This document shows positions 1 through 64,000 of a stretch of DNA of 64,000 nucleotides, piece after piece. The notes below the pieces were generated by a model that was given only the letters and a program-made list of their open reading frames with translations, was not told the origin of the DNA and did no database searches. This DNA is from an uncultured Roseicyclus sp. (GTDB taxonomy: Bacteria > Pseudomonadota > Alphaproteobacteria > Rhodobacterales > Rhodobacteraceae): positions 1 to 64,000 of the forward strand of contig CANLEH010000005.1 in assembly GCA_947489665.1 (NCBI GenBank). Reading direction: 5' to 3'. The position numbers were made by a program, and so were the translations under genes. Each line of letters opens with the position of its first letter. Positions within the stretch are counted from its first letter, which is position 1.

Positions 1-83
1 AGGGCTGTTTCGGGGGCCCCCTTCCTCTCTGACGCCGCTCGCCCCGCCCCGCCTCGCCCTCGTGTTCTCTATAATACATCGCT

Positions 84-153
84 GGGGGGGGGCGGGGGGG
101 GGGGGGGGGGGCCCCCCCCCCCCGGGGGGGGGGGGGGGGGGCCCCCCCCCCCC
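84..153. repeat. G/C homopolymer block (tandem G18-C12 unit)
   Basis: After nine G and one C, the sequence is 18 G, 12 C, 18 G, 12 C: an exact tandem duplicate of a 30-bp G18C12 unit. The strand can fold on itself into a G:C hairpin. It lies just upstream of soeB, where the end of soeA would be expected. Either it is a genuine structured spacer or a sequencing/assembly artefact; exact duplication of a homopolymer pair favours caution. Confidence 0.9.
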
Positions 154-157
154 TCGG

Positions 158-176
158 TCGCTCGCTTCGCGAGCGA
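158..176. other. Perfect 8-bp hairpin upstream of soeB
   Basis: TCGCTCGC, loop TTC, GCGAGCGA: a perfect 8-bp stem with a 3-nt loop, five bases after the G/C block and 27 bases before the soeB start. It may stabilise or block mRNA between soeA and soeB. There is no T-tract, so it is not a typical terminator. Confidence 0.6.
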
Positions 177-203
177 AACCCCTCTCTCAGCCAGGCCAAA
201 CGC

Positions 204-986
204 ATGACCCAGCTTCCCACCTCGACCCAAAAGAAACTCGGCCTTGTGATCGACCTCGACACCTGCGTCGGGTGCCATGCCTGCGTGATCTCGTGCAAAG
301 GCTGGAACACCGAAAATTACGGCGCGCCGCTGTCGGATCAGGACGCTTACGGCGAAAACCCGTCCGGCACCTTCCTCAACCGCGTGCACTCTTACTCGGT
401 CCAGCCCTTGGCGACCTCCGCCAAGCCGCACCCGGCGGCGCAAACCATCCATTTCCCGAAATCCTGCCTGCATTGCGAAGACGCGCCCTGCGTCACCGTC
501 TGCCCGACCGGCGCCTCCTACAAGCGCGAGGAAGACGGCATCGTTCTGGTCAATGAGAAAGACTGCATCGGTTGCGGCCTCTGCGCCTGGGCCTGCCCCT
601 ACGGCGCGCGGGAGCTCGACCAAGACGAAGGCGTGATGAAGAAATGCACCCTCTGCGTCGACCGCATCTATAACGAAAACCTGCCTGAGATCGACCGCAC
701 CCCGTCCTGCGTGCGCACCTGCCCGGCAGGCGCGCGCCATTTCGGCGATCTGGGTGACCCCGACAGCGACGTCAGCCAATTGGTCGCCGAACGCGGCGGC
801 ATGGACCTGATGCCGGAACAGGGCACCAAGCCCGTCAACAAATACCTGCCCCCGCGCCCCAAGGATGACCTACCCGAATTCGACGTCCTCGCGCCGTATC
901 TGGAGCCCGTGGCCGAGAACCCCGGCGGCTTCATCGGCTGGCTCGACAAGGCGCTCGATAAACTACCGTCTAAGGGAGCGAACTGA
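204..986 (+). CDS. soeB: DmsB/SoeB-type 4Fe-4S electron-transfer subunit
   Basis: A 260-residue ferredoxin-like subunit that should carry electrons between a molybdopterin catalytic subunit and a membrane quinone anchor. Four Cys groups are visible: C21/C24/C27/C31, C88/C91/C96/C100, C121/C124/C127/C131, and a later set including the CTLC segment. There is no signal peptide, which fits the cytoplasm-facing SoeABC sulfite dehydrogenase better than periplasmic DmsAB. The next gene, a DmsC-like anchor, overlaps the stop codon (TGATG). The catalytic subunit would lie to the left of the window. SoeB is preferred over DmsB from host type and pairing; the motifs alone do not separate them. Confidence 0.8.
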   Translation: MTQLPTSTQKKLGLVIDLDTCVGCHACVISCKGWNTENYGAPLSDQDAYGENPSGTFLNRVHSYSVQPLATSAKPHPAAQTIHFPKSCLHCEDAPCVTVCPTGASYKREEDGIVLVNEKDCIGCGLCAWACPYGARELDQDEGVMKKCTLCVDRIYNENLPEIDRTPSCVRTCPAGARHFGDLGDPDSDVSQLVAERGGMDLMPEQGTKPVNKYLPPRPKDDLPEFDVLAPYLEPVAENPGGFIGWLDKALDKLPSKGAN

Positions 987-1861
987 TGCATCCAGCCCCC
1001 TCTGTCATCATTTTCACCACCCTTTCGGGCCTGGGCTTCGGCCTCCTGACCTTCCTCGGCCTCGGCATGCCAGACGTCACCGGGTGGACCGCCTTCTGGT
1101 TCTTCGTGATCGGTTATGTGCTGGCCGTCGGCGGCCTGATCTCGTCAACCTTCCACCTCGGCCACCCGGAACGGGCATGGAAAGCCTTCTCCCAATGGCG
1201 CTCCTCCTGGCTCAGCCGCGAGGGCATCTGCGCCGTGGCAGCCCTTCTGGTCATGGCGCTCTTCGGCGCGGGCCTCGTCTTTTTCAACAGCGTCTGGCAG
1301 CCGCTCGGCTATCTCGGCGCGCTTCTCAGCCTCGGCACCGTCTTCACCACCTCGATGATCTACGCCCAGATGAAGACAATCCCGCGATGGAACATGCCCT
1401 GGACACCCGCGAAGTTCCTGACCTTGTCGCTGGCAGGCGGCGCCCTTCTGGCAGGCCAGATCACGCTGGCCGTGATCCTACTTGTCATTGCGGGCGGGAT
1501 CACAGTGGCGACCTGGATCATCGGTGACAGCGCGTTCCAACGTTCCGGCACCGATATGGAGACCGCAACGGGCCTCGGCCGGATCGGTCAGGTCACAGCG
1601 TTCGAGCCGCCCCATACCGGCACCAACTACCTGCTGCGCGAATTCGTGCATGTCGTGGGCCGCAAGCACGCGCAAAACCTGCGCATCATCGCAGGCACTC
1701 TCGCCTTCGTAATCCCGGTCTTCATCCTCCTCGTTCTGCCGTTCAGCCACGTCCTCGCGCTCGTCGCGATCCTCAGCCACATTGCAGGTGTCGCCTGCGC
1801 CCGCTGGCTCTTCTTTGCAGAGGCGGAACATGTCGTGGGCCTCTACTACGGCAAACGCTAA
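986..1861 (+). CDS. soeC: DmsC/SoeC-type membrane anchor subunit
   Basis: A 291-residue integral membrane protein with about eight hydrophobic segments, of the DMSO-reductase anchor family. It should bind quinone and hold the SoeAB pair at the inner membrane, passing electrons from sulfite oxidation into the respiratory chain. The start overlaps the soeB stop by one base, so the two are translationally coupled. Length and the opening helix beginning near residue 5 fit the family. DmsC of a DMSO reductase is the alternative reading. Confidence 0.78.
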   Translation: MHPAPSVIIFTTLSGLGFGLLTFLGLGMPDVTGWTAFWFFVIGYVLAVGGLISSTFHLGHPERAWKAFSQWRSSWLSREGICAVAALLVMALFGAGLVFFNSVWQPLGYLGALLSLGTVFTTSMIYAQMKTIPRWNMPWTPAKFLTLSLAGGALLAGQITLAVILLVIAGGITVATWIIGDSAFQRSGTDMETATGLGRIGQVTAFEPPHTGTNYLLREFVHVVGRKHAQNLRIIAGTLAFVIPVFILLVLPFSHVLALVAILSHIAGVACARWLFFAEAEHVVGLYYGKR

Positions 1862-1878
1862 GCAAAGGACCGACCACT

Positions 1879-2325
1879 TTGCCCCGGACCCGCCTGCTCG
1901 GCTACTGGATCGTCTCCCATGACCAGGCCAGCGCGCTGGAGGCCGTGCGCATGGCAGGCCTGCCGCTCCTGCTGATGGGGTTCAACCTGCTGGTCCTGGC
2001 GCTTCTGACGCTCTCCGCAAGCCCATCGCTTGCCGCCTTCGCCCTTGGAATGCTTGGCACGGCCCTGGCCTGCATCATCCTTGCCTTCCGTCTGCGCGGC
2101 GGCCATGCTGGCTGGGTGCCCATCGTGGCTTTGCTCTTTGTCACCTACCTCGCCGCCAGCCTCGCACTTACGATCTTCGTGACCCGCGCATCGGCGATCC
2201 CCAACATGAGCGGCACAATGATCGTCACGCAGTGGGTCATCCCCATCATCTGCCTGATCCTAATCAGCGCAGGCATCCGGGGCTGGCTTTGGCTTCGGGC
2301 AAATGGCGTGAAAGCCTCTTTCTAA
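1879..2325 (+). CDS. Small four-helix membrane protein, function unknown
   Basis: 148 residues from a TTG start preceded by AAAGGA. Four hydrophobic helices are visible at about residues 25-47, 52-70, 80-100 and 115-135. I do not recognise the family. It starts 17 bases after soeC and is probably co-transcribed with it, so it could be an accessory to the sulfite dehydrogenase, but nothing in the sequence proves that. The stop runs into a hairpin region shared with the convergent gene. Confidence 0.6.
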   Translation: MPRTRLLGYWIVSHDQASALEAVRMAGLPLLLMGFNLLVLALLTLSASPSLAAFALGMLGTALACIILAFRLRGGHAGWVPIVALLFVTYLAASLALTIFVTRASAIPNMSGTMIVTQWVIPIICLILISAGIRGWLWLRANGVKASF

Positions 2326-2370
2326 AGCATTTCGCGCTTTATCTGAGGCACTCTTATCGCAAAGTGCTCT
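2324..2370. terminator. Paired inverted repeats between convergent genes
   Basis: AAAGC..GCTTT (2324-2340) and GAGGCACT..AGTGCTCT (2345-2370) sit exactly where a rightward and a leftward gene end. They could serve as a bidirectional terminator. Stems are short and there is no strong T-tract. Confidence 0.35.
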
Positions 2371-2809
2371 AAGCCCGGTCCTGCCCGCGCTCTGGCAACA
2401 GAATCTCGTCCGCATTGCGGCACAGATGCTCAAGCAGGGCCGTGTCCACATCGCTGTCCAGCGCATTAAAGGCCCGGTCCGCTTGTGCGCACCCCGCCTC
2501 CGACCACGCCGCATCTGACACCTCTCGCAAAACCGCCGACAGCCCCTCCAATCCAACAGCCGCCAAGGCCGCCGATGTCGCCTGAGCCAGGTCCGGCCCC
2601 CGGTTCATGCGATACTGCGCATGGCCCCCATTCCACACCTCACCGGTATAGATCAGGATCAATTGAACCTCCCATTCCGGCTTGGCCAGCCCCATCTGCG
2701 CCACACCCTGCCGGGCGCGATGTGCCCAAAACCCAGACAAAGTCGCCACAGCCTCCACCGCGTCCTCGGACGCCAAAAGCCTTTCGATAAAGGCCTCACC
2801 TATTTGCAT
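2369..2809 (-). CDS. DMP19-like conserved protein
   Basis: About 146 residues from an ATG preceded by a GGGGG stretch; a TTG start further upstream would add 18 residues but lacks support. The segment with VWNGGHAQYRMNR followed by a helical region with DALLEHLC resembles the DMP19/DUF4375 family, small cytoplasmic proteins of unknown cellular role related to a DNA-mimic protein. No signal peptide or membrane segment. It ends against the convergent membrane-protein gene. The family assignment is from motif memory. Confidence 0.55.
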   Translation of the reverse strand: MQIGEAFIERLLASEDAVEAVATLSGFWAHRARQGVAQMGLAKPEWEVQLILIYTGEVWNGGHAQYRMNRGPDLAQATSAALAAVGLEGLSAVLREVSDAAWSEAGCAQADRAFNALDSDVDTALLEHLCRNADEILLPERGQDRA

Positions 2810-2919
2810 GTTGCCCCCAATTGTGCGGCCATCCGCCCTTGGTCCCAGAAATTGAATTGGCAAAATCCGACACAGGGCCCAGATTACCCTTCAACGCAGC
2901 CCCATAAAGGACATCGCCC

Positions 2920-3384
2920 ATGCGCGCACTCGCCTTCGCCACAGCCCTCGCCCTCTCTCCCCTGGCCGCCACCGCCCAATCGGTCGAGGAGCTCGCCCGC
3001 GACTACGCCGCCCTGCCCGCCGTGCAGGAGATGATGTCCGCCATGTTCTCGCCCGAGGCCTCCGCCGCGCAAATCGCAGCCACCCTGCCGCCGGGCATGG
3101 AGCTGACCGAGCAACAATTGACCGACCTCGGCACCCTGCTCTCCGAAGAGCTGATCGATTTCCAGCCCCGCCTCGAAGTCCTGATGATCGAAGGTATGAT
3201 CAACACCTTCACGGTCGAAGAAATGCAGGCGATGATCGAATTCTATTCGTCCGATGTGGGCCGCTCGATCCTGGTGCAGACCCAACCCATGTTCACCTCC
3301 ATCATGACGCAACTCGCGCCCGAGATGCAGGCCCGCATGATGGGGCGCCAAAACGACATCATGGCCATCATCATGGGCCAATAG
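2920..3384 (+). CDS. Secreted DUF2059 family protein
   Basis: 154 residues with a clear Sec signal peptide (about residues 1-19, cleavage after ATAQ). The body is helical, with a segment around EEMQAMIEFYSSDVGRSI that is typical of DUF2059 (compare the usual F-Y-x-T/S-x-x-G-x-x motif). Members are periplasmic and of unknown biochemical function. It stands alone between two leftward genes. Confidence 0.7.
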   Translation: MRALAFATALALSPLAATAQSVEELARDYAALPAVQEMMSAMFSPEASAAQIAATLPPGMELTEQQLTDLGTLLSEELIDFQPRLEVLMIEGMINTFTVEEMQAMIEFYSSDVGRSILVQTQPMFTSIMTQLAPEMQARMMGRQNDIMAIIMGQ

Positions 3385-3400
3385 GCGCCCGCACCGACCC

Positions 3401-3748
3401 TCAAAGGTCGTGAAAGAAATGCAGCTGGTGACCGGCCAGGTCGGTCACCGTGAACTGTCGCAGACCCCAAGGCGTGTCGGCCAAGGGCCCGGTGATCGGC
3501 GCGCCCCGCGCGACCAGATCATCGTGGACCGCATCGACATCCGCGCAGAAGATCCACAGCACATTGGGCTGAATATCCCCGTCCAACTCGCGCAGAAAGA
3601 CCGCCGCTTCGCCATGGGCCACACCGCCGATCCGGCCGCCCTCATGGTGCCACTTGATCTCGAACCCCAGAAGATCGCGGTACCAGTCCTGCGCCTCGGG
3701 CACGGAACGGACCGGAAGGGCAGCAGTGGGTTGAGAGATCTGGGCCAT
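3401..3748 (-). CDS. VOC family (glyoxalase/bleomycin-resistance fold) protein
   Basis: 115 residues from ATG, or 117 from a GTG slightly upstream. It has one vicinal-oxygen-chelate module: an N-terminal PVRSVPEAQDWYRDLLGF strand-helix, a central FLREL strand, and a C-terminal RQFTVTDLAGHQLHFFHD strand. Such proteins dimerise to bind a metal and act as lyases, dioxygenases or drug-binding proteins; the substrate cannot be told. It is not obviously part of the inositol operon, which ends about 100 bases away. Confidence 0.7.
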   Translation of the reverse strand: MAQISQPTAALPVRSVPEAQDWYRDLLGFEIKWHHEGGRIGGVAHGEAAVFLRELDGDIQPNVLWIFCADVDAVHDDLVARGAPITGPLADTPWGLRQFTVTDLAGHQLHFFHDL

Positions 3749-3851
3749 AGGCACACCCTACGCACGCACGACAAATGTGCAAACCTGCAGCACATCCATA
3801 CGGGACGGTGGGCGGGGCGACGCCGTCAGGCAAGCGTCGGCCAGCGCCCCC

Positions 3852-4625
3852 TCACATCAAATGCGCGAAATCCGGATGCGCCTCGAACCGCCACTTCCGC
3901 AGTGGCCCGGCCATGACGTTCAGATAGTACATCTCCACCCCGTAGGGCGTCCCGCACGGATGGTGCCCTTTGGGAACCAAAACCACGTCGCCATCCGACA
4001 CCGCCATCGTCTCATCCAGCGTGCCATCCTCGGTGAACACCCGCTGCACGCCAAAGCCCTTGGCCGGGTTCAACCGGTGATAATACGTCTCTTCCAGATA
4101 GGTGATGCGCGGAAAATCATCCTCGTCATGGCGGTGCGGCGCGTAGCTGGACCAATGGCCTGCGGGCGTGAACACCTCCGTCACCAGCAAAGACTCCGCC
4201 ACATCCCGATCCTCCATCGCGATGTTGTGGATGTGGCGCAGGTTCGTCCCCTGCCCCCGATCCACCATCTCGATGCCCTCTGGCCCCAGTGCCTGCGCGG
4301 GCCGCGCGCCTGTCCCCGGCGCGGAACACACTGCCAGCACGCAATGGGTCACGGCCTCCACGCGCCATGCGCCCGGTTGATAGGCGCAGGCCGGCGGCGT
4401 CTTTTCCCAAACGCTCATCCGCACACCCATCTCGCCCAAGCCATCCACCACGGCGCGGCCCTCGACCAGCACCAGGATCACCTCGCGCCCGGGCTCCGCG
4501 CCCGAGGCCACATCCCCGGGCGCCAGATGCCACACGTCAAACCCGACATAGCCCCACCCGGCACTGTCCGGCGTGATCGCGTGGACCTGCCCTGCCGTCC
4601 CGTTCGGCTTAACCAGCAAACTCAT
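3852..4625 (-). CDS. iolB: 5-deoxy-glucuronate isomerase (IolB), copy 1
   Basis: 257 residues, a bicupin of the IolB family, which converts 5-deoxy-D-glucuronate to 2-deoxy-5-keto-D-gluconate in inositol catabolism. Metal-ligand motifs are visible: PHRHDEDDFPR and EETYYHR in the C-terminal cupin, then PKGHHPCGTPYGVEMYY. Its start overlaps the stop of the upstream dioxygenase gene (ATGA), and it is the last gene of the leftward transporter operon. A second, divergent IolB is encoded at 16261-17100. Confidence 0.88.
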   Translation of the reverse strand: MSLLVKPNGTAGQVHAITPDSAGWGYVGFDVWHLAPGDVASGAEPGREVILVLVEGRAVVDGLGEMGVRMSVWEKTPPACAYQPGAWRVEAVTHCVLAVCSAPGTGARPAQALGPEGIEMVDRGQGTNLRHIHNIAMEDRDVAESLLVTEVFTPAGHWSSYAPHRHDEDDFPRITYLEETYYHRLNPAKGFGVQRVFTEDGTLDETMAVSDGDVVLVPKGHHPCGTPYGVEMYYLNVMAGPLRKWRFEAHPDFAHLM

Positions 4626-5818
4626 CCCAAAGGCCTCCGTGCGACATACGCATCCAGCATTGCATTGAACTGCTCCGGCATCTTTCCCTGCTGGATCGCG
4701 CGGTCAAACAGCTGCGCCATGGTTTCTGGCGCCAGCCCTCCCTTGGGCGGGTCGGTGTCAAGACTGGTGGGAAAGGCATATCCTTCCAAAGCCGAAGGAA
4801 GTGCGGCGGCCAATTCATTGCCCAGGTGCAGATGCGTCGCCAGCGCCCGCTGATAGACAGAGTATAGCGCCCGCGCCATGCCCGCGCGATCCACCGCCTC
4901 CATTGCACGGCCCATGGGCGAGGATACTTGCATCAAGTTCGCCATACGCTGCACATCTTGCGTCCGGTTCTCGCCCGCGCCGTGAAAGAGCGCCGGGTTG
5001 AAGAAGATCACATCCCCCTTCTCCAGCGGCAGCTGCACGTGGTGCTCTTCGAAAAAGGCCGCGAAATCCTCGCGGTGATAGGCCAGATAGCCCGGCCCAT
5101 ATCCTTGCGAAAACGGCAGAAGCTTCGTCGGCCCGCTTTCCACCGGCATATCACAATGGGCGATGCCGCCCTGTAGCGTCAGGAAGGGTGAAACAGCATG
5201 AACATGCTTGGGAAAATCCTGCGCGGCATCCTTGGACATGAACCCCAGATGATAATCCCGGTGCGCCGTTTGCGCAGCACCACCCGGGCGCACCACATTG
5301 ACCTGGGCCGTCATCTGGTATCCGGGCCCGCACCACGCCTCGCATACCGCATCGATGGTCGGGTTCCCGTGATACATCAGGAAGGCCTCCGGATCGGCCA
5401 GGCACAGCTTTTCCAGCGCGTTCCAAATCCGCGCATTCGCGCCCGACTTGGCGAAATGGTCGCCCGACCCGCCGCCCTCCTCCGCGATAATCTGCTCGAA
5501 GATCGCGCTGACACGGTCGATGACACCGTTCACCGGCTCCACGTCGCGGTAGCTGTTCTTCAACACCATCGCACCGGGGCCGTCTTTCAGCACCCAGATC
5601 CATTCGCTCATCAACGCCCAGCGGTCATATTCCATGAGCGTCGGACGCAGCGCCTCCATGTCGTAGACCGGAATACGCTCACGAATGTCTTGCGTATGGG
5701 TTATGGCACCCTCAGGGGTCGCCCGCCCGACCGCCTCGGCAAAGGCGTCGAGCGAGACATCTTCATCGCCATACCAGGCAAGCTGCGGCCCACCCGGATC
5801 CCGCATCCGGGGCCCCAT
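4622..5818 (-). CDS. Phytanoyl-CoA dioxygenase (PhyH) family oxygenase
   Basis: 398 residues. The Fe(II) facial triad can be read as H186-x-D188 (HRDYHLGF) and H279 (LFHGAGENR), with R285 or R291 able to hold 2-oxoglutarate. PhyH enzymes hydroxylate C-H bonds, including those of O- or N-methyl groups, which are then lost. The gene overlaps both neighbours (TGATG with the ABC ATPase, ATGA with iolB), so it is tightly bound to inositol uptake and breakdown. A cyclitol or methylated-cyclitol substrate is inferred from context. It is longer than many PhyH proteins (about 300). Confidence 0.78.
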   Translation of the reverse strand: MGPRMRDPGGPQLAWYGDEDVSLDAFAEAVGRATPEGAITHTQDIRERIPVYDMEALRPTLMEYDRWALMSEWIWVLKDGPGAMVLKNSYRDVEPVNGVIDRVSAIFEQIIAEEGGGSGDHFAKSGANARIWNALEKLCLADPEAFLMYHGNPTIDAVCEAWCGPGYQMTAQVNVVRPGGAAQTAHRDYHLGFMSKDAAQDFPKHVHAVSPFLTLQGGIAHCDMPVESGPTKLLPFSQGYGPGYLAYHREDFAAFFEEHHVQLPLEKGDVIFFNPALFHGAGENRTQDVQRMANLMQVSSPMGRAMEAVDRAGMARALYSVYQRALATHLHLGNELAAALPSALEGYAFPTSLDTDPPKGGLAPETMAQLFDRAIQQGKMPEQFNAMLDAYVARRPLG

Positions 5819-6585
5819 CAGACGGTCCCGCCCAGCGAGCCCTCCAACTGCGCCATCTCCTGCCCACCGGCCATAAGATCCTGCAACTCTTCGGGCGTGA
5901 TCTCACCGCGCGCCGCGGTACCGAGCGTCTGGCCGCGGTTGAGCACCGTGAACCGGTCCCCCACCGCCATGGCGTGGCGCACGTTGTGGGTGATGAACAC
6001 CACCCCGATGCCCGCCTTCCGGACCCGGTCCACCGTGGCCAGAACGTTCGAGGTCTGCCGCACCCCAAGGGCCGAGGTCGGCTCATCCAGGATCAGCACC
6101 TTCGCCCCAAAATACACGGCCCGTGCAATGGCCACCGTCTGCCGTTCACCACCTGACAGCGTGCCTACGGCTTGGTCGGGCGAGCGCAGGTTGATGCCCA
6201 TCTTCTTCATCTCGGACATGGTCGTGGAGTTCGCCTTGTCGAAATCGATGAACAAACCCTTTTTCGGCTCCCGTCCCATCCAGAAGTTCCGCGTCACCGA
6301 CATCAGCGGAATCATCGCAAGATCCTGATAAACCGTCGCAATCCCCGCCTCCATCGCGTCGCGGGGGCTGTTGAAGTTCATCGTTTTGCCCTCGAACATG
6401 ATCTCGCCCGAGGTCGGCTTGTGCACGCCCGACATGGTCTTGATGAAGGTCGACTTGCCCGCGCCGTTGTCGCCCAGAAGGCAATGGCACTCGCCCGCCT
6501 TCACGTCGAACGACACACCGTTCAGGGCAATCACAGGGCCGAAGTGCTTCTTGATATCGACCATTTTTACGATTGGGTCAGACAT
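5818..6585 (-). CDS. Sugar/inositol ABC transporter ATP-binding protein (FrcA-like)
   Basis: 255 residues with a single nucleotide-binding domain: Walker [10 protein letters not shown], signature LSGGERQ and Walker [12 protein letters not shown]. It energises import by the adjacent permease and binding protein. A single domain resembles FrcA, not the doubled RbsA/MglA type. The chosen ATG lies one base after the permease stop and has GGGGGAG as ribosome site; a longer in-frame start inside the permease gene is unlikely. Inositol is the likely substrate because the operon carries iolB. Confidence 0.85.
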
Positions 6586-6586
6586 A

Positions 6587-7714
6587 TCAACGCTCCCCCG
6601 TGATGATGCGGCGGACATAGGTGTTCAGGATCACCGCAAAGAGCAGGATCACACCCAGGAACACCCGGAACAGCGAGTTCTCAACGCCCGCAAAGAACAG
6701 GCCCTGCTGCACCACTCCAAAGATGATCGCCCCCAGCGCCGCGCCCACGACCGAGCCATATCCGCCCGTCAGAAGCGCGCCGCCGATCACCACCGCGATG
6801 ATCGCCTCGAACTCCTTCAGGATCCCCCGGTCCGCCGCTGCCGTGCCGAATTCAAACACCTGGCAGCAGGCGAAGATCGTCGAGCAGAACGCCGTCACCA
6901 TGAACATGGAAATCTTCACCCGATCCACCGGAACGCCGACATAGCGCGCCGCCTGCGCATCGCCGCCCGCCGCAAAAATCCAGTTGCCGTAGCGTGTGCG
7001 CGTCAGAATCGTGTGGCCCACGACCACAAGGATCAGCGCCCAGACAATCAGCATCGGAATGCCTGTCACCACGGGCTCCCCTTCCCGCGTGCCCCGCGTA
7101 AAGGTCTCGATCCAGCCCCAATCTGCGAACTTCACGAACAGCCATTGCATGATGTCCGCGCTGAAGATCGACGCCAACCAATCGCCTTCCGCCGCATCCT
7201 CGATGCCGCCGATGATCGTGCGGCTTTCCACCGTTTGCGGAATGAAGATCGTGAAGCCGCGCAGGATGAAAAGGAAAGCCAGCGTCACGATGAAACTGGG
7301 CAACCCGGTGCGCACCACGATCAATCCGTTGATCGCCCCGATGCCGATGCAGATGACAAAGGTGATCAGGATGGCAATCCACATCGGAAAGCCCCAGACC
7401 ACGCCGAACATCGCGATGGAGATACCCGCAAAGCCGATCATCGAGCCAACCGAAAGGTCGAACTCACCAGCCACCATCAACATGCAGGCGCCCACGGCGA
7501 TGATCATGAACTGCGCCGAAACCTGGCTCCAGTTCAGGATGCCCTGCGGGTTGAACATGCCACTGTCGCCCGCGAGAATGCCGAAGAAGATGAAAACGGT
7601 GATCACACCGACGATCCCGCCCAATTCCGGCCGGATCAACCATTGGCGTAATCCCCCGATCTCCTTGATTCTTTCGTCGTCTTGTCCGCCCGCTGCAGGC
7701 TGCGTCTCCGACAT
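6587..7714 (-). CDS. Sugar/inositol ABC transporter permease (FrcC-like)
   Basis: 375 residues with about ten hydrophobic helices of the BPD_transp_2 (ribose/fructose-type) permease family, including the [15 protein letters not shown] and [21 protein letters not shown] segments typical of the family. A cytoplasmic N-terminal tail of about 40 residues precedes helix 1. It forms the membrane channel for the ATPase and binding protein encoded on either side. The 150-base gap from the binding-protein gene holds a hairpin terminator. Confidence 0.87.
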
Positions 7715-7799
7715 GTGCCCCTCCCGTGTATACGTGTCGTCTCACTCAAGCGTCTCTAGGAAAGCCCCGCACAACAGGGCCTTTCGAAATCCGCCGTTG

Positions 7800-7832
7800 A
7801 AAAAGGGCAGGCAACGTTTCCGCCGCCTGCCC
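7800..7832 (-). terminator. Intra-operon Rho-independent terminator/attenuator
   Basis: Read on the minus strand: GGGCAGGC, a 12-base loop, GCCTGCCC, then TTTTT. It starts 33 bases after the stop of the binding-protein gene and before the permease gene. Partial termination here would give more binding protein than membrane components. Confidence 0.75.
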
Positions 7833-7865
7833 CGATGCTCACGCGATCACATGGACCGCGTCGCC

Positions 7866-8816
7866 TCAGCGGAACTCGCCGGCCAGGGCTTCCACCAGCT
7901 CAAGGCCGTCAGCGGTGATGAAACCGGGGCCCGAGTTGATGTTGTTGCCCGGCAGCACGCCGTAGCGGTGATAGTTGGTCAGAACCACAACCGGCAGATA
8001 GGCCTGCAGGAACGGCTGCTGGTCGATGCCCCACTGGATCACGCCGTCGCGGATACCCGCCACGATGTTCTCACCCAGATCGAACGTGCCAAAGTAGATG
8101 TCACCGGCAAGGCCCATCTCTTCCAGCGCCAGGATCGTCGGGTCAGCCGAGGTCGGCCCGAGGGTCAGGATGCCGTCGGTTTCAGGGTTGGCGTTCAGAT
8201 AGGCGATAACCCGGTTCTGGATCTCTGCAGGGTCCTGGCCCGCATCGATCATGCTGTCGCCCAGTTCCACACCCAGACCATCCGCAAAGCCCGAGCAGCG
8301 CTCGGCCACAACAGGGTTGGAGATGACGTGGTTCACACACAGGAAGCTGGTCACACCGTCACCTGCCGCGCGCAGACCAGCGGCATAACCTGCGTCATAT
8401 TCAGGCTGGCCAACATACATCAGCGCACCCACTTCGCGCGCCTGTTCAGGCGTGCCGGAGTTCATGATGATGACGTCGATGCCTGCATCCACAGCGGCAC
8501 TGATCGAGTCGCCCAGAACGTCAGGGTCAGCCAGCGTGGTGATGATGCCGTCGGGGCCGGAGGCCGCAGCCTGCTCGATGATGCGCGCCATGTCGGCGAT
8601 GTCACCGGTGGGCGGGTTGCGATATTCGACTTCGACGCCCATCTGCTCGCCCGCAAGGCTCAGCGCGTTGCGGATCGTGTTCCACCAGCTGTCGCTGTCA
8701 GGGGCGTGGCTGACAAGAATGTAGCGCTCGCCACCCTGGTGGCCGTCGGCGGCCGCCATGAACGGCGTGGCTGCGACGAGTGCCGCTGCGGCGACCGTCT
8801 TCAAAAGTGATTTCAT
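7866..8816 (-). CDS. Sugar/inositol ABC transporter substrate-binding protein (FrcB-like)
   Basis: 316 residues, periplasmic-binding-protein type 1 fold, with a signal peptide (MKSLLKTVAAAALVAATPF, cleavage near AAADGH). The start is fixed by GGAGGA five bases upstream; a longer reading frame adds an implausible tail before the signal peptide. First gene of the leftward transporter operon, facing the LacI regulator across an operator. It should capture myo-inositol or a related cyclitol in the periplasm, judged by the iol neighbours. Confidence 0.87.
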   Translation of the reverse strand: MKSLLKTVAAAALVAATPFMAAADGHQGGERYILVSHAPDSDSWWNTIRNALSLAGEQMGVEVEYRNPPTGDIADMARIIEQAAASGPDGIITTLADPDVLGDSISAAVDAGIDVIIMNSGTPEQAREVGALMYVGQPEYDAGYAAGLRAAGDGVTSFLCVNHVISNPVVAERCSGFADGLGVELGDSMIDAGQDPAEIQNRVIAYLNANPETDGILTLGPTSADPTILALEEMGLAGDIYFGTFDLGENIVAGIRDGVIQWGIDQQPFLQAYLPVVVLTNYHRYGVLPGNNINSGPGFITADGLELVEALAGEFR

Positions 8817-8897
8817 GATGTCCTCCCATTGGATCTTACGGCGGATCACACGTCCGTAGGCCCGCCTTGGCAAAACCGTAGCGGCGATTCTGATTCA

Positions 8898-8913
8898 TTG
8901 CAACCGGTTGCAA
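8898..8913. promoter_or_regulatory. LacI-family operator, copy 1
   Basis: TTGCAACCGGTTGCAA, a perfect 16-bp palindrome with the central CG of LacI/GalR operators. It lies 81 bases from the binding-protein start and 25 bases before the LacI gene start, so it can control both. The identical site occurs at 13294-13309. Confidence 0.85.
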
Positions 8914-8938
8914 AATGCGATTTACTCTTCGTTAGGAA

Positions 8939-9985
8939 ATGGCCCATAACGGGCTGAATTTATTTGCAAAGGAAACGGTTCCCGTGGGCGTGACATTGAA
9001 GGACGTGGCCGAAAAAGCCGGGGTTTCGACCTCTGCCGTGTCGCGCACCTTCACCGAAGGGGCCTCCGTCTCGCCCAAGACCCGCGCCAAGGTCGAACGC
9101 GCAGCAGATGCGCTTGGCTATTCGCCCAACGCGCTCGCCTCCAGCCTGACGACCGGGCGCACCAAGCTGATTGGGCTGGTCTCCAACAACTTCCACAACC
9201 CCCTGTTTCTTGAGGTCTTCGACCGCTTCACACGCGGCCTGCAAGACCGCGGGCTGCGCCCGCTTCTGGTCAATCTCCGCGTCGATGAAACCGACCCACA
9301 GGGCTCGGTCCGCATGCTCAAGCAATATTCCGTGGATGGCGCGATTGTCGCCTCCTCCACGCTCCCTCCCGCCTTCGCAGAGGCATACCGCGCCGCCGGC
9401 ATTCCCGTCGTGAACTCCTTCGGGCGCTTCACCACTGCGCCGCAGGTCCATGTGGTTGGCATCGACAACGTCGCCTGCGGGCGCATGGCCGGCGAAACCC
9501 TGATCGCGCGCGGCTACAAACGGGTGGCGTTTCTGGGCGGCCCGGAACAGGCCACCTCCACACAGGATCGCGCGCTCGGCTTCATGGCCGCCCTGCGCGA
9601 ACATCCAGAGATTGAGGTCACCTCCAGCTACGCTGCCGCCTATTCTTTCGATGCGGGCCGGGTCGAGATGACGAAGCTGCTGATGGCCAATCCGGCGGAG
9701 GCTTACTTTTGCGGCGACGATGTGCTGTCCATCGGCGCGCTCAGCGCCGTGCAAGAGGCCGGGCTGACCTGCCCCGATAATATCGGCATCATCGGTTTGA
9801 ACGACATGCAGATGTCGGGCTGGCAGAACATCAACCTCACGACGATCCGACAGCCGGTGGCCGAGATCATCGGGGCGTCCATCGACCTGGTCATCGGCAC
9901 CGTTGAGGACCCCAAACGCCACCCGGAAACCCGGCTGTTTCCCTGCCGCGTGATCGAGCGCGGCACACTCCGCCCCCAAAGGTAA
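8939..9985 (+). CDS. LacI-family transcriptional regulator (probable inositol regulator)
   Basis: 348 residues. The N-terminal helix-turn-helix and hinge read VTLKDVAEKAGVSTSAVSRTF and ANALGYSPNALASSL-like sequence, followed by a periplasmic-binding-like ligand domain (about 75-345). It should repress the inositol genes through the two identical palindromes and release on binding an inositol intermediate. A GTG at 8984, just before the helix-turn-helix and with AAGGAAA upstream, is a credible alternative start that would remove 15 residues. Divergent from the transporter operon and probably self-regulated. Confidence 0.88.
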   Translation: MAHNGLNLFAKETVPVGVTLKDVAEKAGVSTSAVSRTFTEGASVSPKTRAKVERAADALGYSPNALASSLTTGRTKLIGLVSNNFHNPLFLEVFDRFTRGLQDRGLRPLLVNLRVDETDPQGSVRMLKQYSVDGAIVASSTLPPAFAEAYRAAGIPVVNSFGRFTTAPQVHVVGIDNVACGRMAGETLIARGYKRVAFLGGPEQATSTQDRALGFMAALREHPEIEVTSSYAAAYSFDAGRVEMTKLLMANPAEAYFCGDDVLSIGALSAVQEAGLTCPDNIGIIGLNDMQMSGWQNINLTTIRQPVAEIIGASIDLVIGTVEDPKRHPETRLFPCRVIERGTLRPQR

Positions 9986-9986
9986 A

Positions 9987-10104
9987 ATGCGTTCATTTGG
10001 ACGCATCCAAGCGCGTTCAACTGAACGGATCGAATTCTGCTCAGCTGAACGCAGTTTTGCGGGAAAACGCGTTCAATTGAACGCATCTCCGTTCATCTGA
10101 GCAG
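9987..10104. repeat. Array of five related palindromes (core TTCA-N2-TGA)
   Basis: Five imperfect to perfect palindromes with a shared core fill the 122-base spacer between two convergent genes. Their centres are near 9996.5, 10020.5, 10044.5, 10076.5 and 10096.5. The best are 10069-10084 (GCGTTCAATTGAACGC, perfect) and 10014-10027 (CGTTCAACTGAACG). Spacings are 24, 24, 32 and 20 bases. They could bind a dimeric protein cooperatively or fold in RNA as a terminator; neither is shown. Confidence 0.8.
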
Positions 10105-10107
10105 ATA

Positions 10108-11241
10108 TCAGCGAAACATCGGCGGCCGCGCATCGACCCACGCACCACGCTCCTTCGCTGAGGCCACGGCCCCATAGACTGCCGCCATCGAACGCACCCC
10201 ATCCGCCGCCGTCGGATAGGCTCCATGCGCCTCTCCCCGGATCGCAGCCGCCAGGTCCACGTAGATATTCGCAACCGCCAAAGGAAAGCCTTCAGGATGC
10301 GCAATTGCGACCCGCGAAAGTCGCTGCGCCTCTTCGGAAAGGCCCGCTTCGCCCTTCTCTATAATCTGCGTCCTGCCGCCCACCGGAGTGTAAAGAACCT
10401 GGTTCGGCTGTTCACTCGCCCACCGGAATCCTCCAGTCTCTCCAAAGACTTGGATGTTAAATCCGTGCTGCCGCCCAATCGCGACAGAGCTTGTCCAAAG
10501 CCGCCCGACCGTGCCGCCTTCCATACGGAAATTGATCATCGCGTCGTCTTCCAGGGTGCGGCTTTCAATGGTGCTCGCAAAGTCCGCAGACAGCTCCCGC
10601 ACCTCGTCTCCCGCGATGAACGAGGCCATGTGCAGCGCATGAATCCCGCAATCCGCAAATTGGCCCGAGACCCCCGCCATCGCCGGGTCATAGCGCCAAC
10701 GCACGCGCGGATTGTCCGCATCCGTCGCGTCGCCATGATGTCCGTGGCTGAACGAGGTCACGACAAGCCGAATTTTCCCAATAAATCCGGTACTTACAAG
10801 GTGTTTCACCTCCCGCACCATCGGATAGGCCGAGTAGCAATAATTCACCGCGCAGATGCGGCCCGAAGCCTCCGCGATATTCACGATCTCCTCACCTTCC
10901 TCCACCGTCATCGTCATTGGCTTTTCGCACAAGACGTTGAAACCGCTCTCTAAAAACGCCTTGGTGATTTCAAAGTGGGTGGAGTTCGGCGTGGCCACGG
11001 TCACCAGATCGACCCGATCCTCACGCGCTTTTTCGCCCGCCAACATCTCCCGCCAATCGCCATAGGCACGATCCTCGGCCACACCCAGACGCTGCGCATA
11101 GGCGCGCCCCTTCTCAGCGTCATGGTCTAAAGCCCCGGCAGATAAGACAAAATTCCCATCCGCCTGCGCGCCCAAGCGGTGCGCTGGCCCGATCTGGCTG
11201 CCCTCACCGCCGCCAACCATGCCCCATTGCAAACGTGCCAT
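10108..11241 (-). CDS. Gfo/Idh/MocA family oxidoreductase
   Basis: 377 residues: an N-terminal Rossmann domain (GMVGGGEGSQIG, with the nicotinamide-site motif CEKPMT near residue 120) and a C-terminal dehydratase-like domain with GQFADCGIHALHMASF carrying the catalytic Asp/His. Family members oxidise or epimerise cyclitols and sugars with NAD(P). It is the last gene of a leftward three-gene group with a TIM-barrel isomerase and another dehydrogenase. A scyllo- or other inositol isomer is a likely substrate, by context only. Confidence 0.82.
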   Translation of the reverse strand: MARLQWGMVGGGEGSQIGPAHRLGAQADGNFVLSAGALDHDAEKGRAYAQRLGVAEDRAYGDWREMLAGEKAREDRVDLVTVATPNSTHFEITKAFLESGFNVLCEKPMTMTVEEGEEIVNIAEASGRICAVNYCYSAYPMVREVKHLVSTGFIGKIRLVVTSFSHGHHGDATDADNPRVRWRYDPAMAGVSGQFADCGIHALHMASFIAGDEVRELSADFASTIESRTLEDDAMINFRMEGGTVGRLWTSSVAIGRQHGFNIQVFGETGGFRWASEQPNQVLYTPVGGRTQIIEKGEAGLSEEAQRLSRVAIAHPEGFPLAVANIYVDLAAAIRGEAHGAYPTAADGVRSMAAVYGAVASAKERGAWVDARPPMFR

Positions 11242-11261
11242 CTCTCGTCTCCCGCGACGGG

Positions 11262-12152
11262 TTAAAACCCGATTGATTCCAAGTATTTGCGGTTTGCGAC
11301 CGCATCATCCATGGGCCGAACATCCAGCGTTGGGTCGCAGTCCTGCTCCACCGTGCACCACCCTTCAAACCCCGCGTCCAGCAACACCTGCCGGACACTT
11401 GGGAAATCCACGTCGCCCTGGCCCAGATTGCAGAAAATGCCCTGCCCGCAGGCCTCATAGAAACCAGTGCTCTTGGCGATGACATCCGCTTTAACAACCG
11501 GGTCTATATCTTTGAAATGCATATAGGAAATGCGATCTATGTGCCGTTTCATGAAGGCCACCGGATCGAACCCTGCATAGGAGTGATGGCCCGTGTCGAA
11601 GCAGATTTTGAGGATGTCGTCAGACACTTCATTCAAAAGCCGCTCCAGCTCCGGCTCAAAGTCCATGAACCCCGCCGCATGGGCGTGGATCCCCACGGTG
11701 AGCCCATATTCCTCCGCTCCCATCTTCGCGATCTGCGCAATACGGTCCCGATACGCGGCCCATTCCGCCGCATCCATCTGCTCTGCCGCATCCGCCCGGC
11801 CAGCAGTCGGGGCGCGGCGTGGAGAGATTGAGTCAATCAAGACAAGATGTTGCGCGCCATGCGCGGCAAGAGCCTTGCAGGTCCGAACAGACCCGTCGAG
11901 CACATCGTCCCACGCCGCCGGATCATGGAACGGGCGAAAGACAACGCCGCCGATCAGCTCCAGGTCATGCTCGGCCAATGCCTCTCCAAGCTCTGCCGGA
12001 TCTTCCGGCATGAAACCGACCGGGCCCAATTCAATACCCGTATAGCCGGCCTCAGCATTCTCCTTCAGAACTGTGCGCCAGGCCGGGTTTCGCGGATCAC
12101 CCGCGAATTCCACGCCCCAGGAGCAGGGCGCATTTCCGATACGAATTGTCAT
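11262..12152 (-). CDS. Xylose-isomerase-like TIM-barrel protein (IolE/IolI type)
   Basis: 296 residues of the AP-endonuclease-2/xylose-isomerase-like fold. Metal-ligand stretches are visible: GYTGIELGPVG, TVGIHAHAAG, ICFDTGHHSYAG and YMHFKDID, with a late CTVEQD. The family includes inosose dehydratase (IolE) and inosose isomerase (IolI). The N-terminus NAPCSWGV differs from the NPISW start common in classical IolE, but this is the only IolE candidate in the window. It lies 20 bases from the next gene and is clearly co-transcribed. Confidence 0.75.
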   Translation of the reverse strand: MTIRIGNAPCSWGVEFAGDPRNPAWRTVLKENAEAGYTGIELGPVGFMPEDPAELGEALAEHDLELIGGVVFRPFHDPAAWDDVLDGSVRTCKALAAHGAQHLVLIDSISPRRAPTAGRADAAEQMDAAEWAAYRDRIAQIAKMGAEEYGLTVGIHAHAAGFMDFEPELERLLNEVSDDILKICFDTGHHSYAGFDPVAFMKRHIDRISYMHFKDIDPVVKADVIAKSTGFYEACGQGIFCNLGQGDVDFPSVRQVLLDAGFEGWCTVEQDCDPTLDVRPMDDAVANRKYLESIGF

Positions 12153-12163
12153 GATTTTCCCTT

Positions 12164-13267
12164 TCAGATCTGAGGGATAGAGACCCAGCCACCCGTCTCG
12201 GCAGCAGTGAAAGCGGTGTCGATGATGCGGCTGACCTCCAGCCCATCACGGAAGGTCGGCCAAATGGCATCGCCCGTTTCAATGGCGCGCAATAAGTCCC
12301 GCGCCTCGATGATGATCTGATCCTGATACCCCGTCCCGTGCCCCGGCCCCTGACAGAACGGCAGGTAATCGGGATGCTCCGGCCCGGTTAAGATCTTGGT
12401 GAACCCGCGCGTTGCGTCTGGCCCGTCGGCTCGGTAGAGGTGGACCGCGTTCTGATCTTCCTGATCGAAGCGGATGGAGCCTTTTGTGCCATGAATTTCA
12501 TAGGCATAGCCCATCTTACGCCCGGTCGCGACACGGCTGAAATACAGGTGTCCCATCGCCCCCGACGCAAAACGGACCATCATTTGGCCGTGGTCGTCAT
12601 TGTCGACCTCGCCTCCAGGGCGGGTCGCATGGACGGTGTCGATGCGCGCTGAAACCTCCGCCATCGGCCCCATGAGCGCGAGCGCACAATTGATCATGTG
12701 GGGCGAGAGATCGCCCATACATCCATTCGCACGGCCCGTGGTCCGCCACGTCGCCGGGAGGGTCGGATCTGCGAGGAAATCCTCGGTATGCTCGCCCCGG
12801 AACCAGGTGACCTCGCCGATCTCACCGGATGAAAGAAGCTTGCGCACCAGTTGCGTGGCGGGCGTGCGGACGTAGTTGAACCCGATCATGTTCGGCAATC
12901 CGCTGGCCTCAGCCGCCGCGACCATCGCCTGCGCATCCTCCAAGGATGCGCCAAGGGGCTTTTCGCAAAACACCGGTTTTTCGGCTGCAAATGCTGCCTC
13001 TGCAATCGCGCGGTGCGTGGTCTGGGGGGAGGCGATGACAATTGCATCGACGCGCGGGTCGGCCACGACATTGCGCCAATCCCCGGTGGCCCGCGCGAAT
13101 CCATAGGCCGCCCGATAACGCTCGGCCGAGGCGTCGGACGAGGCGGCGAGCATCTCAAGCCGTGGGCGAAGGGCGGTGTCGAACACAGCCCCCACCGCGG
13201 CCATGGCCACAGCATGGGCCTTACCCATATAGCCACCGCCGATCAGACCGATGCCGATCTCTGCCAT
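12164..13267 (-). CDS. Gfo/Idh/MocA family oxidoreductase (inositol-type dehydrogenase)
   Basis: 367 residues from an ATG preceded by GGGAGGG; a longer frame runs back through the operator and is rejected. Rossmann motif GLIGGGYMGKAHA, CEKPLG near residue 95, and GDLSPHMINCALALMG in the catalytic domain. First gene of the leftward group that faces iolD across the shared operator, so it should be induced with inositol. Probable role: oxidation of an inositol isomer or of an inositol derivative. Confidence 0.83.
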   Translation of the reverse strand: MAEIGIGLIGGGYMGKAHAVAMAAVGAVFDTALRPRLEMLAASSDASAERYRAAYGFARATGDWRNVVADPRVDAIVIASPQTTHRAIAEAAFAAEKPVFCEKPLGASLEDAQAMVAAAEASGLPNMIGFNYVRTPATQLVRKLLSSGEIGEVTWFRGEHTEDFLADPTLPATWRTTGRANGCMGDLSPHMINCALALMGPMAEVSARIDTVHATRPGGEVDNDDHGQMMVRFASGAMGHLYFSRVATGRKMGYAYEIHGTKGSIRFDQEDQNAVHLYRADGPDATRGFTKILTGPEHPDYLPFCQGPGHGTGYQDQIIIEARDLLRAIETGDAIWPTFRDGLEVSRIIDTAFTAAETGGWVSIPQI

Positions 13268-13293
13268 GGCGCACCCTCCCTTGCTGATGCCTG

Positions 13294-13309
13294 TTGCAAC
13301 CGGTTGCAA
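13294..13309. promoter_or_regulatory. LacI-family operator, copy 2
   Basis: TTGCAACCGGTTGCAA, identical over 16 bases to the site at 8898-8913. It sits 26 bases upstream of the leftward dehydrogenase start and 82 bases upstream of iolD. This mirrors the 25/81-base geometry of the first site. Confidence 0.85.
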
Positions 13310-13391
13310 AACTCGTATCCTGCGAAATGAAGCGACGCAATATCCAATCGACCGGGTCACGCCCGGCTGCGCGAAAAGACGGGGAGAGACC

Positions 13392-15263
13392 ATGACCGCT
13401 CAGGGCGAGACCATCCGGCTGACCGTGGCCCAGGCCATTGTGCGCTACCTGATGAACCAGTTCATCGAGATCGATGGAGTGGAAACGCGCATCTGTGGTG
13501 GCGGATTTGGCATTTTCGGGCACGGCAATGTGCCCTGCCTTGGCGAAGCGCTCTACCCCGTTCAAGATGAACTGCCGCTGTATCGCGGGCAAAACGAGCA
13601 GAGCATGGGCTTTGCCGCGGCGGCTTACGCAAAATATCACCTGCGTCGTCGGTTCATGTTCTGCACAGCATCGGCCGGGCCGGGCACAGCCAACCTTTTG
13701 ACGGCATCCGCCCTCGCTCACGCGAACCGGCTGCCGATGTTGATGCTGTGCGGCGATACCTTTCTGACCCGATTGCCGGACCCGGTGCTGCAACAGCTGG
13801 AGCATTTCGGGAACCCGACCTTTGGCGTCAATGATGCGTTCAAGGCCGTGACCCGCTTCTGGGATCGCATCACTCACCCGGCGCAACTGATGCACTGCCT
13901 TCCCAACGCCCTCAACACAATGCTGGACCCTGCCGATTGCGGCCCATGCTTTATAGGCCTGCCGCAAGATCTGCAGGGGTATGCATATGATTATCCTGTG
14001 GAATTCTTTGAGCGCCGCGTGCACCGCATCCGGCGTGCCCATCCTGACCCTGTCGAGATTGCGGCGGCGGCCGCGCTTCTGAAATCCGCCAAACGGCCCG
14101 TCATCATCGCCGGCGGCGGCGTGCAATATTCCAGTGCGGTCGAAGCGCTCGGCACATTTGCTGAACGGCACGCGATCCCCGTGATCGAGACCATTGCCGG
14201 GCGTGCGAATTTGACGGCGGACGATCCACTCAACATCGGACCGGTCGGCGTGACCGGGTCGGACAGCGCAAACTGGACGGCTGAGAAGGCTGACGTGATC
14301 CTCGCCGTTGGCACGCGATTGCAGGATTTCACTACCGGGTCGTGGACAGCATTTGCGAAAGACGCAAAGATCATCGGGTTGAACGCGGGCCGGTACGACG
14401 CAACCAAGCACTTCAGCCTGCCCATCGTGGGTGACGCACGACAGGGCATTCTTGCCCTGACCGATGCCCTTGAAGGGCACGCGGCACCGCCAAGCTGGCT
14501 GGCCGATTGCCAGGCCGAGCGACGCAAATGGGATGCCTATGTGGCCGAGAACACCAAGGCAGGGAACGGTCCCAATTCCTACGCACAAGCCATCGGTGCG
14601 GTGAACGCCCTTTGCGCTCCGGAAGATCGGGTTGTGGCAGCCGCAGGTGGGCTTCCGGCAGAGGTCACCGCAAACTGGCGCACTTTGTTGCCGGGCACCG
14701 TTGATGTGGAGTTCGGATTCAGCTGCATGGGCTATGAAATCGCTGGCGGTTGGGGCGCGCGAATTGCACAATCCGAACGTGAACCCACAGCTGATACTGT
14801 CGTTTTTGTAGGTGACGGCAGTTATTTGTTGATGAATTCAGACATTTACTCAAGCGTACTGACGCAAAAGAAGCTGATCATCCTGGTGCTCGACAATGGT
14901 GGCTTTGCGGTCATCAACAAGCTGCAGAACAACACCGGAAACCAGAGTTTCAACAACCTGATAAAGGATTGCCCTACGGTTCCGGAAGCCTTCGCGGTAG
15001 ATTTTGAGGCCCATGCCAAATCCATGGGGGCGGATGCCGTAACAGTGGCCAACGCAGCGGAACTGGGGGAGGCGTTCAAAGAGGCCAAGGCCTCGGACAA
15101 AACCAGTGTGATCGTGATGCAGGTCGACCCTTATGACGGCTGGACAACCGAAGGCCACACCTGGTGGGAGGTCGGGACCGCCCAAGTCTCGGACGACCCG
15201 AACGTTCGCGAAAAGCACGCGGAATGGGAAGCCGAGCGTGTCAAACAGCGGCAGGGTGTGTGA
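13392..15263 (+). CDS. iolD: 3D-(3,5/4)-trihydroxycyclohexane-1,2-dione hydrolase
   Basis: 623 residues, a thiamine-diphosphate enzyme that opens the cyclitol ring to 5-deoxy-D-glucuronate. The order is an N-terminal pyrimidine-binding domain with the catalytic Glu region (RGQNEQSMGFAAAAYAK), a central domain, and a C-terminal ThDP domain with G474-D-G-S followed by a downstream Asn-containing loop. The ATG follows GGGGAGA. First gene of the rightward iol operon, with the shared operator in its promoter. Length agrees with known IolD proteins. Confidence 0.93.
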   Translation: MTAQGETIRLTVAQAIVRYLMNQFIEIDGVETRICGGGFGIFGHGNVPCLGEALYPVQDELPLYRGQNEQSMGFAAAAYAKYHLRRRFMFCTASAGPGTANLLTASALAHANRLPMLMLCGDTFLTRLPDPVLQQLEHFGNPTFGVNDAFKAVTRFWDRITHPAQLMHCLPNALNTMLDPADCGPCFIGLPQDLQGYAYDYPVEFFERRVHRIRRAHPDPVEIAAAAALLKSAKRPVIIAGGGVQYSSAVEALGTFAERHAIPVIETIAGRANLTADDPLNIGPVGVTGSDSANWTAEKADVILAVGTRLQDFTTGSWTAFAKDAKIIGLNAGRYDATKHFSLPIVGDARQGILALTDALEGHAAPPSWLADCQAERRKWDAYVAENTKAGNGPNSYAQAIGAVNALCAPEDRVVAAAGGLPAEVTANWRTLLPGTVDVEFGFSCMGYEIAGGWGARIAQSEREPTADTVVFVGDGSYLLMNSDIYSSVLTQKKLIILVLDNGGFAVINKLQNNTGNQSFNNLIKDCPTVPEAFAVDFEAHAKSMGADAVTVANAAELGEAFKEAKASDKTSVIVMQVDPYDGWTTEGHTWWEVGTAQVSDDPNVREKHAEWEAERVKQRQGV

Positions 15264-16246
15264 TGGGCGTGGATGTTCTCGGCGGGATCCAAAAGGGACG
15301 ATTCATCGTCGTTGGCCGCGTCGGAATGGACCTGTCGCCTGTTGACCGCAGCCGCACGGAAGACGCGACCGAGATGATGGTCGCGATGGGTGGATCGAGC
15401 GCAAATATCGCCGCCGGTCTGGTCAAATTGGGCCTGTCCGCGGACCTGGTCACTTGCGTGTCGGATGATGCGGTTGGGCGGTACTGCTTGAACCAGTTGG
15501 ACGCCTACGGCGTGGGTCGGTCGCATGTGCGCACCATTCAAGGGGAAGAACGGACCTCTCTCGCCGTGTACGAGACGCGGGTGGAAAACCATCAATCGGT
15601 GATCTACCGCAACAATGCCGCCGATTTTCAGATGTCTTTGGAAGATGTGGAGGCGGTAGACTACGGCGCGTTTTCCGCCCTGATCACCGCAGGCACCGTT
15701 TTTGCGGCAGAGCCTTCGCGCAGCGCTGCGTTCCGAGCGTTCGAACTGGCGCGAAAGGCCGGTCTGCCGATCATTTTCGATGTCGATTACCGCCCCTATT
15801 CCTGGCCTTCGCCCGAGGTTGCCGCCGATGTTCTATCGCGGGCCGGGGCGATGTCAGACGTGATCGTCGGTAATGATGAAGAGTTTGGCTTCATGGCGGG
15901 TGACATTGCCCAAGGCCTTGGGAAAGCACGCGAATTGGCGGGCAGCAACGCCGCCATCGTCGTCTATAAGATGGGGCCAGACGGGGCCGTGACCATCGCG
16001 AATGGGGAAGAAGTGAGCACCGGCATCTACAAGGTCGAGGCGGTGAAACCAACCGGAGCGGGCGACAGCTTCATGGCGGGTCTGCTGGCCGGATTGGCCG
16101 AAAACCGGCCCTTGAAAGAAGCTGTTTTGCGCGGCTCTGCCTGCGCCTCCATCGTAGTCGCGCAACCCGGTTGCGCCCCCGCCATGCCCGATACAGACAC
16201 GCTCGACCTCTTTCTATCCGAGCATCCCGGCCCAACAGCCGCCTGA
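15263..16246 (+). CDS. iolC: 5-dehydro-2-deoxygluconokinase
   Basis: 327 residues of the PfkB/ribokinase family, phosphorylating 2-deoxy-5-keto-D-gluconate. The N-terminal signature is GGSSANIAAGLVKLGL and the C-terminal ATP/catalytic signature is KPTGAGDSFMAGLL with its Asp base. The ATG overlaps the iolD stop (TGATG); an upstream in-frame start inside iolD is rejected. It is not fused to a C-terminal aldolase-like domain as some proteobacterial IolC proteins are; a separate aldolase gene follows two genes on. Confidence 0.92.
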   Translation: MGVDVLGGIQKGRFIVVGRVGMDLSPVDRSRTEDATEMMVAMGGSSANIAAGLVKLGLSADLVTCVSDDAVGRYCLNQLDAYGVGRSHVRTIQGEERTSLAVYETRVENHQSVIYRNNAADFQMSLEDVEAVDYGAFSALITAGTVFAAEPSRSAAFRAFELARKAGLPIIFDVDYRPYSWPSPEVAADVLSRAGAMSDVIVGNDEEFGFMAGDIAQGLGKARELAGSNAAIVVYKMGPDGAVTIANGEEVSTGIYKVEAVKPTGAGDSFMAGLLAGLAENRPLKEAVLRGSACASIVVAQPGCAPAMPDTDTLDLFLSEHPGPTAA

Positions 16247-16260
16247 CCAGGAGCGCGCCC

Positions 16261-17100
16261 ATGCACATCGCCCCACACGACAATCAGAACAAGGCCATCG
16301 TTGATGTGGACGATGCCCATGTGCCGCTGACCTATTTCAATATCGTGAAGCTGAAAGCGGGCGAGTATTTCGACTATAAGTTGGAGGGGTACGAGACCTG
16401 CGTTGTGCCCGCCACCGGGACCGTCGATGTCGAGGTTGGGGGCGAAACCTTCGCCGAGATCGGCAATCGCGGCGCGGATGTTTGGGATGGCGATCCAGAA
16501 GGGGTCTATGTGCCAACCGCCACCGGCGCGCGGATCACGGCGCGGACGGATACCGAAACCTTCATCGCGGGGGCCAAGTTCGCCGAAACGTTGGCCCCGT
16601 TTGCCGTCCGGTCGCATGAGCTGGATCTGGTGCAATATGGGTCGGACGACACGAAAACGCATCGCAAAATCAAGCACATCCTTGGTGCGGGCCACCATGA
16701 TCGCGTGGGCCGCCTGCTGGTGTCAGAGCTGTTTACGGTTGGGGCCGGCGGCTGGTCCGGGTTTCCGTCGCACAAGCACGACACGGACCGCCTGCCGGAC
16801 GAAAGCCGCCACGATGAATGCTACAACTTTCGCTTCAAGCCTGACTACGGCTCGGGCCTGCAAATGCTTCAGCGTGAAGACAACAAGCCCGGTGATGCCT
16901 ATCACATCATGAACGGCTCCACCGTTCTGATCGACAAGGGCTACCATCCCTGCTGCGCCCTTCCGGGCTATGAGATGTACTATTTCACCATCCTTGGCGG
17001 ACTGTCGCAGCGCAGCTTGAAGCAATATTTCCAGCCGACCCATGCAGAGCAACTCCATACCATTCCGGGCATCATGGATATGGTGGCAAAGTTTAAATGA
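16261..17100 (+). CDS. iolB: 5-deoxy-glucuronate isomerase (IolB), copy 2
   Basis: 279 residues, bicupin IolB. Motifs PSHKHDTDRLPDESRHDE and DKGYHPCCALPGYEMYY mark the metal site. It differs clearly from copy 1: EETYYHR there is DECYNFR here. The start has AGGAGCG upstream and lies 14 bases after iolC; the stop overlaps the aldolase start (ATGA). Being inside the iolDC operon, this copy is the more likely dedicated pathway enzyme. Confidence 0.88.
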   Translation: MHIAPHDNQNKAIVDVDDAHVPLTYFNIVKLKAGEYFDYKLEGYETCVVPATGTVDVEVGGETFAEIGNRGADVWDGDPEGVYVPTATGARITARTDTETFIAGAKFAETLAPFAVRSHELDLVQYGSDDTKTHRKIKHILGAGHHDRVGRLLVSELFTVGAGGWSGFPSHKHDTDRLPDESRHDECYNFRFKPDYGSGLQMLQREDNKPGDAYHIMNGSTVLIDKGYHPCCALPGYEMYYFTILGGLSQRSLKQYFQPTHAEQLHTIPGIMDMVAKFK

Positions 17101-17942
17101 CGCTATCGACCTTGTCTGAGGTTCTTCAGCCCGCGCTGAAGGAGGGATATGCCGTGCCCGGGTTGGTCTGCCTCGGCTGGGAGGATATGCGCGCCTATGT
17201 CCTGGCCGCGCAAGCCGAGCGCGCGCCGGTGATCCTGCAAGCGGGCCCATCATGTCGTGAGCACACCCCCCTGCCCGTTTTGGGCCGGATGTTCCGACAT
17301 CTGGCGGCGGAGGTCGACGTGCCGGTCGTGGCGCATCTGGACCACGGCTACACCATGGAAGACTGCGAAGCGGCCCTTGAGGCGGGCTTCACGTCGCTGA
17401 TGTTTGACGGGTCGCGCAAGCCTTTGGAAGATAACATCAAAGAGACCCAAGCGGTGGCCGAGTTGGCGCATGGCGCAGGCATCTCCGCCGAGGGCGAGAT
17501 TGGGTTTGTCGGCTATTCAGGCGGCGAAGACAGTGCCGGAACGGACCCCGCCGAAGCCGCGCTCTTTGCGCGTGAGACGGGCGTGGACGCCATGGCAATC
17601 AGTGTCGGAAATGTGCACCTGCAACAAGATCATGAAGGCGGTCTGGACGAGGCGCGCATCCGCGCGATTGAGGCCGCAACCGATGTGCCACTGGTGATCC
17701 ACGGCGGGTCCGGCGTGCCCCATGATCAACGCCTCGCGCTGGCCCAAGGATCGGCCATCTGCAAATTCAACATTGGCACGGAACTGCGCATGGCGTTCGG
17801 CGCCGCGCTGCGTGCGGCAGTGAACAAGGATGCGGATCGCTTCGACCGCGTTCAGATCCTGAAAGACACACAAGACCCGGTTATGGACGCGGCGCGCCTT
17901 GCGATCCGGTCCACGGGCGCTTCGGGGAGGGTTCAGGGATGA
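17097..17942 (+). CDS. iolJ: Class II aldolase, IolJ-like
   Basis: 281 residues of the fructose-bisphosphate aldolase class II family. Zinc-site motifs are visible: VVAHLDHGYT, ISAEGEIGF, VGNVHLQ, PLVIHGGSG and CKFNIGTEL. In this position it should split 2-deoxy-5-keto-gluconate-6-phosphate into dihydroxyacetone phosphate and malonate semialdehyde. It overlaps iolB upstream and iolG downstream (both ATGA). The IolJ name is from operon position; a fructose- or tagatose-bisphosphate aldolase is the alternative. Confidence 0.82.
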   Translation: MTLSTLSEVLQPALKEGYAVPGLVCLGWEDMRAYVLAAQAERAPVILQAGPSCREHTPLPVLGRMFRHLAAEVDVPVVAHLDHGYTMEDCEAALEAGFTSLMFDGSRKPLEDNIKETQAVAELAHGAGISAEGEIGFVGYSGGEDSAGTDPAEAALFARETGVDAMAISVGNVHLQQDHEGGLDEARIRAIEAATDVPLVIHGGSGVPHDQRLALAQGSAICKFNIGTELRMAFGAALRAAVNKDADRFDRVQILKDTQDPVMDAARLAIRSTGASGRVQG

Positions 17943-18925
17943 TCCGCATTGGATTGCTGGGATGTGGCCGGATCGGGCAGGTTCATGCCCGTACGCTAAA
18001 GGCCATGGATGGCGCACGTATCGTAGCCGTTGCCGACGCGATGCCTGCTGCGGCGCAGTCGTTGGCCGAGGCCACAGGGGCCGAGATGCGCGCGACGGAT
18101 GCGATCTTGAGCGCCGGAGATATCGACGCGGTTGTCATTGGCACGCCAACGGATACTCATTTTTCGCAGATCGAGGCCGCAACCAAGGCCGGCAAGGCGA
18201 TCTTTTGTGAGAAGCCCGTTGATATGTCCGTCAACAATATCCGCACGTTGATGGCGGATATAGAGGCCGCTGAAGTGCCATTCTTCACCGCCTTCAATCG
18301 CCGGTTCGACCCAAATTTCGCAGCGCTTCAGGCGCGTCTGCGCGCGGGTGAGATCGGTGCCGTGGAGCTGATCCAGATCACCTCTCGCGATCCGTCACCG
18401 CCGCCCATCGGCTACATCAAGAGCTCGGGCGGGCTTTTCCGGGACATGATGATCCATGATTTCGACATGGCGCGTTTTCTGATGGGGGAAGAGTTCGACA
18501 GCGTCCATGCAGTGGGTTCCAGCCTTGTGGACCCTGAGATCGGCAAAGCCGGTGACGTGGATACCGCTGCGGTGACGTTGACCACGGCGTCCGGGCGCAT
18601 TTGCCAAATCTCAAACTCCCGCCGTGCCGCTTATGGCTATGACCAGCGGATCGAGGTACATTGTGCGGATGGGATGTTGAGGGCCGAGAATATCCTTGAG
18701 ACCTCGGTGGAAAGCGCCACGGCAGAGGGATTCAAACGCTCCCCCACCCTGCACTTCTTCCTTGAACGGTACGAAGCGGCTTATGCCGCGGAAATGAAGG
18801 CCTTCATTGCCGCTGTTTCAGCCGGCACGCAGCCCACACCCTCCATCCGCGATGGACTGCAGGCTCAAATCCTGGCGGACGCGGCCACGCAATCGCGTGA
18901 AACCGGGCAGCCCGTGGCGCTTTAG
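17939..18925 (+). CDS. iolG: Inositol 2-dehydrogenase
   Basis: 328 residues, Gfo/Idh/MocA family, the NAD-dependent first step from myo-inositol to scyllo-inosose. Rossmann motif GLLGCGRIGQVHA, nicotinamide motif CEKPVDM near residue 97, and SGGLFRDMMIHDFDMARF with the catalytic Asp/His pair, all typical of IolG. Last gene of the rightward operon, overlapping the aldolase gene. It meets the next, leftward gene with a 4-base tail overlap. It is the third such dehydrogenase in the island and the best match to IolG. Confidence 0.88.
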   Translation: MIRIGLLGCGRIGQVHARTLKAMDGARIVAVADAMPAAAQSLAEATGAEMRATDAILSAGDIDAVVIGTPTDTHFSQIEAATKAGKAIFCEKPVDMSVNNIRTLMADIEAAEVPFFTAFNRRFDPNFAALQARLRAGEIGAVELIQITSRDPSPPPIGYIKSSGGLFRDMMIHDFDMARFLMGEEFDSVHAVGSSLVDPEIGKAGDVDTAAVTLTTASGRICQISNSRRAAYGYDQRIEVHCADGMLRAENILETSVESATAEGFKRSPTLHFFLERYEAAYAAEMKAFIAAVSAGTQPTPSIRDGLQAQILADAATQSRETGQPVAL

Positions 18926-19122
18926 CCGTCTTCTGGCGGGTCCTTGGGGAAGGCAAATATCAGGTTGTAGGCGAGGTATCCGCCGATGCCCGCAAAGACG
19001 TAGGCCCAGATGTTGTTGCCCTGGCTCATCTCGAAGGTCGCCCACAGGAAACAGACCGCAACAATGGCATAGCGTCGCCAGGCGGGGCGAAAGAAGGGGT
19101 GGGTCGGGTCGAGCAGTTTCAT
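18922..19122 (-). CDS. Small two-helix membrane protein
   Basis: 66 residues with two hydrophobic segments (about 18-32 and 38-55) and a charged C-terminus KDPPEDG. It resembles the small hypothetical proteins common in Rhodobacteraceae that begin MKLLDPxHPFF, but no function is known to me. It overlaps the iolG tail by 4 bases on the other strand. Confidence 0.65.
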   Translation of the reverse strand: MKLLDPTHPFFRPAWRRYAIVAVCFLWATFEMSQGNNIWAYVFAGIGGYLAYNLIFAFPKDPPEDG

Positions 19123-19155
19123 GGCCCCGTGGCTACCCCGCTTGTCACGCGCCGT

Positions 19156-20553
19156 CTAGGCAAGGGACGCATGAACCTCGGCAATGACATCGGCGGCCAT
19201 CATGACATGGTCCCGCGTCGTGTCGAACTGCCCAACCTGAAAGCGGATGACCTTGCGGCCGTTGTGCAGGCCTTGCGTCAGGTAGATGCGCCCATCGTTG
19301 TTGAGGGCATCCACCAGCCTTTGCTGCCGATCGTCATCCCCCGGGCATCGGAACGTGAAGAGGCTGAGGATCGGGTCCGTGACAATTTCGAACCCGCCCA
19401 TGTTGCGAATGACCTCGCAAATCTCCTCCGCCCAGACGACATGGTTGCGGATCCGCGTGCGCAGCCCGTCCAGGCCATAGGCGCGGATGAGAAACCAGAT
19501 CTTGAGCGCCCGGAACCGTCGTCCAAGGGGGATCGTCCATTCAGAATAATTTGTGACCGGGCTGCCGGAAGTTTTCAGATATTCCGGCTCGATCTTCAAA
19601 GTATCAAGTTGCGGCTGCGCGTCCCGCAGGAACTGGATGGAACAATCGAACTGCGCGCCCATCCACTTGTGCGGATTGAACACGATACTGTCGAACTGCG
19701 CGACGCCCGGCCAAAATTCTGCGCGGAATTCCGGGCAGATCATCGCCGACCCCGCCCATGCGGCGTCAAGGTGCGTGTACAATCCCTCACGCGCTGCGAT
19801 CTCGGCAATGCCGGGCAACTCGTCTGCCGCGCCGACCCCGGTCGCGCCTGTCACCGCGATGATGCCAGCCGGCTGGTGCCCCGCCGCCCGATCTGCCGCA
19901 ATCGCGGCCTTCAACGCCTCCGTGTCCAACGCGAAACGTGCCCCGCATGTTGGCAGTTTGACGAGGTTTTCCTGCCCGATACCGGCCACCCAACACGCCC
20001 GATCGATGGAGGAATGGACCTGATCCGAGCAATAGATGCGCAAATTGCCCTTGCCGTTCAGCCCGTCGCGATTTCCCGTGAACCCGGTGGCCCGTTCGCG
20101 CATCGTAAGCACGGCTGATAGTGTGGCGGACGACGCGCTGTCCTGGATCACCCCGGTAAAGCCCGCGGGCAAACCCATGGCCTGCCGGAGCCAGTCGACC
20201 ATGACGCCTTCCACCTCGGTCGCCGCCGGAGAGGTCTGCCACAACATGCATTGCGCCGCGATTGTGGTGACAAGAAAGTCCGCAAGCATGGAAGGCGGGG
20301 CGGCGTTTGCGGGAAAATAGGCGAAGAAGCGGGGATGCTGCCAATGGGTGATGCCGGGCATGACGATCCGCTCAAAATCATCGAGGATCTGCGCCATACC
20401 GTCCGGCGCGTCTGGCGGCGTATCGGGCAGTTGCCGCGCGATGTCGCCGGGTTGCGTTTGGGCGCGTACGGGCTGGTCGGCAATGGTCTGGTGGTAGTGC
20501 GCTGCCCATTCACTGATGCGCGCGCCCCATCCCGCGAATTCATCCCAGTCCAT
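19156..20553 (-). CDS. PLP-dependent group II (aromatic-L-amino-acid type) decarboxylase
   Basis: 465 residues. The PLP lysine is K296 in NPHKWMGAQ; the upstream HLDAAWAGSA holds the Asp that pairs with the pyridine nitrogen. The family decarboxylates tyrosine, DOPA, tryptophan or phenylalanine to the amine; substrate cannot be fixed here. The ATG at MDWDEF is preferred, with AAGGGA upstream. It is divergent from a DeoR regulator and about 900 bases from the end of the aromatic operon, which suggests, but does not prove, a link to aromatic amine breakdown. Confidence 0.85.
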   Translation of the reverse strand: MDWDEFAGWGARISEWAAHYHQTIADQPVRAQTQPGDIARQLPDTPPDAPDGMAQILDDFERIVMPGITHWQHPRFFAYFPANAAPPSMLADFLVTTIAAQCMLWQTSPAATEVEGVMVDWLRQAMGLPAGFTGVIQDSASSATLSAVLTMRERATGFTGNRDGLNGKGNLRIYCSDQVHSSIDRACWVAGIGQENLVKLPTCGARFALDTEALKAAIAADRAAGHQPAGIIAVTGATGVGAADELPGIAEIAAREGLYTHLDAAWAGSAMICPEFRAEFWPGVAQFDSIVFNPHKWMGAQFDCSIQFLRDAQPQLDTLKIEPEYLKTSGSPVTNYSEWTIPLGRRFRALKIWFLIRAYGLDGLRTRIRNHVVWAEEICEVIRNMGGFEIVTDPILSLFTFRCPGDDDRQQRLVDALNNDGRIYLTQGLHNGRKVIRFQVGQFDTTRDHVMMAADVIAEVHASLA

Positions 20554-20671
20554 CGCTCTATCCCTTTGTCCGGCGCGCAAACGTTACGGCTGTGCTTTCC
20601 GGCTGTCGATGGGCGAAAAGCCTTGCCTGCCAAGGGCGCTATCGCTCAGATGGCGAGGCAGGAGCACGACC

Positions 20672-21445
20672 ATGAAAAGCAGTTTTCGCCAGACAGAAAT
20701 CCTCGACATCGCGCAACGCGAGGGCAAGGTGACGGTCGAAGGGTTGGCCGCCCATTTTGATGTTACGGTGCAGACCATCCGCCGCGACCTGAGCGAGCTT
20801 GATGAAGCGCGCCACCTCAACAGGGTGCACGGCGGGGCGGTTCTGGCCTCTGGCACATCAAATGTCGCTTACGGAGAACGTCGTGAGTTCCTGGCGGAAG
20901 AAAAGGCGGCCATGGCGCGGCATTGTGCGGCGCAAATCCCCAATGATTGCGCAGTCTTTCTGAACATCGGCACCAGTACCGAGGCGGTGGCGGCCGAGTT
21001 GCTGGCGCACAAAGGTCTACTGGTGGTGACAAACAACATGAACGTGGCCCACACACTGGACCGCAACCCCGATTGTGAAGTGATCGTCACCGGTGGAACG
21101 CTCCGCCGTGGCGATGGCGGGTTGATTGGGGCCATGACGGTGGATGCAATCCGCCGGTTCAAATTCGACTATGCGGTCATGGGGTGTTCGGCCCTTGATG
21201 CCGGGGGTGATGTGCTCGATTTCGACATTCAGGAGGTCGGCGTCAGTCAGGCGATCATTGCACAGGCGCGCGTCCCCTTGCTTGTCGCGGACCACTCGAA
21301 ATTTCAACGCAATGCGCCGGGGCGCATCTGCTCGTTGGCCGATATTCACACGTTGGTCACGGATCGCCCGCTGACCCCTGCCTTGGCCTCCGCCTGCCGG
21401 GAATGGGAGACCAACGTTCTGGTCGCAGAGCCGAGCGCGCCCTAA
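20672..21445 (+). CDS. DeoR/GlpR-family transcriptional regulator
   Basis: 257 residues. N-terminal winged helix (ILDIAQREGKVTVEGLAAHFDVTVQTIRRDL) then the DeoR sensor domain with GTSTEAVAAEL and VADHSKF, which bind a phosphorylated sugar or polyol in this family. ATG preceded by AGGAG. It faces the decarboxylase across 118 bases and overlaps the tail of the DMGDH-like gene by 4 bases. GlpR-like by motif; its target genes are uncertain. Confidence 0.85.
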   Translation: MKSSFRQTEILDIAQREGKVTVEGLAAHFDVTVQTIRRDLSELDEARHLNRVHGGAVLASGTSNVAYGERREFLAEEKAAMARHCAAQIPNDCAVFLNIGTSTEAVAAELLAHKGLLVVTNNMNVAHTLDRNPDCEVIVTGGTLRRGDGGLIGAMTVDAIRRFKFDYAVMGCSALDAGGDVLDFDIQEVGVSQAIIAQARVPLLVADHSKFQRNAPGRICSLADIHTLVTDRPLTPALASACREWETNVLVAEPSAP

Positions 21446-23877
21446 CCCCGCAACAATGCAAAACCGGGATCATACGGGCTGGACGGAATGACAGTCGCCT
21501 CAACCCTGGTGCCGCACAGGTCAAGGTCCATCACCGTCCCCTCTGCCGCAAGTTCTGGCGCGACAAATGCATAGGCGAGGTTGAGACCCACGCGATGCCC
21601 CCATTCGCCTGAGGTTACGGTGCCAACAACCTTTCCGTCCCGCATCAACGATGCGCCGCCATGGGCCGGGCCATGGGTTGTGTCGATCTTCAACGTCACA
21701 AGGCATCTGCCAGGGCCGGCGTCTTTTCGCGCCAACAGGGCCTCCCGCCCAACAAAATCGTCCTTCTCCAACTTCACAAAGCGCGAAAGGCCGGTTTCGA
21801 ACGGGTCGAATTCCGTCAGGATGTCGGCCTTCCAATGCAGAAAGCCTTTCTCTATCCGCATGGACTCAACCGCGCGGGCGCCAAACAAAGTCAGACCATG
21901 GGCGTGTCCGGCCTCACGCAGGGCAAGGTACGCGGCGTAGAGGGAGGCATTGGGGACGTGGATTTCATAGGCCAACTCGCCCGAGAAACTGACGGCCATG
22001 ATCGTGGCCGGGGCAAAGCCCACATAAGCTTCGCGCGCGCTGAGCCATGGAAAGGCCGCCGCCGACCAATCGCCGCGCACGCAGGCCGACAGAACATCGC
22101 GCGTTTTTGGCCCGGCCAGAACAAGGATCGTCTGCTCATTCGTAAGCGAGCGGATATGAACATCCTCGTCCGACCGCATATGCGCCGTGAGCCAATCCAT
22201 GTCATGGTACTCCGCGGCCGCGGCTGAACCATACCAGACTCGATCCGACCCCCGATCGCTTGCCGGGAGGTTGGCAAAAGTCGCCTCTGATTTGAGCATG
22301 CCGTGATGGTTTAGCAGATAGCCAAGGCCAACCCGCCCTGGCCTTTTCGTGACCGTGCCGCAGCACATCCGATCAAGAAAGGCGTGGCGATCCCGGCCGG
22401 TGATCTCGAACCGGTTAAACCCGTTGACTTCACAAAGCCCCGCGCCTGTTTGCACGGCGGCGACTTCGGACCCGACAATGTCGAACGTCTCGTCAAAATC
22501 GAAGGTCAGGGACGGATGAAAATCGGTGGATGGCTTGACGTAATCGACCCGCTCCCACCCGTTCACCACGGTAAATTCGGCCCCTTCAGCGGCCAATACG
22601 GGTGTTAACGGCGTTGTCTTGGCGGGGCGGCCCGCAGGGCGATGTTCATGGGGGAAATGAAAGCGGAATTCGTTTTGGTAATCCTCAATCGCCTTGAGCG
22701 CCGTCAGTTCCGCATTCGCGTGGCCCGTGAACCGGCGCGGGTCGAGGCACCAGGTGTCGTAGCAGGCCTCTCCATGGACGATCTGCTGCGCCAGCAGCCA
22801 GCCATGCCCACCGCCCTCGCCCACACCGGCGCGCAGGCCGATGATGCAGAACGCATTGCGCTTGCCCGGGATCGGACCAACAAGCGGGGCGCCGTCGATG
22901 GTGTAGGTGATCGGGCCGTTCACGATGCGCTTGATGCCGACCTCAGTCAGCGCAGGCATCCGTTCAAACGCGCCTTCCAGCACGTCCATCACGCGGTCCA
23001 GATCGTCGGGGCAAAGGTCGTTGGAGAACGCGGGGCTGATCCCGTCCATCCCCCAGGTTTTGCAGTCCTGTTCGTAGAACCCGACCAGAAGACCGTTCTT
23101 TTCCTGCCGCGAATAATAGTCGCTGATCGGACAGCGCAGCAGCGGCATCCGATGGCCCGCTTCGGCAATGGCGGGGATGTCTTCGGTCACGAAATACTGG
23201 TGCTCCATCGACGCGACCGGGTGTTGCACCCCCATCATCGCGCCGACCTCGTTCACGCGGTAGCCGCAGGCATTCACGACGATATCGGCGTCGATGTCGC
23301 CTTTGTTGGTGTGCACGGTCCAGGTGTCATCCTTGTGCTGCGTCAGGCCCGTCACATCAGTGCTGCGGTAGACTTCCGCCCCGGCTTTGCGGGCGTGAAA
23401 CGCCAAGGCCTGACACAGTTGCGCCGGGTCAATATCGCCGTCTTCGCCGTCCCACAAACCACCAAGCAGGTTGTCGGTTGAGATCAGCGGATGGCGTCGC
23501 GCACACTCCTCCGCGTCGATCACCTCGAACTCAACACCCATACCGCGCGCCATCGAGGCGAAATGGCGGTAGCCCTGCATCTGCGCCTCGGTATTGGCGA
23601 GCCGGATGCCGCCATCGCCGTGATGATAGCCTACTGGATATTCGGGGTCATCGCGGAGCCGCTTATAGAGTGCGATGGAATGGCTTTTCAGGCCCACCAT
23701 CGTCTGGTTCATGCCGAAATTTGTGACCTGCGCTGCCGAATGCCAGGTCGTGCCGGATGTCAGTTCATCCCGCTCGATCAGAACAACGTCAGACCAGCCT
23801 TCCTGCACAAGATGATAGAGGGTCGAACACCCTGCAATTCCACCGCCGATCACGGCCACTTTCGTGCGCGATTTCAT
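21442..23877 (-). CDS. FAD-dependent oxidoreductase with GcvT domain (dimethylglycine/sarcosine dehydrogenase type)
   Basis: 811 residues in the DMGDH/SARDH layout: an N-terminal FAD-binding DAO domain (VAVIGGGIAGCSTLYHL, then TSGTTWHSA whose His is the usual covalent-FAD site), a linker domain, and a C-terminal aminomethyltransferase GcvT fold (about 430-805). Family members oxidise N-methyl amines and pass the methylene to tetrahydrofolate. It is the last gene of the leftward aromatic operon, 64 bases after the dehalogenase gene. The natural substrate is unknown; an N- or O-methyl group on an aromatic amine is one possibility from context. Confidence 0.82.
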   Translation of the reverse strand: MKSRTKVAVIGGGIAGCSTLYHLVQEGWSDVVLIERDELTSGTTWHSAAQVTNFGMNQTMVGLKSHSIALYKRLRDDPEYPVGYHHGDGGIRLANTEAQMQGYRHFASMARGMGVEFEVIDAEECARRHPLISTDNLLGGLWDGEDGDIDPAQLCQALAFHARKAGAEVYRSTDVTGLTQHKDDTWTVHTNKGDIDADIVVNACGYRVNEVGAMMGVQHPVASMEHQYFVTEDIPAIAEAGHRMPLLRCPISDYYSRQEKNGLLVGFYEQDCKTWGMDGISPAFSNDLCPDDLDRVMDVLEGAFERMPALTEVGIKRIVNGPITYTIDGAPLVGPIPGKRNAFCIIGLRAGVGEGGGHGWLLAQQIVHGEACYDTWCLDPRRFTGHANAELTALKAIEDYQNEFRFHFPHEHRPAGRPAKTTPLTPVLAAEGAEFTVVNGWERVDYVKPSTDFHPSLTFDFDETFDIVGSEVAAVQTGAGLCEVNGFNRFEITGRDRHAFLDRMCCGTVTKRPGRVGLGYLLNHHGMLKSEATFANLPASDRGSDRVWYGSAAAAEYHDMDWLTAHMRSDEDVHIRSLTNEQTILVLAGPKTRDVLSACVRGDWSAAAFPWLSAREAYVGFAPATIMAVSFSGELAYEIHVPNASLYAAYLALREAGHAHGLTLFGARAVESMRIEKGFLHWKADILTEFDPFETGLSRFVKLEKDDFVGREALLARKDAGPGRCLVTLKIDTTHGPAHGGASLMRDGKVVGTVTSGEWGHRVGLNLAYAFVAPELAAEGTVMDLDLCGTRVEATVIPSSPYDPGFALLRG

Positions 23878-23941
23878 TGCGTTCCCCCTCCGATCACACC
23901 GTTGTCAGGAAGGGGCGATTTCACGCGCAATGCAAGCGCTT

Positions 23942-26900
23942 TCAAAGATCCAATTCGATCACACCACCTGCAACGGCGGCCCGGGATTGGCATGTGATGA
24001 TATTCGTCTGACGCTGTGCGTTCGACAGGACGAAATCGCGGTGTTCAACCTCACCCGAGCCGAGGCCGCATTTGCACACCCCGCAAATCCCATTGGAGCA
24101 TTTCAGATCAACTGGGATGCCGTTCTCGATCAGCACATCCGCCGCACTCCTGTCCGCTGGGACAAGGAATTCCCGGCCCGACTTCAATAGCTTGATCGTA
24201 AAGGGATGGTTCACATAGTCCGGCATCTCCGGGACGGAGAAATACTCGAGATGGCGGTTGCCCTCCGGGAAGCCAGCCGCCTCGGCCACGTCCATTACGG
24301 CAGCCATGTAAGGCTCAGCCCCGCAGGTATAGACATGCGCGCCGTCGCTGTGCCGTAGGATTGCCGCAAGATCCGCACGGGTGCCTTCCGATGAGATATG
24401 CAGAGTAACGCGATCCGCCCAAGGCACGTTATCAAGATGGTCGAGGTATCCCATCGTGGCCCTCGTACGGCCCGAATAGTGCATCTCGAACGGTTGGTCC
24501 AAGGCGTGCAATCGGTGGGCCATCGCGATCATCGGTGTGATCCCGATCCCGCCCCCCATCAGATAGCTCATTGGGGAATCTTCGTGCAGCGGGAAATGGT
24601 TGATCGGCTTGGAGATGAAGACCTTGCGCCCTTCGTTGAAGATCCGATGCAATAGGGCCGATCCACCCCTGCCGGCCGCTTCGCGCAGAACGCCAATCTG
24701 GTACTTGGACCGATCCGCCGGGTCACCGGACATGGAATATTGGCGCAGGAATTCCGGGGCCACGACGATGTCCAGATGCGCGCCAGCCTCCCATTCCGGC
24801 AAATCGCGGCCGTCAAGGCTGGCGAATTCGTAGATCGTGACATCCTCAGCGGTTTGTTCCGCCTTGGTGATCTGCACGCGCAAGACCGGGCTTTCGTCAT
24901 AATCGCGGGGTTTGTGAACCGGGTCTTCGCCCTTGGCCAGACGTGTCCTGTACTCCTCAGCCGTAATCATCGCCTGATACGCTTCGATCCCGGCCTCCCG
25001 ATCCATGGGGTAAGGGTATGGATAGGGATGTGGCACAAGGGGCGCGGGATAAACCGCAAGCGTCTGATCCTCGTAACGCAGGTCGAGGTCCTTCTGCAGG
25101 CCGCGCGCATTGACCGGCCTCTTGGTGGGTCGATAGCCGCCGTCTTCCTCGATCTCCAGATCCCACCACCATTTCTTTGCGGGGTTGAGGTCGCCTCGGT
25201 TCAACAGATCATCCAGCTTGGCCAAAGCCGGCGCCGATCCCGGCACCTTCATAGCTGTCCAGCGAAACACGGCGTCGCCCAAAACGCCCTCTAGGTTCCA
25301 CGGGCAGGTTTTCATGCACCGCCCGCACATCGCACCGCCTTCGGTTGTGATCCGGTAGGTTGCGCATTTCTGGCTGTCGGATTTCCAGATCTCATACCCG
25401 TTGAACATCAGCTTCGGACCTGCGGTGATGGCACCTGACGGACATTCCCGCGCGCATTTCTTGCAGGCCTCGCAGAAGCTTTGCAGGCCGAAGTCGATGG
25501 GTTTGTCATGGGCCATCGGAAGGTCAGTTGTGACAACGCCCGATTTCAATCGCGGCCCCAGATAGGGATTCAGGATGACTTCCCCAATGCGGCTGACTTC
25601 GCCCAACCCGCTCAGCAGCAGAAGCGGCGGTTGCAGAACTTCGCCATCCATGACCGAATGCGCCTTGGCTTCGTAGCCAAGGTTGCGCAATTGCCGCGCT
25701 ACAACGCCCCCCAGGAGCGAGAACCGCAGATAGGCGCGCATGGATTGCGCCACGCTGATCCAATCGTCGCCAGACGCGCCTTCCATCGTCTCGAACCCCT
25801 GATCAATGATCATCGAGATGGCGTTGTCATGGGGCGGGTCGATGGGCTCACCGGCTGCGTCATGGGAATACCATGTCCAATCCGGGCAGCGGCTGAGACC
25901 GATTGCGTCCACACCCAGAAAGTAGCCGGTCGTCTTGACCAGTTCGGCAGCTGCGTGAGTGTCCAGCTGCGCCTTTTCCGCAGCGGGCTCCCCATCTTGT
26001 AGAAGAACAAACGCCCCAAGCGCCCGCCGTTGCGCCGAAGACGGGGCGGATTTGCGCACGTAGTATCCGCCCTTCGCACCGTCCTGAAGCGGCTTGCCCA
26101 TGTCGCCAAATTGCGCCCGCGCAAACATGTCTGAGCGTTTGGGAACACGTGGCACGCGCGCTTCGTCAATGAACGTTGTGGGCTCCTCAACGCGCTTGAG
26201 CGTCTCAAAGGGGTGCGCACCGTCCACGAAACGGCGCTTGGCATAGGCTTTGGGCGCTTCCGGCAAACGCGCATGCGGCGCAAGCGGTCGATCCGGTGCG
26301 ATCGCAAAGTTCGTCGTGATTACAGCGATCCCGAACCCGCGTCCGAGAAATGGCGCCACCAACCCTTCGCCATCAGGCACCGCAAGACCCGAAGCCACCG
26401 CCATCTTGTTCAGATCAACATCCGCGGTTGAGGCCGTGTGCGCCCGCGCATCATGTCCCAAAACCCGAAGGTAGTTCGCAATCACCACTGCCGTCTCTGC
26501 CGCCAAAAGGCTTGAGCGATGGTCAATCGCATCGATGATCCAATCGCTTCCCGGCTCTTCCGGCTCGGGCGCGCGGGGATGCTCATAGAGGAAGACAATC
26601 GCGTGGGTATGCCCGTCAATGGTGGTGGGCGGTGCTTCCATCGACTCCTTCAGATCAGCCATGATCAGGTCGATGCCCGAGGCCAGCGTCTTGGTCTGCC
26701 GGGTGCGCAGATCCTCGGCCAACCGGGCAATATCGGGGTTCAGATGCGGTTCCGCCAGAACGGCGTCGGGGGGCAGCGCGCATGTGCCAACCATAGACGC
26801 GTCTGCGAAATACCCGAACGCTTTCAGATGATTGGCGCGCTCTTGCAGGTCCGTGGGCGTCTCTGCCACGGCCTTGTTGATCAAGCCATCCCGGATCGCA

Positions 26901-27088
26901 TCCAGCATGGCGGCATGGTCTCGCATCGCGTTGACGATGGAGTGCGGGCGATGGTCATGGGCGTAGGACAATGTCTGAAAGGGGGTGACGCGCGACAGGT
27001 CCACCGCGTCCGCACGCTCAAGCGATTCCAGCCGATACCGCCCAAGATGCACTGGCCTGGTCTTGTCTGAGAATATGCGAAATCCCAT
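23942..27088 (-). CDS. Self-sufficient cobalamin reductive dehalogenase fused to FMN/2Fe-2S reductase
   Basis: 1048 residues. The order is a long N-terminal region of the RdhA/NpRdhA-BhbA type, two 4Fe-4S motifs (C539/C542/C545/C549 and C575/C588/C591/C595, the last ending CPW), then from about 730 an FMN- and NAD(P)H-binding reductase (RQYSMSGDP, GGGIGITPM) and a plant-type 2Fe-2S domain (C997/C1002/C1005/C1033). There is no Tat signal and no RdhB anchor gene, so it should be cytoplasmic and catabolic, like the enzymes that remove bromine or chlorine from halogenated hydroxybenzoates. The architecture allows direct NAD(P)H use. The halogenated substrate is unknown; context suggests a hydroxyphenyl compound. 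Confidence 0.85.
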   Translation of the reverse strand: MGFRIFSDKTRPVHLGRYRLESLERADAVDLSRVTPFQTLSYAHDHRPHSIVNAMRDHAAMLDAIRDGLINKAVAETPTDLQERANHLKAFGYFADASMVGTCALPPDAVLAEPHLNPDIARLAEDLRTRQTKTLASGIDLIMADLKESMEAPPTTIDGHTHAIVFLYEHPRAPEPEEPGSDWIIDAIDHRSSLLAAETAVVIANYLRVLGHDARAHTASTADVDLNKMAVASGLAVPDGEGLVAPFLGRGFGIAVITTNFAIAPDRPLAPHARLPEAPKAYAKRRFVDGAHPFETLKRVEEPTTFIDEARVPRVPKRSDMFARAQFGDMGKPLQDGAKGGYYVRKSAPSSAQRRALGAFVLLQDGEPAAEKAQLDTHAAAELVKTTGYFLGVDAIGLSRCPDWTWYSHDAAGEPIDPPHDNAISMIIDQGFETMEGASGDDWISVAQSMRAYLRFSLLGGVVARQLRNLGYEAKAHSVMDGEVLQPPLLLLSGLGEVSRIGEVILNPYLGPRLKSGVVTTDLPMAHDKPIDFGLQSFCEACKKCARECPSGAITAGPKLMFNGYEIWKSDSQKCATYRITTEGGAMCGRCMKTCPWNLEGVLGDAVFRWTAMKVPGSAPALAKLDDLLNRGDLNPAKKWWWDLEIEEDGGYRPTKRPVNARGLQKDLDLRYEDQTLAVYPAPLVPHPYPYPYPMDREAGIEAYQAMITAEEYRTRLAKGEDPVHKPRDYDESPVLRVQITKAEQTAEDVTIYEFASLDGRDLPEWEAGAHLDIVVAPEFLRQYSMSGDPADRSKYQIGVLREAAGRGGSALLHRIFNEGRKVFISKPINHFPLHEDSPMSYLMGGGIGITPMIAMAHRLHALDQPFEMHYSGRTRATMGYLDHLDNVPWADRVTLHISSEGTRADLAAILRHSDGAHVYTCGAEPYMAAVMDVAEAAGFPEGNRHLEYFSVPEMPDYVNHPFTIKLLKSGREFLVPADRSAADVLIENGIPVDLKCSNGICGVCKCGLGSGEVEHRDFVLSNAQRQTNIITCQSRAAVAGGVIELDL

Positions 27089-27165
27089 CGGGGCCTGTCC
27101 ATTTCACGGCAGCAAATCGTTCAAGGCACCATCGGCCTGAAACGGCGGCAATGGCAATGGCCGAG

Positions 27166-27351
27166 CTAACCGGCCGCGGCCTTCAACGCCGCGCGCAAGA
27201 CCTCCCGGTCGCCGATATGATTGGCAAGGACAAGGATCAGGCGCGCATTCAGGGCATCTGACTGATCCTTGCTCAACCCGTGATGGGCCGCCAGGAGTTC
27301 ATCGTAGAAGTCGTCTGGGTCACGAAGATTGGGCTGTGTGTTCAACGTCAT
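27166..27351 (-). CDS. DUF2783 small protein
   Basis: 61 residues, no signal or membrane segment. The sequence with DPDDFYDELLAAHHGL and NARLILVLANHIGD is typical of DUF2783, a family of small helical proteins that I know only as neighbours of flavin monooxygenases. Its start overlaps the stop of the flavin monooxygenase gene (ATGA), implying coupled synthesis and probably a partner role. Confidence 0.75.
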   Translation of the reverse strand: MTLNTQPNLRDPDDFYDELLAAHHGLSKDQSDALNARLILVLANHIGDREVLRAALKAAAG

Positions 27352-28949
27352 GTCAGGCCTATCGCAGTCTTGAGGGCGGCTTGGATCTCAGCCTCGTTCA
27401 CCTCAGCCCAACGGGCCGCGACGTGCTGGTCCGGGCGGATGAGATAGAGCGCGTGCTCTGCATCCCCAAGGTAGCGGGCGCGCAGTTCATCCGTCAGATC
27501 ATCCCCTGCCAACGTAAGCGTTCCGATCGGTACATCAGTGAGGAGTTCGGGCGGCTGAAGCCCAAGTGTAAGAAGCGTGAAACGGCCCGGCAAGCGATCC
27601 AATAGGAACCCTTCCGCCAGTGGCGCATCGGGGCATGGGCTGCCAGGGCGCGTGCGGGCGGGGCCATCCAAAGCGTCGGGGCCGTTCAGGGGCAGGCCAT
27701 CATAACTGCAAGGGACCGACAGTCGCCCGGAATTGACCAGCGGCCGCGCAAAGGCGTGTTCCTTGGCCAATGTCAGAACCGCATTGCGAAAGATCTTCGA
27801 CATCTCAGACTTCGGCGTCAGGAAATCCGTGGCGCGCGTGGAGTTCAGGATATTCTCATCTGCACCGTAGGCACGTTCTTCGTGGTAGGTTTCGAGCAGC
27901 GCATCAGGTGCCAGGCCCTTCAGCACCAAGTCCAGCTTCCACGCGAGATTGTCGGCATCCTGCATCCCGGAATTCGCGCCGCGCGCACCGAACGGGCTGA
28001 CTTGATGGGCGCTGTCCCCGGCGAACAGAACGCGGCCATGACGAAACCGCTCCATCCGACGACATTGGAACGTGTAGATGGAGGTCCAGACCAGCTCATA
28101 CTCCGTGCCCGCAGGCAGGAATTCGTCAATCCGCTGGCGAATGCGGCCCTCCTCCAGCTCGGCCTTGCGGTCAATGTCCCATCCCAATTGGAAATCGATG
28201 CGCCAAACATCATCGGGTTGTTTGTGCAGCAACGCCGATTGCGGCGCTTCGGCCAGTGGCGGCTCAAACCAGAACCAACGTTCGGTGGGAAAATCGGCGG
28301 TCATCCGGACGTCCGCGATCAGGAAGTTGTCCTCGAACACCCGACCGTCAAAGCTGAGGCCCATCATTTCTCGTGTGGGGGACCGCGCGCCGTCGCAGGC
28401 AATCACGTAATCGGCGGTTAGTTGGTAGGGCCCGTCGGGCGTGTCGATGTCGAGCGTGACCTTGTCCGCATCTTGAGTGAGGCCCGTTACCACGTTGCGG
28501 CCTCGAATTTCGATTGGTTTGCCACCCGCCTCAGCCCGGCGCAGGGCATCGATCAGGAACTTCTCGAAATAGGGCTGCTGGAGATTGATGAAGGCGGGGT
28601 TCTTGTGGCCGCCCTCGGGCAAGAGGTTGAAATTGAAGACTTCCCCATCGCCATGGAACACCCGACCCACATTCCAGACGATCCCCTTTTTCACCATGTC
28701 GGCCCCGGCACCAAGCCGATCCGCGATCTCCAACGTGCGCTTGGCAAAACATATCGCGCGGGATCCTTGGCCGACACCCTCGTGGTCATCGAGCATCAGC
28801 GCGGGCGTGCCCTTTTGGGCGAGGTCGAGGCCGGTTGCCACGCCCACCGGCCCGCCCCCGATAATGATGACGGGGTGGTGGCCCGCGCGCGCCGTAGCCG
28901 GGTCATAGGGGTAGAGTTCGTGGGCAAGGGCATAAGTGGCGCCAACCAT
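27348..28949 (-). CDS. FAD-dependent aromatic monooxygenase (PheA/MhpA type)
   Basis: 533 residues of the class A flavin hydroxylase family: GxGxxG in VIIIGGGPVGVATGLDLA, the central substrate domain, and FAD motif VLFAGDSAHQVSPFGARG. A thioredoxin-like C-terminal part follows. ATG with GGAG upstream; a longer start is possible but unsupported. In an operon with hmgA, maiA and fahA it is a good candidate to hydroxylate a 3- or 4-hydroxyphenylacetate-like compound to homogentisate. That substrate is inferred. Coupled to the DUF2783 gene. Confidence 0.83.
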   Translation of the reverse strand: MVGATYALAHELYPYDPATARAGHHPVIIIGGGPVGVATGLDLAQKGTPALMLDDHEGVGQGSRAICFAKRTLEIADRLGAGADMVKKGIVWNVGRVFHGDGEVFNFNLLPEGGHKNPAFINLQQPYFEKFLIDALRRAEAGGKPIEIRGRNVVTGLTQDADKVTLDIDTPDGPYQLTADYVIACDGARSPTREMMGLSFDGRVFEDNFLIADVRMTADFPTERWFWFEPPLAEAPQSALLHKQPDDVWRIDFQLGWDIDRKAELEEGRIRQRIDEFLPAGTEYELVWTSIYTFQCRRMERFRHGRVLFAGDSAHQVSPFGARGANSGMQDADNLAWKLDLVLKGLAPDALLETYHEERAYGADENILNSTRATDFLTPKSEMSKIFRNAVLTLAKEHAFARPLVNSGRLSVPCSYDGLPLNGPDALDGPARTRPGSPCPDAPLAEGFLLDRLPGRFTLLTLGLQPPELLTDVPIGTLTLAGDDLTDELRARYLGDAEHALYLIRPDQHVAARWAEVNEAEIQAALKTAIGLT

Positions 28950-29024
28950 CTTCTTCTCCGTATTCCGGCCTTTTCGGCCGATCCTCGGCAATGCGCCCGG
29001 ATGGGCGCAACGCCGCCTCGCAGC

Positions 29025-29975
29025 TTATCCCTGAAGCTGTTCCCACATCTCGATGTCGCGCTTGTCGGTCCAGATGCGGGGGTGATCCAGACCCCTCGCC
29101 TCATCGTAGGCGCGTGCTACGTTGAACGGCAGGCAATGCTCGTAGATGGCGTAGTCGGCGAATTTGGGGTCGCAGGCTTCGCGCACTGCGTCCCAAGCGT
29201 CTTTGAGCGAGCCGCCGCGTGCGGCCACGCGCTTGACCGGGTTGTAGGTGGAATGGATGAAATCGGCAGTCGACGAGAGCGCTTTCATCACCATCTCGCG
29301 CCCCTGTAGCGCGTCGCCGCGGCCGGGCGCGATCGCGTCCGGGCCGATATGGGAGATCGCCGAAAGCGTGGTGGGCCAATCCTCGAAATGGCCATCGCCG
29401 CAATAGCAGGCGGAGCGGTATTCGACGATATCACCGGTGAACATGACATTGGCATCTGGCACATGGATCACCGCGTCGCCTGCCGTATGGGCGCGGCCCA
29501 GATGTTTTATGTCGACGCGACGATTGCCAAGGTAGACCGTCATGGCATCGGAAAAGGTGGTCGTCGGGTAAGTCAGACCGGGGATACTCTCATGGCCTTC
29601 GAAGAGCCGGGGGAAGCGTTGGAATTCGCTGTCCCAATCCTCCTGCCCGCGTTCCACGACCATGGCGCGTGCCGTGTCGGACATGATGATCTGGTCCGCG
29701 CCGTAGGCCGAGGCCCCCAGCACCCGCACCGCATGGTAGTGCGTGAGAACAAGGTGCGAGATCGGTTTGTCCGTCACCGAACGCACGCAATCGATGACTT
29801 TCTGGGCGAGGCGTGGTGTGGCTTGCGCTTCAACGATCATCACGCTGTCATCCCCGACAATCACTCCGGAATTCGGGTCACCCTCGGCAGTGAAAGCATA
29901 AAGCCCCTCGCCTATTTCGTCGAAGGTGATCTTCTTTTCCGTCATGTCCCCCTGCGAGGCGAAGGCTTTGGCCAT
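29025..29975 (-). CDS. MBL-fold metallo-hydrolase-like protein with altered metal motif
   Basis: 316 residues, metallo-beta-lactamase fold. The canonical HxHxDH motif reads H79-Y-H81-A-V-R, so the Asp and third His of the second metal site are missing; later ligands remain (LGRAHTAGD and VMFTGDIVEY). It may bind one metal or have another activity. It sits between the fahA and monooxygenase genes in the aromatic operon, with gaps of about 75 bases each side. An ester or thioester hydrolase, or a lactonase for a homogentisate-type lactone, is a guess. Start taken at the first ATG with AGGA upstream. Confidence 0.8.
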   Translation of the reverse strand: MAKAFASQGDMTEKKITFDEIGEGLYAFTAEGDPNSGVIVGDDSVMIVEAQATPRLAQKVIDCVRSVTDKPISHLVLTHYHAVRVLGASAYGADQIIMSDTARAMVVERGQEDWDSEFQRFPRLFEGHESIPGLTYPTTTFSDAMTVYLGNRRVDIKHLGRAHTAGDAVIHVPDANVMFTGDIVEYRSACYCGDGHFEDWPTTLSAISHIGPDAIAPGRGDALQGREMVMKALSSTADFIHSTYNPVKRVAARGGSLKDAWDAVREACDPKFADYAIYEHCLPFNVARAYDEARGLDHPRIWTDKRDIEMWEQLQG

Positions 29976-30053
29976 GGTGTGTTGTCCTATCCGATTTTTC
30001 GTGTAGCCAGCGGCAGTCGCCTCCGGCGGGCATATTTTTGGAACAAAGATGGG

Positions 30054-31304
30054 TCAGCTGGTGAAAGGATCCTTGGCGGCGGGTTCGACGGTTCCGGTGC
30101 AAGGTCCAAAGCCAAGGCGATAGCCATTGCCGCGCGCTACACCGTGTAGGGCAAGCGTATCGCCATCCTCAATGAAGGTGCGCGGGCCAGAGGCTGTGTC
30201 GATCGTCTCTTTGCCGCCCCAGCTCAGTTCAAGGAGCGAGCCGCGTTGGTGCTTCTCAGGGCCAGAGATTGTCCCGGAACCAAGCAGATCGCCTGCGCGC
30301 ATCGGGCAGCCCGAGGTCGCGTGGTGGGCCAGTTGCTGTGCAGCCGAATAGTACAACTCGTTCGCGTTGGTTTGGGCGATTGTCTCGCCGTTCAAAGTGA
30401 TGGACAGGTCGATGTCGTGGTTCATCGGCGCTGTATCGGCCAGATGCGGCAGCAGTGGTTTTTCGCGCTCTGGCGTGGCGCACCGGAACGGGGCCAGCGC
30501 GGAGGCTGGAACGATCCACGGGCTGATGGTGGTAGCCGTGGCCTTGGCCTGGAACGGTCCAAGGGGCTGGTATTCCCAAGCCTGAATATCACGGGCCGAC
30601 CAGTCGTTCAGCAGGACGTAGCCGAAGATATTTGCGAACGCTTGATCGACACTCAGCGGGCCATCGGAGGGCACGCCAACAATCGCCCCCATCTCCAACT
30701 CAATATCAAAGCGGCGCGAGGGGGCGAAGATCGGCACGTCGTGGTCCGGCGATTTCAACTGGCCCCACGGGCGCTTGACCGGCGTTCCTGACACCACCAC
30801 TGATGAGGCCCGTCCATTGTACCCGATGGGCATATGCAACCAGTTGGGCGGCAGCGCGTTTTCCGGACCCCGGAACATGGTACCCACGTTCGTCGCATGG
30901 TGGCGGCCAGCGTAGAAGTCGGTGTATTCTGCCACGCGGAAAGGCATGTGCAGTCTGGCTTTTGCCATGGGCACCGAAAAGGTGGTGACGATGTCCTGCA
31001 CATGCTCGTCGCTACCTTCGGCCAACATCATCGAAAGCACCTGTCGGTAGGCGTACCAGGTGGTTGGCCCAAGCTCCATGAAGTCGTTCCAGTAAGGCGC
31101 ATCCAGCACGTCAGCCTCGGGATCAGCGCGCAGATGACCAGCAGCCTCCAACCCCGTCGCGTCCACGATCCGGTCGCCTATCGCCACGCCACAGCGCAGA
31201 TCACCATCGTCGACCGAGAAAACACCATAGGGCAGATTGTTTAGCGGAAAATCGGTGTCCGGCGCATTTGCGCTGTCCAACCAGGACCGTTTCAGATCAG
31301 ACAT
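30054..31304 (-). CDS. fahA: Fumarylacetoacetase
   Basis: 416 residues, FAH family: an N-terminal SH3-like domain (about 1-115) and the catalytic fold with YTDFYAGRHHATN, holding the metal and base residues, and PIGYNGRASSVV. It cleaves fumarylacetoacetate to fumarate and acetoacetate, the last step of tyrosine/homogentisate degradation. The start overlaps the maiA stop (TAATG). Length matches the family. Confidence 0.93.
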   Translation of the reverse strand: MSDLKRSWLDSANAPDTDFPLNNLPYGVFSVDDGDLRCGVAIGDRIVDATGLEAAGHLRADPEADVLDAPYWNDFMELGPTTWYAYRQVLSMMLAEGSDEHVQDIVTTFSVPMAKARLHMPFRVAEYTDFYAGRHHATNVGTMFRGPENALPPNWLHMPIGYNGRASSVVVSGTPVKRPWGQLKSPDHDVPIFAPSRRFDIELEMGAIVGVPSDGPLSVDQAFANIFGYVLLNDWSARDIQAWEYQPLGPFQAKATATTISPWIVPASALAPFRCATPEREKPLLPHLADTAPMNHDIDLSITLNGETIAQTNANELYYSAAQQLAHHATSGCPMRAGDLLGSGTISGPEKHQRGSLLELSWGGKETIDTASGPRTFIEDGDTLALHGVARGNGYRLGFGPCTGTVEPAAKDPFTS

Positions 31305-31942
31305 TACCCCACCCCCGCTTCAGGTTGCGCATCCGGTGCGGCTGCTGCGATTTCAGGCACGGAAAGGCACGCGGCTTCGATGCGGGTGACTTTCGGGTAT
31401 GGCGCAAGAGGCATCCCGAACCTGTGCGCATTGACGCATTGCGCAACGATACACAGATCCGCCAGATCCGGCGCGTCCCCAAATGCGAAGCTCTCTCCGC
31501 CGGGCAGCAGGGCCTCAAGCGCCGCAAAGCCTTTGGCCATCCAATGCCGCATCCAGCTGACCTTATCATCGTCGCTTGCGCCGAACCGGCCTTCAAGCTC
31601 GGCCAGAACCCGCAGATTGTTGACGGGGTGCACATCCGTGGCGATCGTGAGCGCGGCCGCCAATTGGCGCGCGCGCTGCACAGGGTCGGACGAGAGCATC
31701 GGCGGCTCGGGATAGATGGCGTCCAGATAGTCGATGATCGCAAGGCTCTGGGTCAGCACCGTGCCATCGTCCAGCACAAGCGCGGGAACGCCGTAACCGG
31801 GATTTATCGCGCGGTAGGCGTCGCCGTGCTGCTCGCCGCTGGGAAGGTCCACGGAGACCGACGTGTAGCTTACTCCCTTGAGGTTCAGCGCCGCGCGCAC
31901 CCGGAAGGAGGTGGTGGACCGCCAATAGCTGTGAAGGATCAT
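31304..31942 (-). CDS. maiA: Maleylacetoacetate isomerase
   Basis: 212 residues, zeta-class glutathione S-transferase. It begins MILHSYWRSTTSFRVR, whose SSxSxRVR-like glutathione-site motif here reads RSTTSFRVR; the C-terminal helical domain includes QCVNAHRFGM. It isomerises maleylacetoacetate to fumarylacetoacetate. The ATG overlaps the stop of a tiny upstream gene (ATGA); the longer open frame upstream runs through that gene and is rejected. Confidence 0.92.
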   Translation of the reverse strand: MILHSYWRSTTSFRVRAALNLKGVSYTSVSVDLPSGEQHGDAYRAINPGYGVPALVLDDGTVLTQSLAIIDYLDAIYPEPPMLSSDPVQRARQLAAALTIATDVHPVNNLRVLAELEGRFGASDDDKVSWMRHWMAKGFAALEALLPGGESFAFGDAPDLADLCIVAQCVNAHRFGMPLAPYPKVTRIEAACLSVPEIAAAAPDAQPEAGVG

Positions 31943-32046
31943 TCGTCGCGACCCCCATAGGTACGCGCGATCCAGACCAGCACCAGCGGAAAGGCGATGG
32001 AGGCCAGAATGGCGGCCGAGATCAGGATCCAGAAGAGTGCACTCAC
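31939..32046 (-). CDS. Tiny single-helix membrane protein (35 residues)
   Basis: A GTG-started frame of 35 residues: one hydrophobic helix (about residues 3-26, rich in Ile, Ala, Leu and Val) and a short tail RTYGGRDE. Its start overlaps the stop of the 51-residue gene upstream and its stop overlaps the maiA start (ATGA), so it fills the gap exactly. No known family that I recognise. The overlap geometry argues that it is translated. Confidence 0.5.
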   Translation of the reverse strand: MSALFWILISAAILASIAFPLVLVWIARTYGGRDE

Positions 32047-32198
32047 GCCTCGGGCCCTCCGGCGCCGCCTTGACGCTCACCCGGCATCCGTGCGGGCGCT
32101 TCGCTGTGGCGCGTGGCCCGCCAGCGACCCCGGCGCGGCCAGAGCGCCAGCGCGGCGATGACCACGACGGCGGCGATGGTGATATATCCCAGATCCAT
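32043..32198 (-). CDS. Tiny single-helix membrane protein (51 residues)
   Basis: 51 residues, ATG with GGGGAGG upstream. Residues 1-19 form one hydrophobic helix (starting MDLGYITIAAVVV), followed by a basic, Pro/Gly/Arg-rich cytoplasmic-type tail. It lies 13 bases after hmgA and overlaps the next tiny gene. Function unknown; with its neighbour it might form a small membrane complex or a transport accessory. Confidence 0.55.
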   Translation of the reverse strand: MDLGYITIAAVVVIAALALWPRRGRWRATRHSEAPARMPGERQGGAGGPEA

Positions 32199-32211
32199 CG
32201 GTCGACCTCCC

Positions 32212-33567
32212 CTACTTCTTGCCCGGCGTGCCGTCGAATTTCTTTTCCAGCGTCGTCCAGCAATCGATGTAGTCGTCCTGCAGCGGTGCCTCATTCGCGG
32301 CGAAGCCGGTCAGGTGTTGCGGGAAGCGGGTCTCGAACATGAACGACATGGTGTTGTCGAGCTTGTGCGGTTGCAGATCAACATTGGAAGCTCCTTCGAA
32401 CGCCTCCCGGTCAGGACCGTGGGGCAGCATCATGTTGTGCAGGCTCATGCCCCCCGGCACAAAGCCCTGTGGCTTGGCATCATACTGGCCGTAAATGTTG
32501 CCCATCAGCTCTGACATGATGTTCTTGTGATACCACGGCGGGCGAAATGTATCTTCGGCTACCATCCAGCGTTCGCGGAACAATACGAAATCGATGTTCG
32601 CGACCCCGGGCTGGCCCGAGGGTGCCGTCAGCACGGTAAAGATCGATGGATCCGGGTGATCGAACAGGATCGCCCCGACAGGGCAATAGGTCTTGAGGTC
32701 GTATTTCAGCGGCGCGTAGTTCCCATGCCAAGCCACAACGTCCAGCGGCGACTGCTCGATGTTCGTCCGGTGGAACTGACCGCACCATTTGATTGTAACG
32801 GTCGAGGGAACTTCACGGTCTTCATAGGCCGCAACGGGCGCCTTGAAATCGCGCGGGTTGGCCATGCAGTTCGCACCAATCGGGCCTCGACCGGGCATTT
32901 CGAACTTGGCCCCGTAATTCTCGCACACGAAGCCGCGCGCAGGCCCGTCCAGCACTTCGACGCGGTAGACCAGACCGCGCGGGATGATCGCGATCTCCTG
33001 CGGCTCCACGTCGATGATGCCAAGCTCGGTGCAGAACCGAAGGCGCCCCTCCTGAGGGACAACCAACAATTCGCTGTCTGCAGAATAGAAGTAGTCATCC
33101 ACCATCGACGCGGTGACAAGGTAGATATGGCTGGCCATCCCGACCTGGGTATTCACGTCGCCCGCTGTGGTCATGGTCCGCATGCCGGTCAGCCATGTCA
33201 GCGGTGCATCAGAATGCGGAACGGGGGACCAGCGATATTGTCCGAGGGACACCACATCTGGGTCCACATTCGGCGCACTCTGCCAATAGGGCAGCGCAAT
33301 CTTCTCATACTTGTGCGAATGCTTCACCGATGGCCGGATACGGTAGCACCAGGTTCGTTCGGGCCGCACATCCGTAAAGGCTGTGCCAGACAATTGCTCA
33401 CCATAGAGACCGTAGTTGGCCTTCTGGGGGGAGTTCATGCCCTGCGGCAGCGCACCTGGCAGAGCCTCTGTCTCGAAGTCATTGCCGAAGCCCGGCATAT
33501 ACCCTTCATGGGCGCCCGGATGGGATGGGGCCTGTATCATCGGACGTGGCGTCGATTGTTCGGTCAT
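32212..33567 (-). CDS. hmgA: Homogentisate 1,2-dioxygenase
   Basis: 451 residues, the ring-cleaving Fe(II) dioxygenase that turns homogentisate into maleylacetoacetate. The family start [22 protein letters not shown] is visible near residue 24, and the metal region includes [14 protein letters not shown] and [14 protein letters not shown]. First gene of the ten-gene leftward run and the best landmark for the pathway. Length is normal. An inverted repeat about 35 bases upstream may be its operator. Confidence 0.95.
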
Positions 33568-33600
33568 CGCACTCCTCCTGCGCTCACAGCACAGGTATCA

Positions 33601-33614
33601 GTTACTTTTGTAAC
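33601..33614. promoter_or_regulatory. Inverted repeat upstream of hmgA
   Basis: GTTAC, TTTT, GTAAC: perfect 5-bp arms, 34 bases before the hmgA start. The position suits a repressor site for the aromatic operon, but no regulator gene adjoins it. The rest of 33568-33881 shows no gene that I trust. Confidence 0.4.
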
Positions 33615-33881
33615 CAACAAGCTGCTTCGATGTGTTCATTTGCGGATCTCCGTCCCTACGTTTGTCCGGCGAAGCGATGCACTCTTCGGAGGCCTGTGCC
33701 GTCTGGTCATCGCAGCGACTCCACGTTACCAGACAGGGAACTCCGACGCCTTATTTTATGGGCGACGCCAAAACGAAGTGTTGGACGGCTGGCCAAACGA
33801 CCTAGGCTTTCATCCAAGATGGGGGACGCAAACGCCCTGGGCCACAACAATGCCCAAATACTGGAAGACGGGAGCGATGAC

Positions 33882-35414
33882 ATGACAACCACCCTTGCCG
33901 CACTTTGGATGGCACAAGACAAAGCCGCACCCGCTATTGGCGCGCCCGGTCACGATTGGTTGAGCTACGGCGCGCTGAGCACGCTTGCCGACGAGACTGT
34001 CGCAGCCCTGCACAGCGCTGGCATCGGGCGCGGCGATCGGGTTGCGATTGTTTTGCCCAACGGCCCTGAAATGGCAGCCGCGTTTATCTGTGTTGCCAAT
34101 GTCGCAACGACGTGTCCGCTGAACCCGGCCTACAAGGTTGATGAATTCGCCTTCTACCTCGATGACCTCAAAGCCAAGGCAATTGTCCTGGCCGAGGGCG
34201 AAAACGGCCCGGCCTTTGAGGCCGCGAAGGCGCAAGCTCTGATGGTGCTGCGCCTTGGCACGGAACCCGATGCACCGGCAGGCCAATTCACGTTGCGCGC
34301 TGAGGGAGGCGGCGGAATTGCCGACACCTCCGCGCCCGAAGCGGACGATGTGGCGCTAATCCTGCACACGTCCGGCACCACATCGCGGCCCAAGATCGTG
34401 CCGCTCTTGCAGTCCAATATCGCCGCATCCGCCCACAATATCGGGGCCTCCCTGGAGCTTTCGGTGAAGGATCGCTGCCTGAACGTCATGCCGCTTTTCC
34501 ACATTCATGGGCTGATCGCAGCGGTGTCGGCGACCCTCGCCTCCGGCGGTTCGGTCTGGTGTGCACCGGGCTTTGACGCGCTGAAATTCTTTGGCTGGAT
34601 GCGTGAAGCGCAGCCCACCTGGTACACAGCCGTCCCAACAATGCACCAAGCCATCCTCAGCCGCGCCAGCCGCAATGCCGAGACCATTGCCGATGTGCCT
34701 TTGCGCTTCCTGCGCTCCTCCTCGGCCTCCCTCCCAGGCCCGGTGATGGAGACTCTGGCTGCGACCTTCTCGGCCCCCGTGATCGAAGGCTACGGGATGA
34801 CAGAGGCCACCCATCAGATGGCCTCTAACCCCCTCCCGCCTCGCGCGCAAAAGCCCGGTGCTGTTGGGGTCGAAGCGGGTCCGCTGGTTCGTATCGCCCA
34901 TGAAGTTGAAAACCATCTGATCGACAGTGTGGGTGAAATCGTCATTTCAGGCCCCAACGTAACCCCGGGGTATGAGGGCAATCCGGACGCCAATGCCAAA
35001 AGCTTCTTCGAGGCCGATGGCAAGCGCTGGTTCCGTACCGGCGATCAGGGTCAATTCGACGACGACGGCTACCTGACACTGACCGGCCGCTTGAAAGAAA
35101 TCATCAATCGCGGCGGAGAAAAGGTCTCTCCGCTCGAGGTCGACGGCGTCCTGTCGGCGCACCCCGCCGTGGCGCAAGTCGTGACCTTCGCCCTGCCTCA
35201 CCCAAAACTGGGGGAAGAGGTCGCAGCCGCCGCTGTGCTGAAAGAAGGCACAGACGCGAGCGAGGCCGACATTCGCGCTTTCGCAGCCGAGCGGCTTGCG
35301 GCCTTCAAAGTACCGCGCAAGGTCGTGATCCTCGATGAGATCCCGAAAGGAGCGACGGGTAAGTTGCAACGGATCGGACTGGCCGAAAAACTGGGCCTAA
35401 CCGAGGGCGCGTAA
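33882..35414 (+). CDS. AMP-forming acyl-CoA synthetase (oxalate/malonate-CoA ligase-like)
   Basis: 510 residues of the ANL superfamily: P-loop TSGTTSRPKIV, a PLFHIHGL segment, GYGMTEATH, the hinge region with TGDQGQFDDDGYLTLTGRLKEII, and the C-terminal lysine in PKGATGKLQR. The PLFHIHGLIAA and YTAVPTMHQAIL segments recall oxalyl-CoA synthetase (Pcs60/AAE3). ATG with GGAG upstream; a longer frame runs through the hmgA promoter and is rejected. It is divergent from hmgA. Substrate not certain. Confidence 0.82.
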   Translation: MTTTLAALWMAQDKAAPAIGAPGHDWLSYGALSTLADETVAALHSAGIGRGDRVAIVLPNGPEMAAAFICVANVATTCPLNPAYKVDEFAFYLDDLKAKAIVLAEGENGPAFEAAKAQALMVLRLGTEPDAPAGQFTLRAEGGGGIADTSAPEADDVALILHTSGTTSRPKIVPLLQSNIAASAHNIGASLELSVKDRCLNVMPLFHIHGLIAAVSATLASGGSVWCAPGFDALKFFGWMREAQPTWYTAVPTMHQAILSRASRNAETIADVPLRFLRSSSASLPGPVMETLAATFSAPVIEGYGMTEATHQMASNPLPPRAQKPGAVGVEAGPLVRIAHEVENHLIDSVGEIVISGPNVTPGYEGNPDANAKSFFEADGKRWFRTGDQGQFDDDGYLTLTGRLKEIINRGGEKVSPLEVDGVLSAHPAVAQVVTFALPHPKLGEEVAAAAVLKEGTDASEADIRAFAAERLAAFKVPRKVVILDEIPKGATGKLQRIGLAEKLGLTEGA

Positions 35415-35415
35415 G

Positions 35416-36393
35416 ATGAAGATTTGCATTTTCGGGGCAGGCGCCATTGGCGGCTATATGGGGGCAAAGCTGGCCGGGGTTGGCGCGGATGTCAGCCTTG
35501 TCGCGCGTGGGCCGCATTTGGCCGCTATGCAGGCGAACGGCCTGACCTTGATCGAGGATGGCGCACGCAAGACCGTCTCCGTCACCGCATCAGATGATGC
35601 AGCCGATCTAGGTGTGCAGGACTATGTCATCGTGACGCTAAAGGCCCATTCCGTGCCCGCGGTCGTGCCCAAAATGGCCCCCCTTATCGGCCCGGAGACC
35701 ACCATCGTGTCAGGCGTGAACGGAGTGCCCTGGTGGTACTTCCACGGACTCGAAGGCCCGCATGAAGGCACCCGCCTTCAAACCGTCGATCCCGGTAATG
35801 CCCAATGGAACGGCTTTGGTCCTGACAATGTCCTCGGCTGCGTTGTCTACCCCGCCGCTGAAGTACTGGAACCCGGTGTGATCAATCACATCGAAGGCAA
35901 TCGTTTTTCGTTAGGCGAACCCGACGGCTCTAAATCCGAACGTGCGATGCGCCTATCCAAGGCACTTATGGCCGCGGGTCTCAAAGCACCGGTCCGACCG
36001 CGCCTGCGCGACGAGATCTGGGTGAAGCTCTGGGGGAACCTGTCCTTCAACCCGATCTCGGCGCTTACCCATGCGACCCTTGATGTGCTGTGCACCGACC
36101 CCGGCACACGATCCGTTGCCCGCAATATGATGCTGGAGGCTCAGACAATCGCCGAGGCGCTTGGTGTGAAATTCCCCATCGACGTGGATCGCCGGATTGA
36201 TGGCGGAGCCGCTGTCGGCGCCCACCGCACCTCGATGCTGCAAGATCTCGATGCAGGCCGCCCGATGGAGATCGATGCGCTTCTGGGCTCGGTCCAGGAG
36301 CTCGGCCAGATCACTGGTCACGCAACTCCCACGATCGACACGGTCCTTGCCCTGACCCAGCTGCGCGGACGTGTGGCTGGTTTGTATTCCTGA
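35416..36393 (+). CDS. panE: 2-dehydropantoate 2-reductase family protein
   Basis: 325 residues, ApbA/PanE fold: N-terminal GAGAIGGYMGAKLAGVG NADP site, catalytic-helix region with KLWGNLSFNPISALT including the conserved Lys and Asn, and SMLQDLDAGRPMEID, a family hallmark. It starts one base after the acyl-CoA synthetase stop. Besides ketopantoate, many paralogues reduce other 2-keto acids; the pairing with an acyl-CoA ligase hints that this one may not be the pantothenate enzyme. Confidence 0.8.
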   Translation: MKICIFGAGAIGGYMGAKLAGVGADVSLVARGPHLAAMQANGLTLIEDGARKTVSVTASDDAADLGVQDYVIVTLKAHSVPAVVPKMAPLIGPETTIVSGVNGVPWWYFHGLEGPHEGTRLQTVDPGNAQWNGFGPDNVLGCVVYPAAEVLEPGVINHIEGNRFSLGEPDGSKSERAMRLSKALMAAGLKAPVRPRLRDEIWVKLWGNLSFNPISALTHATLDVLCTDPGTRSVARNMMLEAQTIAEALGVKFPIDVDRRIDGGAAVGAHRTSMLQDLDAGRPMEIDALLGSVQELGQITGHATPTIDTVLALTQLRGRVAGLYS

Positions 36394-36966
36394 AAGGCGA
36401 CCAAAAGCTCTCGCCAGTCACGATCGCTCAAGCCGATCGCGCTAACGCATCGCTTTCGGTCACATCACCTTCGCTGTCAAAAATCCGCCAAAGCCAAACC
36501 AGAGGCACAGATTTCTTATCGTAATTTGACTGACGTCGAGGCTACGCGCGTGAGACAACTCGTCGACATTGCAGGGAGTCTTTAAGAACCGAACGTCCTG
36601 CATCACTGCCAGAAGGGTGATCTCAGGACTGTTTTTTGGGTAGCGGAAAAAGGAGCGTTTGGTCATTTCATCAGGTTTTGAGGCAAACCTGCCCTGCTCA
36701 AACCGGTTTCTTTTGACAAGGCCGCAACGCAGCTTCGCTAAAGCGGACGTTCCCAAAAATTGCTAAGCGCCAATCGAAGTTGTGCCTTCGATGCGGCTGC
36801 GAACTCGGCACACTCAGGCTTGTATTGACGGCTGGCAATACGGGCGCCGGCGTGTTGGAGCAGGAACCTGCGGCAACCGTGGTTCTGGCCTGCAAAGGAT
36901 CGGTGCAACTGCAGTTTCCGAAAAGCCTGCCGCGTTCGGCAATCCGCCAACGCTGCGATATCTGCT
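36394..36966. other. Gene-poor spacer of about 570 bases
   Basis: No frame here has a convincing start, ribosome site and protein pattern. Overlapping short frames exist on both strands, rich in Arg, Ser and Cys. Around 36740-36960 the sequence has a repeat-like look (AAGCGGACGTT at 36741-36751; the reverse complement occurs at 47015-47025). It could be a decayed insertion or a scattered intergenic repeat. Confidence 0.5.
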
Positions 36967-38163
36967 TCAACCGCAAGCCAATATGACGCCGCGCAGTTCT
37001 GCCAAGCCCCTTAAACGTCCGATCAACGGATAGCCTGGGAGGGTTGAATCAGAGCGATCATGTAACAGTGCGTGCCCATGGTCTGGTCGCATCGGAATAC
37101 TGTGATCGTCCCGACCTTCGGCCTTCCGTCGTCGTTCTTCCGCTAAAAGGGCTCGCACGGTTTCGACAATGCCAGTGTCGCCATGTAGGTGCTCCGACTC
37201 TATGAAGCTGCGTTTGGCCCCGTCGCGCGCGCCATCGCGCGTTGTATTTCGCAAATGTGCGAAGTGGATACGATGCCCATGCTGACCAATGAACTCAAGC
37301 GGGTCGAAGTCTTCGTTAACGCCAAGCGATCCGGTGCAAAAGGTTACCCCGTTGGAGCGACTGTCAACGGCGTTCAAAATGCGTGTGAAGTCCTCCAGGG
37401 TGGACAGCACCCGAGGCAAACCGAGCAGCGAAAACGGCGGGTCGTCCGGATGACAACAGAGCTTGATACCTAATGCTTCAGCGGTTGGAACAACTTCCGC
37501 CAAGAAATCGATCAGGTTCTGTCGCAAATCATCCGGAGTAATCCCGTTATAAACCGCGAGCGCTTCTAGGATGCCGGAAAGCGTCCAAGTGTCATTTGCT
37601 CCGGGCAGGCCCGCGATGACATTCTGGACGAGAGTAGTCTTGTCCAGATCGTTGAACGTAGCGAACCGCTCGCGCGCTTCTTCGATGGTTTCTATGCCGT
37701 AATCTTGTAGGGCGCCCGGCCTTTGTAGCAGAAAGCAATCGAATATCGCAAAGTCAACGACGTCGAAGCGCATGGTGTACCCCCCGTTGTCAAACGAATG
37801 ACGAAGGTCCGTACGGGTCCAATCAAGCACTGGCATGAAGTTGTAGCAGACGGTTCGAATGCCACATTCGGCCAGGTTTCGGAGGCTTTGTTTATATGCG
37901 TCCAAATGCGCCGACACCGGAGCGCTTTTTGATTTGATGGCCTCTGAAACGGGGAGGCTTTCAACAACATCCCAATTCAATCCAGAGGGAGTGCCCCCAG
38001 GGCTTTCAACTTCGTGTTGCCGCTTCTGAATTTCGGCTTTTGTCCAAACCTGCCCATTTGGGATGTGGTGAAGGGCGGTCACGACACCGTTTGCACCGGT
38101 TTGCTTTATGTCGGTGATGCTGATCGGATCGGAGGGGCCGAACCATCGCCAGGTCTGCTGCAT
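36967..38163 (-). CDS. uxuA: Mannonate dehydratase
   Basis: 398 residues, the Fe/Mn-dependent UxuA that converts D-mannonate to 2-keto-3-deoxygluconate in glucuronate breakdown. Recognisable segments: MQQTWRWFGPSDPI start, CYNFMPVLDWTRTDL, CCHPDDPPFSLLGLPR and MRPDHGHALLHD, which carry metal ligands. Last gene of the leftward uronate cluster, 27 bases after kdgK. No uxuB or uxaC is in the window, so D-mannonate must come from elsewhere. Confidence 0.94.
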   Translation of the reverse strand: MQQTWRWFGPSDPISITDIKQTGANGVVTALHHIPNGQVWTKAEIQKRQHEVESPGGTPSGLNWDVVESLPVSEAIKSKSAPVSAHLDAYKQSLRNLAECGIRTVCYNFMPVLDWTRTDLRHSFDNGGYTMRFDVVDFAIFDCFLLQRPGALQDYGIETIEEARERFATFNDLDKTTLVQNVIAGLPGANDTWTLSGILEALAVYNGITPDDLRQNLIDFLAEVVPTAEALGIKLCCHPDDPPFSLLGLPRVLSTLEDFTRILNAVDSRSNGVTFCTGSLGVNEDFDPLEFIGQHGHRIHFAHLRNTTRDGARDGAKRSFIESEHLHGDTGIVETVRALLAEERRRKAEGRDDHSIPMRPDHGHALLHDRSDSTLPGYPLIGRLRGLAELRGVILACG

Positions 38164-38190
38164 TTGTCCTTACCCTTTTGCGCATGCACG

Positions 38191-39105
38191 TTAGTTCGCG
38201 GGCGCCTTCACAGGTACCAGCGCACCTTTGCCTGCAACCACTTGACCGGCAATGCTGCACCCGAATTCAATCCCGGCACGCAGGCTTTTCCCTTGCAAAA
38301 GACCCGCCAAGACCCCGGCATTGAAGCTGTCGCCGGCAGCAGTTGAGTCAATCACGTCGCAAACCGGGTCGACCACGACACTGCCACGCTCGCCGTGATC
38401 GTGGAACTCGACGGGCCCGTCCCCGTTTTTCACGATGACAAGGTTCGCACCCAACTCGGTATAGCGGTCCAGCGTCGCGGTCGAGTTGCTGTCCCCGAAC
38501 CAAGCCGCTTCGTCCTCAAAGGAAGGCAAAACAATATCGGCGCAAGCGGCGGCGTGTTGAACAGTCTCTTTCATCTCGTCTGGATTTGGCCAAAGTCGTG
38601 GGCGCAAGTTACTGTCAAAGACCAAAGTTTTGCCCAATGCGCGATGCGCACGCACGGCATCAAGGAACGTGACCCGCGCCTGTGCGCTCAGAATGGCGAG
38701 CGTTATTCCCGAAAAGTAGATCACGTCGGCGGAGGCCATGCCGCGGTTCAGAGCGGATATGTCGGACGCCAATTGGCGGGCCGCGGATTGACCACGCCAA
38801 TAGGAAAAGTTGCGCTCCCCATCCTCCAGGTGGATCATGTAGAGGCCTATAGTTTCGCCCGGGCGCCGCGCAACATGTGTCGTGCCGATTTGGCTGCGTG
38901 CCATGAAATCAAGCATTTGATCAGACAGGCGATCGTCTCCAACGGCAGTCAGGTATTGCATGTCAAGCTCTGGCGCGATCTGCGCCAGATACCAGGCCGT
39001 GTTGAACGTATCACCTGCAAACCCGAGTGAGAAATCTCCATCCCGGTGCGATGGCGCAAGTTCGGCCATGCATTCGCCAATTGCCAGAACGCGCATCGTG
39101 GTCAC
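38191..39105 (-). CDS. kdgK: 2-keto-3-deoxygluconate kinase
   Basis: 304 residues, PfkB family. N-terminal IGECMAELAP and GDTFNTAWYLAQ, and the C-terminal DSTAAGDSFNAGVLAGLL with its Asp base, fit KdgK. It makes KDPG for the Entner-Doudoroff aldolase and joins the UxuA branch with the DEH branch. GTG start overlaps the kdgF stop (GTGA); an ATG three codons in is also possible. Confidence 0.9.
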   Translation of the reverse strand: MTTMRVLAIGECMAELAPSHRDGDFSLGFAGDTFNTAWYLAQIAPELDMQYLTAVGDDRLSDQMLDFMARSQIGTTHVARRPGETIGLYMIHLEDGERNFSYWRGQSAARQLASDISALNRGMASADVIYFSGITLAILSAQARVTFLDAVRAHRALGKTLVFDSNLRPRLWPNPDEMKETVQHAAACADIVLPSFEDEAAWFGDSNSTATLDRYTELGANLVIVKNGDGPVEFHDHGERGSVVVDPVCDVIDSTAAGDSFNAGVLAGLLQGKSLRAGIEFGCSIAGQVVAGKGALVPVKAPAN

Positions 39106-39413
39106 AGGAAGTCGTCACGGCGGGGCGTAAAGCAATCCACAAGTGTTCCCGGCTCCAGACAAACGCAGCCGTGACGCTGGCCGGACGGAATGACGAAGCT
39201 GTCGCCGGGCCCATATTCTTGTTCGACGCCACCGAGGTTGAACCGAAAGCGGCCACTTTCGACGTATGTAGATTGCACATGACGATGGTCGTGCATCAAA
39301 CCCACCGCCCCGATCGCAGCGAAGCGGAAAGCCACGACCATGATATCCGGATGGTCTGCAAGGACCTGCCGTGTCACGTTCTCCCCGGTGGAAACGATCG
39401 GGAAATCTGACAT
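39102..39413 (-). CDS. kdgF: KdgF-like cupin (unsaturated uronate linearisation)
   Basis: 103 residues from an ATG with GGAGGA upstream. Single cupin with metal ligands in MHDHRHVQSTYVESGRF and PSGQRHG. KdgF speeds the opening of 4,5-unsaturated uronates from pectin or alginate to DEH/DKI. Placed between kdgK and the SDR gene, a position that supports the call; another uronate-related cupin is the alternative. Confidence 0.8.
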   Translation of the reverse strand: MSDFPIVSTGENVTRQVLADHPDIMVVAFRFAAIGAVGLMHDHRHVQSTYVESGRFRFNLGGVEQEYGPGDSFVIPSGQRHGCVCLEPGTLVDCFTPRRDDFL

Positions 39414-39431
39414 CAATCGATCCTCCTGCAC

Positions 39432-40175
39432 CTACGAGAACAGCATGCCGCCGTTGATGTCGATATTGGTCCCTGTGATGAAAGCACTGTCATCACAGGC
39501 GAGAAACAACACAAGGTTCGCGGCGTCTTCGACATGACCCTGGCGTTTCAAAGGCGCGTTTGCCTCAAACCCGCGACGGCCCGCATCTGGAGTGTGGATG
39601 TTGTGGAAATCCGTGTCGATCATGCCGGGGCATAGCGCGTTGACGCGAATATCGGGACCCACTTCCTTGGCCAGGCCGCGCGTCATTGTCATGACGGCCC
39701 CCTTCGAGGTTGCGTAGGCCACAGCGCCCGGCCCGCCGCCATCGCGGCCCGCTTGGCTTGCAAGATTGACGATTGCGCCCGAGGTCATCTTTTCAAGACA
39801 GGCTTTCGTCATCAGAAAGGTGCTAGTCAGGTTCAGGCGCATCACTGCTTCCCAGTGGTCCAGCTCCATCTCCGCCATCGTCTTGCGTGCAATCAACCCG
39901 CCAGCATTGTTCACCAAGACATCGACGCTGCCGTAAGTTTCGACGGTCTTGGAAACCAAAGCCTTAACCTCTGCGGCGTTGTTCAGATCGCCCTGCATGG
40001 CAAAGGCCCGCCCACCAGCCGCCTCAATGGCCGCCACGGTCTCATCCGCACCGGTGGAACTGGAGAAATAGTTGACGGCAACCTTTGCCCCTTCCGATGC
40101 GAGTTTGATGGCAACGGCCCGGCCAATGTCGCGGCCGCCTCCAGTCACAATCGCGGTTTTACCAATCAGTTTCAT
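39432..40175 (-). CDS. SDR oxidoreductase, candidate DEH reductase
   Basis: 247 residues, classical short-chain dehydrogenase: TGGGRDIGRA cofactor loop, NNAGG, and the Tyr/Lys pair in AYATSKG. Segments VNNAGGLIARKTM, GGGPGAVAYATSKGA and CPGMIDTDFHN recall the alginate DEH reductase A1-R, which makes KDG from 4-deoxy-L-erythro-5-hexoseulose uronate. The kdgF and kdgK neighbours agree. Start has AAGGAAGGA upstream. A KduD- or FabG-like role is the alternative. Confidence 0.78.
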   Translation of the reverse strand: MKLIGKTAIVTGGGRDIGRAVAIKLASEGAKVAVNYFSSSTGADETVAAIEAAGGRAFAMQGDLNNAAEVKALVSKTVETYGSVDVLVNNAGGLIARKTMAEMELDHWEAVMRLNLTSTFLMTKACLEKMTSGAIVNLASQAGRDGGGPGAVAYATSKGAVMTMTRGLAKEVGPDIRVNALCPGMIDTDFHNIHTPDAGRRGFEANAPLKRQGHVEDAANLVLFLACDDSAFITGTNIDINGGMLFS

Positions 40176-40243
40176 GTGGGTCCTTCCTTTTGCCGAATGC
40201 GGGCTTCGCACGGGTGAGATGAGAGGCGATACTGTTCAGGGGG

Positions 40244-41557
40244 TCATTCCGGGAAAGCCCCGGGCATCAGCGTTTTGGGCAGCCACAGAATGATCTCCGG
40301 GAAGGCGGCCAGAAGGATCAGGATGATCAGCATCGGTGCCAGTATGAAAATCACCTCGCGCAGAACCTGCACCACGTTAAGCCCGCCTATTGCGGCTGAA
40401 ATCAGCAGACATAGCCCGTAAGGTGGGGTGACGAGGCCAAAGGCGAGCGAGACGATGCCGATGATCGCGAAGGCAATCGGATCAACGCCACCAGCCTGAG
40501 CCACAGGCATCAGAACGGTGCCGAGGATTATGATGGTCGGGATCGCGTCGATGAAGAGGCCAAACAGAAGGAACAGCAGCGCGATCAACAAGGCGGTGCC
40601 AAACGGCCCCAATTCCCAAGCCGTGAGAACGCTGACCAGAAAGCGTGGCGCATTGTAGAACGAAAGAAGCCAGCCGAAGGCCGAAGCTGTGCCGATTGCA
40701 AACAGTGAAATGGCCGCGAAGCGTGCTGTATCATAGAGGATATGACCAAGATCCTTCGGCGTGACTGTGCGGTAGACGAACATCCCAAGTATAAGTGCAT
40801 AGCCCGCCGCAATAATGGCGCTTTCGGTTGGTGTGACGATCCCGCCCACGATACCGCCGATCACAAAGATAGGGGTCAACAGCGCGAGAGCCGCACCTTT
40901 CCAGGCCGACCAAAACTCGCCCCAATCCGGTGTGGCTGTCACGGGGTAGTTGCGGACTTTGGCGAAAGCATAGACCGTGCCCATCAGAGCCAGGCCGATC
41001 AGGATCCCGGGTATGGCCCCGCCCAGAAACAACGCCCCGACCGAAATTTGCATGACCCCGCCCCAGACGATCATCAGGATCGACGGTGGGATAATGACAC
41101 CCATGACCGATGAACACGCGGTGATCGCAACCGCAAATCGAGTGTCGTAGCCCTCGCGTTGCATGGCAGGAATCAGGATTTTGCCAATGCCCGCTGCATC
41201 CGCGGTGGAAGAGCCTGAGATGCCGGCAAACAACATCGATACTGCGACATTCACATGGCCAAGTCCGCCGGGCATCCAACCTGTCAGCACCCGGGCCAAC
41301 TCGATCAGGCGGTCTGTCACCTTGCCGGAATTCATCAGATTGGCCGCGAGCAGGAAAAACGGCACCGCAAGGAGAATGAAGGAATTGTAGCTCTGAAACA
41401 TCCTGTCGAGGACGATGAAAGGTGTCAGCCGCAATTCGAGGAGAACGACAGGGATTGTGGAAAGCCCGAGGGCGAACGCCACAGGAATGCGAATGAAGAT
41501 TAAAACAAGGAATGCAGCGATCAGCATGACGGCTGCAGTGGCAGTGTCGAGGATCAA
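40244..41557 (-). CDS. dctM: TRAP transporter large permease (DctM)
   Basis: 437 residues with about twelve helices of the DctM family, including GSSTADAAGIGKILIPAM and SSVMGVIIPPSILMI. It is the sodium-coupled channel subunit. Start taken at a TTG overlapping the dctQ stop (TTGA) with GGAGGA upstream; the longer frame lies inside dctQ and is rejected. Expected substrate is a uronate or oligouronate, from the neighbours. Confidence 0.9.
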   Translation of the reverse strand: MILDTATAAVMLIAAFLVLIFIRIPVAFALGLSTIPVVLLELRLTPFIVLDRMFQSYNSFILLAVPFFLLAANLMNSGKVTDRLIELARVLTGWMPGGLGHVNVAVSMLFAGISGSSTADAAGIGKILIPAMQREGYDTRFAVAITACSSVMGVIIPPSILMIVWGGVMQISVGALFLGGAIPGILIGLALMGTVYAFAKVRNYPVTATPDWGEFWSAWKGAALALLTPIFVIGGIVGGIVTPTESAIIAAGYALILGMFVYRTVTPKDLGHILYDTARFAAISLFAIGTASAFGWLLSFYNAPRFLVSVLTAWELGPFGTALLIALLFLLFGLFIDAIPTIIILGTVLMPVAQAGGVDPIAFAIIGIVSLAFGLVTPPYGLCLLISAAIGGLNVVQVLREVIFILAPMLIILILLAAFPEIILWLPKTLMPGAFPE

Positions 41558-42048
41558 GACTGTGTCCTCCCGAGACCGAAAAACTGCGCGACGTCTTCGA
41601 ACAATCGGTAAGCTGCCAGGGCCAACCAAAGACCACCCGCAATCGGAACTGAGATATGGGTTATCGCGAGGTTCGCGCGCATCATGACCGAGCGCTGGTT
41701 GCCGCCAAATTCTGTGTATTCAATCCCGTAGAACAGGAACAGCGCACCAAAAAACATGATGGCCAAGTGGACGGTGCCGTTCTGGATCAGCCGAAAGATC
41801 GGCTTTCGTGCGTCAGGGGTGATCCTAACGTCGAAATGCGTGCCATCCCAAACTGCGACGACCGATCCAATCATGACGATCCAGACGAACAGGAAGGTCG
41901 CCAGTTCTTCGGTCCAGAGGTAAGTTGGAATTATACCGGTGTAGCGCGAAATAACCTGCATTGCGACCGGCACGGCCAGCGCACCCATGAGGACGCCAAG
42001 CGCGATGCGAAGACCCGCGCAGAAGCGGTCGAGAAGTGTTCCAAGCAT
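41554..42048 (-). CDS. dctQ: TRAP transporter small permease (DctQ)
   Basis: 164 residues with four helices and the family-typical WTEELATFLFVWIVMIGS segment. Pairs with DctM in the membrane. Separated from the binding-protein gene by 90 bases that contain a 10-bp hairpin, and overlapping dctM downstream. Confidence 0.9.
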   Translation of the reverse strand: MLGTLLDRFCAGLRIALGVLMGALAVPVAMQVISRYTGIIPTYLWTEELATFLFVWIVMIGSVVAVWDGTHFDVRITPDARKPIFRLIQNGTVHLAIMFFGALFLFYGIEYTEFGGNQRSVMMRANLAITHISVPIAGGLWLALAAYRLFEDVAQFFGLGRTQS

Positions 42049-42098
42049 ATCTTGCCTCGATCGAAGAAGTCGGACCGCGATGTGTCAAGCCATGGTCC

Positions 42099-42128
42099 GG
42101 CGGGCGAGAAATGTATTCCTCGCCCGCC
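42099..42128 (-). terminator. Hairpin after the dctP gene
   Basis: GGCGGGCGAG, 10-base loop, CTCGCCCGCC: a perfect 10-bp stem starting 10 bases after the dctP stop. No T-tract, so it more likely protects the dctP message or causes partial termination inside the operon. Confidence 0.6.
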
Positions 42129-42138
42129 AGCTGGGAGA

Positions 42139-43125
42139 TTACATACCGCGAATGGCTTCTAGCAGTTCGGTCGCACCAAGTTCTGCCGCGTAGGCATCTT
42201 GGACCGGCTGAACCAGTTCGAGCATTTGCTCACGACCTTCGAATGCGTGCACTTCGATCTGGCCTGCGTCGAGCATTTCCTGAAGGATTTCGCCATCAGC
42301 GCCGCTTTCCAATGCCCTTCCGAATGCACCGGCCTCGGCCCCCGCCGCCATAATGGCCGCTTGGAGGTCTTCGGGCAGATCATCAAACGTTGCCGCCGAC
42401 ATCACGATTGGACGCACGGTGATTGTGTGCTGAGTAAGCGAGATATGCGGCGCCACTTCGTAGAAGTTCAGATTTTGAATCGAGGCTGCCTCATTTTCGA
42501 ACCCCGCAATCACGCCTGTCTGGATCGCGTTATACACCTCGTTATAGGCGATTGCCGAAGGGGCGGCACCGACCGCATCAAAGGTCTGCGCTTGAATAGG
42601 TGCACCCATGACGCGCATCCGGTGGCCTGCCAACTCATCCATGTTGGTGATCGGCGCGGCAGACGCAAGATTGCGGACACCCCCGCCATGGTAGCCCACG
42701 ATAACAATGCCAGCGGCTTCCCGAAGGTCATCTTCGAGTGGCGACAAAACGTCAGATGAAAGGACCGCGTTCCAGTGTTCCAAGTCGCGGAACAGGAATG
42801 GCATGTCCATAAGCGGAATCGACTCGGAGAATACAGCCATGTTGGAGGGGGCGAGGATCGTGTAGTCGACCGCAACACCTTGGTTGAGATACGTTACATA
42901 GTCGGATTCGACGCCAAGTTCGCCATTCAGGCGCAGGTCAAAGGCAACGTCACCGTCATAGTTTTCGGCGACAAGTCGCTCGAATTCACGCAATGTCTGA
43001 GTGAAGGCATGCTCCTCGTCAAACATGCTCGCACCACGCAAGGTAATGTCCTGTGCGTGGCCAGTAGAGACGCTTCCCAACAGGATAGCCGTGGCAGCGA
43101 TCGTCTTCTTTGAAAAATTGAACAT
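42139..43125 (-). CDS. dctP: TRAP transporter solute-binding protein (DctP)
   Basis: 328 residues with a signal peptide (MFNFSKKTIAATAILLGS, cleavage near GHAQ). The DctP fold shows AGHRMRVMGAPIQAQTFDAVGA with the conserved Arg that pairs with the ligand carboxylate, which fits a uronate ligand. ATG with GGGAGGA upstream; a longer frame is rejected. First gene of the leftward uronate operon, facing the GntR regulator. Confidence 0.9.
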   Translation of the reverse strand: MFNFSKKTIAATAILLGSVSTGHAQDITLRGASMFDEEHAFTQTLREFERLVAENYDGDVAFDLRLNGELGVESDYVTYLNQGVAVDYTILAPSNMAVFSESIPLMDMPFLFRDLEHWNAVLSSDVLSPLEDDLREAAGIVIVGYHGGGVRNLASAAPITNMDELAGHRMRVMGAPIQAQTFDAVGAAPSAIAYNEVYNAIQTGVIAGFENEAASIQNLNFYEVAPHISLTQHTITVRPIVMSAATFDDLPEDLQAAIMAAGAEAGAFGRALESGADGEILQEMLDAGQIEVHAFEGREQMLELVQPVQDAYAAELGATELLEAIRGM

Positions 43126-43277
43126 TCGTTCCTCCCAGATGAGATTCAATTTGTTGTCTTTCATCCCGACATCGCCGGGACGGGCATCGGAGTCACGAGG
43201 ATCCCGTTGCCGCATTCGGTCATGCTTGCTCGTGATGTCTCAAGCCTCCCTTACGGTGTCAGCCAAACCTCAAACTG

Positions 43278-43367
43278 GGATACTAGTCAACTAAAATATG
43301 GAATCCTTGATCGTGTAAAAGCCGCTCTTGATACGGCTATTGAGGAAAAACTGAGGTTCTAGTATCC
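43278..43367. promoter_or_regulatory. Candidate GntR operator region
   Basis: GGATACTAG at 43278-43286 and its reverse complement CTAGTATCC at 43359-43367 are 72 bases apart; the first overlaps TAGTCAACTA (43284-43293), a small palindrome. Placed between dctP and the GntR gene, so a regulator site is plausible. Confidence 0.35.
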
Positions 43368-43436
43368 TAATTTAGTCTGTTCTTTTCCCAATTGCTCTGC
43401 CACAGTGCTGAGGGACCTAGGCAGGATGTGCACGCG

Positions 43437-44117
43437 ATGGCAGGGATAGACACACTCGATCGGACAACCAGTAGCGATATGGTTTTCGACGAACTTTACG
43501 CGCGAATTACCCAATTGGATTTGCTGCCGGGCACCAAGATCTCCGAATCGGAGATTGCCAAGTCGTTCGGGTTGTCGCGGCAGCCAGTTCGAGAAGCGTT
43601 CACACGTCTTGCTAAGCTCAACTTGCTTTTGGTTCGTCCGCAACGCGCGACAGTTGTGCGCCCTTTTTCACGCCAGTTGATCGCAAATGCCCGGTTCGTC
43701 CGTACAGCGGTGGAGTTGGAGGTCGTTCGCGCTGCGTCCTTGGAGAGAGACCATTCAATAGATGCCGAGCTGAAATCCAATCTGCGGGATCAAGCAAATG
43801 CTATGGCCGCGGAAGATGCATCAGCGTTCCATGATCTCGATTACGAATTTCACAGACTTTTGTGCGCTGCGGCGAAGCAGGTGTTCGCGTTCGAGATTAT
43901 TTCTGAAAACAAGGCGCAGGTTGACCGACTTTGCATGTTGGCGCTGACAAGCAAGGATGCGATGGCTGCGCTTTATGAAGATCATCAATTGCTTCTGACG
44001 GCCTTGTTCAACGGCGATGCCCAATCAGCAGATGAAATCCTGCGGGTGCATCTAAACCGACTTACACCCACGATCGACGCAATTTATACAACTCACAGGG
44101 CCTACTTTGACGACTGA
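43437..44117 (+). CDS. GntR-family regulator (FCD subfamily)
   Basis: 226 residues. The winged helix reads ISESEIAKSFGLSRQPVREAF, and the C-terminal all-helical FCD domain carries DLDYEFHRLLC and a late LLTALFNGD...HL segment with likely metal-binding His. ATG at MAGIDT; an upstream GTG is possible. Divergent from the TRAP/uronate operon, which it most likely controls, as UxuR/ExuR-type FCD proteins do. Confidence 0.85.
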   Translation: MAGIDTLDRTTSSDMVFDELYARITQLDLLPGTKISESEIAKSFGLSRQPVREAFTRLAKLNLLLVRPQRATVVRPFSRQLIANARFVRTAVELEVVRAASLERDHSIDAELKSNLRDQANAMAAEDASAFHDLDYEFHRLLCAAAKQVFAFEIISENKAQVDRLCMLALTSKDAMAALYEDHQLLLTALFNGDAQSADEILRVHLNRLTPTIDAIYTTHRAYFDD

Positions 44118-44264
44118 CCGCACTGCGCATAACTCTCGTGCAAAGTTGAACAAACTGGCCTGTTTATGTTCCGGCCCAAAATAGACATCCAGCGAACCGT
44201 CTGAATGCTGCGGCTGCCTCGCGCTTTCCGGGCTCTCGCCCCAGTGCGAAACTTACTGACTGGC

Positions 44265-45167
44265 TCAACCATTCGGTTTCAAGACCGCCCGGAAAAAGTC
44301 AATCGTGACGCGCACTTTCCGTGGCAGGTAACTACGCGACGGATAAAGGACCCACGCCGCAGTATTGAATTCCGTCGCAGTGCATTCCAAATCCGGAAAC
44401 ACATCGACCAGTGTTCCCGCTGCAATATCGTCATTGACGAGCCAGCCCGCCAGCAGAGCCGGGCCTAGCCCATCAAGCGCAGCAAGGCGCAGCGACAATG
44501 CATTGGCGATGATGACGTTTCCGGACACAGGGACTTCGATCGGGGCTTCACCCGCCGTCCGAAACCGCCACCGCGTTCTGAAATCTGGAAGCGCGAAGCG
44601 AAGGCAGTTGTGGTGCTGCAAATCCGCTGGCACCGAAAGCAGGTCGCTGTTTGCCAGATAGTCTGGCGACGCCACGACGCGATACCTCGTGTCCAGCAAC
44701 TTTGTACTGATCAGGTCGCCCGCCGGTGCCGGGGCAAGACGGATCGCCAAATCGATTGAGTTTGCCAGCAAGTCCAGGTTTGCGTCGCTTGGGAGAATCT
44801 CAAGCGAAATATTCGAGTATCGCGACGTGAAGTCAGCAAGATGCGGCACAACACAGGTATGCGCAAAGGCGACTGAGGTTGTTAGGCGCACTGGCCCCGC
44901 CGGATGGCGCGACACGGCGCGCGCGTCGTCCTGGGCATGGTCCAACTCTTCCAGCAGAGGAACCAGCCGGGCAAGATAGACTTCGCCCTCCTCCGTGACC
45001 GACAAGGATCGCGTTGAGCGTTGGAACAGGCGCAGCCCCAAATCCGCCTCCACCGCAGCAACGGTGCGCGATACCGATGACGGATCCACCGTCAAAACAC
45101 GGGCGGCAGCCGCGAAACTCCCCTGCTGAGCGACGAGCGTTACAATCCTGAGCGCTTCGATATCCAT
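44265..45167 (-). CDS. LysR-family transcriptional regulator
   Basis: 300 residues. N-terminal helix-turn-helix (IVTLVAQQGSFAAAARVLTVDPSSVSRTVAAVEADLGLRLFQRSTR) and a LysR substrate domain (about 90-295). It faces the SDR gene at 45268 across 100 bases, which contain the palindrome CTTTCGAAAG at 45195-45204, a possible binding site. Likely controls the two SDR genes. Confidence 0.9.
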   Translation of the reverse strand: MDIEALRIVTLVAQQGSFAAAARVLTVDPSSVSRTVAAVEADLGLRLFQRSTRSLSVTEEGEVYLARLVPLLEELDHAQDDARAVSRHPAGPVRLTTSVAFAHTCVVPHLADFTSRYSNISLEILPSDANLDLLANSIDLAIRLAPAPAGDLISTKLLDTRYRVVASPDYLANSDLLSVPADLQHHNCLRFALPDFRTRWRFRTAGEAPIEVPVSGNVIIANALSLRLAALDGLGPALLAGWLVNDDIAAGTLVDVFPDLECTATEFNTAAWVLYPSRSYLPRKVRVTIDFFRAVLKPNG

Positions 45168-45267
45168 TCATGCGAAATTTGCACGACTATCATTCTTTCG
45201 AAAGCATTTTTCGCTGAATTCGGCATGATTAACTCCAATGCATCGCAACGCTACTTAGAGAACACCC

Positions 45268-45993
45268 TTGCAAATCGAAAACTCAGTCGCCCTGGTAACT
45301 GGAGCAAATCGCGGCGTCGGTCGCCAATACGTCGCACAGCTGATCGAGCACGGCGCAGGCAAAGTCTACGCCGCCGCGCGCAATCTCGACACCCTTGGTG
45401 GCACGATCGCGCTCGACCCTCAGCGCGTTGTGCCGCTCGCGCTGGATGTTACCGACACACGCATGATCGAAACGGTCGCAACCACGGCAAACGACGTCAC
45501 GCTTTTGATCAACAACGCCGGGTCGCTGACCTTTGGCGGAGCGCTTGAAGTATCCGACGCAGGACTGGCCCTGGATATGGCCGTGAACAACGATGGCCTG
45601 CGCGACATGACACGCGCCTTTTCCCCAATCATCGAGGCAAACGGTGGCGGTGCTGTGGTCAACATGTTGACACTGTTGTCTTTGGTCAGCGCGCCTGGGT
45701 TCGCCGCATATAACGCGTCCAAGGCCGCCGCATGGTCGATGGCCATGTCCTTGCGGGCGTATCTGCGCCCCAAAGGCATTCAAGTCATCAACGCGTTCCC
45801 TGCTGGCATCGACACCGACATGCTGGCTGGCGTCGATGCACCCAAAGACAGTCCCGAGGCCGTTGTCCGCGATGTCTTGGCCGCCGTAACGGCGGGTGAA
45901 GAAGACGTCTATCCTGCCTCGGCCTCAGGTGTCTTTGACGCGTGGCGCGCGGATCAGAAAGCCGTCGAAGCCGCCTTTGCCGAAATGATGTGA
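45268..45993 (+). CDS. Short-chain dehydrogenase/reductase 1
   Basis: 241 residues from a TTG start. TGANRGVGRQYV cofactor loop, NNAGS, and the Tyr/Lys pair in AYNASKAA. Resembles small SDRs lacking long C-terminal regions; substrate unknown. Divergent from the LysR gene and followed by a second SDR gene after 26 bases. Confidence 0.82.
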   Translation: MQIENSVALVTGANRGVGRQYVAQLIEHGAGKVYAAARNLDTLGGTIALDPQRVVPLALDVTDTRMIETVATTANDVTLLINNAGSLTFGGALEVSDAGLALDMAVNNDGLRDMTRAFSPIIEANGGGAVVNMLTLLSLVSAPGFAAYNASKAAAWSMAMSLRAYLRPKGIQVINAFPAGIDTDMLAGVDAPKDSPEAVVRDVLAAVTAGEEDVYPASASGVFDAWRADQKAVEAAFAEMM

Positions 45994-46019
45994 TCCCAAA
46001 AAACCACAGGTACAGTTAG

Positions 46020-46790
46020 ATGAACCATGTCAGCACAAAAACCGTCGTCATCACCGGCGCAAGTCGCGGGATCGGGGAAGCCGCTGCGCGGCACTTTGCG
46101 AAAGCGGGTGCGACTGTCGTGCTTGCTGCACGCTCGGAGTCGCGGATCAACAAAATCGCAAAAGAGATCGGCGATGTGGGTGGTGCCGCAATGGCGATCC
46201 CATGTGACGTGAGCCAAGCCGCAGATGTCGAGCGTCTGATCGAGACGGCAGTTGAAAAAACCGGTTCGATCGATGTGCTGATCAACAATGCCGGCACGAT
46301 TGATCCCATTGCTCGACTTGCCGACAGTGACCCCAAGGCCTGGGGCCAAATCGTAGATGTCAATCTCAAGGGAGTTTACTACGGGTTGAGTTACGCCATT
46401 CCGAAGATGGTCCGTGCGGGCGGCGGTACGATCATCAACATCAGCTCGGGTGCCGCAACGAGCGCACTTGAAGGATGGAGCCATTATTGCGCGACCAAAG
46501 CGGCAGTGCTTTCGCTGACACGCGTGGCGCACAAGGAATATGGCGATCAAGGTGTGCGTGTTGTCGGCCTGAGCCCCGGGACGGTCGCGACCGATATGCA
46601 AGTGGCCATCAAAGCATCTGGCATCAACCCGGTCAGCCAGCTTGACCCTGACTCGCATATCCCGCCGGAATGGGCGGCCAAGGCGCTAATGTGGCTTTCT
46701 GGCCCCGAGGCCGACGCACATCTTGGAACCGACTTTTCCATAAAGACCGACGAAGGCCGTGCAGCCGTAGGGCTTGCGGCACCGCTGTAA
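46020..46790 (+). CDS. Short-chain dehydrogenase/reductase 2
   Basis: 256 residues: TGASRGIGEAAARH, NNAGT, Ser in ISSGAAT and the Tyr/Lys pair in HYCATKAAV. Close in plan to 3-oxoacyl-ACP-reductase-like SDRs; substrate unknown. It is co-directional with SDR 1 and probably under the same LysR regulator. Confidence 0.85.
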   Translation: MNHVSTKTVVITGASRGIGEAAARHFAKAGATVVLAARSESRINKIAKEIGDVGGAAMAIPCDVSQAADVERLIETAVEKTGSIDVLINNAGTIDPIARLADSDPKAWGQIVDVNLKGVYYGLSYAIPKMVRAGGGTIINISSGAATSALEGWSHYCATKAAVLSLTRVAHKEYGDQGVRVVGLSPGTVATDMQVAIKASGINPVSQLDPDSHIPPEWAAKALMWLSGPEADAHLGTDFSIKTDEGRAAVGLAAPL

Positions 46791-47597
46791 CGGCAAGTCG
46801 GCCGCGCTCTTTGGAAAACGAGGTCGCCTTCGCGGGCGGCCCGGTGCTGCCATTGGACGTGACATTGAGATGCTGCCGTCGAAGGCCGCCGTGCCGACAT
46901 GCGCTGCATGCGCAAGGTCACGATACATACAAGCCCAATTGGAGTTCGCTTTGTTGTCTTTCGCCAATGAGGATCGATGACCGCCCATAGGACAGAATGC
47001 TCGTACCAAAAGCAAACGTCCGCTTGCGCCCACTCTTTGCGGGGAAGCTATTGTCGTTTGTTGCTCACTCCCCTTGGTGCATCCAACCTCGGTTCTCGAT
47101 CCACCCGACATCCTCAGGGGCTGCGGAAAGTCAGGCAACTTTTTAGTCCAGCGCCAAACGATTTGGCGGAACACGCTGAACCTCCGAGAAACCTCGAATC
47201 CGTGAGGAAGCGCTCTTCGGCACCAGTCCGAACGGGAGACAGCGGCTGACGCCGGCCGGGACCCTGGCTTACGTCGCCGGGATCCGTCGCGGTTGCAGAC
47301 TGCTGTTCGGACGACGCTCCAGTGCGTGCGGGATCAAAAAGATCGCGTGTGTGGCTATCCTCTGCGGACGGCAGGCGAATGCCCTTGATAAGGGCAAATC
47401 CAAGGCGTCGCGCACAACAGGCGATTTGCGGGTAAGAATCGGGCCGCCACCTACGACGAGCTACGATTGTTCAATAAAGACCACGCAACATGGCCATCGG
47501 TCACGCAGGGCGACGAGCAAATGTGGGTTTGAATGTGGGACGATGAAATACCACTAAAGAAACAAGATATCAAAACCGATATTTTAAGAAGACGTTT
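46791..47597. other. Gene-poor spacer of about 800 bases before tRNA-Ser
   Basis: Only short, Arg/Ser/Cys-rich frames without ribosome sites are present, on both strands. It holds AACGTCCGCTT at 47015-47025, shared in reverse with the spacer at 36741. Position beside a tRNA gene makes a decayed integrated element conceivable, but I see no integrase, transposase or direct repeat. Confidence 0.5.
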
Positions 47598-47687
47598 TGG
47601 CGGAGGAGGTGGGATTCGAACCCACGGTACGCTTTCACGCACGCCGGTTTTCAAGACCGGTGCATTCGACCACTCTGCCACTCCTCC
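47598..47687 (-). tRNA. tRNA-Ser (anticodon TGA)
   Basis: Read on the minus strand: acceptor GGAGGAG/CTCCTCC, anticodon arm CCGGT-CTTGAAA-ACCGG giving anticodon TGA, a long class II variable arm, T arm with GGTTCGAATCC, discriminator G and an encoded CCA (47600-47598). It decodes UCA (and other UCN). Confidence 0.97.
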
Positions 47688-47884
47688 GGCGGGGTCTGGG
47701 CCACGCGATACTGTGACATGTGTGATTCTGAAACCCGCCCTGTGAAGGCAACTTTCACAAGCCACCTTTTCAGAACCGAATCAGTCAGCTATCTTGCTCG
47801 CAATACAGGTGTGCCCGCCAAAAGGGCACAGGTCCGGCAACGACCGGGAAACCAATAAAACACCGTGCGCTCGACGCGCGGGAA

Positions 47885-48778
47885 ATGAGTGCAGAGATGA
47901 GCAGTATGACACAACACCGCCCCACGCCCCGAATCCGCCTGGCGCTTGCGCTTGTGCCACTGATGGCCCTGTCCGCCTGTATGGGTGAGGACGGCGAATT
48001 CTTCGGCTCCCGCAACGCTGATGCCGATGGCCCGGCGCCAATTGGCGCCACACGCCTTGTCGAACGCGACGTCGAGGCGCCTGAAATCTTTGAAGAAACC
48101 ACCGAAGGCTTGTGGGATGGACGCCCCTCGCTTGGTGGCGTCTGGGTCGCGCACCCCGATGTTGGCGATCCTGAACGCGTGATCATCCGCAACGATGAAA
48201 ACGGCCGCTTCGTGATCGGCGCGCTCTTCCGCCGCGAACGCGATCACCCTGGCCCGACCCTGCAAATCTCGTCCGATGCCGCCGCCGCCCTGGGCGTTTT
48301 GGCCGGCGATCCAACCGTGCTGAACGTCACCGCCCTGCGTCGTGAAGAAGTGGCCGAGACCGCTGAAGGCGCTCCCGACGCACTGGCGCCTGGCGAAGAA
48401 ATCGCAGCCTCCGCCGCCGCGGCCGAGATCACCGCAACCCCGCTCGACGGTGCAGAGGACATCGCAAGTGCTGCCGCAGCGGCCATTGAGGCCGCGGATC
48501 CCGCACCGCAACCGGCCGCCGCACGCACGCCTGCGGCCAGCGATCTTGAGAACCCCTATGTTCAGATCGGCATCTTCTCTGTGCAAGAAAACGCCACCAA
48601 TACCGGGCAGGCCTTGCGCAGCGTTGGACTAGAGCCCACAATCTATGACCAGTCGAGCAACGGTCGCCAATTCTGGCGCGTCGTGGTGGGACCCGCGAAT
48701 ACGTCGGAAACCCGCGATGCGATCCTTGAAAGCGTGCAGGGGCTTGGCTTTGACGATGCCTTTTTCGTAAGTCGATAG
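47885..48778 (+). CDS. Lipoprotein with RlpA-like and SPOR domains
   Basis: 297 residues. A lipobox (LMALSAC, lipid on Cys 32) marks a lipoprotein. The middle (about 80-160) has a double-psi-barrel pattern as in RlpA (NDENGRFVIGALF, then DAAAALGV), but the usual DRGP catalytic stretch is absent. An Ala-rich linker and a C-terminal SPOR domain (about 225-297), which binds denuded septal glycan, follow. Six bases before dacC; together they suggest septal peptidoglycan remodelling. Start could be one of three nearby ATGs. Confidence 0.75.
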   Translation: MSAEMSSMTQHRPTPRIRLALALVPLMALSACMGEDGEFFGSRNADADGPAPIGATRLVERDVEAPEIFEETTEGLWDGRPSLGGVWVAHPDVGDPERVIIRNDENGRFVIGALFRRERDHPGPTLQISSDAAAALGVLAGDPTVLNVTALRREEVAETAEGAPDALAPGEEIAASAAAAEITATPLDGAEDIASAAAAAIEAADPAPQPAAARTPAASDLENPYVQIGIFSVQENATNTGQALRSVGLEPTIYDQSSNGRQFWRVVVGPANTSETRDAILESVQGLGFDDAFFVSR

Positions 48779-48784
48779 GACGCC

Positions 48785-49993
48785 ATGCACAGCGCACTTC
48801 TGATCAGACCCGCCGCGACCATCCTCGCGGCGGTTTTGTTTTTGCTCACTGCCCTGACTGCCGCAATGGGCCAGGGCTACGACACTCAGGCCCGCGCGGC
48901 CTATGTCTATGACCATGCCTCGGGCCAGGTCCTGTTGGAGCTGAACGCGGATGAGGCTTTGCCGCCAGCCTCCATGTCCAAGCTGATGACGCTTCTGATG
49001 ACGTTCGAGGCGCTTCGCGATGGCCGCCTGACGCTGGAGACGCGCGTGCCGGTTTCAGAGCATGCAATGAGCTTCGGCGGCTCTACCATGTTCCTCAACA
49101 CACAAGACCGTCCGACCATCGAAGAGTTGATCCGCGGCGTCGTGATTGTATCCGGCAATGACGCGTCGGTGGCCTTGGGCGAGGCGCTCAGCCCCGATGG
49201 GACAGAGGCCGGATTTGCCGAAATGATGACGGCACGCGCGCGCCAGTTGGGGATGATGAATTCGACCTTCCGAAATGCCTCGGGCTGGCCCGCGGAAGGC
49301 CACCGCATGTCGATGCGTGACCTTGGCATTCTTTCAGTTCGCCTGATCGAGGAGTTCCCCGAATACTACCACTACTTCCAGGAAACGGAATTCGACTATG
49401 AGGGTCGCTCTCCCGCCAACCGGTTCAACCGCAATCCCCTTTTGGGGCTGGGGATCGGTGCGGATGGCCTGAAAACCGGCCACACGTCCGAGGCTGGCTA
49501 CGGACTTGCAGGCTCGGCCATGCAGGGCGATCGCCGCGTGACCTTTGTGATCACCGGCCTCTCCTCGTCTGAGGCACGCGCTGCGGAATCCGAGCGCATC
49601 GTGACATGGGCCTTCCGCCAATTCGTGATGCAGGAGGTCGTGGAACCCGGCATTGAAATCGCCCGTGCGCCTGTCTTCCTTGGTGCGGAAGAAAGCGTAG
49701 GTCTTGCCCCGGCGGAAGGTGTTGAAATGCTCGTGCCTGCCCTGCTGGACCCAGAGATCGAGGCAAATGTCACCTTCACAAGCCCCCTGCCCGCGCCCGT
49801 CGCAGCCGGAGACGTGGTCGGCGAATTGCATATCATGCAAGGTGTCCTGGGCTTTGAGGCCCGCGTTCCAGTTGTCGCGATGGCAGATGTCCAACGCGGC
49901 GGTCCGATGGTGCGTCTTCGCACGGCATGGGGCGATGTGATGGGCATAGTCGGCGGCGGCGAAGACGCCGCACCGGAAACTGTCGCCAACTGA
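48785..49993 (+). CDS. dacC: D-alanyl-D-alanine carboxypeptidase (PBP5/6 type)
   Basis: 402 residues, secreted, signal peptide about residues 1-30. Active-site motifs: S63-M-S-K66, S123-G-N125 and K230-T-G. It trims the terminal D-Ala of peptidoglycan pentapeptides. The C-terminal PBP5 beta domain (about 275-370) follows; a clear amphipathic membrane anchor is not obvious. Just after the SPOR lipoprotein gene and ahead of tmk. Confidence 0.92.
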   Translation: MHSALLIRPAATILAAVLFLLTALTAAMGQGYDTQARAAYVYDHASGQVLLELNADEALPPASMSKLMTLLMTFEALRDGRLTLETRVPVSEHAMSFGGSTMFLNTQDRPTIEELIRGVVIVSGNDASVALGEALSPDGTEAGFAEMMTARARQLGMMNSTFRNASGWPAEGHRMSMRDLGILSVRLIEEFPEYYHYFQETEFDYEGRSPANRFNRNPLLGLGIGADGLKTGHTSEAGYGLAGSAMQGDRRVTFVITGLSSSEARAAESERIVTWAFRQFVMQEVVEPGIEIARAPVFLGAEESVGLAPAEGVEMLVPALLDPEIEANVTFTSPLPAPVAAGDVVGELHIMQGVLGFEARVPVVAMADVQRGGPMVRLRTAWGDVMGIVGGGEDAAPETVAN

Positions 49994-50081
49994 CACCGCC
50001 CCACCCGGCACGATCGCAATGCGCTCCCGCCCATGACACGAAAGCAGAGCTTTCGGTCAATGGTTGGGCGTGGCGCGCCGG

Positions 50082-50099
50082 GCGGGCCAGATGGCCCGC
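50082..50099. other. GC-rich hairpin between dacC and tmk
   Basis: GCGGGCC, loop AGAT, GGCCCGC: a perfect 7-bp stem about 90 bases after dacC. No T-tract. The remaining 49994-50279 spacer shows nothing else. Confidence 0.4.
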
Positions 50100-50279
50100 G
50101 TCGGCGCGGACGGCGCTTCATCTGATAGCTTTCGATGTAGGGTGCGCGCTGTGCCATTTTTTGCATTTTCATGGAACAAGGATGGGCAGTGCATCCCAAC
50201 GAACGCACCAGCTTGCTCTGCGGCACGGACCGTGTAATGGCTGGCGCCTCAACGGATGGGACAAGGACCAACACGCGAT

Positions 50280-50909
50280 ATGGCTGAGACGAAAGGCCTC
50301 TTCATCAGCTTTGAGGGCATTGATGGCTCGGGCAAGTCCACACAGGCGCGCAGGCTCGCGGATTGGTTGCTGGATCAGGGGCGCGATCCGGTTCTGACGC
50401 GCGAGCCGGGCGGCGCGCCCGGAGCCGAGGAAATCCGTCGGCTGCTGGTTGAGGGGGAGCCGGAACGCTGGAGCCCCGAAACCGAAATCCTGCTCTTTAC
50501 CGCAGCGCGCCGTGACCATCTGGAGCGCACAATCCGCCCCGCGCTTGAGGCAGGCCGGGACGTTGTGACGGATCGCTTCGCCGATTCCACGCGGGTTTAT
50601 CAGGGGGCCACACGTGGCGATCTTCGGGGGTTGGTGGACCAGATCCACGACAGCGCCATCGATGTTGAGCCTGATCTGACCCTCATCCTCGACATGGATC
50701 CCGCCATTGCCTTGCAACGCGGCCTGGCGCGTCAGAGCGGCGAGGATCGGTTTGAGGAGTTTGGCCTTCCATTCCAGCAAAAGCTGCGGTCGGGCTTTCT
50801 CGACCTCGCCTCGGACCAGCCCGACAGGTGCGTTGTGATCGACGCCAACACAGATGCGGATGCGATTGCCTCTGCGATCCGCGATTTGGTGGCGGGCAAA
50901 CTGGGTTGA
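50280..50909 (+). CDS. tmk: Thymidylate kinase
   Basis: 209 residues. P-loop FEGIDGSGKSTQARRL, dTMP-binding TREPGG and the DRF/Y-type motif in VTDRFADSTRVYQG; the lid region with LARQSGEDRFEEFGLPF follows. Makes dTDP from dTMP. ATG chosen at MAETKG; first of the tmk-holB-tatD-MBL run. Confidence 0.95.
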   Translation: MAETKGLFISFEGIDGSGKSTQARRLADWLLDQGRDPVLTREPGGAPGAEEIRRLLVEGEPERWSPETEILLFTAARRDHLERTIRPALEAGRDVVTDRFADSTRVYQGATRGDLRGLVDQIHDSAIDVEPDLTLILDMDPAIALQRGLARQSGEDRFEEFGLPFQQKLRSGFLDLASDQPDRCVVIDANTDADAIASAIRDLVAGKLG

Positions 50910-50960
50910 AGCGCCCGCTTTTCGCCTGCCCCTGCCCCGCGCCCGTGCTACGTTATCTGC

Positions 50961-52085
50961 ATGTCTGACGACGTCCCACTCGAATCCGATCGCCTCGACG
51001 GCGCGCCGCATCCGCGCGAAACGCTGCGGCTGTTTGGCCATGCCGGGCCGGAGGCGGAGTTCCTGTCTGCAGCCTCTTCGGGCCGCCTGCCTCACGGTTG
51101 GCTGCTGACCGGCCCGCGCGGAATAGGCAAAGCCACCTTCGCATGGCGCGCCGCGCGTTTTCTGTTGGCGACGCCCCCGATGGCAGATGACGACATGTTC
51201 GGTGCACCGCCGCCGCCCGAGAGCCTCGACATCGACCCCGAGCATCCCATTGCCCGGCGGATGCTGGCCCTGTCTGAGCCGGGTCTGTTTCTGCTGCGGC
51301 GCCCGGCGGACGACAAGGACCCGAAGAAGCTGAAGACGGTCATCACCGTTGACGAGGTCCGGGGTCTCAAGGGCTTTTTCCAGATGTCCGCAGGCGATGG
51401 CCGCCGTGTCGTGATCGTGGACAGCGCGGATGAGATGAACCCGTCTGCCGCCAATGCCCTTCTCAAGGAATTGGAAGAACCCCCGGAAGGTGCCGTTCTT
51501 TTCCTCATCTCGCACCGCCCGTCGGGCCTTTTGCCAACGATCCGCTCCAGGTGCAGGACCTTGCGCTTCAACGCGCTCGAAGATGCAGACCTCGCCGCAG
51601 CCCTGGCGCAAGCCGGGGCGGAACCACCCGAAGGTGTTGCTTTGGCCACCCTCGCCCAAGGGTCGGTCGGTGCGGCCATCACCTTGGCCGATCAAGGCGG
51701 CCCCGCCCTCTACGCCGACGTCATTCGCTTGCTGGAAACCTTGCCCAACATGGACCGCGCGCTGGCCCTCAAACTCGCCGAAAGCACGGCGGGCAAAGCC
51801 AATGAAGCGCGCTTTGATCTGACCCTGAGCCTGTTGGAAACCGCGCTCTCCCGAGTGGCCCGCCTTGGCGCGACCGGACAAGCACCGGCTGAAATCGTCC
51901 CGAATGAGGCTGCAATTCTCGCCCGCCTCGCCCCGGACCCGCAAAGAGCCCGGGACTGGGCCATGCTTGCACAATCGCTGACCGCGCGCGCCCGCCGCGG
52001 CAAGGCGGTCAACCTTGACCCCGCCGCGCTCATCTTCGATATCTTCCTCGATATGGACCGCACTGCGGCCCGCCTTGCCGCGTGA
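50961..52085 (+). CDS. holB: DNA polymerase III subunit delta prime
   Basis: 374 residues, clamp-loader AAA+ subunit. GPRGIGKATFAWR is the degenerate P-loop, and VDSADEMNPSAANALLKELEEPP is the characteristic delta-prime/DnaX segment, followed by the SRC sensor (IRSRCRTLRF). Stop overlaps the tatD GTG (GTGA). Conserved position next to tmk. Confidence 0.93.
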   Translation: MSDDVPLESDRLDGAPHPRETLRLFGHAGPEAEFLSAASSGRLPHGWLLTGPRGIGKATFAWRAARFLLATPPMADDDMFGAPPPPESLDIDPEHPIARRMLALSEPGLFLLRRPADDKDPKKLKTVITVDEVRGLKGFFQMSAGDGRRVVIVDSADEMNPSAANALLKELEEPPEGAVLFLISHRPSGLLPTIRSRCRTLRFNALEDADLAAALAQAGAEPPEGVALATLAQGSVGAAITLADQGGPALYADVIRLLETLPNMDRALALKLAESTAGKANEARFDLTLSLLETALSRVARLGATGQAPAEIVPNEAAILARLAPDPQRARDWAMLAQSLTARARRGKAVNLDPAALIFDIFLDMDRTAARLAA

Positions 52086-52897
52086 GCGTCCCCATGACCC
52101 AGCTTCAAATCGTCGACAGCCACTGCCATCTCGATTTCGACAGCCTCGCCTCGGAGTTGCCCGATGTCGTCGCGCGCGCCGTGGATGCCGGCGTCACACG
52201 TATGGTCACGATCTGCACGCGCCTCAAGAACGCCCCGCAGGTACAGACCATCGCCGAGGCGCACGCACCCGTTTTCTGGGCCGGCGGCACCCACCCCATG
52301 TCCGCCGCGGAAGAGTCTCTGGCAACTGTCGAAGACCTGACGGCACTCGCCGCGCATCCCAAATTCGTCGGTATCGGTGAGACCGGTCTGGATTATCACT
52401 ACACGGCCGACAGCAAGGCCGTGCAGCAGGAAAGCCTGCGCATCCATATCGAGGCCGCGCGGCGGACAAACCTGCCCCTCATCATCCATTCCCGCGATGC
52501 GGATGACGACATGGTTCGTATCCTGACCGAGGAACACCGCGCCGCACCCTACACCTGCGTCATGCACTGCTTCTCCAGCAGCGCGGAACTGGCTAAGGCC
52601 GCCCTCGATTTGGGCTTCTACCTGTCCATGTCGGGCATCGCCGCATTCCCGAAATCCCAAGCCTTGCGCGATATCTTCGCGAGTGCCCCAGTCGACCGCA
52701 TCCTTGTCGAAACTGACAGCCCCTACCTCGCCCCCCCGCCCCACCGCGGCAAACGGAACGAGCCTGCGTTCACCGCCCATACCGCTCGTGTGGGTGCAGA
52801 GCTTTTCGACCTCACCTACGACGCCTTCGCCGCCCAGACGTCCGCCAACTTCGACCGGCTGTTCTGGAAAGCGGCCCTTGCGACAAAGGCCGCCTGA
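52082..52897 (+). CDS. tatD: TatD-family metal-dependent hydrolase
   Basis: 271 residues, TIM-barrel hydrolase. Metal ligands: DSHCHLDF, E in GIGETGLDYHY, H in IIHSRDA, H in VMHCFS and D in ETDSPYLAPPPHRG. Family members have 3'-5' DNase/deoxyribonuclease activity. GTG start overlapping holB; an ATG four codons later is an equal choice. It precedes an MBL gene with no gap. Confidence 0.92.
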   Translation: MSVPMTQLQIVDSHCHLDFDSLASELPDVVARAVDAGVTRMVTICTRLKNAPQVQTIAEAHAPVFWAGGTHPMSAAEESLATVEDLTALAAHPKFVGIGETGLDYHYTADSKAVQQESLRIHIEAARRTNLPLIIHSRDADDDMVRILTEEHRAAPYTCVMHCFSSSAELAKAALDLGFYLSMSGIAAFPKSQALRDIFASAPVDRILVETDSPYLAPPPHRGKRNEPAFTAHTARVGAELFDLTYDAFAAQTSANFDRLFWKAALATKAA

Positions 52898-53695
52898 ATG
52901 GCCAAGCTGCGCTTCACCATCCTTGGCTGCGGCTCGTCCGGTGGCGTCCCGCGCCTTGGCGGCCATTGGGGCGCCTGCGACCCCACCCACCCGAAAAACA
53001 CTCGCCGCCGCTGTTCCCTTCTGGTGGAACGCATCACCCCAGGCGGCACCACTGCTGTCCTTATCGATACCTCCCCCGACCTGCGGGCGCAGCTTTTGGA
53101 CGCGGGCATTGGTCGGCTTGATGCCGTCCTCTACACCCATGCCCATGCCGATCATGTCCACGGACTCGATGACCTGCGGATGATCGTCTTCAACATGCGT
53201 GCGCGCTTGCCGGTCTACGCAGATGGCCCCACCACAAACGACCTGCTCAACCGCTTTGGCTATGCCTTTGTGCAGCCGCCAGGCTCGGCCTATCCGCCAA
53301 TCCTCGACATCTTCGGGATCGATGGCGATACCACCATCGACGGCCCCGGCGGCCCGATCACGTTCGCCCCGTTTGAGGTCACGCACGGCAATATCGATGC
53401 ACTCGGCTTCCGCGTAAACGACGTGGCCTACCTGCCCGACGTGTCCGACATCCCCGATGCTGCTTGGCCTGCCCTGAAAAACCTCGACATCTGGATCCTC
53501 GACGCCCTGCGCCGGGACCCACATCCATCCCACAGCCACCTCGCGAATTCACTGGAATGGATCGCGCGCGCCGCACCCAATCGCGCCGTGCTCACCAACA
53601 TGCACATCGATCTGGACTATGAGACGGTTCTGGCCGAGACGCCCGCACATGTCGAACCCGCCTTCGACGGGATGCAGATCGAGGTCGCGGACTAA
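52898..53695 (+). CDS. MBL-fold hydrolase, PhnP-like
   Basis: 265 residues. N-terminal LGCGSSGGVPRLGG with GACDPTHPKNTRRRCS, then a full HAHADH motif (YTHAHADHVHGLDD) and a late HSHLANSLE. This is the layout of PhnP, the cyclic-phosphate phosphodiesterase, and of related housekeeping proteins paired with TatD in many alphaproteobacteria. Starts directly after the tatD stop. The substrate here is unproven. Confidence 0.88.
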   Translation: MAKLRFTILGCGSSGGVPRLGGHWGACDPTHPKNTRRRCSLLVERITPGGTTAVLIDTSPDLRAQLLDAGIGRLDAVLYTHAHADHVHGLDDLRMIVFNMRARLPVYADGPTTNDLLNRFGYAFVQPPGSAYPPILDIFGIDGDTTIDGPGGPITFAPFEVTHGNIDALGFRVNDVAYLPDVSDIPDAAWPALKNLDIWILDALRRDPHPSHSHLANSLEWIARAAPNRAVLTNMHIDLDYETVLAETPAHVEPAFDGMQIEVAD

Positions 53696-53856
53696 GCCCA
53701 AAAGGCACCGCCTCGCCCATCTTTGTTCCACGAAAATGCATTTGCGCCGCCTGCCCCAAGCGCGTCGCCACAAGTAAAGCGCCAACAAACTGACTGCCCG
53801 GAGGGCCGAGGACGCTTCAATTTCCCTTCCCGCTCCAAACCCGCTAACCCTGCAGC

Positions 53857-54783
53857 ATGCTTGATCTTCTGGCCATCGTTCTGCCGGTTTTCCTTGTCGT
53901 CGGCGCGGGCTACGCCGCCGTCTGGCGCGGCCTTTTCAAGGATAGTGCAGTTGATGGGCTCATGGTGTTCACCCAGAAATTCGCCATTCCCTGTCTGCTC
54001 TTCTCCGCCATTGCCACGCTCGATCTCGGGGCCGAGCTTAACCTTCGCCTACTGATATCCTTCTACGCGGGCTCAACCTTCTGCTTCTTCGCGGGCCTTT
54101 TCGGTGCGCGCCTCGTCTTCAATCGCCCCTGGACGGACAGCGTCGCCATCGGTTTTTCCGCGCTCTTTGCCAATACCGTCCTTCTGGGCTTGCCGATATC
54201 CGAACGCGCTTATGGCGCGGAGGCACTCGGGCCCAACTACACCATCATCGCTTTCCACGCGGCCTATTGTTACCTGCTCGGCATAACGACGATGGAGATC
54301 ATCCGCGCGGAAACACGCGGGCTGCGCCTTGGCGCAACCGTCGCCAAGGCGATGTTCCAGAATTCCCTGATGATCGGCATCGGCCTTGGTTTCATCGTGA
54401 ACCTTTCCGGCTTGCCGATCCCCAGCGTCCTGCGAGAGGCATTGGATCTGATGATCCGCGCGGCCCTGCCCGCGGCCCTCTTTGGCCTTGGCGGAGTACT
54501 GTACCGTTACAAACCCGAAGGCGATGTTGGCGTCATCGCCATGATCTGCGGATTGTCTCTGCTGGTGCATCCGGTCATTGCGTACACGCTCGGGAACGGC
54601 CTCAGCCTTAGCCAGGCCCAACTGCAATCCTCGGTCCTCACAGCCGCCATGGCCCCCGGCGTGAACACCTATATTTTCGCAGATATGTACGGCTGCGCCC
54701 GCCGCGTGGCAGCCACGTCGGTACTCGTCGGTACGGCGCTTACCGTTGTTACAGCTGCGGTGTGGATCGCGGTGTTGGGGTAG
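53857..54783 (+). CDS. AEC-family (auxin-efflux-carrier-like) transporter
   Basis: 308 residues with about ten helices in two inverted halves. Conserved patterns include FTQKFAIPCLLF in the first half and LGLPISERAYG after it, and APGVNTYIFADMYG in the second. Family members export or import organic acids such as malonate or malate; the substrate cannot be read. Monocistronic and convergent with the polyamine operon. Confidence 0.85.
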   Translation: MLDLLAIVLPVFLVVGAGYAAVWRGLFKDSAVDGLMVFTQKFAIPCLLFSAIATLDLGAELNLRLLISFYAGSTFCFFAGLFGARLVFNRPWTDSVAIGFSALFANTVLLGLPISERAYGAEALGPNYTIIAFHAAYCYLLGITTMEIIRAETRGLRLGATVAKAMFQNSLMIGIGLGFIVNLSGLPIPSVLREALDLMIRAALPAALFGLGGVLYRYKPEGDVGVIAMICGLSLLVHPVIAYTLGNGLSLSQAQLQSSVLTAAMAPGVNTYIFADMYGCARRVAATSVLVGTALTVVTAAVWIAVLG

Positions 54784-54791
54784 CCGCTGAA

Positions 54792-54867
54792 AACCTTAAC
54801 ATAAGGTTAAGAAAAAGCGCAGAGCCGTTTCAATTCAACAGCTTAACCCAAGTTTGCACGCGTGCAA
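54792..54867. terminator. Two inverted repeats in a convergent spacer
   Basis: AACCTTA-ACA-TAAGGTT (54792-54808) and TTGCACGCGTGCAA (54854-54867, perfect, no loop). The first could be a weak bidirectional terminator between the AEC and potC genes; the second looks more like a protein-binding palindrome. Confidence 0.4.
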
Positions 54868-54874
54868 CCACCCC

Positions 54875-55888
54875 TCAATGCGGCGCAATTCCGCGCAACC
54901 GCTCAGACCGCCGCCTGAGCATCTCCACCGTCGCCAGAAGCACGATTGAGATCGCCACAAGGATCGTGGCCGCCGCCAGAATGACCGGGCTGATCTGCTC
55001 GCGCAGGCCCGTGAACATCTGCCAAGGCAAGGTCTGTTGCCCGGCTGAGCCCACGAAGATCACCACCACGACTTCATCGAACGAGGTGATGAAGGCGAAC
55101 AACCCGCCCGAGATCACGCCCGGCAGGATCAAAGGCATCTGGATGCGGAAGAAGGTTGTGACCGGATTGGCCCCCAGATTGGCCGCCGCCCGCGTCAGGG
55201 ACCGGTCAAAGCCCACAAGCGTGGCCGTAACGGTGATAATGACAAAGGGGATACCAAGCGCCGCATGGGCCAACACAACACCCCAATAGGTGCCCTGCAA
55301 CCCGATGCGAGAGTAGAAGAAATACATCCCCGCCGCCGAGATGATCAGCGGCACGATCATGGGTGAGATCAGGATCGCCATTATCGCCCCTTTGAACGGT
55401 ACATGCGTCTGGCTCAAACCAATCGCCGCCAACGTTCCGAAGCCAACCGATAAAAGCGTCGCCACCGGCGCAATCATCAGCGAGTTGCGCAGCGGCGTCA
55501 TCCATTCCTCGCCCTCAAGGCCTGTGAGCTTGCCGATCACCAGACCGAAAATGGCCCCGATCAGGATCGGAAACAGGTTCAGGTTCCCCTTCCAAACCTT
55601 CAGGATCACCGTCAAAACTGCCCCGATCCCAAGCCCAATTAAAAGGCCGCTCCACGGATAGCCGTCCTCACCAAAGAAATCCTGATAGTGGTGCAGGCTG
55701 TAGGCGTCGCGCTCAAAGGCGAGCATCCCAGGCGTGAAGGTAAAGAAGTCTTCCGCGTTGAAGCTCAGCGGAATGATGATGATGATCGGCGCAATCAAAA
55801 AGAAGAAGATCAGCCCACAGATCACCCTGAACCCGTAGAACCAGATGCGCTGTCCGAACGTGGCATATGGGGGAAGTTTCGTATCCAT
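54875..55888 (-). CDS. potC: ABC transporter permease, PotC-like
   Basis: 337 residues, longer than the about 260 typical of PotC. After helix 1 an extra stretch (about 60-125) contains two more hydrophobic helices, then the usual permease core with the EAA-type loop (RAAANLGANPVTTFFRIQMPLI). Last gene of the operon, 6 bases after potB. Substrate: a polyamine or similar cation, by family. Confidence 0.88.
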   Translation of the reverse strand: MDTKLPPYATFGQRIWFYGFRVICGLIFFFLIAPIIIIIPLSFNAEDFFTFTPGMLAFERDAYSLHHYQDFFGEDGYPWSGLLIGLGIGAVLTVILKVWKGNLNLFPILIGAIFGLVIGKLTGLEGEEWMTPLRNSLMIAPVATLLSVGFGTLAAIGLSQTHVPFKGAIMAILISPMIVPLIISAAGMYFFYSRIGLQGTYWGVVLAHAALGIPFVIITVTATLVGFDRSLTRAAANLGANPVTTFFRIQMPLILPGVISGGLFAFITSFDEVVVVIFVGSAGQQTLPWQMFTGLREQISPVILAAATILVAISIVLLATVEMLRRRSERLRGIAPH

Positions 55889-55894
55889 GGTCGC

Positions 55895-57529
55895 TTACCC
55901 CAGCTTCACGTTGTCGATGCCCACGATCCGGTCGTAGAGCCAATAAAGGACCAGAACCACCGCCAGCAGGATCGAGCCAAGCGCGGCCGCCAGGCCCCAG
56001 TTGAGGCTGGAGGAGATGTGGAATGCGATCCGGTTCGAAATGAACGTCCCCGTCCGCCCACCGACAAGTTCAGGGGTGATGTAGTAGCCGATGGCTAGAA
56101 TGAAGACGAGGATACAGCCCGCCCCGATTCCCGGAATGCTCTGCGGGAAGTAAACCCGTCGGAACGCTGTGAAATTCGTCGCCCCCAGCGATTTCGCCGC
56201 CCGGACATAGCTCGGCGGGATTGTCTTCATCACCGAAAACATCGGCAAGATCATGAACGGCAACAGGATATGCGTCATGGCGATGATCGTTCCGGTCTGA
56301 TTGTTGATCAGCGCCAATCGGCTGTCATCGGCCACCAACCCAATCCACACCAGGATGTCGTTGATCACCCCTTGCTGTTGCAGCAGCACCTTCCAGGCGG
56401 ACGTCCGCACCAAAAGCGAGGTCCAGAACGGCAGCAACACAAGGATCAGAAGCAGGTTCGATGTGCGCGTGGGCAGGTTCGACAGCAGGTATGCGATGGG
56501 ATAGCCAAGCAGGATGCAGCTGATCGTGATGACGCCCGACATGAACAGCGTCCGCCAGAACAGCAGCAAATAAAGGCGCTGATCTTCAGGCTGTGCCTCA
56601 ATGCCCTGCGGCGTCAGTTGCAGGTCGACGGACGACAGGAAGTAGCCGGCGGTGAACGGGTCCGAGAAAGCCTCGATCGTGCCCCAGACCTCAAGGTCGA
56701 GCCAATCCTCGTCGATATCCTCGAACGCGTCACGGTAGCTTTGGGTCTCGAAACCCGGGACGGCCTCCAAGGCCGCCACGAATACAGGGCCATCAAAGCG
56801 CCCAAGGCCCTCAGCCCCTTCGCCACTGTCGTGGATCGCCATCAGGTCATGGTAGAGCGCCGCATAGACAAGGTGCCATGGCTCTTCTTCCGCCGGATCA
56901 TCGCCATCCGTTTCCTGAATGGTCCGCGCGAAAACCTCATAGGCTTCCGCCGCGCGGGGGAAGCTGGCCCCAAACTCCGCGTCGATCCGGAACAGCGACA
57001 ACGGGCGATCCTCGCCCTCAGCCGGGCGGCTGGCCAACCAGCCCGTGTCTGACACCAGTGGCAACCAGAACAGCGGGTCTTCCCACTGTTCGTTCAGGTC
57101 CACGAACTGGTCCGTGTAAATCTCGCCAATATCGTCCACACCGCGCCCGGTTTTGCGGAACAGCGACGACATACCCGTCGTCTCGTAGTTCAGGCGACTG
57201 CCCAGGCGCGTATGCTGGCGGCGTTCGGTTGCGGCGTAGAAATCCAGCGCCAGCGCCGCGTAGACATCGTCTTCGGGCAGATCTGACGGGTCCCATTCAT
57301 CCAGCGCCACAACGGTGCGCGGCAGGGTCTCGGACACGATCTGGTTCTCGACCGAGCGAAACAGCATATCCACGATCGGCGCAATGAAGGTCACGAGGAT
57401 AAAAATCAACAGTGGCGCAATCAGCATCAGCGCACGCAGTTTCTGCGCGCGCAAGGCACGGGCCAGCGACCGCTTCAACGGGCGGCCATCGGCGGCCAGG
57501 ACGGGGCCATCTTGAGTTGCGTCGCTCAT
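55895..57529 (-). CDS. potB: ABC transporter permease, PotB-like with large insertion
   Basis: 544 residues, nearly twice the usual length (about 290). Helix 1 at about 34-57 is followed by about 255 residues of acidic, soluble sequence before the remaining helices begin near 320; the EAA loop (RAAKSLGATNFTAFRRVYFP) is present. The inserted part should lie in the periplasm between helices 1 and 2. Start overlaps the DUF1330 stop (ATGA). Confidence 0.88.
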   Translation of the reverse strand: MSDATQDGPVLAADGRPLKRSLARALRAQKLRALMLIAPLLIFILVTFIAPIVDMLFRSVENQIVSETLPRTVVALDEWDPSDLPEDDVYAALALDFYAATERRQHTRLGSRLNYETTGMSSLFRKTGRGVDDIGEIYTDQFVDLNEQWEDPLFWLPLVSDTGWLASRPAEGEDRPLSLFRIDAEFGASFPRAAEAYEVFARTIQETDGDDPAEEEPWHLVYAALYHDLMAIHDSGEGAEGLGRFDGPVFVAALEAVPGFETQSYRDAFEDIDEDWLDLEVWGTIEAFSDPFTAGYFLSSVDLQLTPQGIEAQPEDQRLYLLLFWRTLFMSGVITISCILLGYPIAYLLSNLPTRTSNLLLILVLLPFWTSLLVRTSAWKVLLQQQGVINDILVWIGLVADDSRLALINNQTGTIIAMTHILLPFMILPMFSVMKTIPPSYVRAAKSLGATNFTAFRRVYFPQSIPGIGAGCILVFILAIGYYITPELVGGRTGTFISNRIAFHISSSLNWGLAAALGSILLAVVLVLYWLYDRIVGIDNVKLG

Positions 57530-57816
57530 TCCACGCCCTCGACCACTAGGATCACACTGTCAGCGGTGCGACGGCGGATCTCGGCAACTTCTTGATATGC
57601 GGGGTCGTTGTAGGCAGACATCGCGGCCTCATACGACTCGAATTCAAACACGACATGGCGCTGGAAGGTCTCACCTTCCATAATCTCGGACTTGCCGCCG
57701 CGCACGATGGGCTTGGCCCCGTGGCTCAGCAGGATCGGCGTGTCCCGTTCGATGTACTCTTGGTACGCCTCGGGATCGTTCACCGTGATGTGGCCGATGA
57801 TATAGCCTTTGGGCAT
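57526..57816 (-). CDS. DUF1330 protein
   Basis: 96 residues of the small ferredoxin-like-fold DUF1330 family: KGYIIGHITVNDPEAYQEYI at the start and the central EGETFQRHVVFEFESYEAAMSAYNDPAYQ, both typical. No signal peptide. Located between potD and potB with an ATGA overlap to potB; function of the family is unclear. Confidence 0.85.
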   Translation of the reverse strand: MPKGYIIGHITVNDPEAYQEYIERDTPILLSHGAKPIVRGGKSEIMEGETFQRHVVFEFESYEAAMSAYNDPAYQEVAEIRRRTADSVILVVEGVE

Positions 57817-57843
57817 TGGACCGCCTTGTCGCCTCGTGAGGGT

Positions 57844-57869
57844 GTCAGGGCGACCGAGGCCGCCCTGAC
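57844..57869 (-). terminator. Hairpin after the potD gene
   Basis: GTCAGGGCG, 8-base loop, CGCCCTGAC: a perfect 9-bp stem starting 10 bases after the potD stop. No T-tract. Same relation to a binding-protein gene as the hairpins at 7800 and 42099. Confidence 0.6.
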
Positions 57870-57879
57870 AAAGGTAGAT

Positions 57880-58995
57880 TTACTGGGCCAGCCACGCCTG
57901 GAAGCGTGCGTCCATGTCATCGCGGTAGTCCGCCCACCACTCGTAGTTGAACAGGAACGTGTTCTGAGCGTTTGCCGGATCGGTCGGCATGTGGGGCGCC
58001 ATCGGGATGCCGAGGTCTGCATGGTCACCCACCAGCGGCGCGGACGACGCACGGGTCGGGCCATACGAGATGTAGAGCGCCTGATCGGCCAGACGCTGCG
58101 TATCCGTGGCAAAGCGCACGAAGTCGAGCGTACGGGCAAGACGATCTTCCGGCAGACCAGCAGGAATGATCCAGCCGTCCAGGTCGAACATCTGCCAATC
58201 CCAGAGCATGTTGACCGGCTGGCCCTGCTCTTCGATCAGGCTGAACAAACGACCATTGTAGGTCGACCCGATTGCAACCTCGCCATCGGCCAGAAGCTGT
58301 GGCGTGTCGGCACCGGCGGACCACCAAACAGTCTGGTCCTTGATGGTGTCGAGCATCGCGAACGCGCGCTCAAGACCTTCTTCGGTCTCCAGCGTGTCGT
58401 AGACGTCTTCGATCGCCACACCGTCACAGATCAGCGCCCATTCCAGGTTCGCAATCGGGCGACGCTCCAGCGAACGCTGGCCGGGGAAGTTTTCGGTGTC
58501 GAAGATCGCGCAGACACTGTCAGGCTCGGCGCCGTTCCACTCTGCGATATCGTTGCGGTAGCCGAAAGTGGTCGAATACACGATCTGCGGGATGAAGCAG
58601 TCGGACACGATGAACTCGCCGAAGTCTTCCGAGGCAGGCGTGCCATCGGGGGCCGGGGCCAGCATCTCGTCATGGTCGATTTCCATCGCCAGGCCTTCGT
58701 CGCACAGACGCATGGCATCAGCGGCCACAACGTCGACGAGGTCCCAGGTGATGTTGCCAGCCTCATTCATGGCACGCAGGCGCGCCACGGCTTCGGCCGA
58801 GCTTTCGTCCCAGATCACTTCCAGGCCCTCGTGCATTGCGGCATAGGGGTCGGAATAGGCGCGCGTCTGGCTGGTCTGGTACGCACCGCCCCACGACACA
58901 AGCGTCATGGAACCGGCCATGTGACCATCGGCCATTGCACCCGTCGCAGCAAAGGCCGCGCCGGTGGTCAGGAGCATAAGGCTCTTGAGTTTCAT
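57880..58995 (-). CDS. potD: Polyamine-type ABC substrate-binding protein (PotD/PotF-like)
   Basis: 371 residues, signal peptide MKLKSLMLLTTGAAFAATGAM, then MTLVSWGGAYQTSQTRAY at the mature N-terminus, typical of the PotD/spermidine-putrescine family. ATG with AGGAGA upstream; the longer open frame is rejected. Ligand is probably a polyamine or a related cation; this branch also includes proteins for other amines, so the exact ligand is open. Confidence 0.88.
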   Translation of the reverse strand: MKLKSLMLLTTGAAFAATGAMADGHMAGSMTLVSWGGAYQTSQTRAYSDPYAAMHEGLEVIWDESSAEAVARLRAMNEAGNITWDLVDVVAADAMRLCDEGLAMEIDHDEMLAPAPDGTPASEDFGEFIVSDCFIPQIVYSTTFGYRNDIAEWNGAEPDSVCAIFDTENFPGQRSLERRPIANLEWALICDGVAIEDVYDTLETEEGLERAFAMLDTIKDQTVWWSAGADTPQLLADGEVAIGSTYNGRLFSLIEEQGQPVNMLWDWQMFDLDGWIIPAGLPEDRLARTLDFVRFATDTQRLADQALYISYGPTRASSAPLVGDHADLGIPMAPHMPTDPANAQNTFLFNYEWWADYRDDMDARFQAWLAQ

Positions 58996-59057
58996 GGTTA
59001 GTCTCTCCTTGGTTGGACTTTGGTTTTTCCCGTGGTTTTTCGGCCCTTTACGGGCCG

Positions 59058-60155
59058 TTATGCATCCAGTGCCCGGCAATCCTGCGGACGCCAGCCAATC
59101 TCGATGCTCTCCCCCGGCTTCAGCCTGCGCTGATCGGGGGCATTCCGTGTCTTGATGATGAAGTCTTCGGTTCCCGCAACGCTCAGACGCGTGCGGTAGA
59201 TGTCGCCCATATAGACGAATTCCTTGACCTCAGCCTTCAGCGTATGGGCGTCATCCGCCAGACGCGAGCGATCCATTTCGACCCGCTCGGGCCGGATCGA
59301 TACTTGGGTTTTCTCGCCGACCGCGCTGACATTGACCGGAACCGCGTCAATGACGGAGCCATCTTCCAACGTCACTTCGCACATATCGCCTGCCATCTTG
59401 CTGACCGTGCCCTGCAACGTGTTGTTTTCGCCAATGAACTGGGCAACGAAGCTGTTCTGCGGCTCCTCATAAAGTGTGTCGGGTGCTGCAAGCTGCTGAA
59501 TGCGGCCATCGTCGAATACCGCCACGCGATCCGACATGGTCAACGCTTCGGTCTGGTCGTGGGTCACGTAAACGGTCGTAATCCCCAACTCATGGGCAAG
59601 GTTGGTGATCTCGAACTGCAAGGTTTCGCGCAGTTGTTTGTCGAGCGCACCAAGCGGTTCGTCCATCAGAACCAGCTCAGGCTCAAACACCAACGCGCGC
59701 GCCAACGCGATCCGCTGCTGCTGGCCACCCGAAAGCTGCGCCGGTCGGCGATTGATGAAATCACCCATCTGCACCATGTCGAGCGCGCGCTTGATTTTGC
59801 CCTCGCGGTCCGACTTGCCCATCCCGCGCACTTCCAGCGGGAAAGACAGGTTCTCGCCCACGGTCATATGCGGAAAAAGCGCATAATTCTGGAACACCAT
59901 GCCGATGCCGCGCTTGTGCGGAGGGATGTTGTTGATCGGTTTGCCGTCGAGGGTGATTTCTCCGTGCGTGGCGGTCTCGAACCCGGCCAGCATCATCAGG
60001 CAGGTGGTCTTGCCCGAGCCCGAGGGCCCAAGCATCGTCAGGAACTCGCCCCGCCCGATGTGAAGATTGAGGTCTTTAACGACGAGCACTTCGCCGTCAT
60101 AGCTTTTTTGCACGCGGTCGAAGGCGACGAACGCTTCCGTCTGGTCTGAGGTCAA
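59058..60155 (-). CDS. potA: Polyamine-type ABC transporter ATPase (PotA-like)
   Basis: 365 residues: Walker A GPSGSGKTT, signature LSGGQQQRIALARAL, Walker B LVLMDEPLGALD, H-loop YVTHDQTEAL, and a C-terminal TOBE domain (about 280-360). TTG start with GGGGAG upstream. First gene of the leftward pot operon. Confidence 0.92.
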   Translation of the reverse strand: MTSDQTEAFVAFDRVQKSYDGEVLVVKDLNLHIGRGEFLTMLGPSGSGKTTCLMMLAGFETATHGEITLDGKPINNIPPHKRGIGMVFQNYALFPHMTVGENLSFPLEVRGMGKSDREGKIKRALDMVQMGDFINRRPAQLSGGQQQRIALARALVFEPELVLMDEPLGALDKQLRETLQFEITNLAHELGITTVYVTHDQTEALTMSDRVAVFDDGRIQQLAAPDTLYEEPQNSFVAQFIGENNTLQGTVSKMAGDMCEVTLEDGSVIDAVPVNVSAVGEKTQVSIRPERVEMDRSRLADDAHTLKAEVKEFVYMGDIYRTRLSVAGTEDFIIKTRNAPDQRRLKPGESIEIGWRPQDCRALDA

Positions 60156-60406
60156 ACCCCACTCCCCTGTTGTCTTGCTGCAGTGTCTCCGGGTTTACCC
60201 CGTGCCTGCGCTTATCAGGGCGAAGACTAAGCGCGGATGACCCGCAGTTTCAACCAAAGCCTTCGCCAACCCTGTCTTCAAACCTGAATTTCCTTCTGAC
60301 AAACGGGAAATGCGGCCATTCACAATCAAAAAGCGGCGCAATCGGGCGATCTGCCCGTGTCTTGTGCGGGTCGGGCAAAGGGCGTAACCCTTGCGCAAGG
60401 CATGTT

Positions 60407-62218
60407 ATGACCCGCGAGGATGGCCTTTTTGCCGCTTTTCCCCAACATCTTGGACATCGCGTGACGACCGCTTCCCACAGCAATCCTTCGGGCGCCGCAC
60501 TTTGGCGTCGTTTGTGGACAGAGCATGTGCGCCGCTACTGGCCCGTGCTTTTGTTGGCCGTCATACTCATGAGCCTTGAAGGCGCAGCCATCGGGGCCTT
60601 TGCCTGGCTTGTCCAACCGCTCTTCGACACGCTTTTCACCTCCGGGTCGATGGAGGGCGTGACATGGGTCGCTTTGATGGTCGGCGCCCTGTTTCTGTTG
60701 CGCGCAACGGCTGGCTTTTTCCAACGAATACTCGTGGTAGGCGTCGGGCTGCGCGTTGTGGCAGGCCTTCAACGCCGCATTTTGGACCATCTCCTGACCC
60801 TGGACATGGCCTTCTTTCAGACGAACCCGCCGGGTGCCCTGATCGAACGCACCCGCGGCGACACGAGCGCGCTTCAATCGGTATCATCGGCTGCCCTCAT
60901 GTCTCTGGGGCGCGACGCGATCACGCTCGTCTCTCTGCTGACAGTCATGCTCTACACCGATTGGCGTTGGACGCTGTTCGCCCTTCTGGGTGTCCCTGCT
61001 CTTATCCTTCCACTGTTGGCTGTTCAGGCCTTTATCAAGCGCACCGCAATTGCGGCCCGTGCGGCGGCGGCGGGCCTCTCAACCCGCCTGGATGAGATCT
61101 TTCACGGCATTCAAACCATCAAGCTGAATCGGCTTGAGCAGCATGAACGCGCCCGCTTCAAGGACGAGATCGCGGCCTATCTGCGCCCGTCGATCCGCGC
61201 CCAGATCGGTGTGGCATCCAACCCTGCGATGATCGACATCATCGCAGCACTTGGCTTTGTTGTGGTGCTTTATGTCGGCGGACAGGACATCATCGACGGC
61301 GAAAAAACCCTTGGCGAGTTCATGTCCTTCTTCACCGCCTTGGGGCTGCTGTTCGAGCCGCTGCGCCGCTTGTCCAGTATTGCAGGTCAGGTTCAGACAG
61401 CCGGCGCCTCGCTGGAGCGCATCTATGATGTGCTTGAGACGAAGCCGACCATCACGGATGTTAAGAACGCCAAACCATTGTCGGCAGGCGATGTGACCTT
61501 CGATAATGTCCACTTCGCGTATGGCGATGCGCCGGTCCTGCGCGGCCTGACCTTCACCGCGACGGCCGGGCAAACGACGGCGCTTGTGGGCGCGTCCGGC
61601 GCGGGCAAAACCACCGTGTTTGCGGCCCTGACACGGTTGCTGGATGCCTCTGAAGGCACGATTGCCATCGGCGGCACGCCAATCATCCAAGCCGAAACCG
61701 CCAGCCTACGCGACACGATCGCTGTCGTAGGCCAGGAAACGGCCCTGTTCGATGAAAGCATCGCCGCCAACATCCGCATGGGCGCACTGGACGCGACAGA
61801 CGCGGAGGTCGAGCAGGCCGCGCAAGCCGCAGAAGTCATGGAGTTTGCACAGTACCTGCCGAACGGCCTCAATACGCTGGTTGGTCCCCGTGGCTCCGGC
61901 CTGTCCGGCGGACAGCGTCAGCGCGTTGCCATTGCGCGCGCGATGCTCAAAAGCGCCCCTATCCTGCTGCTGGATGAGCCTACATCCGCCCTTGATGCCA
62001 AGTCGGAAAAGCTGGTCGGCGCAGCATTGGATCGCTTGGCAGAGGGCCGCACCACCTTGGTGATCGCGCACCGCCTGTCCACCATCCGCAATGCCGACAA
62101 GATCATCGTCATGGATCAAGGCCGCGTCATCGAAGAGGGCACACATGACGAACTGCTGAGCCAAAATGGCGCCTATGCGCGCCTGCACGCGATGCAGATC
62201 ACCGGCACTGATGATTAG
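60407..62218 (+). CDS. ABC exporter, MsbA-like
   Basis: 603 residues: an N-terminal six-helix exporter domain (about 30-330) and an ATPase domain with GASGAGKTTVF, LSGGQRQRVAIARAML and [12 protein letters not shown]. Fused half-transporters of this kind flip lipids or export small molecules; MsbA-like lipid A export is plausible but unproven. Start chosen at the ATG with AAGG upstream; a GTG about 18 codons in is possible. The 60156-60406 spacer shows nothing else. Confidence 0.85.
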   Translation: MTREDGLFAAFPQHLGHRVTTASHSNPSGAALWRRLWTEHVRRYWPVLLLAVILMSLEGAAIGAFAWLVQPLFDTLFTSGSMEGVTWVALMVGALFLLRATAGFFQRILVVGVGLRVVAGLQRRILDHLLTLDMAFFQTNPPGALIERTRGDTSALQSVSSAALMSLGRDAITLVSLLTVMLYTDWRWTLFALLGVPALILPLLAVQAFIKRTAIAARAAAAGLSTRLDEIFHGIQTIKLNRLEQHERARFKDEIAAYLRPSIRAQIGVASNPAMIDIIAALGFVVVLYVGGQDIIDGEKTLGEFMSFFTALGLLFEPLRRLSSIAGQVQTAGASLERIYDVLETKPTITDVKNAKPLSAGDVTFDNVHFAYGDAPVLRGLTFTATAGQTTALVGASGAGKTTVFAALTRLLDASEGTIAIGGTPIIQAETASLRDTIAVVGQETALFDESIAANIRMGALDATDAEVEQAAQAAEVMEFAQYLPNGLNTLVGPRGSGLSGGQRQRVAIARAMLKSAPILLLDEPTSALDAKSEKLVGAALDRLAEGRTTLVIAHRLSTIRNADKIIVMDQGRVIEEGTHDELLSQNGAYARLHAMQITGTDD

Positions 62219-62877
62219 TGCGTGACGGCTGACCAAATCCCGAAAGCGCCGACCACCACAAGGCTCAACGCCCACAGAAGATCGAGGTTGAACCAAGTCT
62301 TCGACAGAAACTTGAGCCCAAGCCAAAGATAAATGAAAACGGCAATAACTGCACCTGCCAGCGTCATCGCCAGCGTGTGCAAGCCTGCCACGGCTACCGC
62401 GATCCCAAGATCGCTGCGCATCAGCGCCTCTGCCGCCAGATGCCCGGTGTCATCGGGCGCAATCGCGCAGATGCCCAGGTAAATCGGCACCAACATCAGC
62501 CCCGCCCCATGGGCCAAGGCCGCCAGAAACGACCACAACGCCAGCCGGGCCGGATGCACGCGCGCCAGCATGCGCGGATGGCGGCGATTGATCAGCAGAT
62601 ACACCCCCATCGCGATCACGATGACGCCTGCGCCGATCCGGATCTGAGTCTCGTATTCGACCAGCACGATCATCAGCGAAAACGGCAACAGGATCGCCAG
62701 CATCGACAGGAAATGCCCAAACGCCAACAGCCCCAGCGCCTTCGGGAGGGCTGAGGCCTTGCGTTCCATCAACGCGGCAGAAACCGCCAGGGGCCAGCCC
62801 ATCCCGGGGTTCAACCCGTGATAGAGGCCCGAGGCGATGACGGCCCACCAAAGGGCCGCCACTGAAAGCTCTTCCAT
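62215..62877 (-). CDS. NicO/HupE-like polytopic membrane protein
   Basis: 220 residues, about six helices. The first contains SGLYHGLNPGMGWPLAV, which recalls the HxxNPGHG-like metal-site helix of nickel/cobalt or copper transport families. It overlaps the exporter tail by 4 bases and starts 9 bases after the SBP56 gene, so is co-transcribed with it. A metal-delivery role for that enzyme is inferred. Confidence 0.6.
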   Translation of the reverse strand: MEELSVAALWWAVIASGLYHGLNPGMGWPLAVSAALMERKASALPKALGLLAFGHFLSMLAILLPFSLMIVLVEYETQIRIGAGVIVIAMGVYLLINRRHPRMLARVHPARLALWSFLAALAHGAGLMLVPIYLGICAIAPDDTGHLAAEALMRSDLGIAVAVAGLHTLAMTLAGAVIAVFIYLWLGLKFLSKTWFNLDLLWALSLVVVGAFGIWSAVTH

Positions 62878-62886
62878 AAGGCCCGC

Positions 62887-64000
62887 TTAGACGTTCGGGT
62901 AGCAGAAGCTGTCAGTCGAACAATCCCCGCCCTCAAGGCGGATCTGGTGCGAGCGGTAGCCGTCGGGGAAGTCGATGTAGAAGTCCTCCGCCAGGCGGAA
63001 ACCATTCTCATCATTGTGAGCCATGACCATCTGGCCGCCCTCGTCGTCCGGGTAGAACTGGTCATCCCATGTCGAATAGAGCGAGTTAGTCCAGTAGACC
63101 CGCTTCCCGTCGCGAGAAACCTCGACCATCTGGGGGCCATAAACGAAGGGTTTGCCGTTGGGGTGCGCGGTGCCACGCGCAATGCCACCCACCTCAACCT
63201 TGCCCACAAGAACCGGGTTCATCGGGTCCGACACATCGTACTGATGCATCTCGCCCAGGCCCCAGCAGGCCACATAGAGGTATTTGTCATCCAGGCTCAG
63301 GTCGATATCCGTCACCAGCGGCGGCACCGCCTCGAACCCCTGCAAAAGCGGCGGCAGGTTCTCTGCCGCCTCAGGGCGCGGGTCGATGGTGATGGTCTTC
63401 TTGGCCTGCCATTTGCCATCCTCGCCGCGCCACCAGGTGAAGATCGAACCTTGCAGGTTGGTTGTATCCACCACCACCCCACAGAACCCGTAGCTTTTGG
63501 TCGGATCATGCGCAGGCCGGATTTCCAGTGCCATCTGGTGGTTCTCGCCCAGATCAATCGTCTGCACGTTCTTCCGCGCACGAAGGTCCCAGAAATGGAT
63601 CTTGTGGCCGTATTTGTTGGACAAAAGGTCCTCTGCCACGATCCCGCCCTCGAATTGCGGCGGCAGACCCCATTCGGACGACACCATGTAATCCTGCGGC
63701 AGGTTCCACCAGAAATCGTAGTGCTTGTCCTGCTCGCCCCGGTCCATCTCATAGCGGCCGATCACATCGAACGTCTCGCAATCCATGATGAAGATGCCGG
63801 GCGGGCCATCGGTGCCATCTTCGCCACCGCCACCAAGGGTGGAGACGTAAATGCCCTCGGGCCCGCAATGGATCGTGTGGGGGCGCGAATAGCCGGTCTT
63901 GGCGAAAATCTCTTCCGGTTCGATGATCTTGTGGATCTTGGCCTCAAGCGGCTCCTTCACGTCAATCACATAGATCCGGCTCGACCGGATGCCGGGCACG
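62887..64000 (-). CDS. Selenium-binding protein 56 / methanethiol oxidase, 5' end outside window
   Basis: The C-terminal 370 residues of an SBP56-family protein, which is about 460 in full. Recognisable: PHTIHCGPEGIYVSTLGGG, GENHQMALEIRPAHDP, ARGTAHPNGKPFVYGPQMVEVS and the C-terminal SHQIRLEGGDCSTDSFCYP. Bacterial members (MtoX) oxidise methanethiol to formaldehyde, hydrogen sulfide and peroxide in DMSP breakdown and are copper-linked. The N-terminus and any signal peptide lie beyond the right edge. Confidence 0.85.
   Translation of the reverse strand, partial: VPGIRSSRIYVIDVKEPLEAKIHKIIEPEEIFAKTGYSRPHTIHCGPEGIYVSTLGGGGEDGTDGPPGIFIMDCETFDVIGRYEMDRGEQDKHYDFWWNLPQDYMVSSEWGLPPQFEGGIVAEDLLSNKYGHKIHFWDLRARKNVQTIDLGENHQMALEIRPAHDPTKSYGFCGVVVDTTNLQGSIFTWWRGEDGKWQAKKTITIDPRPEAAENLPPLLQGFEAVPPLVTDIDLSLDDKYLYVACWGLGEMHQYDVSDPMNPVLVGKVEVGGIARGTAHPNGKPFVYGPQMVEVSRDGKRVYWTNSLYSTWDDQFYPDDEGGQMVMAHNDENGFRLAEDFYIDFPDGYRSHQIRLEGGDCSTDSFCYPNV

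Follow-up and report, generated by a model that had tools for sequence, protein, structure and literature searches.

A reductive dehalogenase gene in a homogentisate operon of an uncultured Roseicyclus: a possible route for brominated hydroxyphenylacetates

Why would a gene for a reductive dehalogenase (RDH) share a directon with the genes for homogentisate cleavage? The question is raised by a stretch of 64,000 nucleotides (the window) from an uncultured Roseicyclus sp. of the Rhodobacteraceae, in which hmgA, maiA and fahA are co-directional with genes for a flavin ring hydroxylase (FMO), a DUF2783 protein and the dehalogenase, with the HmgA, MaiA, FahA, FMO and RDH families recognized above curated cut-offs. 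This co-directional arrangement was already described in a first-pass annotation, which interpreted it as a ten-gene operon for the conversion of a halogenated hydroxyphenylacetate, via homogentisate, to fumarate and acetoacetate.

Layout and gene content of the operon

The directon occupies positions 33567 to 21442 of the minus strand (Table 1) and encodes the complete homogentisate set (HmgA, MaiA and FahA), all three above equivalog cut-offs. Dehalogenating transferases of the PcpC/LinD type suggest themselves as a comparison for MaiA; such an assignment was set aside given the score of this protein above the MaiA equivalog cut-off.

Table 1. Features of the operon and its upstream flank (window coordinates)
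Feature	Coordinates	Strand	Evidence
hmgA, homogentisate 1,2-dioxygenase, 451 aa	32212..33567	-	TIGR01015 630.8 bits, cut-off 510.75
small ORF 1, 51 aa, doubtful gene	32043..32198	-	Pfam: no match
small ORF 2, 35 aa, probable gene, one transmembrane segment by eye	31939..32046	-	genus counterparts
maiA, maleylacetoacetate isomerase, 212 aa	31304..31942	-	TIGR01262 245.5 bits, cut-off 171.05
fahA, fumarylacetoacetase, 416 aa	30054..31304	-	TIGR01266 472.5 bits, cut-off 375.3
metallo-beta-lactamase-fold (MBL) protein, 316 aa	29025..29975	-	PF00753; PDB 8d2z, residues 1-315, E=3e-113
FAD ring hydroxylase (FMO), PRK08132 type, 533 aa	27348..28949	-	NF006002 740.7 bits, cut-off 416; PF01494
DUF2783 protein, 61 aa	27166..27351	-	PF10932 E=2e-31
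reductive dehalogenase (RDH)-reductase fusion, 1048 aa	23942..27088	-	TIGR02486 181.7 bits, cut-off 160.35
DAO-GcvT fusion, 811 aa, sarcosine/dimethylglycine dehydrogenase-like	21442..23877	-	PF01266, PF01571, PF08669
spacer between hmgA and the divergent AMP-ligase gene, presumed operon promoter region	33568..33881	.	position between genes
AMP-ligase gene, divergent from hmgA	33882-35414	+	start approximate

With re-chosen start codons (that of maiA included; an alternative FMO start is possible at 28991), 13 bases separate the hmgA stop at 32212 from small ORF 1 at 32198, the two small ORFs overlap, small ORF 2 overlaps maiA, and maiA and fahA have one base in common. Gaps of 78 and 75 bases follow fahA and the MBL gene, respectively, the FMO and DUF2783 genes overlap by 4 bases, and gaps of 77 and 64 bases precede the RDH and DAO-GcvT genes. 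The close spacing previously described, with gaps of at most 80 bases, holds when both small ORFs are included, as does the count of ten genes; with only the conserved small ORF 2, the gap after hmgA grows to 165 bases, and the directon comprises eight clear genes, or nine with this ORF. Small ORF 1 has no Pfam match, and visual inspection of the hmgA-maiA gap in four relatives from the genus shows no counterpart of it. For small ORF 2, which also lacks a Pfam match, counterparts were recognized visually in four relatives from the genus, with 39-61% identity and dN/dS of 0.25-0.34 in the three that were measured; it is probably a real gene.

Co-transcription of the directon appears plausible from its layout. 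A scan found no terminator-like sites on the minus strand in the operon gaps; such sites are, however, at chance level overall (11 found vs 11.1 expected), so that the empty gaps say little about co-transcription, and the combined promoter and terminator scan, with signal at or below chance, is uninformative.

The MBL protein, 80-90% identical across the compared RDH/hmg clusters, is the usual companion of the FMO-DUF2783 pair, although it was not found beside that pair in locus L088. The DAO-GcvT gene, which the first-pass annotation had included in the pathway operon, adjoins the RDH gene in three of the four genus operons (the window genome G000, G199 and G209) and has no match in the L002/G202 stretch or in the five hmg-linked loci outside the genus; homologues with 84-87% identity lie away from the RDH gene in five other genus members. 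This protein is probably only loosely associated with the operon and outside the pathway. The AMP-ligase and PanE-like genes upstream of hmgA, present in G199 and not in the G209 and G202 stretches, were likewise not retained, and the region downstream of DAO-GcvT holds an inositol operon with a DeoR regulator in the opposite direction.

The dehalogenase and its closest known relatives

Among PDB entries, the RDH matches the B12 enzyme NpRdhA (E=2e-155), and its residues 732-1045 match the phthalate dioxygenase reductase 2pia (E=1e-55). A 4Fe-4S dicluster match covers residues 539-598, and a Fer2 ([2Fe-2S]) domain is located at residues 969-1037. What had been labelled simply a dehalogenase is one, and can be specified as a B12-type RDH-reductase fusion. 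Respiratory RdhA proteins typically carry a twin-arginine export signal and are encoded alongside the membrane anchor gene rdhB. In contrast to the former feature, no twin arginine is seen by eye in the first 40 residues of the window RDH. The immediate neighbours of its gene are the DUF2783 and DAO-GcvT genes. The NpRdhA match combined with the C-terminal phthalate dioxygenase reductase match places the RDH, as predicted from its domains, in the oxygen-tolerant, self-sufficient catabolic class (RdhA with a PDOR-like reductase) to which JtRdhA belongs. The residues with which NpRdhA is reported to bind or protonate its substrate, S422, M423, Y426, K488 and R552 (PMC7565698, PMC10463259), correspond to S449, M450, Y453, K515 and R579 of the window RDH, with Y453, K515 and R579 as the catalytic Tyr and Lys/Arg, and all five are identical in 88 of the 88 RDHs aligned. 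By their pocket residues, the seven hmg-linked RDHs are not separable from the five pobA-linked ones together with L090 and L094.

JtRdhA of Jhaorihella thermophila resembles the window RDH in architecture, with the same reductase fusion, and in the same key residues. This enzyme is reported to use NADPH, to work also in air and to remove bromine or iodine ortho to the phenolic OH; with 3-bromo-4-hydroxyphenylacetate, its rate reaches 99% of that with the best substrate, and E. coli W equipped with the enzyme grows on this compound (PMC10463259). Since none of the chloro-compounds tested in that report, 3-chloro-4-hydroxyphenylacetate among them, was turned over by JtRdhA, the halogen targeted by the window RDH is, by analogy, more likely to be bromine or iodine than chlorine. 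A chlorophenol reading is for this reason not favoured; NpRdhA, however, does reduce chlorinated compounds (PMC10463259). Of the halogenated hydroxyphenylacetates originally suggested as substrates, the brominated ones are thus backed by JtRdhA activity, and the chlorinated ones, like a sponge origin of the substrate, are unsupported. The connection of JtRdhA to 4-hydroxyphenylacetate catabolism was engineered in E. coli W, where this catabolism follows the homoprotocatechuate route (PMC3053370), and the native operon of JtRdhA is not described in the available text of PMC10463259. Another relative, Ros_A3X954 of Roseobacter sp. MED193, is reported to be active on 2,6-dibromophenol (PMC13101508). 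Locus L080 of our sample carries an RDH of the same strain, which may be Ros_A3X954.

As in the window, fused RDHs of the same family lie beside ring-degradation genes on two plasmids, pBHB of Comamonas sp. 7D-2 (49.6% identity to the window RDH over the whole length) and pOM-1 of Nitratireductor sp. OM-1 (49.0% identity). We take the pBHB protein to be BhbA, a name that the record does not carry; the same record holds a second RDH-like place. The neighbours belong to hydroxybenzoate routes, namely protocatechuate 4,5-dioxygenase, transporter and porin genes on pBHB, and pobA, an extradiol dioxygenase and 4-oxalomesaconate tautomerase on pOM-1; unlike in the window, the stretches examined carry no annotated homogentisate genes. 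Conversely, the hmg cluster on plasmid pDSHI02 of Dinoroseobacter shibae resembles that of the window in containing hmgA, fahA, MBL, FMO (62.2% identical) and DUF2783 genes, but has no RDH annotated in the stretch, with pcaF and paa genes following DUF2783.

Linkage of dehalogenase and homogentisate genes

Full-length RDH and hmgA are each present in 13 of 13 genomes of the genus. The RDH gene comes after DUF2783, at the end of the hmg operon, in four of them, the window genome included, and the window gene order is repeated in the other three (L107, L108 and L109, the last without DAO-GcvT). In three further genomes, the RDH gene lies past DUF2783 on the same strand, at distances of about 14, 24 and 26 kb. 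Loci L001-L004 were identified through identical contig places with genus members G207, G202, G208 and G203, respectively, and the other genus RDH places matched no locus; L001, L003 and L004 show no hmg link in the DNA examined, and L002 lies on the same contig as G202. Compared with L107, L108 and L109, dN/dS is 0.02-0.14 in all three pairs for hmgA, maiA, fahA, MBL, FMO and RDH, in two pairs for DAO-GcvT and in one for DUF2783 (dS not being sensibly estimable in its other two); with dS above 1 in nearly all pairs, these values are rough.

A broader sample consisted of the best 80 of 559 confirmed RDH relatives, drawn from at least 593 candidates and including some short contigs, with neighbours called at coverage of at least half of the query and 30-50% identity depending on the gene, and weaker homologues dropped. 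In this sample, hmg genes are found near the RDH gene in six loci (L002, L009, L015, L034, L038 and L044), five of which are among the 76 outside the genus. Gene order and direction in L015 are those of the window, whereas in L009, L034 and L044 the hmg genes are downstream and face the RDH gene, and in L038 they occupy the opposite strand upstream of it. Each of the six linked loci contains hmgA, MBL, FMO and DUF2783. Matches to hmgA, maiA and fahA together are confined to L002, L015 and L044; L034 has no fahA match, and L009 and L038 have neither a maiA nor a fahA match. Another gene of the FAA-hydrolase family is present at L038. The first-pass annotation had named a dehalogenase gene unlinked from hmgA in all relatives as an outcome that would speak against its reading; instead, the two are linked both in the genus and in other lineages.

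In a quick RDH tree (LG+G4, SH-aLRT support only; L100, with a match of 742 residues, skipped and L081 left out; long-branch warning at L093/L094), the seven linked RDHs, including that of the window, fall within one group of 35 rows (SH-aLRT 85), nested in a larger group of 38 rows (100). The linkage labels require five changes, four of them forced by well-supported branches, compared with 6.8 for shuffled labels. The several layouts and these five changes imply that the join between RDH and hmg genes was made or lost several times.

Linkage is nevertheless the minority state across the family. No hmg genes are detected at 74 of the 80 loci (best 80 of 559, some contigs short). In a one-per-genus sample of 198 family genomes, many of them drafts, at least 80 encode an RDH match within an open frame longer than 700 aa (shorter frames, second matches per frame and one extra broken-hmgA piece in G151 being left out). 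Among the matches listed, 69 of these 80 genomes also have hmgA, and the window genome is the only one with both genes within 50 kb, against none of the other 79 (68 with hmgA); in G112 and G154, the two are within 150 kb, again among the matches listed, and in G007 and G027 no more than 10 kb separate DUF2783 from the RDH gene, hmgA being located on a different contig.

A rival reading is that the gene for a general bromophenol-detoxifying RDH came by chance to lie downstream of an ordinary hmg operon, as a simple passenger. The unlinked majority in both samples (74 of the best 80 of 559 loci; all 79 other family genomes, among the matches listed, without a close hmgA) and the activity of Ros_A3X954 on 2,6-dibromophenol (PMC13101508) would fit such a history, which we nonetheless regard as unlikely in view of the variety of layouts, the label changes on the tree (five, four forced) and the excess of linked loci, six of the best 80 of 559 vs an expectation of about 0.32 for flanks of these lengths in a 4-Mb genome (Poisson P about 1e-6, kinship ignored).

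The other neighbours of RDH genes, which also represent hydroxyaryl-acid pathways, similarly argue against chance. Genes hpaE, hpaD, hpaG-like (below cut-off) and hpaH are directly upstream of the RDH gene in L044, and relatives of hpaE, hpaD, hpaG-like and hpaH are upstream in L034. Among the best 80 of 559, pobA is near the RDH gene in six loci and pcaG in three. In L087, paaZ is directly upstream of the RDH gene, with paaK, paaG and MBL-FMO-DUF2783 close by, and in L088 the RDH gene accompanies FMO-DUF2783; neither stretch contains hmgA. Plasmid RDH genes of Jannaschia, Ruegeria TM1040, Aminobacter and Yoonia are accompanied by regulators, transporters or other genes, with no such pathway evident alongside. 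The recognizable neighbour pathways are those for phenylacetate, hydroxyphenylacetate and hydroxybenzoate; they match the non-halogenated counterparts of the acids on which JtRdhA is fastest, so that these contexts fit the substrate class.

Proposed pathway and its implications

DUF2783 is the sole PF10932 match in the window genome, and the FMO and DUF2783 genes are adjacent in all eight DUF2783-carrying loci among the best 80 of 559 (L081 of the window not counted), as well as in six genus loci (L109 being on the same contig as L002); in the one-per-genus family sample, 95 of 123 DUF2783 matches are within 10 kb of hmgA. A system with a similar description is MhaAB of Pseudomonas putida U, an FAD hydroxylase with a small coupling protein that converts 3-hydroxyphenylacetate to homogentisate, the likely counterparts of which in Burkholderia xenovorans LB400 (560 and 60 aa) adjoin hmgABC (PMC3053370). 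The window pair resembles MhaAB, at the level of the published description, in that an FAD hydroxylase gene adjoins that of a partner of about 60 aa near hmg genes, and DUF2783 (61 aa) is a good candidate for an MhaB-like coupling protein; comparison with solved structures yielded as the best match a designed protein (E=0.0003), which is uninformative. Unlike in the window, no dehalogenase is mentioned with MhaAB-hmgABC of LB400 or P. putida U in the available text of PMC3053370. MhaAB is reported to be highly specific for 3-hydroxyphenylacetate, a misfit with a 4-hydroxy substrate that counts against our main reading; alternatively, the FMO might be a 4-hydroxyphenylacetate 1-hydroxylase, an activity cited for other bacteria in the same source (PMC3053370). 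The hydroxylation to homogentisate suggested in the first-pass annotation thus gains a ring hydroxylase in the directon, with the amendment that the resemblance to MhaAB admits a 3-hydroxy as well as a 4-hydroxy acid. A profile search of the window genome gave no match for HpaB and none above the cut-off for HpaD, which leaves homogentisate as the only remaining route for hydroxyphenylacetate among those looked for. HPPD is above the cut-off elsewhere in the genome (G000:C1:1102867), so the hmg genes also serve tyrosine catabolism.

From gene content, protein families, conserved residues and recurring synteny, we consider it reasonably likely that a brominated acid of the hydroxyphenylacetate type is debrominated, hydroxylated by FMO with DUF2783 to homogentisate and then cleaved. 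In this scheme, NAD(P)H would supply electrons to the RDH, by way of the flavin/[2Fe-2S] reductase fused to it and a pair of [4Fe-4S] clusters, and the RDH would replace bromine (or iodine) ortho to the phenolic OH by hydrogen. Its most likely substrate in this organism is 3-bromo- or 3,5-dibromo-4-hydroxyphenylacetate, or else a closely related compound. The freed hydroxyphenylacetate would next be converted to homogentisate by FMO, with DUF2783 as the putative coupling protein, and HmgA, MaiA and FahA would yield fumarate and acetoacetate.

Marine bromotyrosines are well known compounds, and together with the HPPD gene of this genome they might suggest another entry, in which the RDH acts on bromotyrosine or bromo-4-hydroxyphenylpyruvate and the product passes through HPPD, so that HmgA, MaiA and FahA alone are needed from the operon. 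This appears improbable: the HPPD gene is outside the operon, RDH occurs with FMO-DUF2783 in the hmgA-free stretches L087 and L088, and RDH genes beside hpa genes, paaZ and pobA point to hydroxyphenylacetate and hydroxybenzoate. Still less credible is the reverse order of steps, with FMO acting first and RDH dehalogenating a halogenated homogentisate to spare HmgA a halogenated ring: such a compound can bear halogen ortho to OH, as class substrates do, and gene order does not fix step order, but 3-bromo-4-hydroxyphenylacetate itself is handled by JtRdhA at 99% of the top rate (PMC10463259), and the FMO would have to accept halogenated rings. Debromination before hydroxylation hence remains our preferred order.

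RDHs beside hydroxybenzoate genes are known already, and debromination feeding hydroxyphenylacetate catabolism has been demonstrated by engineering (PMC10463259). Our search of the open-access literature brought up no paper in which an RDH is coupled to the homogentisate route, in line with the earlier remark that no operon with the full set had been described. More tentatively, and with rather less confidence than in the pathway itself, we propose that RDH, FMO and DUF2783 form a debrominate-then-hydroxylate module, natively dedicated to the mineralization of brominated hydroxyphenylacetates and repeatedly joined to hmg operons of marine Alphaproteobacteria, with DUF2783 as the coupling subunit.

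The operon suggests that some marine bacteria can use brominated aromatic acids via homogentisate, and it points to a possible role of DUF2783 as well as to a natural equivalent of engineered E. coli with JtRdhA. Long RDHs are very common in the family (at least 80 of 198 genomes) and their natural substrates are hardly known; an RDH tied to a defined pathway makes the substrate question testable with a few compounds. If the existence of a dedicated debromination module is borne out, the abundant catabolic RDHs of marine bacteria would gain a role in natural organobromine turnover.

Hydroxylase module and its metallo-beta-lactamase-fold companion

The FAD ring hydroxylase (FMO) and its DUF2783 partner are also found in a Sphaerotilus locus (L099) and in locus L088; neither stretch contains hmgA, and both carry a VOC-family (glyoxalase/dioxygenase superfamily) gene near the FMO-DUF2783 pair. 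Thus, the hydroxylase module is not bound to homogentisate dioxygenase. At nearly every place examined, with the exception of L088, the module is accompanied by a metallo-beta-lactamase (MBL)-fold protein which, in the five loci beyond the genus that have hmg genes near the reductive dehalogenase gene (L009, L015, L034, L038 and L044), is more strongly conserved than the hydroxylase (80-82% compared with 65-69%). The MBL-fold protein of the window is perhaps a lactone or thioester hydrolase, although this is a guess.

Coordinates of the features discussed
Feature	Location	Strand	Remark
MBL-fold protein	window 29025-29975	-	FMO-DUF2783 companion
35-aa peptide gene	window 31939-32046	-	between hmgA and maiA; single-transmembrane by eye
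FMO-DUF2783	within L099 6900-13810
FMO-DUF2783	within L088 4389-6809
Short RDH-like protein	G000:C2:473648-474529 (L086 7637-8872)	-

Regulator and small genes near hmgA

In L009, L015, L034, L038 and L044, a MarR-type regulator is encoded near hmgA, and relatives of this regulator adjoin the reductive dehalogenase (RDH) gene in L005 and L069, which lack hmg genes. No such regulator was detected in the genus member locus L002 or the other genus stretches compared, a target set separate from the window itself. A MarR-type regulator common to the hmg genes and RDH is possible.

The 35-aa peptide gene has counterparts in four genus relatives. The hmgA-maiA gap also houses a DUF1428 gene in genome G209 and, by eye, in G198.

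Short relatives and possible transfer of the dehalogenase

The genome containing the window encodes a second RDH-family protein, which scores over the RDH cut-off. Its length (~411-422 aa) is insufficient for a fused reductase, and its gene lies next to one of the arginase family and to another that, judged by eye, encodes a glucose-6-phosphate dehydrogenase. Among the matches listed, RDH-like proteins of ~390-460 aa are common in the family, occurring in many genomes.

In the RDH tree, the proteins of the gammaproteobacterial Granulosicoccaceae (L008, L016, L020, L030, L039, L059, L063 and L074) are interspersed with alphaproteobacterial RDHs, suggesting horizontal transfer between marine bacteria.
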